Below are positions 1 through 64,000 of a DNA stretch of 64,000 bases, piece after piece. The notes beneath the pieces are model-generated. The model was not told the DNA's origin, searched no databases, and saw only the letters and a program-made list of their open reading frames with translations. Location of the stretch: contig JAPNUP010000182.1 in assembly GCA_026627345.1 (NCBI GenBank), forward strand, positions 1 through 64,000. Direction: 5' to 3'. Position 1 is the first letter of the stretch. Each line of letters starts with the position of its first letter. Position numbers and translations under genes: made by a program. The stretch is from Bacillota bacterium. GTDB lineage: Bacteria > Bacillota > Bacilli > Alicyclobacillales > SLC66.

Positions 1-708
1 AGTCGCGTGAATGGAAAGCGTGGACACCTTGTCAGACGGCTCTAGTCTACTGAGAAAAAGTACCTCACTCTGCCCGGCGGCTACTCTATTAGACCCGAAC
101 AGCGCCTGCCCTTCCAAGACATACAGGAACCCGTTATAAGACGACGGCAGGTCCTGACTCAGCGTCGCGCCAGGTTCCATCGTGATGTCGAGCATGGTGA
201 CCGGCACGTGATTGATGGTAGGCGCCGTGAGTCCGCCTGATGATCCAGAAAATATGCGGACTACACACCCTGGCTCATTGCGGACAGGCATCTCCCTTGC
301 GCGCAAGTTCTGATAGCGTGGCTGCGTCATCTTGTCAGTACGCGGAAGGTTGACCCATAATTGCAGGCTATGAACGCGCTGTCCTGGTGCCGGATCTTCC
401 TTGTGGATCACGCCGCTGCCTGCTGTCATCCACTGCACGTCTCCAGGTAATAGGACGCCATTTCCCGCGTGATTGTCAAAGTGTTGCAGTTCTCCCTCGA
501 TCACATAGGTCACTGTCTCAATCCCGCGATGCGGGTGTACGTCAAACGTGCCTGTTTCAAACCAGTCCTCCGCCAGAAGTAAAAACGGGTCATAGCCTGC
601 CCAGTTACCTGGTTCGAGGACCAAGCCCACCGTATGGTGCTCCCCTTGCTCCTGGGCCACCACTTTACGCACGGATTCTATGCGCCGTTCTTCTCCGTAG
701 TTGTCCAC
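1..708 (-). CDS. pirin family protein, C-terminus beyond the window
   Basis: Reading the minus strand gives 236 codons open to the window edge. The first cupin carries the pirin metal-site pattern HPHRGIETVTYVIEGELQH at about residues 59-77, and the second half is the usual weaker cupin. Family members are around 280-290 residues, so roughly 50 C-terminal residues are outside. Pirins are cytoplasmic non-haem iron cupins; some have quercetinase activity and others act as redox-sensing transcription cofactors, and the sequence cannot tell which. The start is chosen at GTG 708 because GAGGAGG lies 8 bases upstream. The frame stays open a little further, to a TAA upstream, and a CTG start is possible there. 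It is divergent from the DUF2294 gene. Confidence 0.85.
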   Translation of the reverse strand, partial: MDNYGEERRIESVRKVVAQEQGEHHTVGLVLEPGNWAGYDPFLLLAEDWFETGTFDVHPHRGIETVTYVIEGELQHFDNHAGNGVLLPGDVQWMTAGSGVIHKEDPAPGQRVHSLQLWVNLPRTDKMTQPRYQNLRAREMPVRNEPGCVVRIFSGSSGGLTAPTINHVPVTMLDITMEPGATLSQDLPSSYNGFLYVLEGQALFGSNRVAAGQSEVLFLSRLEPSDKVSTLSIHAT

Positions 709-888
709 CCATTGTGCCTCCTCTAGTTGCGTTTCTGTAACAGGCCAAAGATCAATAACCCTCTCGGCTCCTTGGTTTCCCAGACCTGTTTCCTTTTATG
801 ATAACGATTCAACTGTCAAATAGCCACTTTCAGCACACCACACACGGCCGCTGTCAAGTACTCAACTGTATACTTCGATGCTGATTGG

Positions 889-917
889 TTGAAAATAGAA
901 CAGATTGGCTTTATGAT
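889..917 (+). promoter_or_regulatory. sigma-A type promoter of the DUF2294 gene
   Basis: TTGAAA at 889-894 and TATGAT at 912-917 are separated by 17 bases, a very good match to the vegetative consensus. The -10 lies 37 bases before the start codon at 955. The rest of the interval 709-954 shows no other gene. Confidence 0.7.
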
Positions 918-954
918 AAAATCGGGTCTTGGCTGATGGCCAACACCTTTAGGA

Positions 955-1647
955 ATGATGGCAGTGGATGATGCGCAAGAACGGCAACTGAGCAGTTTTG
1001 TGGGTCGCCTGCTACGCAGCAGTTTTGGAAAAGGGCCCGAAAGTATCGCGGTTTCGTCTCATGGGCCATTCGTAACGATCCATCTGCGCAGGTTTCTCTC
1101 CCCAGCGGAGCGCGTATTGTTGGAACAGGATTCGGAAGCGGTCGTACTGACGACCAGATCGCTCTTGATGCAGCAGATCATTCCGGAACTTCGTGCGAGC
1201 GTCAGCGTGACAGTAGGCGTACACGTAGAAGACGTCTACTACGACTGGGATCTGACAAATCAGTCGGGTATGATCATACTCGTGTTAACGGAAACAGGCG
1301 GTGTCCTGACAAAAGAGATGGACGCCTACCCGGAGTGCCGTGAGCTGCACTCTGAGATCAGTGCCATCAGTGAACTCGTCGAAAAGGTGCCTAGATCTAT
1401 CTCCTCCTGCTTCGTGAACCCGAGCACCCTTTTGGTCATACGCGACGGGATTCTGGTCGCGATCGAGAAAGAGATGATCCGCTCGGGCTACGAAACCACG
1501 TTGAGGCACGCTAAATGGCAGCTTGAAAAGCGATACCTTCACAACAATAGTCACTTTCTCTCCATTTTTCATAAGCCGATCAGAGATTTGTTTGTCGACT
1601 GGAATTTCGAGATCGATAGAAGCATGATGGTTATAGTACTCACATGA
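955..1647 (+). CDS. tandem DUF2294 domain protein
   Basis: The 230-residue product contains two DUF2294-like units. Residues about 8-117 include the family signature SSFGKGPESIAV followed by L-PAE and an E-VYYDWD-like segment. Residues about 125-230 repeat the pattern with lower conservation (NPSTLLVIRDG, then a second F-DWNFEIDR segment). Most DUF2294 proteins I know of are about 120 residues, so this looks like an internal duplication or fusion. No signal peptide or membrane segment is visible. The family is common in Bacilli and its function is not established. The start has ATGATG just after AGGA, and GTG at 964 would have better spacing, so the start is uncertain by a few residues. A strong promoter precedes the gene and a hairpin follows it. 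Confidence 0.8.
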   Translation: MMAVDDAQERQLSSFVGRLLRSSFGKGPESIAVSSHGPFVTIHLRRFLSPAERVLLEQDSEAVVLTTRSLLMQQIIPELRASVSVTVGVHVEDVYYDWDLTNQSGMIILVLTETGGVLTKEMDAYPECRELHSEISAISELVEKVPRSISSCFVNPSTLLVIRDGILVAIEKEMIRSGYETTLRHAKWQLEKRYLHNNSHFLSIFHKPIRDLFVDWNFEIDRSMMVIVLT

Positions 1648-1704
1648 ATCGTTTACGGGCTAGAAAACGGCAGTAATGAGCTAAACCCATGCGGAGTTAG
1701 ACAT

Positions 1705-1739
1705 AAGCCGAATGAGACGAAGTCTGTCTCATTCGGCTT
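1705..1739 (+). terminator. hairpin terminator after the DUF2294 gene
   Basis: A perfect 14-base-pair stem (AAGCCGAATGAGAC with its complement at 1726-1739) has a 7-base loop. Only a short T run follows (TTTG). It sits 57 bases after the stop of the DUF2294 gene. An ATG at 1712 inside this stem is in frame with the next gene but is unlikely to be its start. Confidence 0.7.
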
Positions 1740-1753
1740 TGCCAATTTATTCA

Positions 1754-2860
1754 ATGAATGGACGGAAGACAACAGTGCGTAGCTCTATCTATCAGTACAT
1801 GTTTCAGCACCACCCGGACGGACTGTGCCTGCTCGATCTGCAAGGCCGCTTTATCGATGTGAATGCTACATTTGAAGAATTATCGGGGTATCTTAGCGAA
1901 GAAATCATAGGACGTCCTTTTATCGATATCCTACCACCGGCAACAACGGTGTTGGAACTGGAAAATGATCAGGCTTTTTGGCAGAAACCTTGCGACGCTT
2001 TGCAACTGACTGTGTTGACCAAGTCAAGATGTCTTCTCGACATTGCGATCACAACAAAGCCGATCCTGATAGACGAGCGACTCACGGCTGTGTATGCGAT
2101 CGTGAAAGAGGCGACTGATCATCAGGATCTCATCAAGCATACGGAAGAACGCCTCATGCAATCAGAAATGCTCTCGACTGTAGGCCAGTTAGCAGCCGCT
2201 GTAGCCCATGAAGTACGAAATCCGCTGACGACTTTACGCGGCTTTACGCAATTACTGCACCGAAAGTCACGTCACCCGAATAAACGCTATTATGAGATCA
2301 TGCTCACTGAACTGCAGCGAGTCGATCTGATCTTGAGCCAGATGCTGGTGTTAGCCAAGCCACAAGTCGCTTCTTTCGCAGCGCATGATATTGAACTGAC
2401 CTTGCAAGAAGTTGTCTCGCTCATAGAGGCACATGCGCATCTGTCGACTGTGGCGGTTGATTTGCAGATAGGCGCTACAGCAAAACCCGTACTGTGCAAC
2501 GATGTACAGATGAAGCAAGTCTTTCTCAACATCATGAAAAACGCGATCGAAGCGATGCCTCAAGGGGGACACTTGAAAATCACCTTGACATCTGACGACA
2601 GTCATCTAGAGATCGCGTTCGCTGATGACGGTGATGGCATTCCCACCAAAGATCAGACGCATTTAGGTGAGCCCTTTTTTACCACCAAGGCCTCCGGTAC
2701 CGGGCTCGGCCTCATGGTGTGCAAGCGCATTATTGAACGACACGGAGGTGCGATTCACATCGCTAGCACCGTTCATGTAGGTACCACTGTCACGATCATC
2801 TTGCCGTGCATCTGCCCGGAATCTATAGAATCCGACTCAGACAATCTATATACTAGGTGA
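1754..2860 (+). CDS. PAS sensor histidine kinase, soluble, sporulation-kinase type
   Basis: The product (368 residues from ATG 1754) has a PAS domain at about 15-110, a HisKA helix with the phospho-acceptor in VAHEVRNPLTTLRGF (His about 152), and a HATPase_c domain with N box NIMKNAIEAM, DDGDGIP and GTGLGLMV. No membrane segment is present. The EVRNPLTTLRGF style of H box and the absence of a partner regulator are typical of KinA/KinE-type kinases that feed Spo0F, although other orphan kinases share them. ATG 1712 lies inside the terminator stem and is rejected. ATG 1754 lacks a good ribosome site, while GTG 1775 has GGAAG 7 bases upstream, so either could be correct. It resembles the kinases at 7765-8484 and 8608-10149. 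Confidence 0.85.
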   Translation: MNGRKTTVRSSIYQYMFQHHPDGLCLLDLQGRFIDVNATFEELSGYLSEEIIGRPFIDILPPATTVLELENDQAFWQKPCDALQLTVLTKSRCLLDIAITTKPILIDERLTAVYAIVKEATDHQDLIKHTEERLMQSEMLSTVGQLAAAVAHEVRNPLTTLRGFTQLLHRKSRHPNKRYYEIMLTELQRVDLILSQMLVLAKPQVASFAAHDIELTLQEVVSLIEAHAHLSTVAVDLQIGATAKPVLCNDVQMKQVFLNIMKNAIEAMPQGGHLKITLTSDDSHLEIAFADDGDGIPTKDQTHLGEPFFTTKASGTGLGLMVCKRIIERHGGAIHIASTVHVGTTVTIILPCICPESIESDSDNLYTR

Positions 2861-2914
2861 AAGAGGGTTGACGCCACTTTTTTGAGAAATTCGAAGCGAC
2901 TTCGGGGGTGTCTT

Positions 2915-4564
2915 GTGGAATCTGATGTCATCGTCGTCGGTGCCGGTCTCGCTGGACTTGTCGTCACTGCACAGTTGGCTGACGCAGGCAAAAAGGTGCT
3001 GTTGCTCGATCAAGAATCGGCTGATAATCTCGGTGGACAAGCTTGGTGGTCCTTCGGAGGGCTTTTTTTAGTCGACTCCCCCGAACAGAGGCGGCTGGGC
3101 ATCAAGGACTCGCATGCCCTAGCGTGGCAAGACTGGCTGGGAACGGCTGGGTTTGATCGCGAGGAGGATGAAGACTACTGGGGGCGACGCTGGGCAGAAG
3201 CCTATGTTGACTTTGCGGCAGGGGAGAAGCGCGCGTGGTTGCACAGCCTTGGTATACGTTTCTTCCCAGTCGTCGGTTGGGCAGAACGTGGTGGCTATCT
3301 GGCAGACGGGCACGGGAACTCCGTTCCGCGCTTTCACGTCGTATGGGGTACGGGCCCAGGCATTGTCCGCCCTTTCGCTACGCGCGTGTTGCGCGCTGTA
3401 GAAGAAGGGGTGGTCGACTACCGCCCGCGCCATCGCGTGGATGAACTGCTGACTGCAGACGGTGCAGTCATCGGCGTGCACGGGACGAGATTGGCCCCGA
3501 CCACTGCTTTGCGAGGCGTCGCGAGCTCCCGTGAGCCGATCGGTGAATTCGATCTGCATGCGTCAGCGGTGGTAGTGACGAGCGGCGGTATCGGCGGCAA
3601 TCACGAGCTGGTTCGAGCCAACTGGCCAGCGCGTCTCGGCCCTGCACCGCAATCTATGCTTTCCGGTGTACCCGCCCATGTCGATGGCCGGATGCTTGGT
3701 ATCAGCGAAAATGCAGGCGCCCGTCTGGTCAATCGAGATCGGATGTGGCACTACACGGAGGGGGTAAAGAACTGGGGACCAATCTGGGCACGACACGGTA
3801 TCCGCATTCTTCCTGGCCCGTCCTCCCTATGGCTCGATGCGCGAGGTCACAGATTTCCGGCGCCTGTATTCCCAGGATTTGATACTCTCGGTACGCTTAA
3901 AGCCATACAAGATAGCGGTTATGCGTATTCATGGTTCATCTTGACACAAAAAATCATCGAAAAAGAATTTACCTTATCAGGGTCTGAGCAAAATCCCGAT
4001 TTGACAGAGAAAAGCATTCGTAAAGTACTTGCTCGCGTGCGTCCTGGTGCGCCGCCGCCGGTTCAAGCCTTCAAAGAACGTGGGGAAGATTTCATCGTGG
4101 CAGACACCCTTGAGGAACTGGTGGCTGGCATGAACGCGCTGACGGGCGAGCATCTGCTCGATTTCGCTGACGTGTTGCGCCAAGTCGTGGCGCGCGATCG
4201 CGAACTGGATAATCGTTTTACTAAAGACCTGCAGATCACCGCACTGCGCGGCGCCCGCAATTATATCGGAGATAAATGGACGCGCGTGGCATCTCCGCAC
4301 AAGCTGCTGGATCCGAAGGCAGGCCCACTGATCGCCGTTCGGTTGCACATCCTCAGCCGCAAGACTTTAGGAGGTCTGCAGACCGATCTTGCTGGACGTG
4401 TTTTGAACCAAGCGGGCGAGGCTGTTCCGGGCCTGTATGCGGCGGGCGAAGTCGCCGGCTTCGGAGGCGGTGGTATGCATGGTTATCGGTCGTTAGAAGG
4501 CACGTTTCTCGGCGGCTGTTTATTCTCCGGCCGGCAAGTCGCAGAGACGCTCGCCAAATCGTAA
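2915..4564 (+). CDS. FAD-binding dehydrogenase of the fumarate reductase/KstD-like family
   Basis: The product is 549 residues. The N-terminal dinucleotide fold carries GAGLAG at residues 9-14 and an acidic residue ending the second strand (LLLDQE), then GGQAWWSFGG, which contacts the flavin. The C-terminus has the flavin-binding GLYAAGEVAGFGGGGMHG and a final SLEGTFLGGCLFSGR stretch typical of this group. Relatives are annotated simply as FAD-binding dehydrogenase; the substrate is unknown, and steroid- or fumarate-like activity should not be assumed. No signal peptide is seen, so it should be cytoplasmic. The frame extends upstream to TTG 2882, but GTG 2915 follows GGGGGTG and starts directly before the fold. 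It is followed after 78 bases by an SDR gene on the same strand. Confidence 0.85.
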   Translation: MESDVIVVGAGLAGLVVTAQLADAGKKVLLLDQESADNLGGQAWWSFGGLFLVDSPEQRRLGIKDSHALAWQDWLGTAGFDREEDEDYWGRRWAEAYVDFAAGEKRAWLHSLGIRFFPVVGWAERGGYLADGHGNSVPRFHVVWGTGPGIVRPFATRVLRAVEEGVVDYRPRHRVDELLTADGAVIGVHGTRLAPTTALRGVASSREPIGEFDLHASAVVVTSGGIGGNHELVRANWPARLGPAPQSMLSGVPAHVDGRMLGISENAGARLVNRDRMWHYTEGVKNWGPIWARHGIRILPGPSSLWLDARGHRFPAPVFPGFDTLGTLKAIQDSGYAYSWFILTQKIIEKEFTLSGSEQNPDLTEKSIRKVLARVRPGAPPPVQAFKERGEDFIVADTLEELVAGMNALTGEHLLDFADVLRQVVARDRELDNRFTKDLQITALRGARNYIGDKWTRVASPHKLLDPKAGPLIAVRLHILSRKTLGGLQTDLAGRVLNQAGEAVPGLYAAGEVAGFGGGGMHGYRSLEGTFLGGCLFSGRQVAETLAKS

Positions 4565-4569
4565 GTCAG

Positions 4570-4642
4570 GAGCCCCTATGGACGGGGTGAAAGAAAGTGA
4601 AACCGCGCTGCCAGCAGGCAGTAGCCGAGAGGAGCTAGACTC
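4570..4642 (+). promoter_or_regulatory. structured leader between the flavin dehydrogenase and SDR genes
   Basis: Two small hairpins fill this gap: GCCCC/GGGGT at 4572-4588 with a 7-base loop, and CTGCC/GGCAG at 4608-4621 with an AGCA loop. They are separated by a purine-rich GAAAGAAAGTGAAA tract, and the SD GAGGAG follows. I could not match it to a riboswitch class that I know by sequence. Confidence 0.3.
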
Positions 4643-5395
4643 ATGTTAGATGTTAAAGGAAGATGGGCCCTGATTACCGGTGCAAGCAGAGGTGTCGGCT
4701 ATCAAACCGCACTGTTCATGGCGCAACAAGGTTGCAATTTGATCCTGCACAGCCGATCGAAAGCTCATTCGCAGCGTCTTGAGCAAGAGGTCAAGGCTTA
4801 TGGAGTCGAGTGCTATAGTGTGCAAGCAGAATTGGCAGATCACCACGAGGTGCTGGCCATGCTCGATGAAATCGAACGCATCGGCACGCCTGTCGATATC
4901 GTATTCAATAACGCAGCGGTTCAGATCGCCTATCGAAAGGATTACTGGCAGACACCGGTGGAGGACTTTGACATGAGTTTTCGCATCAATTTCACTGCGG
5001 TTGCGACGATCTGTTTTCGCCTCATACCAAAGATGATCGAACGCGGCTTTGGACGGGTCATCAACACGACGAGCGGCATCCGCAATGAGCCTGAACAATC
5101 CGGGTATGCCGCAAGCAAAGCTGCGCTCGACAAATTCACGAAAGACTTGGCCTCGCGCCTCGAAGGTACCAACGTCTTAATCAATCTCACAGATCCAGGC
5201 TGGTGCCGCACTGATCTAGGTGGTCCACAGGCCCCAAATGCGGTAGAGAGCGTCATTCCTGGCATCGCTGTCGGCGCATTCTTAGACGACCAGAAAAGTG
5301 GGCGTTTCCTGCCGGCGCAAAGTTTTGTCGGCTTGACACTCGCCGAGGCGGTGGCTAAGGCGCAAACGATGTCTGCCTCGCCTTACACGATCTAA
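4643..5395 (+). CDS. SDR family oxidoreductase
   Basis: This is a classical short-chain dehydrogenase of 250 residues. It has the nucleotide motif TGASRGVG near residue 13, the NNAA motif near 90, and the catalytic YAASK near 154, preceded by a Ser/Thr-rich strand ending NTTSG. The dinucleotide-binding start and length are standard. GGAG lies 8 bases before ATG 4643. The product probably reduces or oxidises an alcohol or ketone with NAD(P)H; the substrate is not evident. Its position after the flavin dehydrogenase suggests a shared catabolic step, which is inference only. A strong hairpin ends the unit. Confidence 0.85.
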   Translation: MLDVKGRWALITGASRGVGYQTALFMAQQGCNLILHSRSKAHSQRLEQEVKAYGVECYSVQAELADHHEVLAMLDEIERIGTPVDIVFNNAAVQIAYRKDYWQTPVEDFDMSFRINFTAVATICFRLIPKMIERGFGRVINTTSGIRNEPEQSGYAASKAALDKFTKDLASRLEGTNVLINLTDPGWCRTDLGGPQAPNAVESVIPGIAVGAFLDDQKSGRFLPAQSFVGLTLAEAVAKAQTMSASPYTI

Positions 5396-5415
5396 CCCTC
5401 GTACAAAAGACAGAC

Positions 5416-5455
5416 GGCCGCGAACCCCTCGGTGTGGCTAAAAGGGTTCGCGGCC
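5416..5455. terminator. terminator between convergent genes
   Basis: A perfect 12-base-pair stem (GGCCGCGAACCC at 5416-5427, complement at 5444-5455) with a 16-base loop lies between the ends of the SDR gene and the minus-strand propeller gene. On the minus strand it is followed by a weak T-rich stretch (GTCTGTCTTTTG), so it probably serves both directions. Confidence 0.7.
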
Positions 5456-5466
5456 GGTCTCGCTCG

Positions 5467-6366
5467 TTACGCTCCGCTTGTTTCGTCTCGCAGTTCATAG
5501 CTGACGAACGCGAGTCGCTGACTGTCCGGTGACCAAGAGTTGACGTTGAGCGTCCCTTGACCGCCAAAGAGTTCAACGAGTGTGCGCACGTCTTTGCCAC
5601 TGGCGGACATGACGCGAATCGCCACTTGTTTATTAGGTGGATGATCACCGGGCGCGACATCGCCTTCTCGGTAACTGATATAGGCGACTGACCGGCCATC
5701 CGGTGAAACGTGTGGAAACCAGTTGTTGCTGCGTTCGAAGGTCATCTGCGTCTGCTCGGATCCATCCGCTTTCATCCGCCAAACTTGCATCAGACCTGAG
5801 CGCACCGAATTAAACCAGATAGATTGCCCGTCCGGCGCATACTCAGGGCCGTCATTTAAGCCTGCGGCATCGGTCAAACGCGTTTCCACGCCCCCTTGTG
5901 CAGGAATCGTATAGATGTCATATTCGCCATCTCGCTCTGCGCAGTAGGCCAGCGTCTGTCCGTCAGGGGACCAGCCGTGAAGATAACTCGGCCCAAGCGG
6001 CGTAATCAGTACCGGCGCAGTGCTTCCATCTATCGACAGAATGTAGATGCGCGACCGACCATCCTCTTTAGTGTGGTGGCTGACTGCGATGCGTGTGTGG
6101 TCAGGCGAGAGCACGTGATCATTGTTGCACGCAGTCGCATGCCACGTCTCGATCGGGGTGCTTCGCCCAGTGGCAAGCGAGAACCTGTAGAGCCTCCCGC
6201 GGCTGTTGTAGATCAGCGTCTCGCCATCTCCTAGCCAGTTAGGCGCTTCAATCACATAGTCAAACTTGGCGTGTACGCGTCGCTCGCCAGTCGTTACATC
6301 GACTGTTTCTAGGAGGCTAGTGACAAACTGCTTCTCCCCTGCGGAAGATGCCTGTTGTGATTCCAT
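5467..6366 (-). CDS. TolB-like PD40 beta-propeller protein
   Basis: The product (299 residues) is built from repeated PD40/WD40-like blades, each with a WSPDGQ-type core: APNWLGDGETL, VLSPDHTRIA, GWSPDGQTLAY, EYAPDGQSIWF, HVSPDGRSVAY and SWSPDSQRLAF. Such propellers occur in TolB and in peptidase accessory domains. Here no peptidase domain and no signal peptide are present, so it is probably a cytoplasmic scaffold or binding protein of unknown ligand. ATG 6366 is preferred over 6396 because AAAGGAG precedes it and it begins just downstream of the aroE stop. It is the third gene of a GNAT-aroE-propeller unit. Confidence 0.75.
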   Translation of the reverse strand: MESQQASSAGEKQFVTSLLETVDVTTGERRVHAKFDYVIEAPNWLGDGETLIYNSRGRLYRFSLATGRSTPIETWHATACNNDHVLSPDHTRIAVSHHTKEDGRSRIYILSIDGSTAPVLITPLGPSYLHGWSPDGQTLAYCAERDGEYDIYTIPAQGGVETRLTDAAGLNDGPEYAPDGQSIWFNSVRSGLMQVWRMKADGSEQTQMTFERSNNWFPHVSPDGRSVAYISYREGDVAPGDHPPNKQVAIRVMSASGKDVRTLVELFGGQGTLNVNSWSPDSQRLAFVSYELRDETSGA

Positions 6367-6382
6367 GCGGTCATCGTCTCCT

Positions 6383-7228
6383 TTATCCCAATACATGGCG
6401 CAGTGCTGCTTCTCTCATGACCTCAATAGGCGGTGTGATGTCCAGCCAGTAGGCAAGCGATACCGCCCCCTGATACACGAGCATCCAGAGTCCGTCTTGC
6501 ACCATCGCTCCTTGCGCCTGCGCCTGCGCAAGAAATCGCGTCGTGAGTGGACGATACACGATATCTTGCACCACTTGTCCTGGTCGAAAGCATCTCGCGT
6601 CGTCGACCGGCGATGCTTCTGTGTGCGGCCACATGCCGATAGGCGTGGCATTGATCACGAGATCCGCCCCTTCAATCAACACCTCCCGACGGCTCCACTC
6701 GATCGCTTCGACCTGCACTCGGCTGCCAAACGACGACACGACTTCTTGCGCCTGTTCGAGTCGGCGCGCCGTGACACCAATGCGAACGTCCGGCGTATAA
6801 AAGGCGAGAGCCGCCAGAATGCCGCGCGCTGCACCTCCGGCCCCGAGGACAGCGACGCGCGCGGTCGTCGTGCGAGGCAGATGATCCTGCACACTCGTGT
6901 ACCAGCCCATCATGTCTGAGTTGTGCCCGTCTAAGCGACCTGTATCTGCATCGAGTCGCACCAGATTCACCGCGCCTGCCGCTTCGGCGACATCCGAGAT
7001 GGTGTCTAATAGCGGAATAATGGCCTGTTTATGCGGAACCGTGACATTGACCCCACGGATGCCAAGCGCTCTGATGCCAGCCACGGCTTGCGGTAACACC
7101 GACGGCTTCACGGCCAGCGGTATATAGCGCGCGTCGATCGCGCAATGCGCAAAGACAGCGTTCATCATCGCCGGAGAGGCTGAATGATGAACAGGCCAAC
7201 CAATGACAGCGTAGACGCTCGTCCCCAC
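6383..7228 (-). CDS. aroE: shikimate dehydrogenase
   Basis: This enzyme reduces 3-dehydroshikimate with NADPH in the shikimate pathway. The 281-residue product shows the substrate motif GWPVHHSASPAMMNA at the N-terminus, the catalytic lysine in NVTVPHK (about residue 66), the catalytic aspartate in DGHNSDMMGW, the NADP loop GAGGAARG and the NATPIGMWP strand. Length is standard. GTG 7228 has AAGGAGG 7 bases upstream. It sits 22 bases after the GNAT gene on the same strand and 16 bases before the propeller gene, so these are likely one transcript. Confidence 0.95.
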   Translation of the reverse strand: MGTSVYAVIGWPVHHSASPAMMNAVFAHCAIDARYIPLAVKPSVLPQAVAGIRALGIRGVNVTVPHKQAIIPLLDTISDVAEAAGAVNLVRLDADTGRLDGHNSDMMGWYTSVQDHLPRTTTARVAVLGAGGAARGILAALAFYTPDVRIGVTARRLEQAQEVVSSFGSRVQVEAIEWSRREVLIEGADLVINATPIGMWPHTEASPVDDARCFRPGQVVQDIVYRPLTTRFLAQAQAQGAMVQDGLWMLVYQGAVSLAYWLDITPPIEVMREAALRHVLG

Positions 7229-7250
7229 AGCGCGTCCTCCTTCTGTCCCT

Positions 7251-7688
7251 TTAAAGCGACTTCTTCATAGCGATATGTGCAATACCTGCCTCTTCAAACA
7301 CATCACCGTAGGCCTGATAATCCAGTTGCTCATAAAAACCTTGCGCGTGCGTTTGGGCATAAAGAGCCAGTTGACGAAAACCCCTCAACTGCGCCTGTGC
7401 CTCGAGATACAGCATGAGCGCCTTGCCAACCCCTTGCCCACGCCAAGGCGCGCGCACAGCCACGCGTTCCACTTTACCCGTATCCGTGCTGTGATAAGGT
7501 CGCAACCGGGCTGCGCCGATCGCAACACCGGACGCGTCGTGCGCCACAAAGTGAAGGGTGTCTTGTGCATGGTCGAGCTCGTCCAGTTCCAATGCTTCAG
7601 GCACCTGCTGCTCTTGTACAAACACTTCCCGGCGCACACCAAAAGCGGCCGCCAAGTCTTGTTCATCGGTTACCGTGATGATCTGCAT
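7251..7688 (-). CDS. GNAT family N-acetyltransferase, YjcF-like
   Basis: The product is 145 residues. It has an R-EVFVQEQQVPEALELDELD N-terminal segment typical of the YjcF/ElaA branch, then the acetyl-CoA loop RGQGVGKALM and a C-terminal AQ-HAQGFYEQLDY-like segment. The acceptor molecule is unknown. ATG 7688 is chosen because AGGAGA is 7 bases upstream; an in-frame ATG at 7736 lacks such a site. A TTGACG lies about 60 bases upstream as a possible -35. It appears to be the first gene of the unit with aroE. Confidence 0.85.
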   Translation of the reverse strand: MQIITVTDEQDLAAAFGVRREVFVQEQQVPEALELDELDHAQDTLHFVAHDASGVAIGAARLRPYHSTDTGKVERVAVRAPWRGQGVGKALMLYLEAQAQLRGFRQLALYAQTHAQGFYEQLDYQAYGDVFEEAGIAHIAMKKSL

Positions 7689-7764
7689 CAGCCAATCTCC
7701 TGTCTGGCAATCGTACTTACATGTAGTGTATCGCACACGTCAATAGGGCCAGGATATCCCGTCG

Positions 7765-8484
7765 TTAGGCAGGATACAAAGGATCGAGTGGCAAAGAAAC
7801 GGTCACCGCCGTGCCACCTTGCGTGCGATTGGAAATCGTCAATGCACCGCCATACTGGGCGATAATTCTTCTGCAGATCAGAAGTCCTAGTCCGAGATTT
7901 TCTTCTTTCGTCGTGAAAAAGGGCGTGCCCACCTGCTCCTGGATGGTATCGGGAATCCCTAAACCCTCATCCTCTACCTGCATATAGGCGAACTGTTCAT
8001 CACGCCACAAGGTGGAGGTAATCAAGCCGCCGTTTGGCATAGCCTCCAGTGCGTTCTCCAAGATATTGATCAACACTTGCCTCAGTTGCAGCTTATCGCA
8101 CACAAACATGGCATCCGCCAGGCTACGGATTACCACGTTGACATGCACGCGATCCGCATCTTCTTGAACCGCAGCCACGGCTTCTGTCATCAGTCTCTGA
8201 AGAGAGTAGGATTGGCTCGATTGTGCGTGCGGTGTCGCCAGCGCCAGAAGTTCTTGCGTCACTTGCTCGATACGATCGATCTCATGGTTCAATAAACCAA
8301 AATAGTGCTTCCGTTTCTCTGCGGGAGCACCTGGCAATAAATAAATGAATCCTTTGATGGTGGTTAATGGGTTGTTAATCTCGTGCGCCAACCCGGCTGC
8401 CAATTGTCCGATCGCTGATAGGGCATCATCTTGCGGATCCTTCTTCTGACTCTGTTCACCTTTCACCGACTCATCAGAATCCAC
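7765..8484 (-). CDS. short histidine kinase without a sensor domain
   Basis: The 239-residue product starts almost directly at the H box (GLAHEINNPLTTIKGF, His about 34) and continues with a HATPase_c domain: NILENALEAM, DEGLGIP and LGLGLLICRRI. There is no PAS, GAF or membrane segment, so input must come from a partner or from the short charged N-terminus. GTG 8484 follows AAAGGGGAG by 6 bases and is preferred to ATG 8505. Together with the neighbouring PAS kinase and the kinase at 1754 it forms a group of three similar orphan kinases. A role in the sporulation phosphorelay is an inference from family resemblance. Confidence 0.85.
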   Translation of the reverse strand: MDSDESVKGEQSQKKDPQDDALSAIGQLAAGLAHEINNPLTTIKGFIYLLPGAPAEKRKHYFGLLNHEIDRIEQVTQELLALATPHAQSSQSYSLQRLMTEAVAAVQEDADRVHVNVVIRSLADAMFVCDKLQLRQVLINILENALEAMPNGGLITSTLWRDEQFAYMQVEDEGLGIPDTIQEQVGTPFFTTKEENLGLGLLICRRIIAQYGGALTISNRTQGGTAVTVSLPLDPLYPA

Positions 8485-8571
8485 AGCAATCTCCCCTTTG
8501 ACCATGGTGACTGGCTAAAGACAGGTATCATCTGATAATTCGCCAGTATGCGGGCGTATATGGGGGCCGAA

Positions 8572-8608
8572 AAGTCGAAATTCGCAACTTTTATTCGAAT
8601 CTCGACTT
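8572..8608 (-). terminator. terminator after the PAS-PAS kinase
   Basis: On the minus strand the 13-base stem AAGTCGAGATTCG pairs with CGAATTTCGACTT (one G-T pair) around an 11-base loop and is followed by TTTTCGG. It begins at the stop codon of the kinase gene. Confidence 0.6.
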
Positions 8609-10149
8609 CATGTGTCAAACATCTGTTGACGCGGTAGACAAAGCGTGACACAGGTGCCGTGTCCCTGCTCACTCTCTACGCGCAACATCCCACCGTGATC
8701 AAGGACAATACGCCGACTCACCATCATGCCAAGGCCTGTCCCCCCTGTCTTCGTTGTAAAAAAGGGGTCTCCGATACGCCGTACGACTTCAGGAGGCATA
8801 CCTGGCCCATCATCCTGGAACGAAACGCAGATTTCACGTTCATCTTGCGTGCTAGTGATCGCAAGCGTTCCCCCATCAGGCATGGCTTCAATCGCATTTT
8901 TCATGATATTGATCAGCACTTGCTTGAGCTGCGCTTCATCGGCTCGCACCCAGAGCGCACCTGCGCTCCTCACAACGATGCTGACCTTGTGCATCAGCGC
9001 TTGACCAGCAAGCAATTCGCCAGCCATTTCTAGTAGTACCGCCAAGTCGATCGTGCAACGCGAGATGACCTGTGGCTTGGCTAGCATCAGCAGTTCGTTC
9101 GTGATGTGCTCGATGCGCTCGAGTTCACCTTGCATAATCTCGACGTAGTGGCGCTCGCGATCGGCAGTGCGACCGCCTAGCAACTGTGCAAAACCTTTGA
9201 GGGCCGTCAGAGGATTACGAATCTCGTGTGCAAGCCCTGCGGCCAACTCCCCAGCCACGGACAATTGATCGGAGCGACGCAACAGCTCCTCCGAATCTTG
9301 AAGCCGCCTCTTTACACACTCCTGATCCGTAACGTCCTGGATGATACCAAACGTCTGTACCACGTGATTCCCTTGCCACACGGCCTCACCTTGGGCACAG
9401 ACAATACGCTCTTCACCGTCAGGTCTCCTAATCCGATAACGTATATCAGACGAGCATCCAAGTCCCAACTCATGCATGGCATGTTCCACTGTAGCCACAT
9501 CTTCCGGGTGAATGAAGCTAAGGAGCCGCCCGCAGCTCATGCCGGACTGCGGTTCGAGCCCAAAGATGCGATAGGCTTCGTCTGACCAGAACACCTCCTG
9601 TGTTCGCGTGTCCCTCTCCCAGCTCCCCAAGTGAGCAAATCGCTGTGTACGGTCCCACACCTGCATGTGACGTCGCAACAGGTTGTCCGTGACTTTTCGC
9701 GCGGTAACGTCACGGAAAGTCACCACAGCGCCTACCACCCCTGTGTCATCGCGAATCGGTGTGCTGCTATATTCAATAGCAAAACAACTGCCATCCCTGG
9801 TACATACCAGATCGTCTGTGATCATATAGGTAACGCCTTGTGCCACCGTGTCATGTACCGGACAGTCCGCAAACGCATACGAACTTCCATCCACACGAAC
9901 CAGTACAAGACGTTCACTGATCGCATGCCCGATCAATTCTTCTGCTTTATACCTTAAGAGGTAGGCAGCCGCCGGATTCGCATAGGTGATGATCCCTCGC
10001 GAATCCACACTGAGGATGCCTTCCTCTGCTGCCTGCAATATCTGCTCAAAGTGCCCAGACGCAATGCCCTTACTCACTTCTACTGAGCCTGCTCGCTCTT
10101 CTATGCTGAGTGACTCGCTCAGATGCAAAGACATATCCACTGGATCCAT
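8608..10149 (-). CDS. soluble sensor histidine kinase with two PAS domains
   Basis: The 513-residue product has PAS domains at about 35-150 (ILSVDSRGIITYANPAA) and 170-275 (a PAS_3-like domain with FSHPEDV-type SFIHPEDV). HisKA follows with His about 308 in GLAHEIRNPLTALKGF, then HATPase_c with NIMKNAIEAM, DDGPGMP and GTGLGMMV. No membrane segment is seen. The architecture resembles KinA/KinE sporulation kinases. ATG 10149 has AAGAGGTG 8 bases upstream. The upstream region holds a sigma-H type promoter (10185-10213), the same class that drives kinA in B. subtilis. The site supports a role at the onset of sporulation, but the partner protein is not in view. Confidence 0.88.
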   Translation of the reverse strand: MDPVDMSLHLSESLSIEERAGSVEVSKGIASGHFEQILQAAEEGILSVDSRGIITYANPAAAYLLRYKAEELIGHAISERLVLVRVDGSSYAFADCPVHDTVAQGVTYMITDDLVCTRDGSCFAIEYSSTPIRDDTGVVGAVVTFRDVTARKVTDNLLRRHMQVWDRTQRFAHLGSWERDTRTQEVFWSDEAYRIFGLEPQSGMSCGRLLSFIHPEDVATVEHAMHELGLGCSSDIRYRIRRPDGEERIVCAQGEAVWQGNHVVQTFGIIQDVTDQECVKRRLQDSEELLRRSDQLSVAGELAAGLAHEIRNPLTALKGFAQLLGGRTADRERHYVEIMQGELERIEHITNELLMLAKPQVISRCTIDLAVLLEMAGELLAGQALMHKVSIVVRSAGALWVRADEAQLKQVLINIMKNAIEAMPDGGTLAITSTQDEREICVSFQDDGPGMPPEVVRRIGDPFFTTKTGGTGLGMMVSRRIVLDHGGMLRVESEQGHGTCVTLCLPRQQMFDT

Positions 10150-10184
10150 GTGTCTTGCACCTCTTTAGTTAATCGACAATAGTA

Positions 10185-10213
10185 TAATTCGACAGTCAAC
10201 ATCCAAATCCTTC
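10185..10213 (-). promoter_or_regulatory. candidate sigma-H promoter of the PAS-PAS kinase
   Basis: On the minus strand GAAGGATTT (10213-10205) and GTCGAATTA (10193-10185) are 11 bases apart. They fit the B. subtilis sigma-H pattern RnAGGAwWW - 11 to 12 - RnnGAATww at every position. The -10 is 35 bases before the start codon. TGTCGAA at 10188-10194 also matches a Spo0A box, but the overlap with the -10 explains it as well. Confidence 0.6.
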
Positions 10214-10253
10214 TGCAGTGAAGTCTGCATTGAAGCTTGACGCCAAACCTGAT

Positions 10254-11330
10254 CTACAGCCGCACAGCCTCTCTTTGCGCGATCAGACACAGTTCCGCTG
10301 CCTTAAAAGTGTGCGCCTGTGTCATCGCTTTTTCCGTTCGGTCGATACAGTCACGGATGAGTTCGCCAAAGTATGGAAATCCCACCTGGCCTTGTACCGC
10401 CAGATGCTGTTCACCGTCACTGTTGACCAGATACACGTGGTCGCCGCCTGGATGGTTTGCGATATCAATGTACTTGCGCAGCTCTATGTAGCCGTCCGTG
10501 CCGAGGATGAACGTCCGTCCGTCGCCCCACGTGCCTAGCCCATCAGGCGTAAACCAGTCGACGCGAAAGTACCCCGACGCACCATTATCTGCAATCAACG
10601 TGGCGTCGCCAAAAGTTTCGAGTTCCGGATACTGCGCCAAGTGGTATCCGACTTTGCTCGCTTGCACCTGCGCATCTTTGGCCCCTGTGTAATACAGGAA
10701 CTGTTCCACTTGATGGCTTCCAATGTCACACAAGATGCCACCGTAATCGGCCAAACGAAAAAACCAGTCAGGTCGCGTCTTGGCATTTAACCGATGCGGT
10801 CCTATGCCCATCACCTGCACGACGCGTCCAATGGCCCCGTCCGCGATGAGTTGACCCGCAAATACTGCACTCTCAACATGCAACCGCTCACTATAGTACA
10901 CGGCATACTTGCGACCGGTCCTAGCCACCATTTCCTTGACCTGTTCCAACTGGGAAAGCGTCGTAAAAGGTCCCTTATCGGTAAAATAGTCCTTGCCAGC
11001 CGCCATCACGCGCATACCCAAATTCGCTCGCTCCGAAGGCACTGCGGCACTCGCCACGAGTCGTACATCTGCGTCAGCCAGCACCTCATCTTCTGATCGC
11101 GCAACCTGTACACCCGGATAGACTCGGCGAAACGCCGCGACTTTCGCTTCATCTGGATCGTACACCCACTTGATCGTGGCCCCGGCCTCCGTAAGCCCGT
11201 TGCACATGCCGTAAATGTGCCCGTGATCGAGTCTGACAGCTGCAATCGGAAACTCACCCGGTCCGCATACTGGCTTTGGTTTCCCTTGCGGTGCATAGTT
11301 CATACCGTCTCTACGATCCACGAAAAGCAC
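10254..11330 (-). CDS. Gfo/Idh/MocA family oxidoreductase
   Basis: The N-terminal Rossmann part (about 28-150) includes LDHGHIYGM, where a canonical GxGxxG is replaced, and a strand ending VYDPD. A conserved lysine/proline-like segment GKDYFTDKGPFTTL corresponds to the family EKP region, here DKG. The C-terminal domain (about 155-350) has DIGSHQVEQFLYYTG, the site of the usual catalytic His. These enzymes act on sugars or inositols with NAD(P); the substrate is not evident. GTG 11330 is the furthest start, but ATG 11303 and GTG 11321 are plausible. Downstream on the other side are minus-strand metabolic genes, with no clear operon partner. Confidence 0.82.
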   Translation of the reverse strand: MLFVDRRDGMNYAPQGKPKPVCGPGEFPIAAVRLDHGHIYGMCNGLTEAGATIKWVYDPDEAKVAAFRRVYPGVQVARSEDEVLADADVRLVASAAVPSERANLGMRVMAAGKDYFTDKGPFTTLSQLEQVKEMVARTGRKYAVYYSERLHVESAVFAGQLIADGAIGRVVQVMGIGPHRLNAKTRPDWFFRLADYGGILCDIGSHQVEQFLYYTGAKDAQVQASKVGYHLAQYPELETFGDATLIADNGASGYFRVDWFTPDGLGTWGDGRTFILGTDGYIELRKYIDIANHPGGDHVYLVNSDGEQHLAVQGQVGFPYFGELIRDCIDRTEKAMTQAHTFKAAELCLIAQREAVRL

Positions 11331-11361
11331 CGTCCCTTCTTCTCCATTGACGAAGCCCTAT

Positions 11362-11967
11362 TCAATCCGTTGTTGTGGTGTCGAGATCTGCGCGATGTTG
11401 TGCGCGTAAAGCCGCATTGACTTCTTTCGCACGAAAGAAGTCCCCTCCTTTGGCCACCGCGTCATCCGTGCCCCAGCGAATCTCCTTGTCGCGCAGTGAA
11501 ACCAAGGGGATGTGTTTCGAACAGTGAATGTACGCTTCATCGACGGATAACCTCACCCAGCGCTCTGCACGGGGATCGGACAAATCAGCGATTTCACTCT
11601 CGATACTGGCACGGCCATTGACGTGTAAGCCGATCCCATGTTGAAAGAAATCGATAAACAAAAGCCCCATGTGCGGATTCTCCGAGACATTACCGAGACT
11701 CGCATAAACGCCGTTTCCCCTATATTCTGGATAGGCCAGTGTGTTCTCGTCAAGGACGGCCACAAATCCAGGCTCCCCACCGCGAAACGACGCGTCACAG
11801 TGACCGTTCCCATCAGCCGTTGCGACGAACACCATCGTTTGTCGACGGATAAAATCGATCATGATAGGACTGAGAAAAGACAACATCTGATTGTCGTAAA
11901 AAGCGGCAGCGCGATTCGCGCTGTCAAAGGCAACCTGCAATTCGCGCTCACCGGCAGACCCAAACAC
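11362..11967 (-). CDS. pyridoxamine 5'-phosphate oxidase family protein
   Basis: The 201-residue product has the split-barrel flavin fold signature FIRRQTMVFVATADGNGHCDASFRG... within residues about 35-60 and a later NPHMGLLFIDFFQ strand. Such proteins bind FMN or F420 and reduce small molecules; the branch with this N-terminus (RAAAFYDNQMLSFLSP) is usually only annotated as a family protein. GTG 11967 has CAGGAG 10 bases upstream and fits the family N-terminus; the frame also opens at GTG 12003, overlapping the tyrS stop as GTGA. Translation coupled to tyrS is possible. Confidence 0.8.
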   Translation of the reverse strand: MFGSAGERELQVAFDSANRAAAFYDNQMLSFLSPIMIDFIRRQTMVFVATADGNGHCDASFRGGEPGFVAVLDENTLAYPEYRGNGVYASLGNVSENPHMGLLFIDFFQHGIGLHVNGRASIESEIADLSDPRAERWVRLSVDEAYIHCSKHIPLVSLRDKEIRWGTDDAVAKGGDFFRAKEVNAALRAQHRADLDTTTTD

Positions 11968-11999
11968 AGACGCGGATCTCCTGACCACTCGCACCCTGC

Positions 12000-13259
12000 T
12001 CACTCGAAGCGCACGAGAAAATATTTCTTCTTGCCGCGCCGAACGATAAGAAATTCGCCCCCGTACAATGCAGTGTCAGTAAAAGAGCGATCGACATCCA
12101 CAACTCGCTCTCCGTTGACACTAATTGCGCCACTCGAGACGTCCTCACGCGCTTGGCGTCGCGACGAACAGATGCCAGCGTCTACCAAGATACCGACCAA
12201 ATCGCGCGCGTGCTCGCCCGGTAGCGTAGTCGACGGAGTCCCATCAAAGACATCGCGAATCTCTTCTACGGTCAGAGATTCGATGTTGCCACTAAACAAG
12301 ACGCCCGAAAGATACTCGGCGCGCTTCGAAGCGTCCGCCCCATGCACCATTGTGGTGACCTCTTGAGCCAAGGTACGCTGTGCCAGACGGGCACCCGGAT
12401 CAGCGAGCATCGCGCTTTGCAGGTCTGTGATTTCTTCTCCCGACAGAAAGGTGAAGTACTGGAGAAAGCGAATCACGTCGTCATCCGGTGTATTGAGCCA
12501 AAATTGGTAGAATTGGTACACCGAAGTCTTTTGTGCATCCAGCCATACCGCGCCTGATTCTGTCTTGCCAAACTTCGTCCCATCAGCCTTCGTTACGAGT
12601 GGAATCGTGAGGCCGAACGCCTGCTGCCCATCCAAACGCCGGATCAAATCGACGCCGCCTACAATATTGCCCCACTGGTCTGAGCCGCCGATCTGCAAGA
12701 GGCAGCCGTGCCTGCGAAACAACTCGAGAAAGTCATTCGATTGCAGTAACATATAACTGAACTCCGTAAAGGAAATCCCACTTTCCAAACGCGCCGACAC
12801 TGACTCGCGAGCGAGCATGGTATTAATGCTAAAGTTTTTGCCTATGTCGCGCAAAAACGCGATCACACTGAGAGGTTCAGTCCAGTCGTAGTTATTCACC
12901 ACACGTCCCGGATTGGCGACGGCGTCAAAATCGATAAAACGAGCGAGTTGGGCCTGGATCTTGCCTGTCCACTCTACCACCGTCTGCGCCTCTTGCAGCG
13001 TGCGTTCTTGCTTCTTACCACTCGGGTCGCCGATCAGCCCGGTCGCGCCTCCCACCACAGCAATCGGCGTGTGACCAGCCAACTGAAAGCGCCGCAGGGT
13101 GAGAATCGGCAGCAAGCTGCCAATATGCAAACTGTCAGCAGTGGGATCAAAACCGACGTACACAGCGATCGGCCCTTCGGCCAGTCGCTTCTCTAACGCT
13201 TCGCGATCAGTGACTTGAAACACCAAACCGCGTGCGTCTAGGTCTTCTATCAAGCTCAT
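12000..13259 (-). CDS. tyrS: tyrosyl-tRNA synthetase
   Basis: The enzyme charges tRNA-Tyr. The 419-residue product shows the class I HIGH motif as HIGS in GFDPTADSLHIGSL, the tyrosine pocket (SDQWGNIVGG), the KMSKS motif as KFGKT, and a C-terminal S4 RNA-binding domain from about residue 350. ATG 13259 has AAGGGG 9 bases upstream. The gap to the upstream gene is only about 130 bases, and I see no T-box specifier or antiterminator, so T-box control is not supported here. Confidence 0.97.
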   Translation of the reverse strand: MSLIEDLDARGLVFQVTDREALEKRLAEGPIAVYVGFDPTADSLHIGSLLPILTLRRFQLAGHTPIAVVGGATGLIGDPSGKKQERTLQEAQTVVEWTGKIQAQLARFIDFDAVANPGRVVNNYDWTEPLSVIAFLRDIGKNFSINTMLARESVSARLESGISFTEFSYMLLQSNDFLELFRRHGCLLQIGGSDQWGNIVGGVDLIRRLDGQQAFGLTIPLVTKADGTKFGKTESGAVWLDAQKTSVYQFYQFWLNTPDDDVIRFLQYFTFLSGEEITDLQSAMLADPGARLAQRTLAQEVTTMVHGADASKRAEYLSGVLFSGNIESLTVEEIRDVFDGTPSTTLPGEHARDLVGILVDAGICSSRRQAREDVSSGAISVNGERVVDVDRSFTDTALYGGEFLIVRRGKKKYFLVRFE

Positions 13260-13388
13260 CTTTCTGTGCCCCTTACTCACTTTTCATTATCGTTTCATCC
13301 TGTGCTATACGCGAAAAAAAGTCAATATCGGCAAGTGATCGATACGTGAGAGAGTGTGGGCGAGATGCACTTTCGTACTCGCAGTCGC

Positions 13389-14159
13389 CTATGGCACTAA
13401 AAGGGTCAGACCCGCGTCCATACGCACGGTCTGTCCGCGGATCATCTCGGCCTCAGGCGAACATAGAAAGAGCGCCAGGTTAGCCACATCGTCGGGAGTC
13501 ACCATGCGGTGATAAGGTAGTTTGTCCTTAATGGCTGACCAAGTCTTGTCGATCTCCGGAAAATGTTCGATCGCGTCTGTTTCCACGGCGCCGGCGGATA
13601 TCGCATTAGCATTGATCCGCTGCGGGGCCAACTCAATGGCGAGGTAGCGAATCATCGCTTCGATCGCCGCCTTGGTCGCCCCGACACTCGTATAGTAGGG
13701 GAAGACACGGTCCGAGCCAAAGGACGAGATCGCGAGCATAGCACCGCCTTCGGTCATGAGTGCGGCTGCTCGCTGCGCCCCGAGCAAGAGCGCGCGCGTG
13801 TTGATATTGACAGTCCAGTCCCAACCTTTCACATCGAGATCCATCGCTTTGCGATTGCGCCCAGACGCGGCGTTATGGACATAGACGTCGAGGCGACCAA
13901 AGCGTTCTGTCACGGCGTCAAATAGCGCATGTACTTTCTCTTCTTGCGCAAGGTTCGCTTTGACGAGCAGCGCACGACGACCGAGCGCCTCTACCTCCGC
14001 TGCCGTAGCTCGCGCGGCATCGGCGTTACGAAAGTAGTGGACCACCACATCAGCGCCTTCTTGTGCGAAGCGCAGCGTCAGTGTTCGACCAATGCCGCGC
14101 GAGCTTCCGGTCACGCACACCACTTTACCTTCATACCGTTTCTGTAACATCGTGATCAT
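13389..14159 (-). CDS. fabL: enoyl-ACP reductase-like SDR (FabL type)
   Basis: The 256-residue product aligns by eye with B. subtilis FabL: TGSSRGIGRTL, VKANLAQEEKVHALFD, RLDVYVHNAASG, WDWTVNINTRALL, SVGATKAAIEAMIRYLAIEL and a C-terminal EMIRGQTVRMDAG. FabL catalyses the last reduction step of fatty acid elongation with NADPH and is insensitive to triclosan. The catalytic Tyr is in PYYTSVGATK (YxxxxxxK spacing typical of FabL/FabI). ATG 14159 follows GAAGGAGCG. Other SDR functions remain possible because the group is broad, but the resemblance is close. Confidence 0.75.
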   Translation of the reverse strand: MITMLQKRYEGKVVCVTGSSRGIGRTLTLRFAQEGADVVVHYFRNADAARATAAEVEALGRRALLVKANLAQEEKVHALFDAVTERFGRLDVYVHNAASGRNRKAMDLDVKGWDWTVNINTRALLLGAQRAAALMTEGGAMLAISSFGSDRVFPYYTSVGATKAAIEAMIRYLAIELAPQRINANAISAGAVETDAIEHFPEIDKTWSAIKDKLPYHRMVTPDDVANLALFLCSPEAEMIRGQTVRMDAGLTLLVP

Positions 14160-14173
14160 CTCGCTCCTTCGCA

Positions 14174-14953
14174 TCAACCAAACTGCCAGACTGTATGGCT
14201 GAGATTTCCAAACTGATAACTTCTGTGCAAGAGGGTCGCTTTTTGCTCGTGGTCCGCTGCGCCCATCGCGTAAAACAGCGGCACGAGGTGTTCATTGCCG
14301 CCTGGCGGCACGGCTAAGGAGGCGTGTGGCGCTTGGACAGCATACGAGAACAGCGACTTTAGATCCCATACCTGCAAAGCCTTTGTGATCCAGTCGTCAA
14401 ATGTAACCGCCCAATCATCTATCTTGTCCGGCTCCGAGAAAGCAAGAGCACGGAGATTGTGCACTGTGCCGCCACTTCCGATGAGGAGGACATCCTGACT
14501 GCGCAGCGCCGCGAGGGCCTGTCCGATCGCGTATTGCTGTTCAGGCTTCAGACGCGGGTTCACCGACATCGCGATAACCGGTATATCAGCGTCCGGGAAA
14601 ACACGTCGCAGGACCACCCAAGCGCCATGATCCAGTCCGCGCCCGGCTTCGAGCTGACATGGAACGCCCGCTTCGCCAAGCAAAGACGCGATCTCTTGCG
14701 AGAGGGTCGCGTCACCTGACGCAGGGTACTCTATGCTGTACAGCTCTTGGGGAAATCCGCCGAAATCATACATCATCGTATGTTTCTGCGAAGCGCTGAC
14801 CTGTTGCACGAGGCTCAACCAATGCGCGGAGAACAGCACGATGGCTCGCGGTCGTGATATCGCCCAGTGTAACTGGCCTAGAAACTGACTGTACTCGTTA
14901 TCCTCGATTGCTAACATAGGCGAGCCGTGTGCAATAAATAACGATGGTAACAT
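14174..14953 (-). CDS. LigB-type extradiol ring-cleavage dioxygenase, DODA-like
   Basis: The 259-residue product has the N-terminal AHGSPMLAI, SAHWLS, GLDHGAWVVLRRVFP and GSGGTVHNL signatures of the class III DODA (YgiD-like) family. The metal ligands are expected at His in AHGS, SAHW, and GTVHN. Known members open catechol rings such as DOPA with Fe or Zn. The substrate here is unknown, and no aromatic pathway surrounds it. ATG 14953 has GGGAGG 8 bases upstream. It runs into the fabL-like gene with a 15-base gap. Confidence 0.85.
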   Translation of the reverse strand: MLPSLFIAHGSPMLAIEDNEYSQFLGQLHWAISRPRAIVLFSAHWLSLVQQVSASQKHTMMYDFGGFPQELYSIEYPASGDATLSQEIASLLGEAGVPCQLEAGRGLDHGAWVVLRRVFPDADIPVIAMSVNPRLKPEQQYAIGQALAALRSQDVLLIGSGGTVHNLRALAFSEPDKIDDWAVTFDDWITKALQVWDLKSLFSYAVQAPHASLAVPPGGNEHLVPLFYAMGAADHEQKATLLHRSYQFGNLSHTVWQFG

Positions 14954-15028
14954 GCATGACACCTCCCGATGTCTAACTCTCTCACAACATCTTAACCGCC
15001 GACACTTGACCCTCGATCCACGTCGACT

Positions 15029-16261
15029 TCATCCTCTTTGAACAAAATCCCAAAAGTTGTTATCCAACAGTCGGGTCACATCTCTTTGGATCTGGTCGTC
15101 TGTCACGCGCAGACCGGTGCTCGCTAGGGCCTCATACTGATCTGCGAGCACACCGGCTATCACCGTGCGGCTATTGTGCCATTTATAGATGAGGTGTTCC
15201 AACACGCGCGCGTCTGAATGTTGCGGGATAAACGTCGGGCCCAACAACTCCAATCGCATACGCGTGATCTCATCGACGAGCGATCCTGTATTGACAAACC
15301 ACCAGCACCCAAAAGGCATCAGATTGCGAAATTTACGGGCTGTGACAGCTAGCGCATGCTGATTCTCGCGCGCGAGGACGGTGACCAGAAACCTTTGCTC
15401 CGGGTACATCGCACAGAGGCGTTCAATCGGCACAAGCGACGCCAGCCCCGAACTATCTCCCGCATCTCGGAGTTGCGGATTCACCTGTCTGCGCACGCCG
15501 ATCATCAAAGCCAGCGGCAATCGCTGCGCTGCGCAAAAAGGCAACACGGCCTCACGAAGCAATTGACTGCGCACGCTGTCGTCCGGGAAATCGAAAGTGG
15601 GCTCAACGGACAGTGCGAGATAAACGGGGTGCATCACCTGTGCCCAGTCTTCGAGAAAGCGCCGCACCTCGTCAAATGTCTGACCACTCAAATCTGCGCA
15701 CACAGCATAGCCTAAGGCCGTCAGCTGTCGCACTGCGCCTGCAAAGTCATTGAGAACGCGATCGAGGCGAAGTGCGGCGTGAAAGCGCGGGTGCACCTTG
15801 ACTCCCCCGCGCCAATGCACTGCTTCTCGCTCGTCGAGCGGATCATTGGTCATCACCAAACGCTCTACTCCTGCCGCGTCCATGACGCGCTCGACATACT
15901 CGTCCCCTGCTTGCGCTTGCAGCGTCTGGCGTAGAGAATCCAGATCGCCAAGATCGGCGCCAAGCGTCTTCGCGATCGTAAGCACGCCACACGCCGCCTC
16001 GCTCAGCGGACTGTTGCGAACAAATAAACTGTCCCAGATTACTTCCGCCTGCCGCTTCGTATCAAGGTCAAAAAAAGCATCGTATGCATGCGTATGTACC
16101 CGGAATGCTTCCGCGATCAGGTAGTGATAGGTTAGTACGTGGTCTGCTCCGCTCATCTGTAGCGAGCCAAAAGACGGAGGAAACAGGTGCGTATGCATAT
16201 CCGTAACCCGCGTACTGCGTACAATCTCTGTCACTGTGAGGCGCAACTGCTGATCGGTCAT
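15029..16261 (-). CDS. uronate isomerase-like amidohydrolase
   Basis: The 410-residue product resembles glucuronate isomerase: TDMHTHLFPP carries the HxH metal motif near residue 21, with conserved YHYLIAEAF, VERLVMTNDP, HPRFHAALRLD and a late GCWWFVNTGSLVDEITRMRLELLG. UxaC converts glucuronate to fructuronate. The typical length is about 470, so this is a somewhat short member. ATG 16261 is preferred (AAGGGTG upstream). It lies 23 bases after an SDR resembling D-mannonate oxidoreductase, the next enzyme of the same path, which strengthens the call. uxuA and a kinase are not in the window. Confidence 0.72.
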   Translation of the reverse strand: MTDQQLRLTVTEIVRSTRVTDMHTHLFPPSFGSLQMSGADHVLTYHYLIAEAFRVHTHAYDAFFDLDTKRQAEVIWDSLFVRNSPLSEAACGVLTIAKTLGADLGDLDSLRQTLQAQAGDEYVERVMDAAGVERLVMTNDPLDEREAVHWRGGVKVHPRFHAALRLDRVLNDFAGAVRQLTALGYAVCADLSGQTFDEVRRFLEDWAQVMHPVYLALSVEPTFDFPDDSVRSQLLREAVLPFCAAQRLPLALMIGVRRQVNPQLRDAGDSSGLASLVPIERLCAMYPEQRFLVTVLARENQHALAVTARKFRNLMPFGCWWFVNTGSLVDEITRMRLELLGPTFIPQHSDARVLEHLIYKWHNSRTVIAGVLADQYEALASTGLRVTDDQIQRDVTRLLDNNFWDFVQRG

Positions 16262-16284
16262 CCTCGCTTCACCCTTCGAACACG

Positions 16285-17046
16285 TCATAACTTCATCGCA
16301 GTGAATCCGCCATCCACGGGAATCAGCGCGCCTGTCACAAAACCGGAAGCTTGTTCGGATGCGAGCCACACTACCGTCCCTTGCAACTCCGTCGGTTCGC
16401 CTAGCCGCCCCATCGGCGTTTGACTGTAGATGGCATCCACGCGCTCCTTCGTTAGAATTTTGCGATTTTGTTCGGCGGGAAAGAAGCCAGGAATGATAGC
16501 ATTGACACGCACGATCGGCGCGAATTCACGAGCGAGGTATTGCGTTGCATTGTTGAGTGCCGCTTTGGACGCAGAATAGGCAAAGACGCCAGACAGCGGC
16601 TGTAGCGAAGAAACCGAGGAGATGTGAATGATCGAACCGCCACCGTCTTCCATCATCTGCTTGCCAAATATCTGTGCGGCTTGAAAGGCGCTTTTGACGT
16701 TCACGGTAAAAATGTCGTCCCAGTCTTCGTCGGTCACCTCCAAAAATGGTTTTTTACTGTTAATCCCTGCGCAGTGCACTAAGATGTCTAGGTGCCCAGC
16801 CCACTTTCCCACTTGCTCCTGTAGTTGCTCGAGTGAAGAGCGTGCAGTCAAATCAACGTAAAACGCCTCTGCATCGTGTCCACTTTGCACCAACTCCGCG
16901 CGCACCGCACGTGCCTTGTCTTGATCGCGTCCAGCAATCGCGACTCGCGCCCCGTGCGCCGCTAACCCCTTGACAAGCGCACTGCCGAGTACGCCGTTGC
17001 CGCCAAGTACAAGCGCCGAGCGGCCTGTGAGGTCAAACAGTTGCAT
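16285..17046 (-). CDS. SDR oxidoreductase, D-mannonate (fructuronate) oxidoreductase-like
   Basis: This 253-residue SDR has the nucleotide loop GGNGVLGSA, the catalytic YSASKAAL, and the tail IIPGFFPAEQNRKIL, then PMGRLGEPTELQGTVVWLAS and a GALIPVDGG ending. The PGFFPAEQNR segment is characteristic of YjmF-type D-mannonate oxidoreductases that interconvert fructuronate and mannonate. ATG 17046 sits close after CAGGTGA. The downstream uronate isomerase-like gene supports a hexuronate role; glucose dehydrogenase-like activity cannot be excluded. Confidence 0.75.
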   Translation of the reverse strand: MQLFDLTGRSALVLGGNGVLGSALVKGLAAHGARVAIAGRDQDKARAVRAELVQSGHDAEAFYVDLTARSSLEQLQEQVGKWAGHLDILVHCAGINSKKPFLEVTDEDWDDIFTVNVKSAFQAAQIFGKQMMEDGGGSIIHISSVSSLQPLSGVFAYSASKAALNNATQYLAREFAPIVRVNAIIPGFFPAEQNRKILTKERVDAIYSQTPMGRLGEPTELQGTVVWLASEQASGFVTGALIPVDGGFTAMKL

Positions 17047-17182
17047 GCCGTCACCTGCTTCCCACGTTCTACTCTCCTCACTATAAACCTGTATTTCATA
17101 GAGGGTCAATCAGCGAATCTATGGTATACTCTTACATGTTGGCAACACGTATGCGATCCTGTGCTGGAGGTGCTACACCACC

Positions 17183-18958
17183 ATGCCTGCCGCTCGTTCC
17201 CCTTATCTTTCCATGCTTTTTTACGCCGGTCTTGCCTTAGTTCTCCTTGCTGTAGTTGCGTTACATCCAGCGCTGCATGTGAGCGTACTCTTTGTCCTCA
17301 CGTTATTTATTGTCCTCAGTGAACGTTTTTATTTGAAGATCGGACATATTACATACGCCCTTTCCTTCCCTCTCGTCTATGGGCTAGCGTTCGCTAGCGG
17401 ATACCCAACGGCCATTTTCGTGACCGTAGGCGCCGTCCTAGCCACACAGCTCAGCATGCGTTTGACTATCAGACGTGTCCTGCTCGCGGGCCTTGCCTGG
17501 GCGCTCGCTTTGTCGCTCGCAGACGGCATCACCGCATGGGTGGGCGTCTCCTTTCACGCCGACATGCAGATGTGGCAACTCGCTGCGAATCTGATACTGA
17601 CTGCCACGGCGTACGCTGTCGTCCAAGGGAGCGTTCATACTTACACCCTTTATAGGCGTCCTAAGGAGCATCGCAATTACCGCCCACTCTGGCAGTGGCT
17701 GGCGAGTGATCTGGCGCTTGGCCTCGCCTACGGCGCCGTCATGATCATTCTCGCTGATAATCCTAAGAACACCGGTACCGGCTTGATCGGCACTTTGTTT
17801 TTCTTTCTGCCTCTTACAGCGATCGCCATCGTGGCTCGCCTGATCACGCATCTGACGCAAGCCAAACGAAAACTGCAAACCCTGGTGACAGTCTCGCAAT
17901 CGATCAACGAGCAATTGGATCTCACCATGGTACTCAGCCGCATCGCTGAAAAGGCGCATGCGCTGATTCAAGGAGAAAGCGCTGCTGTGTTTACAGTGAC
18001 GCATGACGACAAGCTTTCCTTGCAAGCGATTACTACCCGCTCGACGGGACTTGACCGGCATGTACAAGCGGCTACGCTTTGTTTGTCCCAAGCGCTACCG
18101 ATTACGTTGCCAGAAGAGGCGCGCAAGCACCTGACGCAAGCCCTCGCGGTACCTATCCTCGTCGAAGCGACACCCGCTGGGATCCTGTCAGTCGTGTTAT
18201 CCCCGAGCACAGCGCCTGGCGAAAGCGACCTGCACTTGTTATCCGCGTTCGCAGCGCACGCCAGTGTAGCGCTAAAAAATGCGCGCTATATCGAGGAACG
18301 TGAGAAGAGACTTCTGCTCGAAGAGCGAAACCGGCTCGCCCGCGAGATTCACGATGGTCTCGCCCAGACACTCGCCAGTGTCGTACTACGCATCGAGTGG
18401 ATGAAAAAGCACGCTTTGGAGCCCAGTCCATTAGAAGAAGTACAAAGTACGCTCCAAGAAGCGGTCACGCGCGTTCGCCACTCCATCTTCTCGCTGCGAC
18501 CAGGGCCTTATCACGAGCACGGATTAACCGTATCACTGCAAAACCTTCTCAACGAAGTACAGGCATCTCACGGGGTACGCACGCATTTTACAGTGCGTGA
18601 GTACCGGGCACTTCCTCCACACATCGTGGAGACGATCTACCATTTAGTCACGGAAAGTGCCAGAAACGTCATAAAACACGCGCATGCTGCGAATCTCTAT
18701 ATAGAATTACTCCTAGATCGGCACCAAGTGATCCTAAGGATCCGTGATGACGGCTGTGGATTTCATTTTGGTCAAGCGATGGTAAAAGCGGCGAAAAACC
18801 GGTCATTTGGCATTGAACTTATGCATACGCTCGCGGAGGACGTAGGTGGCATGTTGGAAGTCGTCACGGCGATTGGCGAAGGCACCGAAATCACGTTTAC
18901 TGTGAATGTGGAGGAGATGAGCCACAATGACCACAAAACTGCGCGTTTATCTGTGTGA
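17183..18958 (+). CDS. membrane sensor histidine kinase, NarL/DegS class
   Basis: The 591-residue product begins with a multi-spanning membrane region (about residues 10-225, some 6-7 hydrophobic helices), followed by a GAF-like domain at about 240-368, HisKA_3 with the phospho-acceptor His about 390 in REIHDGLAQTL, and a HATPase_c domain with RNVIKHAHA and DDGCGF. GGAGGTG lies 10 bases before ATG 17183. The 3' end overlaps the start of the LuxR-type regulator by 32 bases, a clear two-component operon. The ligand sensed by the membrane domain is unknown. Confidence 0.92.
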   Translation: MPAARSPYLSMLFYAGLALVLLAVVALHPALHVSVLFVLTLFIVLSERFYLKIGHITYALSFPLVYGLAFASGYPTAIFVTVGAVLATQLSMRLTIRRVLLAGLAWALALSLADGITAWVGVSFHADMQMWQLAANLILTATAYAVVQGSVHTYTLYRRPKEHRNYRPLWQWLASDLALGLAYGAVMIILADNPKNTGTGLIGTLFFFLPLTAIAIVARLITHLTQAKRKLQTLVTVSQSINEQLDLTMVLSRIAEKAHALIQGESAAVFTVTHDDKLSLQAITTRSTGLDRHVQAATLCLSQALPITLPEEARKHLTQALAVPILVEATPAGILSVVLSPSTAPGESDLHLLSAFAAHASVALKNARYIEEREKRLLLEERNRLAREIHDGLAQTLASVVLRIEWMKKHALEPSPLEEVQSTLQEAVTRVRHSIFSLRPGPYHEHGLTVSLQNLLNEVQASHGVRTHFTVREYRALPPHIVETIYHLVTESARNVIKHAHAANLYIELLLDRHQVILRIRDDGCGFHFGQAMVKAAKNRSFGIELMHTLAEDVGGMLEVVTAIGEGTEITFTVNVEEMSHNDHKTARLSV

Positions 18959-19580
18959 TGACCACACCATCTTGCGCGAAGGCTTACGCAACCTGCTAAA
19001 CGCCGAACCAGATCTCTGTGTCATCGGTGAAGGTGCGGACGGGGACGAGGCTTTGTGCGCCCTACGCACGCTTCCTGCAGACGTTGTTTTGATGGACATT
19101 CACATGCCTGGACGAGATGGCATCGAAACCATCGCAAGTCTCCAGTCTATGCGTAAAGATTTGCCTGTTCTTGTGCTGACTATGTACGCGCAAGAAGAGT
19201 ATCTGTTTCGCGCGATTCAAGCCGGCGCCAAAGGCTACCTTCTGAAAGACTCGCCGATTGGCGCAGTCGTAGAGGGGATCCGTAAAGTGGCGTCAGGTGG
19301 ATCAGCCTTGCAGACAGGCCATCGCCCCCACGCTGATCTGAACACCGTTACGACATACGACTCCACAGACCTGCTATCCCCCCGCGAAGTGGAGGTGCTC
19401 ACAGTGCTGGTTGAAGGATTATCCAATAAGAGCATCTCTGAGAAATTGTATATCTCCGAAACCACGGTGAAACTGCACATCAGCAACATCTACCGTAAAC
19501 TGGGCGTCAGAAGCCGATCACAAGCTGTCGTGCACGCCATTCGTCACCAACTTGTCCCGGTAGATCCAGTCATGCAGTAG
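18927..19580 (+). CDS. LuxR/NarL family response regulator
   Basis: The 217-residue product has a receiver domain (acidic pair DD near 11-12, phospho-acceptor Asp about 57 in VVLMDIHMPG, Lys near 107 in GYLLKDS) and a C-terminal LuxR helix-turn-helix (LSPREVEVLTVLVEGLSNK). It should receive phosphate from the kinase overlapping its start. SD GGAGGAG lies within the kinase gene. Its last 11 bases overlap the convergent cobQ end. Confidence 0.95.
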   Translation: MTTKLRVYLCDDHTILREGLRNLLNAEPDLCVIGEGADGDEALCALRTLPADVVLMDIHMPGRDGIETIASLQSMRKDLPVLVLTMYAQEEYLFRAIQAGAKGYLLKDSPIGAVVEGIRKVASGGSALQTGHRPHADLNTVTTYDSTDLLSPREVEVLTVLVEGLSNKSISEKLYISETTVKLHISNIYRKLGVRSRSQAVVHAIRHQLVPVDPVMQ

Positions 19581-21174
19581 GGAGAGGCGTCACGCTCGCA
19601 GTACTCTTGCCCACACACTCATAGAGTCTGTCGATCTGGACGTGAGTCCGTACGACATCTGCCAGGTGATCATAAGCGCGAGCGCGCACCTCGCTCACCA
19701 CAAGTCCACTCGTCTGCTCTGGCAGCCTACGCAACCGTCGCAAGCGGTTGAGCCACGTCAAGCGAAAAGCGTCATTGTGCAAGACGCCGTGCAGATAAGT
19801 GCCGATCACTTGCCCATCGTCCGTCCGATACCCATCATGACGCATGGGCGCTTGCCCCGACTGCGCACACGCATCTTGCACATGAGCAAATGCACGGTCT
19901 ACCGGAATGCCGAGCGTCTCCCCCATGTGCATCTCATATCCATGCACCGGTACAGAGACGCGGTCTGCCACCTGGCCGTGTACTAAAACCGTTCGCTTCA
20001 CCGCTGATATCGTCGTCACCCCTGGGTGAAGACCGAGTCCTGGCGCTTCCGTGATAGGCGACTCCTGTCCTTCCGGATCGCGCACGGACTCACCTAGCAT
20101 CTGAAAACCTCCGCAAATGCCGAGAATCTGTTTACCCGCTTGTGCCGCTCGGATAATCGCGTCAGCCATGCCCGCTTCTCGCATCCACAGCAAGTCGGAA
20201 ATAGTATTTTTGCTGCCCGGGATAATAATGGCATCCGCTTGCTCTAACTCTTGCGGATGGACCGTGAAATAGACGTCGACGCCCGGCTCGATAAAGAGTG
20301 GATCGAGGTCCGTAAAGTTCGATATATACGGAATGCGCACAACGGCTATCTTCAGCGTCAGGTCGTCCGCAACTGTCGAGTGATCCTCTTCACGCCGATA
20401 CCGTTCGCCGCGAAGGCCGACGGAGTCCTCCTCATCGATCTGCAAATCCTTGATAAAAGGAACCACGCCAAGCACTGGTATACCTGCACGTTCCTCCAAA
20501 ATCTGCACGCCTTCCACAAATAACGAAGGGTCGCCACGAAAGCGATTGACGATAATGCCACAGACGCGCGCGCGTTCGGATGGCGTGAGTAACAGTAGAG
20601 TCCCGAGGACTGAGGCGAAAATCCCTCCGCGGTCAATGTCAGCCACAAGAATCACAGCGGCATCCGCCATCTCAGCCGCCCGCATATTGGCGATGTCGCG
20701 CTCCTTTAGATTCAATTCCACAGGACTCCCGGCACCTTCGATGACGATCAATTCGAAGCGTTCGCGCAAGTGGTCGTACGATTCGCAGACAGCCCTCCAA
20801 AGCTTGGCTTTGTGATCAGCAAAGTAATCGCGCGCAGCCACTGTGCCGACTGCCTTGCCTTGCACAATGACTTGCGAACTCATCTCGCCAGTCGGCTTCA
20901 GCAACACTGGATTCATGTGTTCAGTCGGTTCAATGCCCGCCGCCTCCGCTTGCATCGCTTGGGCCCGGCCAATCTCGGCCCCAGACGGTGTAACCGCTGC
21001 ATTCAGTGACATGTTCTGCGCCTTAAAAGGCGCAACACTAATCCCATCTTGCGCAAAAATACGGCACAAAGCGGCACAAAGCACGCTCTTGCCGACGTTT
21101 GACGCTGTCCCCACCAGCATGACACTGCGCAGTCTGTGCTGTCTCACGCCAGTCGTCACATCTGTATCGCTCAT
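19570..21174 (-). CDS. cobQ: cobyric acid synthase
   Basis: CobQ amidates the corrin ring at four carboxylates with glutamine and ATP. The 534-residue product has the N-terminal dethiobiotin-synthetase-like P-loop GTASNVGKS, AQNMSLNA, IEGAGSP, and the C-terminal glutamine amidotransferase with nucleophile Cys in GICGGFQMLG and a His near GTYLHGVLH. ATG 21174 follows AGGAA at 7 bases and overlaps the stop of the small upstream gene (ATGA). No other cobalamin genes lie in the window and no cobalamin riboswitch box is recognisable upstream. Confidence 0.95.
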   Translation of the reverse strand: MSDTDVTTGVRQHRLRSVMLVGTASNVGKSVLCAALCRIFAQDGISVAPFKAQNMSLNAAVTPSGAEIGRAQAMQAEAAGIEPTEHMNPVLLKPTGEMSSQVIVQGKAVGTVAARDYFADHKAKLWRAVCESYDHLRERFELIVIEGAGSPVELNLKERDIANMRAAEMADAAVILVADIDRGGIFASVLGTLLLLTPSERARVCGIIVNRFRGDPSLFVEGVQILEERAGIPVLGVVPFIKDLQIDEEDSVGLRGERYRREEDHSTVADDLTLKIAVVRIPYISNFTDLDPLFIEPGVDVYFTVHPQELEQADAIIIPGSKNTISDLLWMREAGMADAIIRAAQAGKQILGICGGFQMLGESVRDPEGQESPITEAPGLGLHPGVTTISAVKRTVLVHGQVADRVSVPVHGYEMHMGETLGIPVDRAFAHVQDACAQSGQAPMRHDGYRTDDGQVIGTYLHGVLHNDAFRLTWLNRLRRLRRLPEQTSGLVVSEVRARAYDHLADVVRTHVQIDRLYECVGKSTASVTPLPTA

Positions 21175-21416
21175 CCATTCGTTCCTGCCTCTCGCGTCCA
21201 ATAGTCGATCGTTCGCACACGCTGAGGCAACCGGTCCTCTGCGGCCTGCCGACGTGCCACCAGCAGATCGTGTAATGCGCGCTGATAACTCAGTTCCCGC
21301 ATCAGCTGATCCACCTGCACCGCCTGCGTGATCCGCGCTACCGCTGTAGCGTCACCGCCGACCGTACGATCTGTGCCTGCGTCTGGCCACTGCTGTGGTT
21401 CGGTTTCGCTGTTCAT
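21171..21416 (-). CDS. small hypothetical protein coupled to cobQ
   Basis: This 81-residue product has no family that I recognise. It is hydrophilic, with an acidic N-terminus and a likely helix over residues about 35-65 (VDQLMRELSYQRALHDLLVARR), ending in a short basic-acidic tail. No Cys pairs, His clusters or membrane segment are present. GGAGGGAT precedes ATG 21416 and its stop overlaps the cobQ start by 4 bases, so the pair is likely co-translated. A role in cobalamin metabolism is only suggested by position. Confidence 0.6.
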   Translation of the reverse strand: MNSETEPQQWPDAGTDRTVGGDATAVARITQAVQVDQLMRELSYQRALHDLLVARRQAAEDRLPQRVRTIDYWTREAGTNG

Positions 21417-21686
21417 ACGATCCCTCCGACTATCCGCGCCCATCGCCTTGTATACTATTTACATTCGCGAAAGAGCCTGCTGGTTCCTCGTTCGAAGAAG
21501 AACAGCTTTTGTCGGATCTCTACTTTCTGTGTCGGCGAAAACGTCCATTTACGGCGACATGATGTGCTCGCACCACCGTCTTTGGCCAAAATCAGCGACT
21601 GCCGCCGCAATTTTGACAGTCTCTTGAGTATACCACTTCTCTATGTATACACTCCCTTTGCAGATGAGCAAAGAGGGAGCGTCCGT
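21417..21686. other. intergenic interval upstream of the cobQ unit
   Basis: No coding region was recognised in these 270 bases. A hairpin (21652-21679: CTCCC-TTTGC against GCAAA-GA-GGGAG) follows the glycosyltransferase stop but lacks a T run. On the minus strand TAGTATACAAGG near 21450 may be a -10 for the cobQ unit, without a convincing -35. Confidence 0.4.
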
Positions 21687-22793
21687 TTACACTTGCGTTT
21701 TCGTGCGCACAGATCGGCCACTTCGCTTTCGCGTGTCCACCTGATGATATACGCGAATCACTTGGCGGCACATTTGCCCGGCCGAATAGTGACGGGCGAT
21801 ATGCCTAGACAGCCGTAGAGCGTCTGTCTCCGCTTGGCGTGAATCGCTTGCAATGTCCTTGATGGCCTGAAGTAGTTGACCGCGATGCCATGCCTTGTAG
21901 CGATGCCCATGATCGCCGAAGTTCGACCGCGCGGCAGCGTCGAGATTGGCCGCATGCAGTCTCCCCACCCACTTCATCTCGCCGACTGCCACTGTCGGCG
22001 TCCCTGTAGCGGCCGCTTCGAGCGCCACACGTCCTGTACCGATAACCACGTTACAAGAGCGATAAAACGATCCCATATCATCCACGTGGCCGCAGATGCG
22101 AATCCTTCCATGTCGCGTACGAAGCGTTTCGAGACTGTTGCGTCCAGCCACAAGCATGTAGACTCCGGGGTTCGCGGCGACATAAGGGTATAGAGCGCGC
22201 ACAATCTTTCGGCCTAGTTCCTCTTTGGCATAGGTAAACCTGCCTGCGTATCCGATGACAAACGCATCACCTGGAATGTGCTGTGTACGACGCAGTCGTC
22301 CTGTACGAGCGGGGTGAAACGTATGGGTAGATATGCCATTGTATATCAGATGCAGCCGCTCGCGCCTGATGCCCGCGTGTTGTACGGCAGCCGCTATATC
22401 TTCAGAAACTGCGATCACGGCGTCCGCTTTGCGTGCGGCTTGTTGTGTCTCACCGTCGAACATATATGTGCCGTGAATGGTCATGACCACTGCTCTCTGC
22501 GGCCCTTTCACTGCCGCTGCGAGCCTGCAGCTCGAGCCGTCATGCGCATGAAGCAATGTGTATCTCTCCCGCACGACGATCTGACGTAATAAGCGCAATC
22601 GCTCACCGATGTCCCCGTCCGCCATGTGGATGCGAATGCCCGCTTTCTGAAGGGACGGCGTCCACGGCCCGCCTGAGGTGAAGACGCCGACTTGATACCC
22701 TTCTTGCACCAGTTTTTTTGCGAGGAGCCGTACGTGCGTCTCAGTCCCGCCTCCTTGTAATAAGCGATGGATCATTAACAGTACTTTTCGCAC
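21687..22793 (-). CDS. glycosyltransferase family 4 (GT-B)
   Basis: The 368-residue product starts with LLMIHRLLQGGGTETHVRLLA (split by the usual glycine-rich donor-binding loop), has a mid-protein DAVIAVSEDIAAA strand and IYNGIS linker, and a C-terminal FVIGYAGRF followed by the EAAATGTPTVAVG acceptor/donor region with the family E-x7-E glutamate. Sugar donor and acceptor are unknown; it could build cell-wall or exopolysaccharide. GTG 22793 follows AAGGGAG by 8 bases, better than ATG 22841. It stands alone, with no other glycan genes nearby. Confidence 0.88.
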   Translation of the reverse strand: MRKVLLMIHRLLQGGGTETHVRLLAKKLVQEGYQVGVFTSGGPWTPSLQKAGIRIHMADGDIGERLRLLRQIVVRERYTLLHAHDGSSCRLAAAVKGPQRAVVMTIHGTYMFDGETQQAARKADAVIAVSEDIAAAVQHAGIRRERLHLIYNGISTHTFHPARTGRLRRTQHIPGDAFVIGYAGRFTYAKEELGRKIVRALYPYVAANPGVYMLVAGRNSLETLRTRHGRIRICGHVDDMGSFYRSCNVVIGTGRVALEAAATGTPTVAVGEMKWVGRLHAANLDAAARSNFGDHGHRYKAWHRGQLLQAIKDIASDSRQAETDALRLSRHIARHYSAGQMCRQVIRVYHQVDTRKRSGRSVRTKTQV

Positions 22794-22957
22794 AGTCCGC
22801 ACTCCCTTTCCAAGCCCCGACACACTACAAGAGCGAATCATCTCCTCATATCTATGCCAGACAGCCCACGCCTGTCCGTGCGAATGTCACGGGTATCCCT
22901 CCAACTTTCCTCACTGGTGATTTTGCCGACCTGCAAGCCGGCGAAAAAGACACCCGG

Positions 22958-22986
22958 TTGGAGGCCTCTGTTTTGTCTGTTATGAT
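22958..22986 (+). promoter_or_regulatory. sigma-A type promoter of trhO
   Basis: TTGGAG at 22958-22963 and TATGAT at 22981-22986 are spaced by 17 bases, 43 bases before the start codon. Confidence 0.6.
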
Positions 22987-23028
22987 AAGTCGTATGGTGA
23001 ATTCGTTCATAGGCAGGTGACCTTTATC

Positions 23029-23934
23029 GTGACCACCCACAACCCTTATCTCGTGTTGCTTTACTATCAGTTTGTAGCCATAGAAGACCCTATAGCCTTC
23101 GCCAGCGAGCAGCGGCAACTTTGCCAGAGTCTTGGCCTCGTCGGTCGCATCATCGTCGCGGACGAAGGAATCAATGGTACTGTCGCAGGGCCGTCTGCGG
23201 CTTGCGAGGCCTACATGGATGCTATGCACGACGACTTTCGCTTTGCCAACATGCCGTTTAAAATCGACGGCGCGGCCACACTGCCATTTAAGCGTTTATC
23301 GGTTCGCGTGAAAGAAGAGATCGTCGCCATGCGTCCGCCAGTCCCTGTATCGCCAGCCAATCGTTCTGGTGAACGTTTGTCGCCGCAGCAGTTTTACACG
23401 GAGATCGCGCATGGAGATGTTGTCATTCTTGACGGGCGCAATGATTACGAATACGATGTCGGCCATTTTCGCGGCGCTATCCGACCAGAGGTGCGCTACT
23501 TTCGACAATTTCCGGAATGGCTGGAGACACAGTTCCCCGTGGATAAAGACCAGCGTATTCTGACGTATTGCACTGGTGGCATTCGCTGTGAAAAGCTCAC
23601 TGCCTACATGATTGAACAAGGGTACACCAACGTCGCTCAGCTAGACGGTGGGATCATCACGTACGGACAAGATGACGCCGTACGCGGACGAGGCTTTGAT
23701 GGCAAATGTTACGTGTTTGACGAGCGCCTGGTCGTTCCTGTGAATCAACAGGAAGAGGTCATTGTCGGACGTTGCCATCATTGTGGGGAGCCGTGTGATC
23801 GCTTTATCAACTGTGCCTATGACCCGTGCCACTATCAGCACCTATGTTGCGAAAAATGTGACGAAGCTCACGCTGGCTGTTGCAGCTCTATCTGCAAAGC
23901 GCTTCAGGCGGAGTTTATGCAATCGGCACAATAG
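23029..23934 (+). CDS. trhO: tRNA uridine(34) hydroxylase, rhodanese type
   Basis: TrhO uses oxygen to make 5-hydroxyuridine at tRNA position 34. The 301-residue product has the acylphosphatase-like N-terminal domain (RIIVADEGINGTVAG), a rhodanese domain with the active-site Cys in TYCTGGIRCEK, and a C-terminal zinc-ribbon-like cysteine-rich tail (RCHHCGEPC, then CCEKC and CCSSIC). The start at GTG 23029 follows AGGTGA by 8 bases. The family length fits. Confidence 0.92.
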   Translation: MTTHNPYLVLLYYQFVAIEDPIAFASEQRQLCQSLGLVGRIIVADEGINGTVAGPSAACEAYMDAMHDDFRFANMPFKIDGAATLPFKRLSVRVKEEIVAMRPPVPVSPANRSGERLSPQQFYTEIAHGDVVILDGRNDYEYDVGHFRGAIRPEVRYFRQFPEWLETQFPVDKDQRILTYCTGGIRCEKLTAYMIEQGYTNVAQLDGGIITYGQDDAVRGRGFDGKCYVFDERLVVPVNQQEEVIVGRCHHCGEPCDRFINCAYDPCHYQHLCCEKCDEAHAGCCSSICKALQAEFMQSAQ

Positions 23935-24017
23935 TGGAACTTGACTATAGAGTAGGTACAAGCACAGACAAGTTGGTGTCCGCTGGCATGTACTGATCAC
24001 CAGAAGGAGGTGATCAT

Positions 24018-24233
24018 ATGTTGCCGTCTGAAGTGACACTGACGATTGATCGCAAGACCAACCGGGTCTTTTACGTGTTGCAGACTCAAGGCGTGCTCGA
24101 CACCAGCGTCGTGCGCAAAGGTGCACTTGCGCGTGACGCCATCTTCTATCTGGTGACGCAGCAGTACCTGCAGGTCAGCGACTATACCGGGAATCTGTAC
24201 AGTGTAGCGTCCTTTCGCTACATCGGCAGCTAA
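24018..24233 (+). CDS. small hypothetical protein with an extreme Shine-Dalgarno
   Basis: The 71-residue product is not recognised. It looks like a small beta-rich cytoplasmic protein (VTLTIDRKTNRVFYVL, then LQVSDYTGNLYSVAS), with no Cys and no membrane segment. Upstream, AGAAGGAGGTGATCA (24002-24016) matches the anti-SD end of 16S rRNA over at least 11 bases, suggesting high translation. A strong terminator follows. It is transcribed after trhO with an 83-base gap. Confidence 0.7.
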   Translation: MLPSEVTLTIDRKTNRVFYVLQTQGVLDTSVVRKGALARDAIFYLVTQQYLQVSDYTGNLYSVASFRYIGS

Positions 24234-24250
24234 GTCTGCGTGAATGCGCA

Positions 24251-24291
24251 AGAGGCCCTGTGAAGAGTTATCTTCACAGGGCCTCTTTTTT
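24251..24291 (+). terminator. strong intrinsic terminator
   Basis: A perfect 16-base-pair stem (24251-24266 with 24271-24286) around a GTTA loop is followed by a six-T run. It ends the trhO/small-protein unit, 17 bases after the small gene stop. Confidence 0.92.
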
Positions 24292-24422
24292 GATCATCAC
24301 ACCAGACGCATAAGCCCGCTTTTGATTCGCCATTCTAGAGAACGTGACAGTGACGAAAAGGAGGGGTATCCATGATCGTTGGCGATTTCGAAACGCGTCA
24401 GCACTCCATCCAATACCTGACG

Positions 24423-25034
24423 TCAGGTTTTACGGATGAGTTCAAACACCGTAGTCGAGTTGACACGTGTGTACATATGACCTGCCAAGCGGGCCACTGG
24501 ATGAAGGTCGGCTGTCTCAATCTTAAAGTCTTGCACAAGATCGTCCCGCACATGGAGATAGATGACTTGCCCGATCACGACACTGGCACTGCCTGGTCCT
24601 TCTCCGACATCGACTGTCTGCAGAAGCTTGCACTCCATGGAAATCGGCGACTCTGCTACCCGCGGTACAGCCACGCGCTCACTCGCTATCGCTGTTAGGC
24701 CGCTGCATAGAAATTCGTCGACTTCCGGTGGATACTCCGGCGCCGTTTCATTCATGGGCAAGACGATGTCATCGGTGACGACGTTGACCACAAACTCGCC
24801 TGTCGCCACGATATTTTGATACGTATCTTTACGAGACCCGTCTCGTCTACGCATCGGCGTGAACATCACCGCGAGCGGGTTGGCCGATGCTGCCGTAAAA
24901 AAGCTGAAAGCGGCCAAATTGGCCACGCCCGATTTGGAGACGGTGGAAACGAAGGCGATCGGTCGGGGCACGATCGACCCGGTCAAAAGTTTGTAGCCAT
25001 CTTGCCAGGGCAAGGTAGCAGGATCAAACTGCAT
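24423..25034 (-). CDS. flavin reductase family protein
   Basis: The 203-residue product has the flavin reductase split-barrel signature: LLTGSIVPRPIAFVSTVS, NLAAFSFF and later GEFVVNVV, with a C-terminal HPVARLAGHMY. These proteins bind FMN and supply reduced flavin to oxygenases or act as small flavin oxidoreductases. AAGGAGAGG lies just upstream of ATG 25034. It is 36 bases before the gamma-glutamyltransferase end on the same strand. Confidence 0.88.
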   Translation of the reverse strand: MQFDPATLPWQDGYKLLTGSIVPRPIAFVSTVSKSGVANLAAFSFFTAASANPLAVMFTPMRRRDGSRKDTYQNIVATGEFVVNVVTDDIVLPMNETAPEYPPEVDEFLCSGLTAIASERVAVPRVAESPISMECKLLQTVDVGEGPGSASVVIGQVIYLHVRDDLVQDFKIETADLHPVARLAGHMYTRVNSTTVFELIRKT

Positions 25035-25069
25035 GAGTCCCTCTCCTTACATGTGTAGATGCCAGCCAT

Positions 25070-26677
25070 TTACCAAGCGGCGATCTGACCATCCGTGCGT
25101 GGCTCCGTGCCACCTGCAAGAATTCCTTGTGCGTCGCGAAGGATTATTTGTCCGCGCCCAAAACCACCGCTGTCAAGTGCCACTGTGACCTCATGGCCCC
25201 GTCTGGCTAGCGCTTGCGCCACATGTTCAGGGATGCCGCGTTCCACCTCGACTTTGCGACCTTCGTGCCACTGCCACCGCGGCGCGTCCAACGCGGCTTG
25301 GGGGTTCATCCCGAGATCGAGCATATTCATCACGACCTGGACATGGCCTTGCGGCTGCATATATCCGCCCATCACGCCGAATGGTCCGACGGCCTCTCCG
25401 TCTTTGGTCAGGAATCCCGAAATAATAGTATGGTAAGTGCGCTTGCCAGGCTCCAGATAATTGGCGTGTGTCGCATCGAGTGAAAAAGTATGCCCACGGT
25501 TTTGCAAGCTGATTCCGGTGTCCGGGATCACGACGCCTGCGCCGAACCCCATGTAGTTGCTTTGAATAAAGGATACCATCGAACCGTCGCGATCCGCTGT
25601 CGCCAGATAGACCGTTCCGCCTTTCGGTGGAGAACCGGGAAAGGGAACTCCCGCTTCTTCACCAATGAGAGCCGCTCGCTGCCTGGCATACGTTTCATCT
25701 AGTAGCGCACTTGCTGAGACGGCCATGGTTTTCGGATCCGTGATGACCTGTAGGCCGTCAGCAAAAGCGAGCTTGAGCGCTTCGATTTGCAGGTGCGTAA
25801 AGCGCTCTCCGGCACCGAGATCAGGGCCTAGTTGCTTGAGAATCTGCAGCGTCTGCAGCGCCACCACACCTTGTCCGTTCGGCGGCAGTTCCCACACATC
25901 GTAGCCGCGATAAGAGACACCAAGCGGTTCAACCCACTCTGGTGCAAAGCTTGCAAGGTCCTCTTCACTCAGATAGCCACCGTGCTGCTTGCAAAACGCG
26001 GCGATCCGCTGTGCTAACTCCCCTTCGTAAAAATCGCGTGCACCTGTTCTCGCGATCGCTTCGAGCGTCGCAGCGTGGCCGGGTGACCGCCATTTCTCCC
26101 CAATCCGCGGTGCACGTCCACCCGGCATGAACGTGGCGAGAAAACTTTCGTGCACAGGCCCTTGCAAAGCACGCGCGTACGCGCGCTGGGCCGCGGCCCA
26201 GTACTTGCCAAGCACGGGCGAAAGCGGGTAGCCATCACGCGCATACTCGATGGCCGGGGCAAGCGCCGCCTCCAGTCCCAGTCGTCCAAAGCGCTCCATG
26301 AGGGCCGCCCAGGCCGCAGGTGCCCCTGGCACAGTCACCGGAGCTAACCCAAAGCGGGGCATGGTCACGTGCCCGGCGCTGCGCATATGCTCAGCGGTCA
26401 AACTGAGCGGCGCCGGACCGGATGCGTTTAGTCCGTAGAGCTTGCCTTGATGATAGATAATCGCAAAGGCATCGGCCCCAATGCCGTTCGATGTCGGCTC
26501 GACCACAGTCAAGCAAGCAGCCGCTGCGACAGCCGCATCGATTGCATTGCCGCCTCTCCGAAGCACCTCTAGTCCGGCTTGTGCAGCCAGTGGCTGCGAG
26601 GTGGCGACCATTCCTCTTTCCGCATAAACCACTGAACGGCGAGAAGGGTAGGGATAAGTCAAAGCGTCCACTTGCAA
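25070..26677 (-). CDS. ggt: gamma-glutamyltransferase family protein
   Basis: The product has the N-terminal GGT core (VATSQPLAAQAGLEVLRRGG, then NAIDAAVAAAACL), the linker to the self-cleavage point, the nucleophile Thr at about residue 353 in PKGGTVYLATADRDG, and the C-terminal GGYMQPQGHVQ segment. GGT proteins transfer or hydrolyse gamma-glutamyl groups; close relatives also act as cephalosporin acylases. No signal peptide is visible, so it may be cytoplasmic. TTG 26677 is chosen (AAGGGAG 8 bases upstream); the frame continues upstream into the kinase gene, so the start is uncertain. It lies directly after an OmpR-type two-component pair. Confidence 0.85.
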   Translation of the reverse strand: MQVDALTYPYPSRRSVVYAERGMVATSQPLAAQAGLEVLRRGGNAIDAAVAAAACLTVVEPTSNGIGADAFAIIYHQGKLYGLNASGPAPLSLTAEHMRSAGHVTMPRFGLAPVTVPGAPAAWAALMERFGRLGLEAALAPAIEYARDGYPLSPVLGKYWAAAQRAYARALQGPVHESFLATFMPGGRAPRIGEKWRSPGHAATLEAIARTGARDFYEGELAQRIAAFCKQHGGYLSEEDLASFAPEWVEPLGVSYRGYDVWELPPNGQGVVALQTLQILKQLGPDLGAGERFTHLQIEALKLAFADGLQVITDPKTMAVSASALLDETYARQRAALIGEEAGVPFPGSPPKGGTVYLATADRDGSMVSFIQSNYMGFGAGVVIPDTGISLQNRGHTFSLDATHANYLEPGKRTYHTIISGFLTKDGEAVGPFGVMGGYMQPQGHVQVVMNMLDLGMNPQAALDAPRWQWHEGRKVEVERGIPEHVAQALARRGHEVTVALDSGGFGRGQIILRDAQGILAGGTEPRTDGQIAAW

Positions 26678-26699
26678 TGCGGTCACTCCCTTGGCATAG

Positions 26700-28052
26700 T
26701 CACTTGAGGCTTGCGTGTGTATCGGTCGAAGGTGCCGGCAACAAAATGCTAAACTCGCTACCGACACCGGGGGTACTACGACTTAATATGCGCCCATTAT
26801 GCGCCTCCGCGATCCACTGCGCAATCGCCAGTCCAAGCCCGGTTCCGCCTTGTGCGCGTTCGCGTGCTTTATCTCCACGATAAAAGCGTTCAAAAACATG
26901 CTCGAGATCTTCTTTTTTAATCCCGATCCCTGTGTCCGCTACATCGATGCGCACAGCGGCGCGCTGGCGCGATAATCGCAGGCGCACACTTCCTGTCTCC
27001 GTATACTTGATCGCATTGTCTACGATGATGACCAGCAGCTGATAGAGTCTTTCCTCGTCCCCTTGCACGACGAATCGTTCACTTTCCCCGCCCACTTGCT
27101 CCATCTGTAATGAGAGGCCTTTCATTTCCGCGAGCGGTTCCAGCGCCTCCACGACGCGCGTCGCAATGCCCGCCATGTCGACCGTATCCCGGCGAATCTG
27201 TGTTTGCGCGGAATCTGTCTTCGCCAGCGTCAATAAATCGTCTGTGAGCTTCGTCAGGCGCCGCGCTTCTGCCTTGGCGTTACTGAGCCACTCCAGATTG
27301 TCTAGAATAGAGCCTTGTGCGTGGCTCAGAAGCACGTCGAGATTGGCCTGAATCACAGCGAGTGGCGTGCGCAACTCATGAGAGGCGTCTGCGACAAACT
27401 GGCGCTGACGCTGCCACGAGCGCGCTATCGGTTTTAACGCTCGATTGGATGCAAAAAACCCGATCAAGAGCGCAGCCACCGCCCCAAGGATGCCGACAGT
27501 GATCAGCACTTGTCGCAAAAGACGCAGATCACTGACTTGCCGTTCGATATTCATGCCGACTTGCACCGTGACGAAACCTTGCGTATCAGGAAAAATGACA
27601 GGCTGGGTCAAAACGCGCAGTTGCGCATTTCCCTGCGTCCAAAAAACCGTGTCGATCAAGGCGCCACCTGAAAGTTGCGGCGTGCCAAACACACTGCTAA
27701 GCCCTGGCGCAGACTCGTAAAGCACTGCGCCGCTAGCCGCCCTCACCACGACATAGGTACCCCCGGAACCGGATTGCATAGGGGGTGCACCGACGCCTTG
27801 CGAGCCTGTTACACCAGCTGTAGCTGCGAGCAGCAAGGCGCGATGAATAACAGGACGCGCGGTGACTTCGAGTAGCGTGTCTATTTCACTCATCGTCAAG
27901 CGATCCATCCAGGCGTAGATCGCCGCCGCCGAGGCGAGATACAAGATCACGACAAAGGCGACGAGAATAGCCGTCAGCTGTCGTCTTGCTGTGACAAAGA
28001 GACTGCCTTCCTTGCGCCCAGATCTCCCCGCTTTAAGCACGCGCTGACTCAT
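26700..28052 (-). CDS. membrane sensor histidine kinase
   Basis: The 450-residue product has TM1 at about 25-48, an external domain of some 130 residues, TM2 at about 181-200, a HAMP-like linker, HisKA with His about 225 in ASHELRTPLAV, and HATPase_c (DNAIKYT, DTGIGI, GTGLGLAI). ATG 28052 overlaps the regulator stop by 4 bases (ATGA). Signal unknown; the proximity of ggt may hint at a peptide or cell-envelope signal, without direct support. Confidence 0.93.
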   Translation of the reverse strand: MSQRVLKAGRSGRKEGSLFVTARRQLTAILVAFVVILYLASAAAIYAWMDRLTMSEIDTLLEVTARPVIHRALLLAATAGVTGSQGVGAPPMQSGSGGTYVVVRAASGAVLYESAPGLSSVFGTPQLSGGALIDTVFWTQGNAQLRVLTQPVIFPDTQGFVTVQVGMNIERQVSDLRLLRQVLITVGILGAVAALLIGFFASNRALKPIARSWQRQRQFVADASHELRTPLAVIQANLDVLLSHAQGSILDNLEWLSNAKAEARRLTKLTDDLLTLAKTDSAQTQIRRDTVDMAGIATRVVEALEPLAEMKGLSLQMEQVGGESERFVVQGDEERLYQLLVIIVDNAIKYTETGSVRLRLSRQRAAVRIDVADTGIGIKKEDLEHVFERFYRGDKARERAQGGTGLGLAIAQWIAEAHNGRILSRSTPGVGSEFSILLPAPSTDTHASLK

Positions 28053-28738
28053 ACGCGCAGCGCGTATCCGACGCCGCGCACCGTTTCAATCAAGGATGCT
28101 CCTGCACCTCCGCCGCCTTGCGGGTGAGCATCGATTTTTTTACGCAAAAAATGTACGTAGATCTCTACAGCGTTAGTATCCTCCGGACCACCGAAACCCC
28201 AGATGCGATCCAATATCAGTTCTTTAGGCAACACTTGTCCAGGATTGCGCAAAAACAGCTCCAGCAGTTGAAACTCCTTGGCGGTCAAACCTAGCGTTTC
28301 GCCATGGTAGGATACGCTACGCGTGATCAGATCTAGCTCAAACGGTCCTGCCTCGAGTTTCTTGGTCCCTACGACATCGCCCGCGCGACGCGTCAAGGCA
28401 CGGACACGAGCAAGTAGCTCCTTGATCGCAAAAGGTTTCACCAAATAATCGTCAGCCCCTGCATCGAGCCCTTGAACTCGGTCGTCAACCGCATCTTTGG
28501 CCGTCAGTAACAGGATCGGTGTCGAGTCCCCTTCGGCTCTCAACGTTTCTACGATCTGGTATCCAGTCATCCCGGGCAACATCACATCCACCACGAGCAA
28601 GTCGTACCCGCCGTCTTGCGCGAGCGCCAACCCAGTGTGGCCATCTGTCGCTGTATCCACCGCAAATTGCAGATCCACAAAAGTCTGTTGCAACGCGCGC
28701 AGCAATTTCACTTCATCATCAATAATGAGCATACGCAT
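28049..28738 (-). CDS. OmpR family response regulator
   Basis: The 229-residue product has a receiver domain with phospho-acceptor Asp about 51 (VVDVMLPGM), the Lys in DYLVKPF, and a C-terminal winged helix (LTAKEFQLLELFLRNPGQ). GAGGTG lies upstream of ATG 28738. It is co-transcribed with the kinase behind it. Confidence 0.95.
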   Translation of the reverse strand: MRMLIIDDEVKLLRALQQTFVDLQFAVDTATDGHTGLALAQDGGYDLLVVDVMLPGMTGYQIVETLRAEGDSTPILLLTAKDAVDDRVQGLDAGADDYLVKPFAIKELLARVRALTRRAGDVVGTKKLEAGPFELDLITRSVSYHGETLGLTAKEFQLLELFLRNPGQVLPKELILDRIWGFGGPEDTNAVEIYVHFLRKKIDAHPQGGGGAGASLIETVRGVGYALRV

Positions 28739-28833
28739 GTGGCTCGCACCTCCAGTCAGTCAGGGCCAGTATCCACTGCGTGCATTGAAAATGCCTTGAG
28801 GTCACAGCGCACTGTCCTGCTTCGCCACCTGTA

Positions 28834-29139
28834 TCAGGGACGCTGGATTGCGGCGTAGGCTTCGTCTGTCAACCGCGCCGACGCCAAGTCCTCGGCTGTC
28901 AATCCACCAGCGTGCCAAGTGGTCCATTTCACTGTGATATTTTTGTAATCGATCGCGATCAGCGGATGATGATTGCGACTTTCCGCCTCCTGCGCTACGC
29001 GCTGGACAAAGGTGATGCCGGTCAAATAGTCGGTAAAGCGAAACCGGCGCACCAGCCACTGTTCATCGCGTTTCCATTCGGGCAGTTGTGAAAGGGCTTC
29101 AGTCAACTCTAGTTCTCCTATCTTGATCGGTGCGGTCAT
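28834..29139 (-). CDS. phhB: pterin-4a-carbinolamine dehydratase
   Basis: The 101-residue product matches the PCD family: WLVRRFRFTDYLTGITFVQRVA, then the catalytic ESRNHHPLIAIDYKNITVKW with the His-His pair and Trp, and a C-terminal LTAEDLASA. It dehydrates 4a-hydroxytetrahydrobiopterin or a related pterin. No phenylalanine hydroxylase is nearby, so a role in molybdopterin-like or folate-like pterin turnover is possible. TAGGAGG is upstream of ATG 29139. Confidence 0.9.
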   Translation of the reverse strand: MTAPIKIGELELTEALSQLPEWKRDEQWLVRRFRFTDYLTGITFVQRVAQEAESRNHHPLIAIDYKNITVKWTTWHAGGLTAEDLASARLTDEAYAAIQRP

Positions 29140-29168
29140 CGGTTGATCCTCCTATCCTTTTCTTTCGT

Positions 29169-29174
29169 ATTATA
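29169..29174 (-). promoter_or_regulatory. candidate -10 element of phhB
   Basis: On the minus strand TATAAT lies 30 bases before the phhB start. No good -35 is visible at 17 bases. Confidence 0.4.
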
Positions 29175-29253
29175 CCTCTAGTCACCATGGAAGTCTGTGC
29201 TACTATGAGGGTGCTAGACTGCTCAACATACGCCTGCCAAAGGAGTCTATCAT

Positions 29254-30810
29254 GTGACGGTGACCGAGGACTTATACCGCTTCTTTTTACGGCGGTTGCT
29301 ACGCAACTACATCGTTGGATCGCTGATTGCCGTTTTAGGTGTCGGCGGCGTCTTGATGTTCACCACGCTACACTTTCGCGGCGCGCAACTCAGCGTGATC
29401 CTCGCGACTCTCGGCGTCTCACTCTTATGCATGTTCGCCGTGGAATCTATCGCCTTTCGGCGCGATCTGCGACCCATCCGCGAGGTTCTGTTTAGCCAGC
29501 CAGAAAACCTACAGATCTTGCGCACTGCTTATGCGCGTGCGCATCGCTTTCCCTTGCTGACGGTGCGCCGCGTGCTCGGCCCACACCTGTTTGGACTCGC
29601 CATTCCCGAAGTGATACTGACGATCTGGGAGATACATGCAAGGCTTTTGCAGTTGCCTGATGCCATCGTCTTGACTGCACTGTTGGCTGCAGTACTCGTC
29701 GCCAGCATGCATGGTATGGTCGAATACTTCCTCGCCACCACAGCCATCCAACCTGTGTTAACCGCCTTGCGCCAAATGGCCAAAGAACGCTTTGACAGCG
29801 ATCTCTCTCTGGATGGACAAGTCGTCGTCTCCATCCGGACCAAGTTCTTGCTCAGCACACTATTTGTCGGCACGCTGCCACTTCTTCTGTTTAGTCTAGC
29901 GACCCAGTGGCGCTTAACAGAGATCGCAGGCGCGCTGTCCGGCACGTACTGGCAGTGGGCCATTGGCGTTTTGTTGATCGGGATCTGCTTTGCCACGATC
30001 GGCGCATGGTTGCTTTGGGTGTCGGTGCGTCATCCCATCGAGCAACTACAGTCGGCGATGCGCAGCGTACAGCGCGGCGACTTGGCTGTTCGCGCGAACG
30101 ACTTGTACAGCGACGAGTTTTCGCGCCTCGTAGCCGGGTTTAACCACATGGTCGGCGGGTTGTTGGCACGTGACGAACTGAACACGTTGCTACTGGACAG
30201 CTACTTCGCGACACTGGCTGCCGCACTCGACGCTCGCGATCCATACACCGCAGGACACTCTGTACGCGTGGCGCAGTACGCAGTGGAAATTGGTCGCAAG
30301 GTGGGGTTGCCGACGCCCGAACTGCAAAATTTGCGTAAATGTTCGCTACTCCATGACATCGGCAAAATCGGCGTGCGCGACAGCATTTTACTGAAAGAAG
30401 GTCGGCTCACGGAAGATGAGTTCGACCAGATGAAAAAGCATCCCGCTCTCGGTGAAGCGATCCTACGCGAGGTGCAGCCTGTAGAGGCCATGGCTCCGCT
30501 CTTGCCAGGCGTTCGATCGCACCACGAAAGATACGATGGCAAAGGCTATCCTGATGGCGCGGCAGGTGACGATATCCCGCTGTTCGGTCGAATCATTGCA
30601 GTGGCAGACGCCTTTGATGCCATGACCTCCGACCGGCCCTACCGAAAAGGGATGCCGGTCGCCAAGGCTCTCTCTATTCTTGACGAAGGGCGTGGGAGCC
30701 AGTGGGATCCTTTGTTTGCAGACGGCTTTATCGAATGGGCGAGGCAGAACCCCCACCTACTTGACCGCCCGGGCAACGCCAATCTAGCGGAGCAACTCGT
30801 CAGTTCGTAG
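29254..30810 (+). CDS. HD-GYP domain cyclic-di-GMP phosphodiesterase with HAMP
   Basis: The 518-residue product has several hydrophobic helices over about residues 10-255, a HAMP domain around 245-300, and an HD-GYP domain from about 310 with LLHDIGKIGV (metal-binding HD) and HHERYDGKGYPDG. These residues are intact, so hydrolysis of c-di-GMP is expected. GTG 29254 follows AAAGGAG by 8 bases. It stands alone; its last 11 bases overlap the convergent thioesterase gene. Confidence 0.92.
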   Translation: MTVTEDLYRFFLRRLLRNYIVGSLIAVLGVGGVLMFTTLHFRGAQLSVILATLGVSLLCMFAVESIAFRRDLRPIREVLFSQPENLQILRTAYARAHRFPLLTVRRVLGPHLFGLAIPEVILTIWEIHARLLQLPDAIVLTALLAAVLVASMHGMVEYFLATTAIQPVLTALRQMAKERFDSDLSLDGQVVVSIRTKFLLSTLFVGTLPLLLFSLATQWRLTEIAGALSGTYWQWAIGVLLIGICFATIGAWLLWVSVRHPIEQLQSAMRSVQRGDLAVRANDLYSDEFSRLVAGFNHMVGGLLARDELNTLLLDSYFATLAAALDARDPYTAGHSVRVAQYAVEIGRKVGLPTPELQNLRKCSLLHDIGKIGVRDSILLKEGRLTEDEFDQMKKHPALGEAILREVQPVEAMAPLLPGVRSHHERYDGKGYPDGAAGDDIPLFGRIIAVADAFDAMTSDRPYRKGMPVAKALSILDEGRGSQWDPLFADGFIEWARQNPHLLDRPGNANLAEQLVSS

Positions 30811-31288
30811 AGGCTGCTGATTGGTGGTAAAAAGTGCCCGTCCCGGATGCTACGAGGGTTCCCTGATCGTCGAAAATCTCGCACTTCGCCGTGTACAGTC
30901 GCCGGCCTGTAGAGACAATCTGGGCTTTGGCGATCAGCTTCGCACCACGAGCAGGTTTGTGGTACTGCACGGACATCTGCACCGTCACACCAGGTCGATT
31001 GGCCTTTAAATGACTGGCTAAGCCCATAGCATTGTCAGCCAGCAGTGCTAGCACGCCACCGTGCGCCATCTGCACCGGATTCATTGTGAGTTCATTCAAG
31101 TCGATCGTGACCGTACATTCACCAGCCGCTTCCCAGTTCGCAAGATCAACTGTTTCCCCGAAGAAGTAGTGCAAGAAGTAAAAATGATCAGCACGCGCTT
31201 CGCGAAGGGCTTGTGCCGCCTTTAGCCCGGCCTGCAACTCCGCCTCATCATAATCCGCCAGTCGCATGACCAACTCGTCTTTCGTCAA
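30800..31288 (-). CDS. PaaI family hotdog thioesterase
   Basis: The 162-residue product shows a hotdog fold with NPVQMAHGGVLALLADNAMGLA, the catalytic HGG of PaaI-type acyl-CoA thioesterases, then MSVQYHKPARGAKL. It should release acyl groups from CoA; substrate unknown. TTG 31288 follows ACGGAGTG. There is no aromatic degradation cluster nearby. Confidence 0.85.
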   Translation of the reverse strand: MTKDELVMRLADYDEAELQAGLKAAQALREARADHFYFLHYFFGETVDLANWEAAGECTVTIDLNELTMNPVQMAHGGVLALLADNAMGLASHLKANRPGVTVQMSVQYHKPARGAKLIAKAQIVSTGRRLYTAKCEIFDDQGTLVASGTGTFYHQSAASTN

Positions 31289-31357
31289 TGATATTCACTC
31301 CGTCCGTCATTTCACTGAACCTCTCTGATTGCCGCATGACCCCGTCTCGATGTCTCA

Positions 31358-31432
31358 TGGTATAATCAGGGCGCTTTCGCTCTCACCCATTATACAAAAC
31401 GAAGCGAAGAATACCTGAATCTCTGGTACAAT
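31358..31432 (+). promoter_or_regulatory. two extended -10 promoters before the DedA-ABC operon
   Basis: TGGTATAAT at 31358-31366 and TGGTACAAT at 31424-31432 fit the TGn extended -10 pattern. The second lies 33 bases before the DedA start. Neither has a clear -35. The interval 31289-31465 otherwise holds no gene. Confidence 0.5.
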
Positions 31433-31465
31433 GATCTGAGTGAATTCCGAATGCAGATGGGATGA

Positions 31466-32089
31466 TTGCGATTGTCACCAAGTCAGCTCTTGCAACACTA
31501 CGGTTATATCGGCGTTGTCATTGCGCTGATTCTTGAGTTTCTCCTCATCCCCTTCCCTGCAGAGACGATTTTGGTCGTCTCCGGGGTCATGTGGCACAAA
31601 GGGCTGTTTCATCTGATCCCTTTGTTGATCGTGGCCACATTAGGATCGTGGGGCGGTTCGCTACTTGGTTACAGCCTTGGGCGCCTGCTTGGACGGCCTG
31701 TCATCGTCCGTTACGGCCGTTATGTCAAACTCGATGAGAAAAACCTACTCAAAGCGGAAACGGCCTTTCGTCAATATTCAGTGTTGATCCTTGGAATTGG
31801 TCGCTTTATCGCGGGCATTCGCGTGCTGATCGCCTATGTCGCAGGTATCAATAAGATGAGCATTGGTCTATACGGCGTGATTACGCTTGTATCCGCCGCG
31901 ATCTGGGCGACAGCATTCATCCTCCTTGGCGCCACGATCGGCACAGAGTGGCACGTCGTGTCCATGTGGATTCTGATGCACAAGTTCCTGTCGGGATTGT
32001 TCCTTGTCATCTTGCTCGCCGTGCTCTTTTTCTGGTTGCGCCGCAAACGCCTGGCCAAACAGCGCGAGAGGGGTGAACATGCCAGTTGA
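31466..32089 (+). CDS. DedA family membrane protein
   Basis: The 207-residue product has about 5 hydrophobic helices and the DedA signature: FPAETILVVSG, GSLLGYSLGRLLG, FIAGIRVLIAYVAG and a terminal helical basic tail. DedA proteins flip lipids such as undecaprenyl phosphate or phosphatidylethanolamine across the membrane. TTG 31466 is chosen; TTG 31472 is possible. Its stop overlaps the permease start by 4 bases (TTGA), indicating coupling. Confidence 0.88.
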   Translation: MRLSPSQLLQHYGYIGVVIALILEFLLIPFPAETILVVSGVMWHKGLFHLIPLLIVATLGSWGGSLLGYSLGRLLGRPVIVRYGRYVKLDEKNLLKAETAFRQYSVLILGIGRFIAGIRVLIAYVAGINKMSIGLYGVITLVSAAIWATAFILLGATIGTEWHVVSMWILMHKFLSGLFLVILLAVLFFWLRRKRLAKQRERGEHAS

Positions 32090-33819
32090 ATCAGATCTGG
32101 TCTGTGTTTCGCGAACGTCGCCGCATTGGGCTGGCCGACGTGGTCGTCGTCATTTTCATTGTCGGTCTTCTGTATGCCGTGCTCGACCTTGGCAAAGGCA
32201 TGGTGGTGCCGCTTGCGCCAAAGGATCAAACGGTCATCCATCTGGATCCGAGCTACCTCCCCTACTATGCAGGTCGCTCGATGCTTCGCATGTTCATCGC
32301 CTATTTCTTATCCTTAGCGTTCGCACTGATCTATGGACGGATTGCCGCTTATCATAAAACCGCTGAGAAGATTATGATCCCAGCCTTGGACTTGTTGCAG
32401 TCCATTCCGGTGTTCGGTTTTTTGACGATCACGATCACAGGCTTTCTAGCGCTTTTCCCGGGCAATGAACTCGGGGCAGAGTGCGCTTCGATCTTTGCCA
32501 TTTTTACAGCCCAAGCTTGGAATATCACGTTTAGCTTTTACCATTCACTCACAACGATGCCTACTGATCTTAAGGAAGCCGCCGACATCAACCGTTTGCG
32601 CCCTTGGGCGCGCTTTATCAAACTCGAAGTCCCGTATAGCATGATCGGACTCGTGTACAACAGTATGATGTCATTTGGCGGCGCATGGTTCTTCCTGATC
32701 GCCTCGGAAAGTTTCACGGTGTTAAATAAAACGATCGTGTTACCTGGTATTGGCTCGTATCTAGGAGAAGCGCTGGACCGCGGCAATATCCCAGCGCTTC
32801 TGTATGGACTCATCGCCATGATGGTCGTCATTGTCGCAGTCGACCAATTGCTCTGGCGCCCTGCCGTCGCTTGGTCGCACAAGTTTAAACTGGATCAAAA
32901 CGAGTCACTCGACCCACCCACATCTTGGTTCCTACAGTTATTACGCCGATCCGAGTGGGTCAAAACGGTGCTCACTGCCGTTTTCTCCCCTCTGGCCATC
33001 GCAGTGTCAGACATCATCTGGCGACTCGAAGTCCGTTCAGCGCACCACAGTGAACAGCGCCCTGCGCACCCTCTGGCACGCATTTTACGCTGGGTGGTCT
33101 TACTGGCTGTCTTGGCCTACTGCGCACGTCTCACTGCCAGTGCTGCGGTGGAAGTGTGGCGGCTTGGGATCGGGCAGCTCTTGGACGTCGTCAAACTTGG
33201 CTTTTACACCTTTGCTCGCGTGATGGCCGCAACTGTCCTCGGCGCGCTTTGGACGGTGCCAGTCGGAGTGATGATTGGCCTTAACAGTCGATTGTCACGG
33301 ATTATGCAACCACTGATTCAAATCGCCGCTTCCTTTCCGACCAATGTCTTTTATCCACTGATCGTGATCTTCTATCTGGCGATTCACATGAACTTCAATA
33401 TCGGCGCCATCCCGCTGATCATGCTCGGGACCCAGTGGTACTTGCTATTTAACGTCATTGCCGGCACCATGGCGATTCCGACTGGTCTGAAAGAAGCCAC
33501 ATCGATCCTCAAGCTGCGCAGTGTGACTTGGTGGAAAACACTCATTTTGCCAGCGATCTTTCCGGCGCTTATCACAGGTGGTATCACAGCGAGCGGTGGC
33601 GCGTGGAATGCCAGTGTGATTGCGGAATACGTCACAGCGCGAGGCCACACCTTGGAAGCTAGTGGCCTCGGCGCCTTTATTACTCATGCGTCTGCCGTCG
33701 GAAATTGGGGGCAACTCCTTTGGGGTCTGGCTGTGATGTCCTGCTTTGTCGTGCTCATCAATCGCCTGGTGTGGCGTCGCCTCTACCGGCTCGCAGAAGA
33801 CAAGTACCATCTGGAGTAA
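32086..33819 (+). CDS. ABC transporter permease with two fused permease domains
   Basis: The 577-residue product contains two consecutive BPD_transp_1 domains, at about 40-265 and 355-570. Each carries an EAA-like loop: DLKEAADINRLRPWARFIKL and GLKEATSILKLRSVTWWKTL. The style resembles the nitrate/taurine/sulfonate permease group. TTG 32086 overlaps the DedA stop. Substrate unknown; no solute-binding protein is encoded here. The following gene is the ATPase. Confidence 0.9.
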   Translation: MNQIWSVFRERRRIGLADVVVVIFIVGLLYAVLDLGKGMVVPLAPKDQTVIHLDPSYLPYYAGRSMLRMFIAYFLSLAFALIYGRIAAYHKTAEKIMIPALDLLQSIPVFGFLTITITGFLALFPGNELGAECASIFAIFTAQAWNITFSFYHSLTTMPTDLKEAADINRLRPWARFIKLEVPYSMIGLVYNSMMSFGGAWFFLIASESFTVLNKTIVLPGIGSYLGEALDRGNIPALLYGLIAMMVVIVAVDQLLWRPAVAWSHKFKLDQNESLDPPTSWFLQLLRRSEWVKTVLTAVFSPLAIAVSDIIWRLEVRSAHHSEQRPAHPLARILRWVVLLAVLAYCARLTASAAVEVWRLGIGQLLDVVKLGFYTFARVMAATVLGALWTVPVGVMIGLNSRLSRIMQPLIQIAASFPTNVFYPLIVIFYLAIHMNFNIGAIPLIMLGTQWYLLFNVIAGTMAIPTGLKEATSILKLRSVTWWKTLILPAIFPALITGGITASGGAWNASVIAEYVTARGHTLEASGLGAFITHASAVGNWGQLLWGLAVMSCFVVLINRLVWRRLYRLAEDKYHLE

Positions 33820-33846
33820 GACAATAATTGAAGGAGTCCGAAGCTC

Positions 33847-35169
33847 ATGGCCAAAGGCGTACCTCTCATTGACGTCAAAGACATCACCAAAGATTTCGAA
33901 GGAACTGGCGGCGCCCGTTTCCGCGTGCTCAGTGACATCGATCTACAGATCTGCGAAGGCGACTTTATCGCCTTACTCGGACCTTCGGGTTCCGGGAAGT
34001 CGACGCTCCTACGGATCATCGCAGGCCTTGCTCGACCGACGTCCGGTCAAGTACTCTATCGCGGCCAGCCTTTTTCAGGCACCAACCCTGGCGTCAGCAT
34101 GGTATTTCAGTCGTTTGCACTGTTCCCATGGCTCACTGTCCTCGAAAATGTAGAGTTAGGTCTGCGCTACGCCCCCCTTAGTCGCCAAGAAAAGCGCGAT
34201 AAAGCCGTCGCGGCCATCGACATGATCGGACTCGACGGATTCGAAGGCGCCTACCCTAAGGAACTCAGTGGCGGCATGCGTCAACGCGTCGGCTTGGGTC
34301 GTGCGCTTGTCATGGAACCTGATATTTTGCTGATGGATGAGCCTTTTTCGGCACTCGATGTCCTCACCGCTGAGAACCTCAAGCGCGACTTGCTCGAACT
34401 TTGGCAAATGGGCCAGATCCCGACCAAAGCGATCGTTCTCGTCACGCACGGTATTGAAGAGGCCGTGTATATGGCGGATCGCGCGCTGATTCTCTCGCGC
34501 GATCCCGCGCGCATCGTCAGCAGTGTGGCCATCACCTTACCACACTGGCGAGATCGCAAGTCAGACCCATTTACCCGTCTCGTGGATGAACTATATTCGA
34601 TCCTCACTCAACACAAAGATGCGCGGCAGACCCCGCTAGAAGAGGCGAGCGTACAATCGCCGCGGAAAATGACCTTGATTCCCAATGTGGCAGCAGGCGC
34701 TGTGACTGGCTTCATCGAACTGGTCGATGACCTTGGCGGAAAAGTCGACGTGTATAAGATTGGCGAATCCCTGGCACTAGACCTGGAGGATATCTTGCCG
34801 ATCGTCGAGACATGCCGCATCTTTCAGTTTGCAACCGTCACATCGGGTGACTTCGAACTCACCGAGATCGGCCGTCAACTCGCTGATGCCACGGTGCTAG
34901 AACGCAAAACGATGTTTCGCGACCAAGCCTTACGCCATGTGCCTTTTATGGAGCGCGTGCTGTGGGTACTCGAAAGTAAGCGCAATGGTCAGATGCCGCG
35001 CGAGTTTTTTCTGGAAATCCTGCAAAAGAGTCTGGGCAAAGAAGACGCCGAGACACAACTCGATACCCTGATTACGTGGGGGCGTTACGTCGAGCTGTTC
35101 GCTTACGATGAAGACTCCAAACTCTTTTACTTAGAAGAGTCCGATGCGACAGACGGAACATCAGAGTAG
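33847..35169 (+). CDS. ABC ATPase with a C-terminal AAA-associated domain
   Basis: The 440-residue product has an ABC domain (1-250) with Walker A GPSGSGKST, Q loop FQSF, signature LSGGMRQR, Walker B ILLMDEP and H-loop VTHG. Residues about 275-430 form an extra AAA-associated domain (GFIELVDDLGGKVDVYKI, then an ELTEIGRQLADA helix). Nitrate/taurine-type ATPases are usually near 260 residues, so the tail is a notable addition. AAGGAG lies 10 bases before ATG 33847. Third gene of the DedA operon. Confidence 0.92.
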   Translation: MAKGVPLIDVKDITKDFEGTGGARFRVLSDIDLQICEGDFIALLGPSGSGKSTLLRIIAGLARPTSGQVLYRGQPFSGTNPGVSMVFQSFALFPWLTVLENVELGLRYAPLSRQEKRDKAVAAIDMIGLDGFEGAYPKELSGGMRQRVGLGRALVMEPDILLMDEPFSALDVLTAENLKRDLLELWQMGQIPTKAIVLVTHGIEEAVYMADRALILSRDPARIVSSVAITLPHWRDRKSDPFTRLVDELYSILTQHKDARQTPLEEASVQSPRKMTLIPNVAAGAVTGFIELVDDLGGKVDVYKIGESLALDLEDILPIVETCRIFQFATVTSGDFELTEIGRQLADATVLERKTMFRDQALRHVPFMERVLWVLESKRNGQMPREFFLEILQKSLGKEDAETQLDTLITWGRYVELFAYDEDSKLFYLEESDATDGTSE

Positions 35170-35218
35170 TCCTGAACCCTAGTGAGGCCTTGTGCCCCGC
35201 CAGATGGCGACCGGTTTG

Positions 35219-35227
35219 TGGTATAAT
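35219..35227 (+). promoter_or_regulatory. extended -10 promoter of the bacilliredoxin gene
   Basis: TGGTATAAT at 35219-35227 is a perfect extended -10, with no clear -35, and lies 41 bases before the start codon. Confidence 0.6.
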
Positions 35228-35268
35228 GAAGGAAGTTCAAAGGCACGATTAACGGGAGGTCATTGGCG

Positions 35269-35697
35269 ATGGCATACGACTCACCTATGTTTTTAGAAAT
35301 CATTGAACCGATGCGTGAAGAACTGACGCGTGTAGGCTTCGAGGAGCTACGTACGCCAGAAGCTGTCGACGAGGCGTTTGCCCGTAGTGGCTTGACCATG
35401 TGTGTGGTCAACTCGATCTGTGGTTGTGCAGCTGGCATTGCGCGACCAGCAGTGGCAGAAGCGATCACCCACGGTCCGAAGCCTGATCATCTGGTCACCG
35501 TTTTTGCCGGACAAGACGTGGAGTCCACGAAGAAAGCACGTTCCTACTTCACTGGGCGTCCCGCTTCGTCTCCATCGATCGCACTGCTCAAGGACGGTCA
35601 GTTCGTCTATCTGATGGAACGCCATCAGATCGAAGGACATAGCAGTGAAGACGTGACCGCGGGCTTGGTTGCAGCTCTCGAGAAATTTAGCTCCTAA
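35269..35697 (+). CDS. bacilliredoxin, BrxA/BrxB family
   Basis: Bacilliredoxins remove bacillithiol from mixed disulfides on proteins. The 142-residue product has the CGC motif at Cys51-Gly52-Cys53 in VVNSICGCAAG, followed by FAGQDVESTKKARSYF and the PSSPSIAL-like region. GGGAGGT lies 8 bases upstream of ATG 35269. The presence implies a bacillithiol-using member of the Bacilli. Confidence 0.95.
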   Translation: MAYDSPMFLEIIEPMREELTRVGFEELRTPEAVDEAFARSGLTMCVVNSICGCAAGIARPAVAEAITHGPKPDHLVTVFAGQDVESTKKARSYFTGRPASSPSIALLKDGQFVYLMERHQIEGHSSEDVTAGLVAALEKFSS

Positions 35698-35713
35698 GCA
35701 TAACTTGGTCATC

Positions 35714-35775
35714 GAAGCGGCCTGTGAGGACTTACGCACACCTGGTGTTGGCGTAGCGTCCACGCAGGCTGCTTC
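35714..35775. terminator. nested hairpin between convergent genes
   Basis: The 11-base arms GAAGCGGCCTG (35714-35724) and CAGGCTGCTTC (35765-35775) pair with one G-T pair and enclose a smaller ACGC/GCGT hairpin. It lies between the bacilliredoxin and thpR ends, so it may act as a bidirectional terminator, but no T run follows. Confidence 0.45.
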
Positions 35776-35794
35776 ATGCGTGCCAAACGCTTGC

Positions 35795-36343
35795 CTACGT
35801 GATCGGTTGACTCTCTAAAGGCAGGTCGGCGAACGGTTTCCAGCCCCCCGTTTGCCGGCGGTAGACGCGCACTGCGCGAACGGTGAATGCGGACATGTTC
35901 GCCGCAAGATCAGTTGCCGACTGGCGTATCTCGTCCATCTGCGCAAGCGGTGTGCCGAAAGACTCCATCGCCAGTGTCAGATGCGGATGAAAAGGACGTT
36001 GCTCGACCTGAAACGGCCAGCCGTGTAGTTGCGTCAGCCTTTGCGTCGCGCTGTACAAGGCGTCACGCAACCGCAAAGCGTTCGCCCCGTCTTCGAGTCG
36101 CAAGAACAAAACTCGCTTGCCAAAAGCGTCCGGCGCGCCGAGTTGCAAGGCAAATGGCGCCTCCGTGTTGCAGACTTCTTGCATCGCCTCTAGCCACCAC
36201 TCTGGTTGCGGGACTTCCATCGGCGGCACGAGTGTCACGTGTGGTTCGATGTGACGCACGAGTCTCCCCGGATAGCTCGCGCGGAGCGCGTCAATCCTAT
36301 TCTTGAGCTCGTCTGGAACGGCTATGCCTGCAAAGAACCGCAT
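35795..36343 (-). CDS. thpR: RNA 2',3'-cyclic phosphodiesterase (2H family)
   Basis: The 182-residue product has two HxTL motifs, HVTL at about 35-38 and HLTL at about 121-124, spaced as in the 2H phosphoesterase fold, and [13 protein letters not shown] at the start. It opens 2',3'-cyclic RNA ends, and some members ligate 2'-5' RNA. ATG 36343 follows AAGAGGTG by 6 bases. Confidence 0.9.
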
Positions 36344-36413
36344 ACGCAACACCTCTTTCTGTCGGCTTTCATTACTCCCCTACGCAGTACACACGAAACA
36401 GGAGGCGATGCAC

Positions 36414-37616
36414 ATGTCCAGTCATGAAATCATAGCGCAGACCGATAAGCTAGGCGCACATAATTACCATCCTCTGCCGATCGTCATTAGTAAAGCCGAG
36501 GGCATCTGGGTATACGATCCGGAAGGTAATCGCTACATGGACATGTTAAGCGCTTATTCCGCTGTTAATCAAGGGCACAGGCACCCGCGGATTATTGCGG
36601 CGCTCAAAGATCAGGCGGACCGCGTGACGCTTACTTCCCGGGCTTTTTACAGTGATCAGCTAGGCCCTTTCTACGAAAAGCTGGCGGCGCTTGTCAATAA
36701 AGACATGATTTTGCCGATGAATACGGGTGCTGAGGCTGTCGAGACAGCGGTCAAGGCTGTACGTCGCTATGCGTACGATGTCAAAGGAGTGCCAGACAAC
36801 GAGGCGGAAATTATCGTCTGCGAAGGCAATTTCCACGGGCGCACCCTAGCGGCGATCTCGATGTCGTCTAGCCCTGAGTATCAACGCGGCTTTGGCCCCT
36901 TGGCCCCAGGCTTCGTGGTCATCCCTTATGGGGACATCGAGGCACTGAAAGCGGCGATCACACCGCGGACAGCGGCCCTGCTGATCGAACCGATTCAAGG
37001 GGAAGCTGGCATCGTGATTCCACCAAGTGGCTTTTTGAAAGCGGCTTACGAGCTGTGCCACGCGAATAACGTGTTGTTCGCAGCCGATGAGATCCAGTCC
37101 GGATTCGGTCGCACGGGCAAGATGTTCGCGTGTGACTGGGAAGGTGTCGTCCCGGATGTCTACATCCTCGGCAAGGCTTTGGGCGGCGGCGTGATGCCGA
37201 TCTCCGCAGTGGCTGCAAACCGCGACATTCTCGGTGTATTTGAGCCAGGCTCGCACGGCTCTACTTTCGGGGGAAATCCCTTAGCCTGCGCCTGTGCGAT
37301 CGCGGCACTAGAAGTGCTCGAGGATGAAAAGTTGGCTGAGCGTTCGCGTGAACTCGGTGAATACTTCCTGAAACAACTGCAAATGATCGACAACGATGAC
37401 ATCGTTGAAGTTCGCGGCAGAGGTCTGTTTGTTGGCGTTGAACTGAAAAGCAAGGCCCGTCCGTATTGTGAAGCGCTAAAGGAACGCGGGATTTTGTGCA
37501 AGGAGACGCATGACAATGTGATTCGCTTCGCCCCGCCGCTCGTGATTACCAGAGCTGAACTCGATGGAGCCCTGCAGGAAATTCAAGCGGTTCTTGCAGC
37601 AAGCGTCACGGCCTAA
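36414..37616 (+). CDS. rocD: ornithine aminotransferase
   Basis: This PLP enzyme transfers the delta-amino group of ornithine to 2-oxoglutarate. The 400-residue product has [26 protein letters not shown] (PLP phosphate site), [25 protein letters not shown] and the PLP lysine in [12 protein letters not shown] 36414 has AGGAGG 8 bases upstream; the frame extends upstream but without signal. The transglycosylase gene begins 5 bases after the stop. Confidence 0.95.
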
Positions 37617-37621
37617 TACCT

Positions 37622-38329
37622 ATGAGACGTGCCCTACGGGCTATTCGCGGTCTCTTCATCGTAGCGGTGATCGCCGCCATCGGCGCAGTGATCTACATGG
37701 CGACCGTCTGGAATCCTGGGATGCCAGAACTACTGGTAGCGCGGGTCAACCGGATAGCAACCGCTCATGGTGGGTATACGCCGCTTGATAAGATCCCGAA
37801 CTTTTTACAACGGGCTGTGATCGCGACGGAGGATCGCAGTTTCTACCAAAATGACGGGATCGATTTTGAAGGGATCGCGAGGGCATTAGTAGTTGACGCG
37901 ATTCATATGAAGCCAGTACAAGGGGCAAGCACCATCACGGAACAGTTGGTCAAAGATATCTTTTTGACCGACAATAAAACGATTCAGCGTAAACTCAAGC
38001 AGATTGCGCTTGCAGTGATGATCAGTAAATCGATGAGCAAAAATGAGGTCTTATCCCTTTACTTAAACGAAGTCTATCTCGGCAACGGCGCCTACGGCGT
38101 CGGGCAGGCAGCCGAATTGTACTTTGGTCGGAATATCTCACAGTTGTCCCCTGCCCAGTGCGCTTTGCTGGCGGGATTGCCACAAGCACCGAGCGCCTAC
38201 GATCCACTGATCCACCTTGCCATGGCCAAACAGCGTCAGTGGGAAGTGTTAGAGAGTATGGTGAGCGCTCACGATCTGAGCCAAGCCGCGGCCGCTGCGA
38301 TCGCGAAGGCGCCACTCTATCTGGAGTGA
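37622..38329 (+). CDS. monofunctional peptidoglycan glycosyltransferase (GT51)
   Basis: The 235-residue product has a TM anchor at about 10-30 and a GT51 domain with ATEDRSFYQNDGID (catalytic Glu), GASTITEQLVKDIFL and an LSLYLNEVYLGNGAYG motif. No transpeptidase domain follows, so it is MtgA-like and polymerises lipid II outside the membrane. There is no clear ribosome site of its own; coupling to rocD is likely, although a cell-wall enzyme is an odd partner for rocD. The end overlaps a convergent small gene. Confidence 0.92.
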   Translation: MRRALRAIRGLFIVAVIAAIGAVIYMATVWNPGMPELLVARVNRIATAHGGYTPLDKIPNFLQRAVIATEDRSFYQNDGIDFEGIARALVVDAIHMKPVQGASTITEQLVKDIFLTDNKTIQRKLKQIALAVMISKSMSKNEVLSLYLNEVYLGNGAYGVGQAAELYFGRNISQLSPAQCALLAGLPQAPSAYDPLIHLAMAKQRQWEVLESMVSAHDLSQAAAAAIAKAPLYLE

Positions 38330-38339
38330 CGCCTTCGCG
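38302..38339. terminator. hairpin overlapping convergent gene ends
   Basis: CGCGAAGGCG (38302-38311) and CGCCTTCGCG (38330-38339) form a perfect 10-base outer stem, with an inner CACT/AGTG. It spans the last codons of the GT51 gene and of the small minus-strand ORF. Confidence 0.55.
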
Positions 38340-38472
38340 TGACTTCTTTCGTGATGGGAAGTCTGCGACCGTGTCCCACGCGAATGTACCACTGTCCTTC
38401 CTGGGACACAAAAAACCGCACGCCGAGCCACTTGCCTGGAGACCACACTTCAATCACAGATGATGTATGCAT
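38317..38472 (-). CDS. small hypothetical protein (51 residues)
   Basis: A short open frame starts at ATG 38472 after a GGGGGGG tract 8 bases upstream. It encodes a basic, aromatic-rich peptide with WSPGKWLGVRFFV, then GQWYIRVGHGRRLPITKE and a terminal Arg cluster (TRRRHSR). No family recognised. Its composition and ribosome site look real, and its stop lies inside the convergent GT51 gene end. Small size means annotation pipelines could miss it. Confidence 0.5.
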   Translation of the reverse strand: MHTSSVIEVWSPGKWLGVRFFVSQEGQWYIRVGHGRRLPITKEVTRRRHSR

Positions 38473-38635
38473 GGATTACGCCCCCCCGCTCGTAGCATAA
38501 CAGCAACGAACGCAAGAGCCTGTCGAACGAAGAGGGCCGCTTGCTCGATTTGTCGAGCCCACTCGGCCTTTCCGGTGCAGGTTCGACAGCGGGTGCATAG
38601 CGTATGGCGAATCTCGCTGCCGTCGTGCTATTCTA
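38473..38635. other. structured intergenic region upstream of cheA
   Basis: No convincing gene is seen. The outer arms CTGTCGAAC (38520-38528) and GTTCGACAG (38581-38589) enclose GAGGGCCG/CGGCCTTT and an inner GCTCGA-TTTG-TCGAGC hairpin. The outer arms each contain a TGTCGAA match to the Spo0A box. Confidence 0.5.
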
Positions 38636-38644
38636 TGGTACAAT
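38636..38644 (+). promoter_or_regulatory. extended -10 promoter before cheA
   Basis: TGGTACAAT fits the TGn extended -10 pattern; no clear -35 is seen. It lies 72 bases before the cheA start. Confidence 0.45.
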
Positions 38645-38716
38645 GTGTAAGCCTATCGGAGTCGACACTAAAGATGTCCCCAGAGAATGCGCCTTTTGTA
38701 AAACGAGGTGTAAGCC

Positions 38717-40681
38717 ATGACGCCAGAATATCTGGACATGTTTATAGATGAAACGAGACAACACCTGCGCGCCTTTTCTGACAGCATGATCGAGATGGAA
38801 AGAACGCAAGACCCATCAGCGATCGCCGTATTATTTCGCGCTGCCCACACCATCAAAGGCATGGCCATGACGATGGACTTTACGCAGATGGGCAACTTGA
38901 CCCATCAAGCCGAGAGCGTACTAGACGGAGTACGCACCGGGCAGTTGGAGATCTCCCATGAGTTGATTGACGCCCTTTTACAGACGCTTGATACGTTGGA
39001 AGCGATTCTGGATCAGATCGAACGCACAGGTGCTGAAGGAACGGTGGACGTAGCATCCACACTGGCACAGCTCGCTTTTGTCCGCACCGGTGGAGGCGAT
39101 CAGTCTACCACTGGCGCCACGGCGCCTGCTATTGCTGCCTCTTCCGTGACTCACCACCACCTCGCCTACGAAGACCATGTACGAACAGCGATCGCCACTG
39201 CACTTTCGCAAGGATTGCACGTGTATGAGGTGCAGGTTTCGCTGGCGGCCACCTGTCAGATGAAGGCCGCCCGTTGCTTCATTCTCTTTGCCGCTTTGGG
39301 CGGACAAGACCATCTACTGGTCACAGACCCTCCTATGCAGCGCATCGAACAAGAAGACTTTGCCGACAAGATCGCGTTCATCGTATGGAGTGAAGAGACC
39401 GTCATTTCGTTTCGCGAGACGATCGAACGAGTTCCAGAGATCTCAATTGCTCAGCTTTTAGAATGGGACGAAACGGGACTTTCAGAGTCGCAAGCGACAA
39501 GTGTAGATACACCCACCGCGGCCGAAAAAGAAGCCAGTACTGCTGCCCGCAAACACACACATGCTGTTCGCGTAGACACCAGTAAATTGGACGAACTGAT
39601 GAATCTGGTCTCAGAGTGTGCGGCTTACAAGACGCACCTAGAACAGATCAGCCTCCAGGTGAATCACGCTGAGTTGTCTGATACTGTCACTCAATTGAGT
39701 CACCTCTCATCCGCGCTTCAATCCCTGCTCTTGTCTATTCGTATGGTGCCGGTAGAGGCGGTGTTTCAACGCTTTCCCCGCATGGTCCGCGACACAGCGC
39801 TACGTCTTGGCAAGGAGGTGGACTTCATCACAACAGGCTGGGATACTCATCTCGATCGCACGGTGATCGAGGAGATTGGGGATCCGATCATGCACATGTT
39901 GCGTAACTCCCTTGATCACGGGTTGGAACCGACCGAGGAGCGTATTCGTGTAGGAAAATCACCTGCAGGACGCATCGAGCTCAGCGCTTATACTTCAGGC
40001 AATGATGTGTTCATCGAAGTGGCAGATGACGGACGCGGCATCGATCGGGAGCGTGTGTTGCAAAAGGCCGTCGAGCGTGGACTGATCAGCCCCGGTCAAC
40101 CATTGCGGGATCATGAGGTCGATCGATTGCTGTTTGCACCCGGTTTTTCAACAGCGGAAGCCGTCAGCGACCTATCCGGCCGTGGGGTCGGTCTGGACGT
40201 CGTTCATAGCAAGATTGAGTCTTTATCCGGCAAGATCGAGATTCACAGCAAATTTGGCGTGGGCACTCGCTTCGTCATCCGTCTACCGCTTACACTCGCC
40301 GTGACAGACGGCCTGTTGGTGCGCATCGGGGCGCTACCTTACGTGATTCCGATCAACAGCATCGTCGAGACTAATCGCGTAGGTACGTTGTATGAAGATC
40401 ACGGCCGCATCTTTACCCTGTGGCGCGAGCGCAATGTGCCTGTCGTTCTTGTACGCTCAGTGTTTCATGAAGGAGACCGCACGCCATCGCCTTATCTCGT
40501 GATCGTCCAACAAGGCGACGACATCATCGCGCTGGCAGTGGATGATCTCTTGGGTCAAACTGAAGTTGTGGTCAAACCACTTGATGCGTACCTGAAAGTG
40601 ATTCCCTATTATGCAGGCGCCACTATCCTCGCAGACGGACAAGTAGCACTCATTCTAGATGTTCATTCCTTTTTCCAATAG
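38717..40681 (+). CDS. cheA: chemotaxis histidine kinase CheA
   Basis: The 654-residue product has a P1 Hpt domain with phospho-acceptor His44 in LFRAAHTIKGMA, a P2-like segment at about 150-250, a dimerisation region, HATPase_c with HMLRNSLDHGLEP, DDGRGI and GRGVGLDVV, and a C-terminal CheW-like domain (about 520-650). All key residues look intact. GAGGTG is 6 bases before ATG 38717. The next gene is cheW. No cheY, cheB, cheR or receptor is encoded in the window. Confidence 0.95.
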   Translation: MTPEYLDMFIDETRQHLRAFSDSMIEMERTQDPSAIAVLFRAAHTIKGMAMTMDFTQMGNLTHQAESVLDGVRTGQLEISHELIDALLQTLDTLEAILDQIERTGAEGTVDVASTLAQLAFVRTGGGDQSTTGATAPAIAASSVTHHHLAYEDHVRTAIATALSQGLHVYEVQVSLAATCQMKAARCFILFAALGGQDHLLVTDPPMQRIEQEDFADKIAFIVWSEETVISFRETIERVPEISIAQLLEWDETGLSESQATSVDTPTAAEKEASTAARKHTHAVRVDTSKLDELMNLVSECAAYKTHLEQISLQVNHAELSDTVTQLSHLSSALQSLLLSIRMVPVEAVFQRFPRMVRDTALRLGKEVDFITTGWDTHLDRTVIEEIGDPIMHMLRNSLDHGLEPTEERIRVGKSPAGRIELSAYTSGNDVFIEVADDGRGIDRERVLQKAVERGLISPGQPLRDHEVDRLLFAPGFSTAEAVSDLSGRGVGLDVVHSKIESLSGKIEIHSKFGVGTRFVIRLPLTLAVTDGLLVRIGALPYVIPINSIVETNRVGTLYEDHGRIFTLWRERNVPVVLVRSVFHEGDRTPSPYLVIVQQGDDIIALAVDDLLGQTEVVVKPLDAYLKVIPYYAGATILADGQVALILDVHSFFQ

Positions 40682-40693
40682 GGGGATTGCACT

Positions 40694-41077
40694 GTGGGTC
40701 AACAATTTGTGACGTTTGGCCTGTCCGAGAAAACCTATGCCATCCCGATCGAAGATGTGCGCGCCATCGAACGGGTGTCAACCATCCGACCCGTCCCCGG
40801 TGCTTATGCCGCCATCGTAGGCGTGATGAACCTGCGGGGTAGCCTTTTGACCGTAGCGGATCTGCACATCGTGTTCAATCTAGCGCCGCAGCCGCTCACA
40901 GAGAAGACACGGCTGCTCGTGATCGATTCCGTCGGCTTTCTCATTGACGAAACCTTCTCGGTGGTGGAGACGGAAACGGACGAGGAAGCCTCATCGCAGA
41001 CAGTAGGAATGACAGCCGTCGGCCGGGACATCTGCTTTGTACAGGCAGAGCCATTACTCACAGCGCTCCGGCCCTAA
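40694..41077 (+). CDS. cheW: chemotaxis coupling protein CheW
   Basis: The 127-residue product is a single CheW SH3-like domain: TFGLSEKTYAIPIEDVRAIE at the start, PGAYAAIVGVMNLRG in the middle. It would couple CheA to receptors. GTG 40694 follows GGGGGA by 7 bases, 12 bases after cheA. The product ends 9 bases from the convergent hemY gene. Confidence 0.93.
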   Translation: MGQQFVTFGLSEKTYAIPIEDVRAIERVSTIRPVPGAYAAIVGVMNLRGSLLTVADLHIVFNLAPQPLTEKTRLLVIDSVGFLIDETFSVVETETDEEASSQTVGMTAVGRDICFVQAEPLLTALRP

Positions 41078-41086
41078 CCTTTAAGA

Positions 41087-42616
41087 TCACGAGTCAGCGC
41101 GCACAGTTCGTTCGTCAAACAGTCGCTTGGCCGCCTGCTCTCCTTGCTCTATACAGTCCGGGATGCCCACGCCGCCTGCATAGGCGGCACCTGCAAGTGC
41201 CAGACCGGGAAAGGTCTGCGTCGCTCTCCCGAGCAAGGCTTGCACCCGTTCCCTGTGCCCTACGTCATACTGCGGCATGGCATGCGGCCAGCGGGTGATG
41301 ACGATGTCATAAGGCCTTGCTTCACCGATGGTGTCCCCCATCAGAACTGCCAAGTCTTCCTGCACCTGGCGCTTGATCTCGTCGTCATCGGCCGACACGA
41401 TGTCTGCCGCCTCGCTTCTGCCGACAAACGCCCGTAGCGCGATGACCTCGTCGGACAAACTGGTGGGCCACTTGGCGGATAGCCAAGTCACGGCGGTCAC
41501 AGTCATTTGCTCACGTCGTGGCACGACGAACCCAGACCCCTGCGGCATAGAGGCCAAGTCTTTGGCACGATACAGAAGCAACACGGTAGCCACCGAGGCA
41601 TAGCGAATCGCACGTAGCTGCGCGCTTACCTCTGGGTGTTCGAGGAGATCTGCTGTGACATAGGCAGGTGTGGCCAGCACGATCGCGTCATAGTCCCTTG
41701 CACTGCCATCCTCAGTCGACACACGATAATAAGGCGTCTCACGCAAAGACACACTCTGCCGCTCTAGCGACGAGACTTTCACACCGACTTGCAAATCTGC
41801 GCCGAGCGCGATCAGTCTCGATTCAAGCGCTTCTACCAGCGTTTCAAGACCCGATCTCAGCGTGAGAAAGACACTCGCAGGCGGCACTACTCCCGTGCCC
41901 ACTGCCTTTCCTTGCATCGCGATCGACCGCGATAATGGCGCAGACGTAGCGGCGGCTTGAGCATTTGCCAGACGAGCTTGCATGCCACGTAACACGCTAC
42001 CATGCGTTCGCTCCATCACCCGAAACTCAGGAAAGGTCGCCAACAGGCTCAAGTCCTCTGAGCGCCCGCCATAGATGCCAGACATCACGGCGTCCGCGAT
42101 GCGATCCACCATCTCGTCGCCAAAACGTCTGACCAAAAAAGCGCGAATAGACTCATCACCATCCGGAGAACCATCTGGCATCTCGAGATCCATCAGTGCT
42201 CGCCGCTTACCTTGTTCAGAGAGAAACGGCGAGGACAGAATGCCTTCTTCCCACACTGGTATCCCCATATACGTACCGCTTGGAAAAGGATGCAACTGAC
42301 GATCGGCAACCAACCACGTCTGTTTGGCCTGCGGGCCCGTGCCCACCCACTCGCGGTCCAAACCAAGCTTGCGGCACAAACGCATCACAGGGTCTTTGCG
42401 GGCCAAAAAAGAGTCCGCCCCGAGCTCAAGCGTCCCTTCGTCTCGATGCAAGGTCTGTACTTTGCCCCCTAGACGCCTTGTACTCTCATAGAGCGTCACT
42501 GCGATGCGTTGACCGGCCGCTTCTGCAAGTTCGATCGCTTGTAAAGCGGCAGATAGGCCGGTTACGCCACCGCCAACAACTGCCAAACGCCAAATGCCAG
42601 CGGAAGGCGTACTCAT
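41087..42616 (-). CDS. hemY: protoporphyrinogen/coproporphyrinogen III oxidase
   Basis: In Gram-positives this FAD enzyme oxidises coproporphyrinogen III to coproporphyrin III (also named CgoX). The 509-residue product has the N-terminal FAD fold VVGGGVTGLSAA and RRLGGKVQT, then GTLELGADSFLA, and a C-terminal GLALAGAAYAGGVGIPDCIEQG. ATG 42616 overlaps the hemH stop (ATGA) and has ACGGAGG 7 bases upstream. Third gene of hemE-hemH-hemY. Confidence 0.95.
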   Translation of the reverse strand: MSTPSAGIWRLAVVGGGVTGLSAALQAIELAEAAGQRIAVTLYESTRRLGGKVQTLHRDEGTLELGADSFLARKDPVMRLCRKLGLDREWVGTGPQAKQTWLVADRQLHPFPSGTYMGIPVWEEGILSSPFLSEQGKRRALMDLEMPDGSPDGDESIRAFLVRRFGDEMVDRIADAVMSGIYGGRSEDLSLLATFPEFRVMERTHGSVLRGMQARLANAQAAATSAPLSRSIAMQGKAVGTGVVPPASVFLTLRSGLETLVEALESRLIALGADLQVGVKVSSLERQSVSLRETPYYRVSTEDGSARDYDAIVLATPAYVTADLLEHPEVSAQLRAIRYASVATVLLLYRAKDLASMPQGSGFVVPRREQMTVTAVTWLSAKWPTSLSDEVIALRAFVGRSEAADIVSADDDEIKRQVQEDLAVLMGDTIGEARPYDIVITRWPHAMPQYDVGHRERVQALLGRATQTFPGLALAGAAYAGGVGIPDCIEQGEQAAKRLFDERTVRADS

Positions 42617-43548
42617 CGCGTATCCTCCGTACGACACTGCGCAATCGCTGCACGAAGCGCTTCGACGAGACCTGGGTCAACATTCAAGGAAGGCGTGCGA
42701 AGGAGTCGCATACCGAGCGCTTTCGCCTTATTGACAGCTTCGATATCCAGATCATAAAGGACCTCTAGATGATCCGCGACAAACCCGATTGGACATGACA
42801 GTACGGCACGATAGCCCCCCTGAGACAAATCTTGCAACACATCTAAAATATCTGGGCCCAGCCACGGTTCCGCTGTCCGACCTGCACTTTGCCAGCCAAA
42901 CTGCCAATCGGCAATCGCCAGACGATCCGCCAAGACACGGCTAGTCTCCAGCAGTTGCTGCGGATAAGGGTCGTGCTGTGCCAAGATACGTTCAGGCAAG
43001 CTATGCGCTGAAAAGACGACTTTCAGTTTCGCGCGCTCCGTTTCGGTGAACTGCATCCACACGAGCCGCAGGCGTTGTTCAAGCGCAGACAGGTACGCGG
43101 GTTGCAAGTGCCACTCCCGCACAAAGCGAACTTGGATATCCGGCCAGTGACTCGCTTCTTCCAAGGCTTCGCTGATATACACGGCGACGCTCATCGTAGA
43201 ATAATGCGGAGCCAGCACAGCTCCTACGATCTCCTTAATGCCGTCTTGTGCCATCTGACGAAACGTCTCTGCGATAAAAGGATGGCAATGTTTCATCCCT
43301 ATATAGACTTTGTAGGATTCCCCGTCTTCCTGTGCGTTGAGCGCATCTTCAAGGGCTTGCGCCTGCGCTTTGGTGATGGCGGTAAGTGGCGAGACCCCGC
43401 CAATCGCTTCATATCGGCCCACCAACTCGGCCAACAGTTCCGGTGTTGGTGGCCTTCCCCGTCTGATATGCGTATAATAAGCCGGCACCTCATCGAGACT
43501 AGCCGGTGTTCCGTAAGCCATGAGCAAGATTCCAATCACGTCATTCAC
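42613..43548 (-). CDS. hemH: coproporphyrin/protoporphyrin ferrochelatase
   Basis: This enzyme inserts iron into the porphyrin; in Gram-positives the substrate is usually coproporphyrin III (CpfC). The 311-residue product has LLMAYGTPASLDEVPAYYTHI, GMKHCHPFI with the catalytic His region, FSAHSLPERI and GPDILDVLQDL. GTG 43548 or GTG 43539 may be the start; SD AAGGGAG is very close to the former. Lies 22 bases after hemE. Confidence 0.95.
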   Translation of the reverse strand: MNDVIGILLMAYGTPASLDEVPAYYTHIRRGRPPTPELLAELVGRYEAIGGVSPLTAITKAQAQALEDALNAQEDGESYKVYIGMKHCHPFIAETFRQMAQDGIKEIVGAVLAPHYSTMSVAVYISEALEEASHWPDIQVRFVREWHLQPAYLSALEQRLRLVWMQFTETERAKLKVVFSAHSLPERILAQHDPYPQQLLETSRVLADRLAIADWQFGWQSAGRTAEPWLGPDILDVLQDLSQGGYRAVLSCPIGFVADHLEVLYDLDIEAVNKAKALGMRLLRTPSLNVDPGLVEALRAAIAQCRTEDTR

Positions 43549-43570
43549 CGCTCCCTTAAGCTACAGCCAC

Positions 43571-44632
43571 TCACTGCACTTTCTGCCGCAGCAGTTCTTC
43601 GCTGTAGGTATGCACCGTCTGCGTCAGCCGTGTCAGCACTGCCGGGTCTGATTCCTTCTGCACACCATGCCCGAGATTGAAGATAAACCCTGGCGTCTGA
43701 ACGCCCTGCTCGATAATGGCTCGCGCTTCTCGCTCCAAATCATCCCAGGAGCCAAGCACAGTCGCGGGATCGAGATTCCCTTGTAACGCCACGTCAGGGC
43801 CTGCTAGCGCTCTAGCTGCACTGATACTCGTGTGCCAATCCACGCCCAAAACGGCCGGGCCAGCTTCTCGCAATTGCGCAAAAAATTTAGTTGTATGAAG
43901 GCCAAAGTAAATCGTCGGTGCTACCCCTTGCAGACCCGCAAAGATATCCCGTAGATGAGGCAGTACATAAGTGGTGAAGTCGTCCTCATCGAGGCTCCCG
44001 ACCCAACTGTCGAAAATCTGTATCGCCGCTGCTCCTGCATCAAGCTGATACTGCATGTACGTGACGATCATCGCAACGAGCCTTTTCATCAACTCGTGCC
44101 AGTCCGCAGGCCGCTCGTGCATCATTGCCTTCGTCCGCTCATACTTGCGCGTCAAGTCGGCTTGCCCTTCGATCATGTAACTGGCAAGCGTAAACGGCCC
44201 CCCTGCAAAGCCGATCAGTGGCACCGGCAAATCAGCCGCGAGCATCGAGATCGTTTCGAGCACATGCGGGAGCGCTGCTGATACATTCAGTTCTCTAAGC
44301 GCCCGCACGTCAGCAGCGTTTCGCAGTGGGTTGGCCACTACGGGGCCTACATCTTTTTGAATATCATAAGCGATCCCCATCGGTCCGAGCGGCACCATGA
44401 TATCGGAGAAAAGGATGGCCGCATCAACACCCAGCTGCGTCACCGGCAGTCGCGTCACCTCTGCACAAAGCTTGGGCTGTTCGGTGATCTCGAGGAGGCT
44501 GTATCGCTTCTTGATCTCGCGATACTCTGGTTGCGATCGGCCCGCTTGACGCATGTACCACACAGGTAAGCGTTCGACCGGCTCACGGCGACAAGCTCTT
44601 AGAAAAAGATCATTGGTATACACTGGTTTCAT
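43571..44632 (-). CDS. hemE: uroporphyrinogen decarboxylase
   Basis: HemE removes four acetate carboxyls from uroporphyrinogen III. The 353-residue product has the PVWYMRQAGRSQPEYR signature, DAAILFSDIMVPLGPMG, GFAGGPFTLASYMIEG and a C-terminal FNLGHGVQKESDP. ATG 44632 has only a weak ribosome site. A TATGAT lies upstream on the minus strand without a clear -35. First gene of the haem operon. Confidence 0.96.
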   Translation of the reverse strand: MKPVYTNDLFLRACRREPVERLPVWYMRQAGRSQPEYREIKKRYSLLEITEQPKLCAEVTRLPVTQLGVDAAILFSDIMVPLGPMGIAYDIQKDVGPVVANPLRNAADVRALRELNVSAALPHVLETISMLAADLPVPLIGFAGGPFTLASYMIEGQADLTRKYERTKAMMHERPADWHELMKRLVAMIVTYMQYQLDAGAAAIQIFDSWVGSLDEDDFTTYVLPHLRDIFAGLQGVAPTIYFGLHTTKFFAQLREAGPAVLGVDWHTSISAARALAGPDVALQGNLDPATVLGSWDDLEREARAIIEQGVQTPGFIFNLGHGVQKESDPAVLTRLTQTVHTYSEELLRQKVQ

Positions 44633-44726
44633 CTCGCATCACGCACCTTTATAGTTGCATCATAGCACAGAGTCCATGTCAGTCGGTGCTTGGTCACGAA
44701 CGCGCCGCGACAAGCTCATCGTTCTG

Positions 44727-45935
44727 TCACAATCCGACCATCTGCCTTGATTCAGTATCTTGGGCAAGCGATTTTCTCTGCGTATAGACGTAGCCGAGCG
44801 AGAGCATCATCAGGGCGCCAGTCACGATAAAAACAGAGTGAATGCGAAAGGCGTCGCCAATCGCCCCACCGACTAGCGGACCGAGGAGCGTGCCGACTTG
44901 ATTGGCGCTTTGTGACAAGCCAAAGGCGCGCCCGCGATAGTCACTGGTCGTTACTTTCACGGTCAACGCATTAATCGCCGGAAAGACCGCGCAAAACAGA
45001 GCCCCATAGGCAAAACGGATAGCGCCAAACGTCCAAATGTTATGAAAGAATACTTGTGCGATATTACCAAGTCCACCGCCGAGAAGACCGATGTAAAGCA
45101 TCAGCAAAAAGCCGCGACGATCCCCCATTCGACCCCAAAATGGAGTAAAAATAATGCTCGCGACGCCGAGCACCGAGAAGACGATCCCAGTAGCCAACGA
45201 AGCGTCTTGTACGGGAATGCCGAGGTGAATCACGTACAAAGGCAAGAGCGGTTCGATCGTCATAATGGCAAATGCGGTGAGGGCGTTAGTAAACAGCAAA
45301 GTGCGAAAAGCCTTGTTCTCTTTAGCAACCGAGATATCCCCGAGCACGTTAATTTTACGCGGTGACGGCGTAAATCCAGGCTCCTTAACCCACCAGATCG
45401 CGAGCGCTGTCGGAATCATGACCGCCACCCCAGCGACGATAAACGAGTTCGCATAACCGAAGATGTGAGAAACCACCCCACCCGCCAGTGGGCCGAGAAT
45501 CGACCCCGTCGAAGAGGCAGTCGAAATGAGCGCCATTGCGTAGCCTACTGACTCTTCAGGCGTCGTACTGCCGACTAGCGCAATCGCACTAGGAATGTAT
45601 CCGCTAAGCGCCCCCATGATCAGACGCAGTGCCAATAGTTCCTCCACGTTGTGCACAAAGGCGGTCAAGACATAGACAACCGCCAAAGTGATGCCGGAAC
45701 GGATCAGCATCGGTTTGCGTCCGTAGCGATCGGCCACCGCACCCCAGATTGGGGCAGCAATCGCCCCAGCTAAGAAAGCCACGCTAAAAATGGCGCCGGA
45801 CCACATGCCGACGTTTCGATGTATACCGAGTTGCCCGATAAATAGGGGGAGAAACGGCACCACCATCGAATACCCGGCGGAGGCGATTAAAGCGCCAAAG
45901 CTCAATATCCACAAATTGCGCCGCCATGTTTCCAC
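44727..45935 (-). CDS. MFS transporter, multidrug-efflux type
   Basis: The 402-residue product has about 12 hydrophobic helices and the MFS loop motif GAVADRYGRKPML after TM2, with a second related GRMGDRRGF in the C-half. Motif C-like GSILGPLAGG occurs in TM5. It resembles drug/H+ antiporters such as Bmr/MdtG; the substrate is not predictable. GTG 45935 has AAGGGGA 8 bases upstream, better than ATG 45965. Separate from the haem genes by a 94-base gap. Confidence 0.88.
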   Translation of the reverse strand: METWRRNLWILSFGALIASAGYSMVVPFLPLFIGQLGIHRNVGMWSGAIFSVAFLAGAIAAPIWGAVADRYGRKPMLIRSGITLAVVYVLTAFVHNVEELLALRLIMGALSGYIPSAIALVGSTTPEESVGYAMALISTASSTGSILGPLAGGVVSHIFGYANSFIVAGVAVMIPTALAIWWVKEPGFTPSPRKINVLGDISVAKENKAFRTLLFTNALTAFAIMTIEPLLPLYVIHLGIPVQDASLATGIVFSVLGVASIIFTPFWGRMGDRRGFLLMLYIGLLGGGLGNIAQVFFHNIWTFGAIRFAYGALFCAVFPAINALTVKVTTSDYRGRAFGLSQSANQVGTLLGPLVGGAIGDAFRIHSVFIVTGALMMLSLGYVYTQRKSLAQDTESRQMVGL

Positions 45936-45988
45936 CCTGTTTTCCCCTTTTTCACGATCTTTCATCCGCGATGTCACCGTCTTGTCGT

Positions 45989-46018
45989 TTGAACAACCCT
46001 TGAGACTTGCAGTATGAT
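45989..46018 (+). promoter_or_regulatory. sigma-A type promoter of the CcdC-like gene
   Basis: TTGAAC at 45989-45994 and TATGAT at 46013-46018 with an 18-base spacer, 42 bases before the start codon. It lies in the divergent interval with the MFS gene. Confidence 0.55.
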
Positions 46019-46060
46019 GGTGCGAGTGATGCTCACCGCCTACAGAAGGAGGCCCTATCC

Positions 46061-46558
46061 ATGTTCTCGCATCTATCGGAATCTACACTTCAGATCGTAA
46101 GCATGGTCGTGATCGCGGTATTTGCCGTCACCGTCATTATGGTGCGCTTACAGGCCGCCAAGAAACCTACGTCGGTGCGCAAGATTATCATCCCGCCGCT
46201 CGGCATGAGCACGGGCTACCTCATGTTCATCTTCCCTTTTATGCGAATCTCCTGGACGTACGGAATCATCGCCTTTGGCGTCGGCCTTCTCTTCTCCATC
46301 CCACTGATCATCAGTTCCCACATGGAAGTCAGCGACGGTCAAGTCTACCTTAAACGCTCGCCCGCTTTTATCGTCGTATTGCTCGTTTTACTTATCGTGC
46401 GTCTCGGACTGCACAGTTACATTGAAAAGTATGTAACCATTCCTCAAACGGGCGCGGTCTTCTTCATTCTCGCGTTCGGTATGTTGCTGCCTTGGCGCAT
46501 CGCCATGTACCTGCGATACAAGTCATTTACCGCAGCGACAGCGTCGCTAGCGCGCTAA
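46061..46558 (+). CDS. CcdC family membrane protein
   Basis: The 165-residue product has about 5 TM helices (residues about 10-28, 45-63, 65-82, 103-120, 132-150) and the CcdC/DUF1453-like RKIIIPPLGMSTGYLMFIFP segment. CcdC is linked to cytochrome c biogenesis in B. subtilis by position, but its function is not settled. ATG 46061 has AAGGAGG 8 bases upstream; the upstream frame is not needed. No ccdA or resA is present here. Confidence 0.82.
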   Translation: MFSHLSESTLQIVSMVVIAVFAVTVIMVRLQAAKKPTSVRKIIIPPLGMSTGYLMFIFPFMRISWTYGIIAFGVGLLFSIPLIISSHMEVSDGQVYLKRSPAFIVVLLVLLIVRLGLHSYIEKYVTIPQTGAVFFILAFGMLLPWRIAMYLRYKSFTAATASLAR

Positions 46559-46567
46559 GTATAGAAA

Positions 46568-46610
46568 ACCCCTGACCTCCTCACCATAATACCAAACTGA
46601 GGTCAGGGGT
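46568..46610 (+). promoter_or_regulatory. SD-masking hairpin before the NlpC/P60 gene
   Basis: ACCCCTGACCTC (46568-46579) pairs perfectly with GAGGTCAGGGGT (46599-46610). The 3' arm holds the only good SD, AGGGG, 7 bases before ATG 46617. There is no T run, so a role as simple terminator of the CcdC gene is less likely. Confidence 0.5.
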
Positions 46611-46616
46611 GTCGCG

Positions 46617-47558
46617 ATGAAATCACTCAAGGTCTATCGAAAACCATTAACCGTCGCCACGTTACTCGCCTGTTGCACTTTTCCCACGTTGACCGGATGC
46701 TCGAACGGCACACCGAGCGCAGCCGCACCAACTGTCAAAACGGTTCAAACGAAGCTCGTGCAGGGGCAGCTCTATCATGTCACCAACACCAGCTACAACG
46801 CGGCCTCGAAAACCGTGAACGTCTACGCTGAAGCGAACCCGCTGGGCCGCGGCGTCGGGAGCGTCATACCATCTACAAAAACAGACAACACCATCGATGT
46901 GCGTGCCCCGCAAGGCATTGTCAACATGGCGACGGCGAGTTTTGCGGCACTGCCCGTGAATCGCGTGGTGGTCTACCAGCGCTCTGCCTCTCATAGCCAG
47001 AACGTGATCGCCGATATTACGGTCCCCAAAGCGTTACGTGCAGCCGCGGCCAAACCGCAAACGCCACAGCCGGCGCTCGGCGCAAGCTTGGCGGGGGCGT
47101 ACGCTTCGATTCCTTTGCCACCCCCAGGGGTGCGTGTCGACCACAGTATCAAGCCAGTGGCAAACCTCGGCGCCAGCCTGTCTGCCAAAGAAGCGGCAGT
47201 GCTGCGCATAGCGACAGGCAAACTCGGTACTCCTTATATTTGGGGACACAACGAAGACCGTGGACAGTACGGTTTCGACTGTAGCAACTTCACCGAGTAC
47301 GTGTACCATCACGCCCTTGGCTACCTGATGACCACGTCTAGCAAAGCACAGTACGAATCCGTCGGGGTATCCGTTCCGATTTCCTCCATGCGCGTAGGGG
47401 ATTTGTTGGTCTTTTTGCAAGGTGCGCATGTCGGCATTTACGCCGGCAACGGACAGATGATCGAAGAAGGGGGCGGCCTTGGAAAAGTGGGCTACCTATC
47501 AGTGTCAGGTCACTCTTATTGGCGACAACACCTCAGTGCTGTCAAGCGTCTGTTTTGA
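46617..47558 (+). CDS. NlpC/P60 cell-wall endopeptidase lipoprotein
   Basis: The 313-residue product has a lipobox LTGC near residues 25-28 after a short hydrophobic stretch, a linker region with an N-terminal domain of unknown type, and a C-terminal NlpC/P60 domain: GTPYIWGHNE, FDCSNF (Cys about 222), and AHVGIYAG (His about 270). It should cleave peptidoglycan cross-links outside the cell. Its SD lies in a hairpin, so translation may be controlled. Terminated by a strong hairpin. Confidence 0.9.
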   Translation: MKSLKVYRKPLTVATLLACCTFPTLTGCSNGTPSAAAPTVKTVQTKLVQGQLYHVTNTSYNAASKTVNVYAEANPLGRGVGSVIPSTKTDNTIDVRAPQGIVNMATASFAALPVNRVVVYQRSASHSQNVIADITVPKALRAAAAKPQTPQPALGASLAGAYASIPLPPPGVRVDHSIKPVANLGASLSAKEAAVLRIATGKLGTPYIWGHNEDRGQYGFDCSNFTEYVYHHALGYLMTTSSKAQYESVGVSVPISSMRVGDLLVFLQGAHVGIYAGNGQMIEEGGGLGKVGYLSVSGHSYWRQHLSAVKRLF

Positions 47559-47571
47559 GGATGTATCATTC

Positions 47572-47605
47572 AAAGCCAGGGAGCGCTTTTTGTGTCCCTG
47601 GCTTT
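47572..47605. terminator. bidirectional terminator
   Basis: AAAGCCAGGGA (47572-47582) and TCCCTGGCTTT (47595-47605) form a perfect 11-base stem with a 12-base loop, between convergent NlpC/P60 and NhaC-type genes. Confidence 0.8.
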
Positions 47606-47619
47606 CGCTTTTGTAGGCG

Positions 47620-49155
47620 TTACATGAGCAAGCCCGCCACTGTGTACCCGATCGTTGCAGCGCCGCCGGCAATAAGTGTGCTCGGCAAAAGTTTGCGCGT
47701 AAACCGCATGACCGAAAACTTCATCACAGTAGACATCGCCACCGTGTTGTCACTCAGTGGCGAGGCAAAACCACCGAGCGTGCCACTGGCGAACACCGCG
47801 CCTGCGATCAGCGCGAGCGAGGCATGGGTGGACTGGGCTAAGGTGAACCCCAAAGGCATGAGAATGCCCCACGCACCAAACGATGAGCCGATAAAGTAGG
47901 ACAGCAACGATCCGAAGACAAAAAGTGCGGGTGCGATCAACATCTTCGGCACGACATGGCCGATGGTACCACCGACAAAAGTGCCGAAGCCGAGATCAGT
48001 GGACACGCCGGAAACGGCCCACACGAGAACCAACAACATGATTACCCCCATCATCTCATTGCCTCCAGCCAGTACACCAAACATCACCCGATCCAAAGAC
48101 ACGCCGCGAAAAGCATACAAAACGGACGACACGATCAGCGTCACGACAATCGCTTGAATCATCGCCACTGAGGCGTCTGCGCGAACGAGGGCCGCGATCC
48201 CTTGGCCGCCAGCTTGATACCCGCTCCACCAAGTGAAAAACAGCGTCAAACTCACCAAAACGGCAATCGGAATAGCGAGGTGCAAAGCAGAAGGTCTGAC
48301 TTGTGCGCTGTAGACGTCGATCGGCTCCACCACTTCCTCCGAATCACCGCGTGCGGCGGCGTGCGCGTCTTTTTGTCCATCAGCCAGCTCGGCGCGACCT
48401 TGCGCACTGTCATATAAGCCACGGTGACCCACTGGCTGACTGCTCGCCTCTACAGTCAGTGGTTTGGCGCCAGTGTTGGCGACGGACAGTGCTGCCATTT
48501 TTTCATGCTGATGTCCGCGAAAAAAACTGAAGTAAATGCCGAGAGCAAGAATAGCGAGCGAAAAAAAGTTAAACGGGATCGACTGCAAGAAAAGGGGGTA
48601 CGCGTCCCCTTTTGCCCCACTGTGTTTCAAAGCCGTCGCAAGAAGTCCAACCATGTACCCGACAAACGCAGTGCCCAGCGGGATCAGGCTGATCAGCGGC
48701 GTCGACGTCACATTAATCGCGTAAGACATATCGTCTGGCGCAATGCGAAAAGTGCGTAGCAGCGGACGCATGACCGGGGCGACGGTAATAATGCGAAAAT
48801 CAGGCGCCATAAAGGTAAGCGCTGAAGACGCCCACGTGACTGCAAAAGCGGCGCGCGACGAATGGATGCGCGGAGACAGCCAACGTGCAAGCCCGCTTAC
48901 ACCGCCGGAAATGCGCAAAAGCCCGACAAAAGAACCGAACAGGTATAAAAACACGATCAGTCGTACGTTGCCAGCAACCTGAAGTTCCTTAAACAAGTAA
49001 TTCAAGACGGTTTGCAGTCCGCCAATCGGCTGCGGGGTCAACATGTACGCGCCAACGAGCAACCCGCAAAGAAGTCCTGGAATCACTTGTCGTGTCCAGA
49101 TCGCCACCGGAATGACGACAGCAAAAGGCAAGAGCGAAAAAACCGATCCGTACAT
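47620..49155 (-). CDS. NhaC-type Na+/H+ antiporter family protein
   Basis: The 511-residue product has about 12 hydrophobic segments and NhaC-family features: ASSALTFMAPDFRIITVAPV, TSTPLISLIPLGTAFVGY and SSFGAWGILMPLGFTLAQ, FGGFASPLSDN-like LGGFASPLSDNTVAMS. A large hydrophilic central loop (about 225-275) is acidic. It should exchange protons with sodium or a small organic ion. ATG 49155 follows GGAGG by 10 bases. Confidence 0.85.
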   Translation of the reverse strand: MYGSVFSLLPFAVVIPVAIWTRQVIPGLLCGLLVGAYMLTPQPIGGLQTVLNYLFKELQVAGNVRLIVFLYLFGSFVGLLRISGGVSGLARWLSPRIHSSRAAFAVTWASSALTFMAPDFRIITVAPVMRPLLRTFRIAPDDMSYAINVTSTPLISLIPLGTAFVGYMVGLLATALKHSGAKGDAYPLFLQSIPFNFFSLAILALGIYFSFFRGHQHEKMAALSVANTGAKPLTVEASSQPVGHRGLYDSAQGRAELADGQKDAHAAARGDSEEVVEPIDVYSAQVRPSALHLAIPIAVLVSLTLFFTWWSGYQAGGQGIAALVRADASVAMIQAIVVTLIVSSVLYAFRGVSLDRVMFGVLAGGNEMMGVIMLLVLVWAVSGVSTDLGFGTFVGGTIGHVVPKMLIAPALFVFGSLLSYFIGSSFGAWGILMPLGFTLAQSTHASLALIAGAVFASGTLGGFASPLSDNTVAMSTVMKFSVMRFTRKLLPSTLIAGGAATIGYTVAGLLM

Positions 49156-49298
49156 AGATGACATCCCTCCTCTTTGTAGGGTCCCATAGTCGGTGTTTGG
49201 GCATACTCTGTCGTTTTGACATCCGCGCTATTCACTGCAATATTCTTCAGCTTCTTTCAAGCATTGCAGGATAGATTGGCTACAACGAGGTGAAACCG

Positions 49299-49601
49299 AT
49301 GCGTCTATCTGTCCCTAGGCTGGCAGTCACCACGGCGCTGGCAGCATGCGGCCTTAGTATCGCCATGTGGGCGATTGACACGAGTCAAGGATATAGCGGA
49401 TCACTCATGCAAACAGTGTCGCCTGAGACAGTGTCCCGTGTTCAGTCGCAACTGCGCGCGGTTCAGAAACAGGAAAAGACGCTGCGATCGAGCACGCGCC
49501 AATTGCAAGCAGACAGCCAGAAAGTACAAGCGAATGTACAAAGCCATTTGGAAAAACTAGCTCAAGAAGGCTTGATCACCTTGAGTCAAGGAGGGGGTTA
49601 A
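49299..49601 (+). CDS. small membrane-anchored coiled-coil protein A
   Basis: The 100-residue product is not recognised. It has a short basic N-terminus, one TM helix (about 10-28) and a Q/K/E-rich coiled coil (about 40-85), ending in a glycine tail. The positive N-terminus predicts N-in, C-out. GAGG is 8 bases before ATG 49299. It is the first gene of a six-gene unit with a similar protein, a haem-type membrane protein, ApbE and a two-component system. Confidence 0.65.
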   Translation: MRLSVPRLAVTTALAACGLSIAMWAIDTSQGYSGSLMQTVSPETVSRVQSQLRAVQKQEKTLRSSTRQLQADSQKVQANVQSHLEKLAQEGLITLSQGGG

Positions 49602-49604
49602 AAG

Positions 49605-50045
49605 TTGGAAAGGAAGAATCGTAAAAATCCGGCCACCCTCTGGTTGACGGCACTCGCCACCCTCGTCACAGCCGGGGTCTATGCAGGCACCACGCACTTG
49701 TCTGAGAACTCCATTTTGCATCAGCTACAATCAGAGAATGCAAGCCAGGCGGCGAGACGAACGGCAAAACTGCAAACCCTAACCAAGGAGTTGCAACAAG
49801 CACAACGACAAGTCGCCAAAGCAAAGACCATTTACCAAAGTACACTGACGCAGGACGAGCAGGATCGTGCGATTGCCTCGAACACCAACGATCAACTCGC
49901 GATCGACGGCTTGCCGCAAGCGGACGTGCCTGCGCAGCCCAAAACATTACCCGGGTTCTCATCCGCTGGCGCGTCTGCGTATGCCGGCGCCTTACAGCTG
50001 CAAAGCCCTCCGCCAAGCGTGCAAGGCGTCACAGGTGCATCGTGA
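49605..50045 (+). CDS. small membrane-anchored coiled-coil protein B with a TGAS C-terminus
   Basis: The 146-residue product has N-terminal basics (ERKNRK), one TM helix at about 12-30, a coiled coil over about 40-85, and a Pro/Ser/Ala-rich tail ending QGVTGAS at the C-terminus. The last four residues match the S/T-G-A-S/T part of the ApbE flavinylation motif Dxx[ST]GA[TS], with Gln in the Asp position. TTG 49605 has AAGGAGGGGG upstream. It resembles protein A in layout. No function known. Confidence 0.65.
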   Translation: MERKNRKNPATLWLTALATLVTAGVYAGTTHLSENSILHQLQSENASQAARRTAKLQTLTKELQQAQRQVAKAKTIYQSTLTQDEQDRAIASNTNDQLAIDGLPQADVPAQPKTLPGFSSAGASAYAGALQLQSPPPSVQGVTGAS

Positions 50046-50686
50046 ACAAACCACAGGCGACCTCACGGGTGCTTTGGCTGCTTGTCCTACTGATCTCCGT
50101 ATCGCTTGCAGTGACGTGGCTGATGCCTGATTTTCGCAACGAACCAGAGATGACGCCTTGGATCATCGCACGCGCCTCTGGGGTCACTGCCTTTGTACTT
50201 CTCACCTTGCTCACACTGCTTGGCCTGGTAATGGCAAGCGTGCCCAACCGCGAACAGTGGCGTGCCACACGAATCTTATTGCCGCTGCATCGCCTCCTTA
50301 GTCTGTACCTCATTGGTTTTATTGCCGTGCACGTGGTCTCGATCACACTGGATGCTTTCGCACACGTTGGGATCGAAGCGATCTTTGTGCCTATGATGTC
50401 AGGGTATCGCCCAGTGTTTGTCAGCCTCGGCACGCTGGCTTTATACGCGATCGTGTTGCTGGCAGTGACGGCGCGATTTCCTCGCCTTTTACCAAGCGGC
50501 CGATGGTTGACCGTGCATCGAGTGGCACTCATTACATTCGTCTTGACGTTGCTCCACGGCGTTTTGACAGGATCGGATACACCTTCCTTACGCTGGTTGT
50601 ACGAAATATCAGCCTTCCTCGTGGCTCTTATGAGTCTCATACGCTATGCGATTATAGGGCACAAGCGAGCCCCTAAACCGTCGTGA
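50042..50686 (+). CDS. ferric-reductase-like transmembrane protein
   Basis: The 214-residue product has six TM helices. The four haem-ligand candidates are His83 and His97 in helix 3 and His159 and His172 in helix 5, arranged as in bis-haem ferric reductase-like membrane domains (MsrQ/YedZ or FRE type). No cytoplasmic flavin/NAD domain is attached. It should pass electrons across the membrane. GTG 50042 overlaps the stop of protein B (GTGA). Confidence 0.85.
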   Translation: MNKPQATSRVLWLLVLLISVSLAVTWLMPDFRNEPEMTPWIIARASGVTAFVLLTLLTLLGLVMASVPNREQWRATRILLPLHRLLSLYLIGFIAVHVVSITLDAFAHVGIEAIFVPMMSGYRPVFVSLGTLALYAIVLLAVTARFPRLLPSGRWLTVHRVALITFVLTLLHGVLTGSDTPSLRWLYEISAFLVALMSLIRYAIIGHKRAPKPS

Positions 50687-51651
50687 GCCCGCAACAGGAT
50701 GCGACCGGCTGGACTACAGCGCAGTGGCACGCCATGGGTACGCAAGTCGCGCTCACGATCCATCTACCAGCACAATCGGCGGCAGAGGCCACGAAACACG
50801 TGCGCGCGGTTTTTGTGAACCTAGAGCAGCGCCTGTCTCGCTTTCTGGATATGAGTGAACTGTCGCGATTGAATAGGCAGTGCGGTCAGTGGGTGACCGT
50901 CTCTCGTGAACTTGCAGAAGTACTCCATTTGTCTGCAGAGGCTTTTGCGCAAACCGCCGGCGTGTTTGACCCGCGCGTCCTAAAAAGTCTTGATAGACTC
51001 GGTTATGTCGGCGCACAGATCAAAAGCGACGGTGTAAAAGATGCGGTACTAAGCCAAGTGGATCGTTGGCTTGTCTTTCGCGAATATGATACCGTGCAGA
51101 TTATAGAGCCAATTGATTTAGGCGGTATTGGTAAAGGATACGCGCTCGATGTGTGCGCTCGCTACCTGCGCGGTGTAACCGATCACTTCTTACTATCTGC
51201 AGGTGGGGATATCGTGTACAAGGGGCAAGGCCCAGAGGGCGCATGGCGCGTCGGTGTAGAGTGGCCTTTTGCCACCACAGAGCTCGCGGCCGTATGGGCG
51301 CTGCCTGTAAGCCCTCAAGGTGCGATTTGCACGTCGGCTGACAGCAAGCGCTTCTGGATGGACGCCTCGGGCACAAGGCGGCATCATTTGATTGATCCAA
51401 GCACTGGACTCTCTGGCGGTTGTGGACTGCGCTCCGTGACTGTGCTTTCAGCAGATTCAGCCGTGCAAGCAGAGGTGTGGTCCAAGACGCTCTACCTGCG
51501 CGGTCTTCGCGCACGGACAGCTGCATGCCCGATACCGACGCTGGCCATCAGTGAGGACGGGGAACTGCTAGTGACTCCGGAGGCTCAGTCCTCTATCCTA
51601 TGGTCTCTTGCGCCGCTGGTCACTTGGACGGAAAAGGAGGCCTGTAGATGA
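50683..51651 (+). CDS. apbE: FAD:protein FMN transferase (ApbE)
   Basis: ApbE attaches FMN from FAD to Ser/Thr of target proteins. The 322-residue product has MGTQV, the SELSRLN loop, DLGGIGKGYALD, LSAGGDI, a HHLIDPSTG segment and SADSAVQAEVWSKTL, all usual. No signal peptide or lipobox is visible in the first 40 residues, which is unlike many extracytoplasmic ApbE proteins. GTG 50683 overlaps the upstream stop (GTGA). It sits between the ferric reductase-like gene and the regulator. Confidence 0.93.
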   Translation: MSPQQDATGWTTAQWHAMGTQVALTIHLPAQSAAEATKHVRAVFVNLEQRLSRFLDMSELSRLNRQCGQWVTVSRELAEVLHLSAEAFAQTAGVFDPRVLKSLDRLGYVGAQIKSDGVKDAVLSQVDRWLVFREYDTVQIIEPIDLGGIGKGYALDVCARYLRGVTDHFLLSAGGDIVYKGQGPEGAWRVGVEWPFATTELAAVWALPVSPQGAICTSADSKRFWMDASGTRRHHLIDPSTGLSGGCGLRSVTVLSADSAVQAEVWSKTLYLRGLRARTAACPIPTLAISEDGELLVTPEAQSSILWSLAPLVTWTEKEACR

Positions 51652-52328
51652 CCGCCATTTTAATCGTGGAAGATGATCAGTCTCTCGGTGAGGCTATTTC
51701 TGATTTGCTGCGCGAGGAAGGCTATGCCGTGGAGCTGTGCGACCAAGGGGACGATGCGCTGGCAATCGCCTCCGATCAACCGTTTGATCTGCTACTCGTA
51801 GACGCCATGTTGCCTGGTATGGACGGATTCGCACTGGTCAGCAACTTACGCCAACGCGGACATACAGAACCTGTCATCATGCTCACTGCGCGCGACGGCG
51901 TTCAGGACCGCGTTCGCGGACTCAATGCAGGAGCGGACGACTACGTGACCAAGCCGTTTGCCGGAATCGAACTTTGCGCTCGTGTCAGGGCGCTGCTACG
52001 GCGTCAACAAGGCGAGTTTGTCGATCCTGACACCTTGTCGACCGGTAACGTGCGGTTTCACGTGCGCACACGCGAGCTGACTGTGGGAATGGAGACAGAA
52101 ATGCTCGCACCCAAGGAGGCAGCGTTACTCGAGTTGTTTATGCGCCATCCTGGTCAGATCCTTACCAAAGAGCAAATCATGCAACGATTATGGGGTTACG
52201 ACGGAGACGTACTGGAAAACACACTCGAGACGTATGTGTCGCGGCTTCGCAAAAGACTGGGGAGAGAGGAATGCCCAACTATACAAACAGTACGCAGCCT
52301 GGGTTATCGCTGGTTGACAGGCGACTGA
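51648..52328 (+). CDS. OmpR family response regulator
   Basis: The 226-residue product has the receiver domain with Asp52 in LLLVDAMLPGMDG, Lys in DYVTKPF and a winged helix C-terminus (LAPKEAALLELFMRHPGQ). ATG 51648 overlaps the apbE stop (ATGA) and has AAAAGGAGG upstream, so it is coupled to apbE. The kinase begins inside its last 60 bases. Confidence 0.95.
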   Translation: MTAILIVEDDQSLGEAISDLLREEGYAVELCDQGDDALAIASDQPFDLLLVDAMLPGMDGFALVSNLRQRGHTEPVIMLTARDGVQDRVRGLNAGADDYVTKPFAGIELCARVRALLRRQQGEFVDPDTLSTGNVRFHVRTRELTVGMETEMLAPKEAALLELFMRHPGQILTKEQIMQRLWGYDGDVLENTLETYVSRLRKRLGREECPTIQTVRSLGYRWLTGD

Positions 52329-53587
52329 TACGCAAACAACGGCTGCGGCTAACGGTGATCAACGCGCTGGTGCTCGCGATGATTTGGATCGTGCTATCCG
52401 CTGGCGTCTACTTTGTCCTGGTAGAGCGCACCACGGGTCAAGTCGATGAGCGCCTATACGCGACAGCCGACCGTTTAGTGATCTTGCCGCATGGGGTAAA
52501 CTTGTTAACTCCGAGGCATTCCCAAGGGCTTGCCAGTGGTGGCGAGAATGACGATGATGACGACGACGTGCTTACCGCCTTATGGGTGCGTCAAGGCGGC
52601 GCTTTTCGCGTGCGGACAGGGTCTGATCTGCCTGCCGATGTGCGACAAGCGCTGTACAGTCACCTCACAAATAGCGCACAGGCAAGTCTTCAGACGATCA
52701 CGGTCGGCACAGTCCCTTACCGCTTGCTGTCACGTCAGATCGGGCCCCATCAAATTCTGCAGGTCGCCGAGAACATTCGCGGCGAGCAAGATGTGCTCGA
52801 TGACCTGCTCGGACTAGTGACGTTAGTTGGATTAGCCGGCGTTGCCCTGACAATCGCCGGCGGCTACTCGCTCGGGCTGTGGACCTTACGTCCTTTTATC
52901 GCAGCAAGGAGGCGCGAGCAAGACCTGCTGTCGGACGTCTCGCACGAGCTGAAAACCCCCTTAACGGTGATGGGGACCAATCTCGAACTGCTACTGCGCC
53001 ATACGGATACGGCAGACGAAAGTCGCCTACGCTGGCTGAGCTCCGTGTATGCGGAAAACCAGCGGATGCGCAAAATGGTAGAGGAGCTCCTACAGTTGGC
53101 CCGACTAGACGCGGGGCTCGAACTCATGGAGAAAGTCGTCGTCGACTTGTGCGACCTATGTGCCGATGTGGCCCTGCTCTACGAGCCTGTCATCAGCGAG
53201 CGAGGCTTGACTTTTTTGTGGGAGCAGCCCGCGGCGCCTGTGATGGTTCTAGGCGATCCGTCAGGGTTGCGACAAATCCTATACATCCTTCTCGATAACG
53301 CTTGTAAATACACGCAAAGTGGACATATCTCATTGATGTTGGAGTCTGACGCACATGCTGTGCGGATACGCGTGAAAGACTCGGGAACAGGCATGCCGGG
53401 CGAGTTTCTTGCCAAAGCCACAGAGCGTTTCGCACGCGCCGATCACGCGCGCAAGGATCGGTCATCGGCGGGACTAGGGCTGGCTATTGCCAATCGACTA
53501 GTGGAGACTTTAGGCGGTAAACTTCACATTCGCAGCCAGAGCGGCGTCGGTACGGAGGTCGTCATCACATTGGCGGCGGAATCCTGA
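52271..53587 (+). CDS. sensor histidine kinase with an Asp-rich external loop
   Basis: The 438-residue product has TM1 at about 28-50, an external domain at 51-177, TM2 at about 178-203, HisKA with His about 225 (VSHELKTPLTV) and HATPase_c (DNACKYT, DSGTGMP, AGLGLAI). The external domain has six consecutive aspartates (94-99) after EN, a plausible metal-binding loop. ATG 52271 follows GGGGAG by 6 bases and overlaps the regulator by 58 bases. The signal may be Fe or another cation, which is inference. Confidence 0.92.
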   Translation: MPNYTNSTQPGLSLVDRRLIRKQRLRLTVINALVLAMIWIVLSAGVYFVLVERTTGQVDERLYATADRLVILPHGVNLLTPRHSQGLASGGENDDDDDDVLTALWVRQGGAFRVRTGSDLPADVRQALYSHLTNSAQASLQTITVGTVPYRLLSRQIGPHQILQVAENIRGEQDVLDDLLGLVTLVGLAGVALTIAGGYSLGLWTLRPFIAARRREQDLLSDVSHELKTPLTVMGTNLELLLRHTDTADESRLRWLSSVYAENQRMRKMVEELLQLARLDAGLELMEKVVVDLCDLCADVALLYEPVISERGLTFLWEQPAAPVMVLGDPSGLRQILYILLDNACKYTQSGHISLMLESDAHAVRIRVKDSGTGMPGEFLAKATERFARADHARKDRSSAGLGLAIANRLVETLGGKLHIRSQSGVGTEVVITLAAES

Positions 53588-53638
53588 TACGCACAGCCCT
53601 ACTATAATTCCTAAATAAATGCTTTTATGGTACATTAT

Positions 53639-53673
53639 CCTTTAGGGACATCAAACTTACGCCCTAAAGGAGG
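53639..53673 (+). promoter_or_regulatory. SD-masking hairpin before the VTT gene
   Basis: CCTTTAGGG (53639-53647) and CCCTAAAGG (53662-53670) form a perfect 9-base stem with a 14-base loop. The SD AAAGGAGG (53666-53673) overlaps the 3' arm, 5 bases before ATG 53679. TATAAT at 53603-53608 lies upstream. Confidence 0.55.
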
Positions 53674-53678
53674 CACTC

Positions 53679-54389
53679 ATGAAGACGCAGCGACGTGGTT
53701 GGCAGAAGGTGTTGTGGAGTGCACTGACGATCGTTCTCGGCATCGTCTTGACTGTACTCTACTTTCGCTACGAACACGATGCCTCTATGTTTATTCGTTC
53801 GCTCGGGGTCCTTGGCGTTGGCACTGCCATCCTGCTCATGGCACTGCTGTGCATCATCCCGTTTCCAGCCGAGTTTCTGATGGTCGTAGACATGCAGATC
53901 TTCGGAGTCTGGTGGGGGATCCTCTACGTCTGGATCGGTGCGATGATCGGATCGGTGTTCACATTTTGGCTAGCGAAGCACTTTGGCGAGAAATGGGCGG
54001 CTCACTTTATCAAACCGGAGCACATCCAGACGCTCAGTCGCCAAGCAACACAAGGCGGCCCCGTCGGGCTGTTGCTCGCGCGCCTGATTCCATTTATCCC
54101 GTTTGTCGTGTTCAACTACGCCTGTGGGTTACTGCCGTCACTCAGTTGGATTACATACCTGTGGACCACCGGTCTTGGCATCATGCCGTATGACTTAGGG
54201 GCAGCACTGATCTTCCTTGGTTTCTCATCACGCCTGATGATCTGGTTGGTGGTCGGCGGCGTTGCGCTGGCCATCATCTGGGGCGCCACATTACTCTGGC
54301 GGCGGCGCAACCGTACACATCCGCATGTCCGTATCGACGCGGACCAATCCAGAAAACCGATTTTTAGGAAGCGAAAGACAATGATCTAA
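53679..54389 (+). CDS. VTT-domain membrane protein (DedA/TVP38-like)
   Basis: The 236-residue product has about 5-6 hydrophobic helices and the VTT signature: FPAEFLMVVDMQIFG, IGSVFTFWLAKHFGEKWA, and LLARLIPFIPFVVFNYACGLL, with a basic C-terminal tail. These proteins scramble or flip lipids. ATG 53679 follows AAAGGAGG, which overlaps a hairpin. It lies 91 bases after the kinase gene. Confidence 0.85.
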   Translation: MKTQRRGWQKVLWSALTIVLGIVLTVLYFRYEHDASMFIRSLGVLGVGTAILLMALLCIIPFPAEFLMVVDMQIFGVWWGILYVWIGAMIGSVFTFWLAKHFGEKWAAHFIKPEHIQTLSRQATQGGPVGLLLARLIPFIPFVVFNYACGLLPSLSWITYLWTTGLGIMPYDLGAALIFLGFSSRLMIWLVVGGVALAIIWGATLLWRRRNRTHPHVRIDADQSRKPIFRKRKTMI

Positions 54390-54406
54390 GGCGCGGCCGT
54401 GTCTAC

Positions 54407-54886
54407 TTAAGATGGCTTTCGCCCTGCCATAACGATGCGCGCTGCTGCGATAAAGCCGAGCTGTTCCTCAGGGATGACAAAGTTCGCCTGCTCTGGATCG
54501 ACCCACACAAAATCGTCAATCTCCTCGTTCGGTATAAACGGAGCATCTTCCAGAAGTTCGCAAAGTACTGCCACATCGAGTGTGATCTCTGAAGGCTGAA
54601 CCGCCACCACCTGTATCGCGCGCACCGTCAAATTGGCTTCTTCCTTCAACTCACGAACGACTGTGGTGAAGATGTCTTCATGGCGCTCCTTGAGCCCGCC
54701 AGGTAGGCGCCACGGCCGCTTCTTTCGATACGTGTGATGAAGAAACAAAAAGCGGCCTTGCGCATCAGGCAGCACCGCCACCACCCCGACTACGAACTTG
54801 CGTTTAAGCCAGAAAACAGCCCACTTGCTGATCCATACGGGAAGCACGCGAAAAGCGACGAGCGTCCATTTGCGCAACTCTCTCAC
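54407..54886 (-). CDS. Nudix hydrolase
   Basis: The 159-residue product has the Nudix box GGLKERHEDIFTTVVRELKEE followed by ANL, which fits GX5EX7REUXEEXGU except that the last G is N. It hydrolyses a nucleoside diphosphate derivative; substrate unknown. GTG 54886 has GGAGGG 6 bases upstream; ATG 54907, one base after the EAL stop, is possible too. Overlaps nothing else. Confidence 0.85.
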   Translation of the reverse strand: MRELRKWTLVAFRVLPVWISKWAVFWLKRKFVVGVVAVLPDAQGRFLFLHHTYRKKRPWRLPGGLKERHEDIFTTVVRELKEEANLTVRAIQVVAVQPSEITLDVAVLCELLEDAPFIPNEEIDDFVWVDPEQANFVIPEEQLGFIAAARIVMAGRKPS

Positions 54887-54907
54887 GATACGCCCTCCGC
54901 TGCTCAT

Positions 54908-56188
54908 CTACTGATAGCGCACACTCGCTAATCGATCCCTGGCGATGAGGTTCCCCCACTGAAATGTGAGCACAGCCGCAAATCCACGCAAAACGGTCAC
55001 CACCTCCGAACGAACCGCATGCGGTTGCTCGAATCCACCGTATAAGACGCCATGCAAACCTTCTTGTGTAAGGATCGGAATAAGCACAGAACACTGGCAC
55101 TGGTAGAATTGGCTGATCGGTCGCTCCAGACCTTCTATGTGTTGTGTGATCACTTCATGTCCAGACTCTAAACGCGCCAACAAGGGGACCGGCACAGGTG
55201 AGAGACCAGGTAAATCTATCGGATAACCCTGTGCATTCAAGCTGATCACATCCACACGGTCGATATCCATGATCTGGTTGACGTACAACTGAATATCCTT
55301 GACAATCATACGCCCTTCGCCGACGCGTTGCACAAAATCAGCGAGCACCACACCATAACGGGCAAAGTCCACGCGATGCACGCGCGGTGCCACGTTCGGC
55401 AAAGTGACGCAAGCTGTCGCTAGCAGATGGGGTTCAGGTCTAGCTAATGCATAGCCTTGGGCAAAGTCCACGCCCATCTCCACTAGCGTCTCATACTCTG
55501 CCCTCGTCTCGACGCCTTCTGCCACTACGTGAAGATTGCCCAAGCGTTTGGCAAAAGTGACGATACTTGCCACCATCGCCGACTTGAGCGGATTGCTGTC
55601 AATGCCACGCACCAAAGCGATATCCATTTTGATCCAATTCGGTGTCATCTCGACTGTGCGATTCAACCCTGCATAGCCGCTTCCCACGTCATCGATCGCC
55701 ACTTCGACACCGAGCCGCCGCAGCGGGTCCAACAGATCATCCCACAAAACGGCAGCCGGATCCGCCGTGCGTTCGTTGACTTCGAGGACCACTGGCACAT
55801 CTCTGTGAGTGCGTGTGGATAATGCCTGATATAAGACAGGGGACCGCAGTGTTTGCGGCAGCACGTTAATGAAAAAGCGCAAATCTTTCACAGCCTGCGA
55901 CGTCGCTCCCTCGAAACAAGCCGCACACAAGCGCTCATCGAGCATATGTAGTTGGCCCGCCTCTGTCGCCGCTGCAAATAGGTCCTCCAAATAGATGAGT
56001 GTACCGTCTAGATCATAGGCGCGACTAAGCACCTCATAGCCGATGACTCGCCCCGAGGCGAGCTCTACGATAGGCTGATAGACGGGACGAACATATCCAC
56101 TCTCGAGAAATCGCTTCCATGTCTGAAGTCTGGCGCTTTGCACGACGCCGTCCATGCTCGCGCTGGTGTCTTGCTCTGTGCTGAACAT
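54908..56188 (-). CDS. EAL domain c-di-GMP phosphodiesterase with a C-terminal GAF-like domain
   Basis: The 426-residue product has an EAL domain at about 20-255: YEVLSR (the EAL motif, E-V-L), FINVLPQTL (Asn), LEVNE, IDDVGSGYAGL, WIKMD, VVAEGVET and FAQGYALARP. The known metal and catalytic residues are present, so activity is expected. Residues about 270-426 look like a GAF-like sensory domain. ATG 56188 follows AAGGAGG by 9 bases. The promoter carries a Spo0A-like box at its -35, as expected for a Spo0A-controlled gene. The Nudix gene follows directly. Confidence 0.9.
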   Translation of the reverse strand: MFSTEQDTSASMDGVVQSARLQTWKRFLESGYVRPVYQPIVELASGRVIGYEVLSRAYDLDGTLIYLEDLFAAATEAGQLHMLDERLCAACFEGATSQAVKDLRFFINVLPQTLRSPVLYQALSTRTHRDVPVVLEVNERTADPAAVLWDDLLDPLRRLGVEVAIDDVGSGYAGLNRTVEMTPNWIKMDIALVRGIDSNPLKSAMVASIVTFAKRLGNLHVVAEGVETRAEYETLVEMGVDFAQGYALARPEPHLLATACVTLPNVAPRVHRVDFARYGVVLADFVQRVGEGRMIVKDIQLYVNQIMDIDRVDVISLNAQGYPIDLPGLSPVPVPLLARLESGHEVITQHIEGLERPISQFYQCQCSVLIPILTQEGLHGVLYGGFEQPHAVRSEVVTVLRGFAAVLTFQWGNLIARDRLASVRYQ

Positions 56189-56217
56189 CTTGCTGCTCCT
56201 CCTTACACACCACGCAC

Positions 56218-56247
56218 ATCGTACCTCGTGCACTCCATGTTCGACAA
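56218..56247 (-). promoter_or_regulatory. EAL gene promoter with an overlapping Spo0A-like box
   Basis: On the minus strand -35 TTGTCG (56247-56242) and -10 TACGAT (56223-56218) are 18 bases apart. TGTCGAA at 56246-56240 matches the Spo0A box and overlaps the -35, 52 bases before the start codon. Confidence 0.5.
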
Positions 56248-56299
56248 GGATTGGACAATTCCCTTCTTTTGCAGCATTTATTTCCCTTCTGTTTTGTAT

Positions 56300-57232
56300 C
56301 TAATCCGGGCACACAGCGCGCAAGACACTTTTTGCGATCACGTCGGCCGCCAAGGCGCCGATGAGTGCCAAAGAGCTGTTCACTTCACCTGTCGCGAGCA
56401 CAAAAAGCGTATCGCCGTCAAACGGCGTGTGCACCGGGCGAATCGATCGCGCCAATCCGTCATGAGCCATTTGCGCGACCTTGGTCGCTTCAGCTTTCGT
56501 CAGGCGCGCATTGGTGACGACGCAGCCAATCGTCGTATTGGCTCCAAAAGTCGCTTTGACTTGACTGTCGCGTAACACGTCAAGCGCCGGAACAAAAATG
56601 CCTCCCTCGCCGCGAATCCCGGCGATGATCTGGCCAGTTTGCGGGTCTACGACCTCACCGACTGCGTTGACTGCGACGATCGCTGCCACGATCAGTTCAC
56701 CGGCCGCTTCAGACCACGTCCCTACACCACCTGGACTGCAAAACTCCATCCCAGCTAGCTTCCCAACGGTGGCTCCAGTGCCTGCGCCGTACGGTCCTTC
56801 GGCCACCGGGCCTGCACTGGCCATCTGATACGCTGTGTATCCCATCGCCGCGTCAGGTCGCGCCTGCGCAGATCCGATAGCGAGGTCAAACAACACCGCA
56901 GCCGGTACGATCGGTACGCGGGCCACGCCGACGTCAAGGCCCACCCCGTCTTCTTCGAGCGCACTCATCACGCCACTAGCTGCATCGAGTCCGTAGGCGC
57001 TGCCTCCGGTCAACACGACCGCATGCACTTCACTGACCGTATGCACAGGGTTCAACAAATCCGTCTCGCGCGTGCCTGGTGCTGAACCCCGCACATCGAC
57101 TGCACCGACTGTCCCGGGCGGCGCCACGATCACCGTACAACCGGTCATCCCCTGTGTGTCCGTCACTTGACCTACGCGCACGCCACGAATCGATGTGACC
57201 CCGCGCCCTGGACCTGCTTGCCCTTCGTGCAT
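56300..57232 (-). CDS. P1 family (DmpA-type) peptidase
   Basis: The 310-residue product is of the NTN-hydrolase P1/DmpA group: VLTGGSAYGLDAASGVMSALEE, GVGTWSEAAG, and the self-cleavage nucleophile region GANTTIGCVVTNARLTKAEA (Thr of TTIG). These enzymes remove N-terminal residues or beta-aminoacyl groups. GAGGAGGTC lies just upstream of ATG 57232. It follows the ECF transporter operon, 45 bases after the S component, on the same strand. Confidence 0.88.
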   Translation of the reverse strand: MHEGQAGPGRGVTSIRGVRVGQVTDTQGMTGCTVIVAPPGTVGAVDVRGSAPGTRETDLLNPVHTVSEVHAVVLTGGSAYGLDAASGVMSALEEDGVGLDVGVARVPIVPAAVLFDLAIGSAQARPDAAMGYTAYQMASAGPVAEGPYGAGTGATVGKLAGMEFCSPGGVGTWSEAAGELIVAAIVAVNAVGEVVDPQTGQIIAGIRGEGGIFVPALDVLRDSQVKATFGANTTIGCVVTNARLTKAEATKVAQMAHDGLARSIRPVHTPFDGDTLFVLATGEVNSSLALIGALAADVIAKSVLRAVCPD

Positions 57233-57276
57233 ATCATGACCTCCTCAGTTCACCAGTCACCTTGCAAAGTGCCAGG

Positions 57277-57807
57277 TCAGATACGCGATTTACGCCGCAA
57301 CGGGTCTAACCGCAACCAGGCGCTGACCACGGCCAGTGTAATGATTATCGAGACGATCGCCTCAGGCACGCCGTTGACGACAGCTGCCGTGATACACGCG
57401 CCGAGCGACAAATAGTGACGCAAATAAATGACGCCTAGCACCAACACGGTGTTGATCACAGAGCCGACGCAACCTGCGACACCAATCGCTACATAGTGAT
57501 TCAACGGGCGAATGCCCTTATACACGTAATACGCGCCAACACCGATCCAAATGCGTGGGAGAATCGAAACAAGAGGGTCTTTGAACATCGGAAGCGTGGC
57601 GTGCAAAAAGGAGGTGACCCCAAAGATTGTTCCAATGATCGCCCCTACAATTGGGCCTTCCAGTAAGGCGCCAATAATCGCCGGTATTTGCAATATCGTC
57701 GCGTTTCCGACGGCGGTCGGTACCGGGACAAACCCGAGACCTGTCACGCCAAGTAGTATAGACAGTGCCGACAGCACGCCCGCGATTACCCATTTTCGCG
57801 TATTCAT
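57277..57807 (-). CDS. ECF transporter S component
   Basis: The 176-residue product has about 6 hydrophobic helices and ECF S-component features: VPVPTAVGNATILQIPAIIG, IIGTIFGVTSFLHA. The exact vitamin or metal is not determined; it resembles S components of the pantothenate/queuosine-type broad family (PF12822-like). ATG 57807 follows TAGGGGGCG. It is encoded with the T and A components directly upstream, so this is a dedicated group of transporter parts. Confidence 0.85.
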   Translation of the reverse strand: MNTRKWVIAGVLSALSILLGVTGLGFVPVPTAVGNATILQIPAIIGALLEGPIVGAIIGTIFGVTSFLHATLPMFKDPLVSILPRIWIGVGAYYVYKGIRPLNHYVAIGVAGCVGSVINTVLVLGVIYLRHYLSLGACITAAVVNGVPEAIVSIIITLAVVSAWLRLDPLRRKSRI

Positions 57808-57829
57808 AAAAACGCCCCCTAGTGAACTA

Positions 57830-58705
57830 TTAGAATAAGAAAGCTATTGCGGCCGATGCAGGTTGCGCGTCCCTGATCAACAAGACTGCAAAAAAGAGAA
57901 GTAGTCCGACGATGCAAGCCCCAGTGTCCCGCATACCCCATGCCAAAGTTTTAAATGATGTGCGGCGCGCCCCTGGCACGTATCCGCGCGCTTCCATGGC
58001 GAGCGCCAGATTCTCTGCACGGCCTAGCGCCAGTAAAAAAAGCGGGACGATCACAGGCAAAACACTTTTAGTGCGGCGTATGATCTGCCACGGTCTGGCC
58101 TCCCCGAAGTCCGCACCACGGGCTGCTTGCGCCTTCATCAACTGTTCCGCTTCTTGTGCAAAAACCGGGGTAAAACGCAAAGCGATAGTACACACCAATG
58201 CTATTTCGCTCACCGGAACCCGTAGAGGACGAAGGGGACGTAGCACACCTTCGAGTCCGCGAGTCAGGTCGGATGCCGAGGTCGTCAGCGTCAACGTACT
58301 GATGAGCACCATCAAAGAGAGCACCCGCAATAAAGACACGATGACCAGTTGTACCGTTGCAAGTCGTATGCTGATAAACCCGACATGAAGCAGAACGGGG
58401 CTTGCGAGCCCTGTACTGTCACCGAGAAATAACAACTGAAGCAGTACGACCACGATGAGCGCAGGCAGCGCGGGGCGCAAAGTGGAAAACGCAAAGCGAA
58501 AAGGCAGTCGCCCGAGCGCCAAAAGAAACAGAAATATTATGAACAACACGGCCTGTTGCGCGATCGTCCAAGCGACAACGGACAGCACCACCCACAGCGT
58601 AAAGACGGTCAGTTTGGCGCGTGGATCCATCCGGTGCAACAAAGAGTGCCCAGGGATAAACTGGCCGAGTGCTACGCTAGCTGACAGTTCCAGTGGTCGC
58701 GCCAT
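57830..58705 (-). CDS. ecfT: ECF transporter T component
   Basis: The 291-residue product has about 5-6 hydrophobic helices and the two coupling motifs of EcfT, ARGADFGEARPW (A-R-G) and ENLALAMEARGYVPGARR (the second A-R-G). It ties the ATPases to the S component. ATG 58705 has GGAGG 8 bases upstream; it overlaps the ATPase end by 29 bases. Minus-strand order is A, T, S, peptidase. Confidence 0.92.
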   Translation of the reverse strand: MARPLELSASVALGQFIPGHSLLHRMDPRAKLTVFTLWVVLSVVAWTIAQQAVLFIIFLFLLALGRLPFRFAFSTLRPALPALIVVVLLQLLFLGDSTGLASPVLLHVGFISIRLATVQLVIVSLLRVLSLMVLISTLTLTTSASDLTRGLEGVLRPLRPLRVPVSEIALVCTIALRFTPVFAQEAEQLMKAQAARGADFGEARPWQIIRRTKSVLPVIVPLFLLALGRAENLALAMEARGYVPGARRTSFKTLAWGMRDTGACIVGLLLFFAVLLIRDAQPASAAIAFLF

Positions 58706-60536
58706 CCTCATGCCCTCCTTCCTGCACCTGTAAGAAACCAGCGATCGCATCTGCCATCACAGATACATTTGGCGGCACACAAGATACATCGACACCGCGT
58801 TCTCGCATGCCTACCCCGAGCGCGACAAAGTCTGGTACCGGGAAGCCCCAGGATAAAATCCGCTCAGGAGTCAGCACATCTGCCGTACGGCCGTCTTCAA
58901 TCAGATGACCGGCTTTCATCACCACGATGCGATCAGCGAAGCGCGCCGCTTCTTCCAGTCGATGCGTCACCAGAATGACGGTTACACCATGCGCCTGCTG
59001 ATACTCTTGTAAAAAGCGGAGCATGTGCTCGCTAGACTCTGGGTCGAGTCCTGCCGTCGGTTCATCAAGGACTAGCAACTCAGACTCGAGCGCCAGAACA
59101 CCGGCAATGCCGACACGCCGCTTTTGCCCGCCACTGAGCGCATGAATCGGTCGGTCTTTTAGTGCAAATGGCAGCTGCACCGCATCCATCGCCACTCGCA
59201 CGCGTTCGCGCGCCTGCTCCACTGTCAAGCCTTGCCGTAGTGGCCCAAAAGCGATATCCTCGCCGACAAAGCGCTCAAACAGCTGCCGCTCAGGATTTTG
59301 AAAGAGCAATCCCACTTTCTTGCGCACATCGCCTCGATCAGCGCGCAGTGCCGGATCTAAGCCTGCAATACTGACTTCGCCCGGGCGCGCGACAAGTAAC
59401 CCACTGAGCAGTTGCATGAGGGTCGATTTGCCTGACCCGGTGTGCCCGACGATGGCGACTCGCTCCCCACGCGACACCTGCAGACTAACGTCGAAGAGCG
59501 CCTGATGGGCAAAAGGTGTCTGGGCCTGGTGAACGTAATTGGCATGGCGCAACTGGACTACGACGGGTGCTGCGTCCGGTGTTACCAAGGAGGCTCGATC
59601 GCCATGTGGTATCCGAGGTAGGACTGCCAGCGGGGCGCGACTGGAATTCGCGCGACTGAGGTCGTGTGTTGATGACGCTCGTTTGCGTACAGCCTCATCA
59701 AACGCACTGAGTGTCTCTTGTACGGTCGCCGTCGGCGCCTGAAAGGTGTGGCTGCGGGCTTGTACGGCTATACTCACAGCGCTTGGAAACGGCAACTGTA
59801 GCCCCCATGCCCGCAGTTTCTCTCCGTACGCCAAAATCTCGCTCGGTTTGCCATCCGCCACCACGCAACCGCTATCCAAGACGACAACACGGTCTGCAAG
59901 CGTCACTTCGCGCATATCATGCGTTACGGTGACAATCGCCTTACCTGCACGGTGAAGGCGCTTGAGCCACAACAGCATCGCCTCGCGTCCAGCCTCATCG
60001 ATCATGCTCATCGCTTCATCGAACACCAGGCACTCGGGATCAGGCGCCAACGCCGAGGCGATCACCAGACGCTGACGCTGCCCCCCGGACAGCTGATGAG
60101 GTAGCCGCATACGCTCATCGATCAGGCCGGCTTCCTGCAACGCCTCTGTCACTCGCGTTTGCATCAGCGCCGGTTCCATTTGGCGAATCTCCAAGCCGAA
60201 CGCCACTTCTTCCTCGACGACAGAGGCTACGATCTGATCGTCTGGTTCTTGCCAGACCATGCCGATCGTTTGTCGAATACGCGGTAAATTCGCTAACACA
60301 TCGGTGGAGGCACCACTTACAAGAACTGTGCCTGCCTCTGGAAGTAGGAGTCCGCAGATCAATTTCACAAGGGTCGACTTGCCACTCCCGTTAGCGCCGA
60401 CTATCGCCACCCATTGGCCAGACCTGACTGTCAAATCGACCTCGTCGAGCGCCCGCGCCTCCGTGCCATCAGGGAGCGGATAAGTAGCTTTCACTTGCCT
60501 GAGGGCAATGAGCGGGGTTCCTGCTTGATCAACCAC
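58677..60536 (-). CDS. ecfA: ECF transporter ATPase, two ATPase domains fused in one chain
   Basis: The 619-residue product carries two complete ABC domains. The first has GANGSGKST, LSGGQRQR and FDEAMSMID; the second, from about residue 320, has GHTGSGKST, LSGGQKRR and LDEPTAGLD. This corresponds to EcfA1 plus EcfA2 fused, where most Bacilli keep two genes (around 280 residues each). GTG 60536 follows GAGGGGG by 8 bases. The first gene of the ECF unit. Confidence 0.93.
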   Translation of the reverse strand: MVDQAGTPLIALRQVKATYPLPDGTEARALDEVDLTVRSGQWVAIVGANGSGKSTLVKLICGLLLPEAGTVLVSGASTDVLANLPRIRQTIGMVWQEPDDQIVASVVEEEVAFGLEIRQMEPALMQTRVTEALQEAGLIDERMRLPHQLSGGQRQRLVIASALAPDPECLVFDEAMSMIDEAGREAMLLWLKRLHRAGKAIVTVTHDMREVTLADRVVVLDSGCVVADGKPSEILAYGEKLRAWGLQLPFPSAVSIAVQARSHTFQAPTATVQETLSAFDEAVRKRASSTHDLSRANSSRAPLAVLPRIPHGDRASLVTPDAAPVVVQLRHANYVHQAQTPFAHQALFDVSLQVSRGERVAIVGHTGSGKSTLMQLLSGLLVARPGEVSIAGLDPALRADRGDVRKKVGLLFQNPERQLFERFVGEDIAFGPLRQGLTVEQARERVRVAMDAVQLPFALKDRPIHALSGGQKRRVGIAGVLALESELLVLDEPTAGLDPESSEHMLRFLQEYQQAHGVTVILVTHRLEEAARFADRIVVMKAGHLIEDGRTADVLTPERILSWGFPVPDFVALGVGMRERGVDVSCVPPNVSVMADAIAGFLQVQEGGHEDGATTGTVS

Positions 60537-60678
60537 TCAGCATACCCCCTCTGGCGTTCAAATCCACAATTTCGTATACTCTTCATCATAGACGACCCAC
60601 CGTCGCGGCACGGACTTCCTGCAGACAGCGGGTTGACCACATGATGCATCGCGTCCGATAGACAAAGGAGACTTGTCA

Positions 60679-61092
60679 GTGCCTAAGCGTTATTACAGCG
60701 TGAGTGAGGTCAATTCGCTCATTCCCGATATCCAAAAGCAAGTCGCCTCGCTCAAGGAAGCGCGTGAGACGATCGCTTTGAAGCGTATGCAAATCGAACG
60801 GATCAAGCGAGAACAGATGAAGCCTACCACACCTGATCAGTTTTTCGCAGAAGAAGCCGAGATCGAGTTTATGCTCATCACCGCCCGCCAACAGATCAGC
60901 CACTTGACCGAGCGGTGCATCGAGATCAAGGACATCGATTCAGGGCTGGTGGACTTTCTCGCCTTGCGCGATGGTCACGAGGTCTATCTCTGTTGGCGCA
61001 GCGGTGAAACGAAAGTGACACATTGGCATGGCACGGACGAAGGCTTCTCCGCGCGCAAACCGATTACTGATGACGCAAGTCTGGGTCGTTAG
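60679..61092 (+). CDS. DUF2203 family protein
   Basis: The 137-residue product has the DUF2203 pattern: KRYYSVSEVNSLIPDIQKQV, a charged helical segment, and a C-terminal IKDIDSGLVDFLALRDGHEV followed by LCWRSGE. The role is unknown. GTG 60679 has AAAGGAG 8 bases upstream. Next gene is the DUF1284 protein 35 bases later. Confidence 0.85.
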   Translation: MPKRYYSVSEVNSLIPDIQKQVASLKEARETIALKRMQIERIKREQMKPTTPDQFFAEEAEIEFMLITARQQISHLTERCIEIKDIDSGLVDFLALRDGHEVYLCWRSGETKVTHWHGTDEGFSARKPITDDASLGR

Positions 61093-61127
61093 CCATTGAT
61101 TACCTATTATCCCCAGCGGAGGACGAC

Positions 61128-61595
61128 ATGACACCATCCAATACACCATCGTTCCCTACCCCTAACTCTGGGGTTTCTTTGCGTGGACACCATTTACTGT
61201 GTCTACTCGGCTATCGCGGTATGGGTTACTCCGATGCGTATGTAGCCAATATGACCAGTATCTACGAAACACTGCGACTGCACCCGGAAACGCTCGTCCA
61301 TGTGGTCGCGGGTCCCGATGAGCTGTGTGCGGCCTTTCCCGACGACCAGCCCAACCACTGCCGCGAGGAGACGGTGTACACGAGAGATGATGCGATCCTG
61401 CGCGCACTGGGGCTCTCGCCTACGGCAACGCTGCCGTGGAGCGAGGTCGAAGCGCGTGTCCACGCTCATATTGCAGGCGCCGACTTAATCGACTTCTGCC
61501 AAACCTGTCCCTGGCGGCCTTACGGTGTCTGCGAAGCCGGGATCGAGCACATTCGCGCGGGCGGCCGACTGCGCGCGTTACCCGACAGCCCCTAA
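61128..61595 (+). CDS. DUF1284 cysteine-rich protein
   Basis: The 155-residue product has the DUF1284 signature LRGHHLLCLLGYRGMGYSDAY, then six cysteines including ELCAAF, NHCREE and FCQTCPWRPYGVC, suggesting a metal or Fe-S site. Function unknown; relatives are often annotated as ferredoxin-like. GGAGGACGAC precedes ATG 61128. Confidence 0.85.
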   Translation: MTPSNTPSFPTPNSGVSLRGHHLLCLLGYRGMGYSDAYVANMTSIYETLRLHPETLVHVVAGPDELCAAFPDDQPNHCREETVYTRDDAILRALGLSPTATLPWSEVEARVHAHIAGADLIDFCQTCPWRPYGVCEAGIEHIRAGGRLRALPDSP

Positions 61596-61709
61596 GCCTT
61601 TACACACGCAGTACCCACGCCTTCGGTTGTACCAGATGTCCATAGGTTACGTACAATATGTCTTTCCTGTGTTTTTGATAGTAAATACTGATCGTGGCAT
61701 GGACTACGC

Positions 61710-61740
61710 AAAAAAGCTGGGCGCCGTGTGCGCGCCCAGC
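61710..61740 (-). terminator. intrinsic terminator of the small minus-strand gene
   Basis: Reading the minus strand, GCTGGGCGC (61740-61732) and GCGCCCAGC (61724-61716) form a perfect 9-base stem, followed by six Ts at 61715-61710. Confidence 0.85.
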
Positions 61741-61759
61741 GTCTGTTTGCCGTCATTCA

Positions 61760-62014
61760 TTAGTACCCCGTATGCATGTGCGGGTTCACCGTTGCACCTG
61801 ATAGCTCCAAGCGTTCCACGGAGACGTGACGGTACTGCACCTCGCGGATGCGCGATGCCAGCGTCTGGCAGTGATGGAGTCGAACGTGACGCAGCAAAGC
61901 ATGCGGAATGACGACTGTTGTTGCGTTGCCCGTCGCCAGTTCCATTAATCTCTGCCGCATGTCGTCTGTCAGTTCGAGTTCTACTCGTAAATGGCCGATC
62001 CGGGTTTTGTGCAC
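61760..62014 (-). CDS. small hypothetical protein (84 residues)
   Basis: GTG 62014 starts an 84-residue protein. It contains a helical LTDDMRQRLMELATGN region and a central HALLRHVRLHHCQTL cluster of four His and a Cys, then VERLELSGATVNPH. No family recognised. GGGAGAG lies 7 bases upstream and a strong terminator follows 19 bases downstream, so it is likely a real monocistronic gene. Confidence 0.65.
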   Translation of the reverse strand: MHKTRIGHLRVELELTDDMRQRLMELATGNATTVVIPHALLRHVRLHHCQTLASRIREVQYRHVSVERLELSGATVNPHMHTGY

Positions 62015-62127
62015 TGGATGTCTCTCCCTCCAAAATCTCTACACCAGTACCCTACGCCAAAGCCCGTAGGTATGTGCCCGCCCGACCGCCCATTTTTCAC
62101 TGCAAAAGATCCATAGACTGTCCGTGA

Positions 62128-62769
62128 TTAAAAGTGAAAGTACGGATTAACCATGCGCTCTTCTCCGATCGTCGTCTCATCTTCGTGCCCTGGGTAGACG
62201 ATCGTATGATCTGGAAGCGGCCATAGTTTATCTCGTAGAGATGACACAAGGTCCTGGGAATTCGAACCTTTAAGGTCTGTGCGCCCGACTGTGCCTGCAA
62301 ACAGGGTGTCACCTGAAAACAACACTCCTGCCTGTGCGTCGTAAAAGCACAGGCCGCCTGGACTGTGACCTGGCGTCAGCATGACCTGCAGCGACACTGC
62401 ATCGTGAGGGTCGCCGAGGTCAAGGACCTCCCCATCCTGCAAAAAGCGGTCAGGCGCTCGCGTCTCTATCCGCACGCCTAGCCACTGTTCAGCCATCGAA
62501 GGCGCCTCCAGTAGTCCGGGCAATTCGACGCTATGCAACCACAAAGGGACGCCCAATGCCTCGCGTATGACTTCATTACCCATCACATGATCAAAGTGGC
62601 AGTGCGTGTTGATAACCGCTACGACGGAGAGCTGATGTGTTTGCACGTACGTGAGCACGGGCGTCATATCAGTCGCACAAGGATCAAGAATAAATGCATC
62701 TTTATTCTCTGTCGCGATGACGTATGTATTGGTCCCTATGGGGTTTAGTGCAAAACGCTCGACTAGCAT
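62128..62769 (-). CDS. metallo-beta-lactamase fold hydrolase, glyoxalase II-like
   Basis: The 213-residue product has the HxHxDH motif in NTHCHFDHV (near residue 58), a GHSPGGLCFY, FSGDTLFAGTVGRTD and VYPGHEDET with further metal ligands. It most likely hydrolyses a thioester or similar; substrate unknown. ATG 62769 follows AGAGAGGC. It is the third gene of the rel-dtd-MBL series on the minus strand. Confidence 0.9.
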   Translation of the reverse strand: MLVERFALNPIGTNTYVIATENKDAFILDPCATDMTPVLTYVQTHQLSVVAVINTHCHFDHVMGNEVIREALGVPLWLHSVELPGLLEAPSMAEQWLGVRIETRAPDRFLQDGEVLDLGDPHDAVSLQVMLTPGHSPGGLCFYDAQAGVLFSGDTLFAGTVGRTDLKGSNSQDLVSSLRDKLWPLPDHTIVYPGHEDETTIGEERMVNPYFHF

Positions 62770-62834
62770 AATCAACTGCCTCTCTTTTATGCGATGACCG
62801 CGCAGGCGCCCGTCCTTACGACAGTCACCTTATC

Positions 62835-63281
62835 TCACAAGTAGTCTGTATCCAACCAGATCGTCACTGGCCCATCATTGGCCAATTCCACTTCCATCAT
62901 GGCGCCGAAACGACCAGTCTGTACGCGCATGCCGCTATCGCGTAAAAGGGTGTTAAAACGATCGTACAAGGGCTCTGCCACCTCGGGACGCGCAGCTTCC
63001 ATAAAATTCGGTCGGCGGCCTTTTCGTGCGTCTCCGTACAAGGTAAACTGCGACACCGACAAGACGCTGGCCCCGATGTCTAGTAGCGATTCATTCATCT
63101 TGCCTTCTGCATCCTCAAAGATACGCAGGTTAAGAATCTTGTCGGCCATATAGGTCAGATCTGGTTCCGTGTCATTATGCGTAAACCCGACTAACACCAA
63201 CACCCCTTGGCCAATCTCGCCAAGCGTTGCGCCACCCACCCGCACCCGTGCATAGCGCACCCGCTGTACGACTGCTCGCAT
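62835..63281 (-). CDS. dtd: D-aminoacyl-tRNA deacylase
   Basis: DTD removes D-amino acids from tRNA. The 148-residue product has MRAVVQRV, the catalytic SQFTLYGD, the [18 protein letters not shown] motif (NDGPVT), and standard length. AAGGAGG is upstream of ATG 63281. It follows rel with an 17-base gap, the order known in Bacilli. Confidence 0.97.
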
Positions 63282-63298
63282 ACTGTTCCTCCTTATGT

Positions 63299-64000
63299 TT
63301 ACTGCACCACACGCCGAACGGCATAGATATCTTTGATGCGCTTGATGCGTTCGACTACTGTACGCAGATGTTCTACATTGCGAATCGAGATACTGAGCAG
63401 AATCGTGGCCATCTTATGTTTGTCTGCGCGCCCTGTGACTGCGGTAATGTCTGTCTTCGTTTCAAGCACAGCGTTCATCACTTCATTGATCAAGCCGCGG
63501 CGGTCAAGCGCTGTGACCTCGATGTCGACATTGTACGCTTGATTGCCCTGCGTCTCCCACTCCACCTCGATCATCCGCCCGCCGTCTTCAATCATCGCGC
63601 GAACGTTCGGACATTCTTTGAGATGGACTGAGACGCCTCGGCCCCTTGTGACAAACCCGACAATGTCGTCCCCTGGCACCGGATTGCAGCATTTCGAGAA
63701 GCGAATCAACAGATTGTCGATCCCTTTGACTTGCACGCCAACGCCGCCTGTGGCTACGCCTTTGCGCTTTTGCTCGCGCTCGCGTTCTTTAAGGGGTGTC
63801 AGTGGCAGCTGCACGACGGACTCCAGTACAGGTTCGTCTTTGCGCATGCGCTCCTGCAGGCGCGTCATAATCTGCGTGGGTGACAGCGCCCCGTAACCAA
63901 CAGAGGCGAACAGATCGTCTTGCTTCGTGAAGTTGAACTTTTGCATCACTTCAGGAAGATGGGCCGCTATGACCGTGTGCGGATCGAGCTTGTGCTTCGC
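63299..64000 (-). CDS. relA: bifunctional (p)ppGpp synthase/hydrolase, N-terminus outside
   Basis: The window holds 233 C-terminal codons and the stop. The frame is open to the right edge and begins [17 protein letters not shown], with [16 protein letters not shown] typical of RelA/SpoT. It includes the RIS region ([20 protein letters not shown]) and the terminal ACT domain. The hydrolase, synthase and TGS parts lie beyond the edge. The intact Rel product regulates the stringent response. Confidence 0.93.

Follow-up and report, generated by a model that had tools for sequence, protein, structure and literature searches.

In the MsrQ-like flavinylation systems, a PF01794 di-haem protein and apbE share one gene cluster, and electrons are proposed to reach an extracytosolic flavinylated protein (Meheust et al. 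2021, PMC8238504). ApbE substrates outside the FMN_bind family comprise DUF2271, DUF3570, Flavodoxin_4, and FMN_red, the last of which bears its motif on a C-terminal extension (PMC8238504, PMC11334425). The 2021 survey kept only genes with a signal peptide or lipidation site, and in 4% of the genomes found to encode extracytosolic flavinylation an apbE remained without a known acceptor (PMC8238504). The operon described here, located in a 64,000-nucleotide stretch of a Bacillota genome (the window), likewise combines a PF01794 di-haem protein with apbE and is best read as a variant of the MsrQ-like systems. Unlike these, it encodes neither FMN_bind nor another known acceptor, its predicted carrier being a tether with a terminal motif, and its ApbE belongs to a type with lysine at a metal-1 position (K-type) that lacks a signal peptide or lipidation as judged by hydrophobicity. 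The filter of the survey would therefore have hidden K-type ApbE from it. We consider it probable that the operon constitutes a minimal extracytoplasmic flavin electron-transfer module, in which the K-type ApbE places a flavin on the terminal tail of protein B.

The operon is real: all six genes (A–F) lie on the plus strand in the order given by the first-pass annotation, and our gene calls agree with its dense packing, with 4-base overlaps at the B/C, C/D, and D/E junctions (Table 1). Pfam matches for D (ApbE, PF02424, 1.5e-50), E (Response_reg and Trans_reg_C), and F (HisKA and HATPase) likewise bear out the assigned ApbE, OmpR regulator, and kinase. For the kinase, ATG 52271 is the most likely start codon, since it is preceded by the ribosome binding site GGGAGAGAGG and the same arrangement occurs in relatives (L024–L026); the kinase gene would thus overlap the regulator by 58 bases.

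Table 1. Features of the operon (positions in the window)
Feature	Position	Strand	Remarks
Promoter-like site TTGACA-17-(tg)AATATT	49216..49244	+	Ahead of gene A; consensus scan, 10/12
Gene A	49299..49601	+	ATG start, alternative GTG at 49290; N-terminal TM and coiled coil, conserved end LAxxGLIxL
Gene B	49605..50045	+	TTG start, strong RBS; N-terminal signal anchor, long helix, disordered tail, C-terminal flavinylation motif
Last seven codons of B, Q-G-V-T-G-A-S	50022..50042	+	Predicted FMN attachment motif; last Ser is the predicted site
Gene C	50042..50686	+	Six-helix Ferric_reduct/MsrQ-like di-haem b protein
Gene D	50683..51651	+	K-type ApbE
E264-V-W-S267-K268 codons of D	51472..51486	+	Correspond to D280, D283, and T284, metal-1 ligands in E. 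coli
Gene E	51648..52328	+	OmpR-family response regulator (Pfam)
Gene F	52271..53587	+	Sensor histidine kinase, two TM

The central feature of the operon is the end of protein B. Its terminus, ...SVQGVTGAS-COOH, places the ApbE flavinylation motif D-x-x-[ST]-G-A-[ST] (PMC12052999) at the extreme C-terminus and deviates from it only by Q at the D position, where replacement by alanine has minor effects only (PMC12052999). Q140, T143, A145, and S146 are invariant across eight homologues, and the tail is kept although the bodies share only 22–25% identity. The tail is not a by-product of the overlap with the start of the next gene, because other loci, e.g. L023, have gaps at this junction. A low-confidence structure model (pTM 0.33) shows one helix (residues 9–100) followed by about 46 disordered residues, and neither this model nor Pfam reveals an FMN_bind or other flavin fold. 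The best reading of protein B is that of a predicted flavin carrier, with the flavin tethered on a disordered tail. As the first-pass annotation stated, both small proteins are unrecognised: A and B yielded nothing above the cut-off in Pfam, and B matched no family in NCBIfam. The terminal VTGAS was absent from its observations.

Protein A lacks the tail motif. Its homologues stand ahead of B in L023–L029, and it is probably a partner rod of B. The two had been called look-alikes, which holds for their layout but not for their sequence: BLASTP finds no similarity and a profile match reaches 31% over the coil, so that homology between them was dropped.

In Bacilli, Actinomycetota, and Chloroflexota, unrelated proteins whose genes adjoin the same pair of apbE and ferric-reductase genes also carry tails of this kind. 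The carrier bodies vary (coiled coil, PG_binding_1, low complexity, and in one case DUF2271), while the tail is common to all; some relatives match PG_binding_1 or DUF2271, and Pfam and NCBIfam otherwise assign these proteins to no family. When ORFs were chosen solely by their position directly upstream of a K-type apbE, 27 of 53 ended in the strict form [ST]-x-[AG]-S, compared to 1.8% of ORFs (p 9e-33, loci not independent), which rules out a chance origin, and most of the remaining ones show relaxed forms. At unselected positions, D is the commonest residue at −7 (12/37 tails) and G at −3 (14/38). Some relatives possess canonical tails (DGITGAS in L067, DFRSGAS in L078), and many others deviate at the G and A positions.

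Protein C matches Ferric_reduct (PF01794, 7e-8) and comprises six helices without an NAD(P)H domain. The first-pass annotation had recognised four histidines placed as haem ligands; these (H83, H97, H159, and H172) are invariant in an alignment of 15 homologues. The best PDB matches of the C model are STEAP2, NOX5, DUOX1, and SpNOX (probability 1.00, TM-score 0.5–0.65, E-values only 0.005–0.08). C thus displays the paired histidines on paired helices and the NOX/STEAP-like transmembrane fold of PF01794 di-haem proteins. In L035, it is fused to a TM segment and a coiled coil.

The ApbE encoded by gene D retains the landmarks DLGGIxKG, AGGD, [CA]TS, and HHxIDP (here HHLIDP) in the alignment, but does not carry the canonical metal-1 site, which in E. 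coli is formed by D280, D283, and T284 (PMC4767422, Table 3). The equivalent residues are E264, S267, and K268, the latter replacing Thr and being invariant in the alignment. Lysine occupies this position in 89 of the 151 ApbEs typed. In these K-type enzymes, two or three of the metal-1 ligands are gone (E or D for D280, A/S/T for D283, K for T284), and together they come close to forming a single clade (86/89, SH-aLRT 95). As the ApbEs characterised so far are Mg-dependent, the transferase activity of the K-type is not guaranteed. Judged by hydrophobicity, the operon's ApbE has no signal peptide, as had been noted and regarded as a difficulty. This is a trait of the whole group, since a hydrophobic N-terminus occurs in only 1 of 77 K-type ApbEs compared to 29 of 47 others; the clash in topology stays. 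We regard the product of gene D as a predicted cytosolic FMN transferase for B.

The type of enzyme and the type of acceptor go together. None of 89 K-type ApbEs lies beside FMN_bind and 32 lie beside strict tails, whereas 20 of 61 canonical ApbEs lie beside FMN_bind and none beside tails (p 2e-9 and 4e-9). The neighbours of K-type apbE are the tail proteins and the haem protein gene. Among 400 Bacilli genomes, 103 of the 107 with FerR also encode apbE (p 3e-41), and within the host's family K-type ApbE is found in 11 of 12 FerR genomes compared to 0 of 6 without FerR. That FerR alone dictates the K-type is weakened by L236, a clear MsrQ-like example with FerR, FMN_bind, and canonical ApbE, and by L245 and L168, where FerR is paired with a T-type ApbE. 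Pfam finds no FMN_bind at the operon locus, in agreement with the first-pass annotation. Its proposal that the flavin system is extracytoplasmic and has a new acceptor receives strong support from the flavinylation-type motif forming the last residues of B and its counterparts and from the recurrence of the neighbourhood, both within the host's family and well outside it. The annotation had counted homologous loci without apbE against this proposal; five close loci indeed lack it, yet K-type ApbE is encoded elsewhere in four of these genomes, and the fifth assembly has a completeness of only 60%.

The missing signal peptide, the altered metal-1 site, and the tight linkage to a FerR without a reductase domain would also suit a K-type ApbE that merely holds FAD in the cytosol and feeds C in place of the absent NAD(P)H/FAD domain, with the tails serving otherwise. 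We consider this unlikely: in Streptomyces and Mycolicibacterium, K-type apbE also accompanies a longer FerR annotated as a 2Fe-2S iron-sulfur protein and the tails are kept, the tails fit the flavinylation motif at unselected positions, and the remaining ApbE landmarks are retained. A still less likely explanation takes the S/T-x-A-S end for a docking or sorting signal, directed to C, the cell wall, or a protease. Its extreme C-terminal position and the absence of the canonical G and A from some tails would agree with such a role, but the tail occurs on unrelated bodies, never adjoins a canonical ApbE, and agrees with the motif even at −7 and −3. That the enzyme acts on an ordinary FMN_bind protein encoded elsewhere, with B as a structural rod, is very improbable: the genome has both systems and encodes an FMN_bind-type protein with SGATAS, but on a different contig beside its own canonical ApbE, K-type ApbEs never adjoin FMN_bind, and G017, without an FMN_bind match, has a K-type as its only ApbE.

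Our preferred reading, flavinylation of the B tail, builds on gene order, the motif and its conservation, the ApbE subtype, the haem ligands, and the linkage, all read from sequence, and we infer the following course. B would be a rod anchored in the membrane, for which A is the likely coiled-coil partner, and the K-type ApbE would move FMN from FAD to the last serine of the disordered tail, most likely in the cytosol, before the tail passes through the membrane as the final segment of the chain. Once exported, the tethered flavin would reach C, which may be fed by quinol or a cytosolic flavin reductase, take its electrons, and hand them to an acceptor located on the cell surface or further out. 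The main difficulty is that the ApbE looks cytosolic, as do 76 of 77 K-type enzymes, while the tail is expected outside because a basic N-terminus precedes the TM segment and relatives contain a PG-binding domain.

The two-component system would switch the operon. The promoter-like site is only a candidate, because shuffles give as many such sites as the region itself, and Rfam identifies no RNA regulator. The metal or iron response suggested by the first-pass annotation is unsupported beyond a generic two-component system, since the Asp run of the kinase, rejected as a metal sensor, is not conserved among relatives and no iron gene accompanies the operon in the host's family.

Individual elements of this scheme have precedents. 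A seven-residue motif at the protein end, including the C-terminus, likewise suffices as a good ApbE substrate in artificial flavin-tag constructs (PMC12052999); these are man-made and use a canonical ApbE, whereas the operon would be the natural counterpart, served by an ApbE type of its own. The ApbE of Klebsiella fumarate reductase is likewise cytosolic and without a signal peptide (PMC12052999), but its substrate remains in the cytosol, whereas B is expected to be exported. DUF2271, DUF3570, Flavodoxin_4, and FMN_red were likewise found via apbE linkage and an [ST]GA[ST]-like motif; these proteins have a folded domain, which binds flavin in two cases, in contrast to B-type carriers, which need no fold and whose motif forms the last residues. 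The open-access literature, to which our search was confined, yielded no prior description of such a system.

The wiring occurs in several bacterial phyla and was apparently missed by earlier surveys. More tentatively, and with somewhat less than even confidence, we propose a second ApbE branch with lysine for a metal-1 ligand, which co-evolved with fold-less tethers that are flavinylated on their last residue in the cytosol, exported FMN-loaded, and coupled to a ferric-reductase-like protein with two haems; this arrangement would span Bacillota, Actinomycetota, Chloroflexota, and perhaps Patescibacteria. K-type ApbEs and their tails are possible orthogonal enzyme/tag pairs for protein labelling, and the altered metal site poses the testable question of whether ApbE chemistry can proceed with a lysine instead of a metal ligand. 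Further, if the ApbE is cytosolic and its substrate exported, the pair would probe whether the secretion machinery lets a covalent flavin through. A natural C-terminal flavin tag would explain part of what such surveys miss and would add an acceptor class to extracytoplasmic electron transfer.

The six-gene operon is present as the first-pass annotation had described it (table below). Upstream, on the opposite strand, lies a gene for a Na+/H+ antiporter-family protein, and downstream a gene for a VTT-domain protein, which does not adjoin the operon in relatives; genes outside annotated records were called as ORFs. The C-terminus of the rod protein B reads ...PPPSVQGVTGAS-COOH. Its last seven residues match the ApbE motif D-x-x-[ST]-G-A-[ST], in which FMN is attached to the last Ser/Thr (PMC12052999), and we therefore read them as a flavinylation motif with Gln in place of Asp. 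B is thereby a candidate for the new flavin acceptor that had been expected. Beside C homologues in the family (18 related genomes), B proteins end in VQAITSAS, VQATTSAS, VQAVTGAS, FQTMTGAS, or FQTMTSAS, and in others VQTVTSAS or TQTVTSAS is followed by a few further residues. Among eight close homologues, which share 22-25% identity with window B, strong conservation is confined to a short post-coil stretch and the tail. The AlphaFold model of B, of low overall confidence, shows a single helix (residues 9-100) and disorder elsewhere.

Features of the operon, its surroundings and the compared loci
Feature	Position	Description
Operon A-F	window 49299-53587, + strand	six genes
A and B		small proteins, each with N-terminal membrane anchor and coiled coil
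C		PF01794 ferric reductase-like protein
D		ApbE
E		OmpR regulator
F	start probably ATG 52271	kinase of E; 58-base overlap with E
Nearby gene	window 46617-47558	NlpC/P60 exported protein (Pfam 1.4e-19)
Nearby gene	window 54908-56233	putative EAL-like protein (by reading of the sequence)
L001, contig C130	551-3801	canonical flavinylation locus
L035	4411-5325	fused C homologue
L094	2743-3468	DUF2271 protein beside K-type ApbE and FerR; tail ...TTSSQGS
L129 (G002)	2481-3059	exported protein (186-192 aa with L130) without terminal tail, adjoining K-type apbE
L130 (G001)	2482-3042	as L129
L131 (G011)	678-1700	ApbE with Gln instead of the signature Lys

Recurrence of the neighbourhood, a question raised by the first-pass annotation, is borne out: C homologues occur in 12 of the 18 family genomes, and the same arrangement is found in L067-L106, where apbE, a C homologue and often a two-component system accompany a small anchored protein whose last residues fit [ST]-x-[AG]-S exactly. 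A C homologue is likewise present in 107 of 400 genomes drawn from the class Bacilli, 103 of which also contain apbE; the survey was seeded with the window's own sequences, and its frequencies describe this group rather than all apbE. The carrier bodies are non-homologous, comprising coiled coils, PG_binding_1 domains (1e-16 to 1e-20), Gly/Ser- or Asn/Asp-rich stretches, and one DUF2271. The latter, from a family already known for ApbE substrates, nevertheless bears a terminal tail. The strict tail pattern ends 27 of the 53 ORFs preceding an apbE of the K-type (Lys at the metal-1 position) versus 1.8% of ORFs, where the 53 were chosen by position and N-terminal hydrophobic segment, the motif-bearing ORF being preferred among several candidates, and the tail counts come from related genomes and hence are not independent trials. 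Most remaining ORFs close with variants, TRRS and TRSSR among them. In 38 hand-collected strict tails, the canonical Asp stands at -7 in 12 and Gly at -3 in 14, both positions lying outside the selection rule. The system also resides on actinobacterial plasmids of Streptomyces sp. NBC_00637 (tail MTRSGGS) and Mycolicibacterium aubagnense (tail SKASGG), each with a K-type ApbE and a tail gene annotated as 'hypothetical' or not at all.

All 47 ApbEs first aligned from tail-type loci carry Lys at the position of the E. coli metal-1 ligand Thr284 (ligands from PMC4767422, Table 3), and their Asp280 equivalent is mostly Glu; the window enzyme has E264, S267, and K268. The family's canonical D...T form adjoins FMN_bind-type proteins. 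Except in G004, a 60% complete genome, a K-type ApbE occurs somewhere in every family genome with a C operon, which also covers C loci without an adjoining apbE. An 80-locus scan across bacteria, seeded by a K-type alignment, yielded 31 K-types with and 6 without FerR (a C homologue), and 2 T-types (canonical Thr) with and 39 without. After pooling and de-duplication, 0 of 89 K-types adjoin FMN_bind and 32 accompany strict tails; the figures for 61 canonical enzymes are 20 and 0, FMN_bind neighbours being detected by a family-built profile and motif rule that divergent members may escape. A quick maximum-likelihood tree places 86 of the 89 K-types and 4 T-types on one side of a branch (SH-aLRT 95). 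Canonical-residue ApbEs inside the K clade are those of L168, L191, L215, and L245, three of which adjoin a FerR gene. The missing signal peptide, previously regarded as a difficulty, proves group-wide, with a hydrophobic N-terminus in 1 of 77 K-types versus 29 of 47 others. The K-type apbE of L129 and L130 stands apart from the C operon. No C homologue was found in genome G011, whose ApbE is possibly decaying.

The window's genome holds both kinds, the K-type in the operon and the canonical enzyme on contig C130, together with a kinase, an NqrB/RnfD-like membrane-protein gene and an FMN_bind-type protein that falls below the Pfam threshold and was recognised by its SGATAS motif and the family profile. 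This acceptor has a signal sequence while its ApbE lacks a signal peptide, again pairing an exported acceptor with a cytosolic-looking enzyme.

Clusters of PF01794, apbE, and FMN_bind are known as 'MsrQ-like' systems (Meheust et al. 2021, PMC8238504). As that survey discarded genes without signal peptide or lipidation site, K-type ApbEs, and hence many of the tail-type clusters, would be left out of it. Flavodoxin_4 and FMN_red acceptors were added later and differ in bearing their motifs at flavin-binding folds (PMC11334425). We found neither acceptors consisting only of a terminal tail nor K-type ApbEs described in the open-access literature, and thus take the system as a new variant of MsrQ-like flavinylation, with the K-type ApbE possibly a new enzyme subtype.

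C contains four invariant His (83, 97, 159, and 172), and its model (mean pLDDT 84, pTM 0.80) most resembles the transmembrane domains of STEAP2, NOX5, DUOX1, and bacterial NOX. C lacks an NAD(P)H domain; by analogy with MsrQ, its electrons may come from quinol or from a free flavin reductase. The C homologue of L035 carries a fused extra TM segment and coiled coil, a link between the rods and C; it is followed by a short tail protein whose last residues are FQTMTGAS, with no adjoining apbE. The two-component system fits a role in regulation, with a signal not readable from sequence. Metal sensing through the kinase's Asp run is not supported, the run being private to the window kinase.

The basic N-terminus ahead of the anchor of B, together with the peptidoglycan-binding domains of relatives, leads us to expect the tail to lie outside. 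Most likely, the K-type ApbE would load FMN onto the final Ser of B while this end of the chain is still in the cytosol, ahead of its translocation. Once exported, the tethered flavin would take up electrons from C and might deliver them to ferric iron or other extracellular acceptors, none singled out by the data. Cytosolic flavinylation, the weakest link, appears the simplest way to join an enzyme without export signal to an outside tail; it would also account for the site at the very end of B and make a flavin exporter unnecessary.
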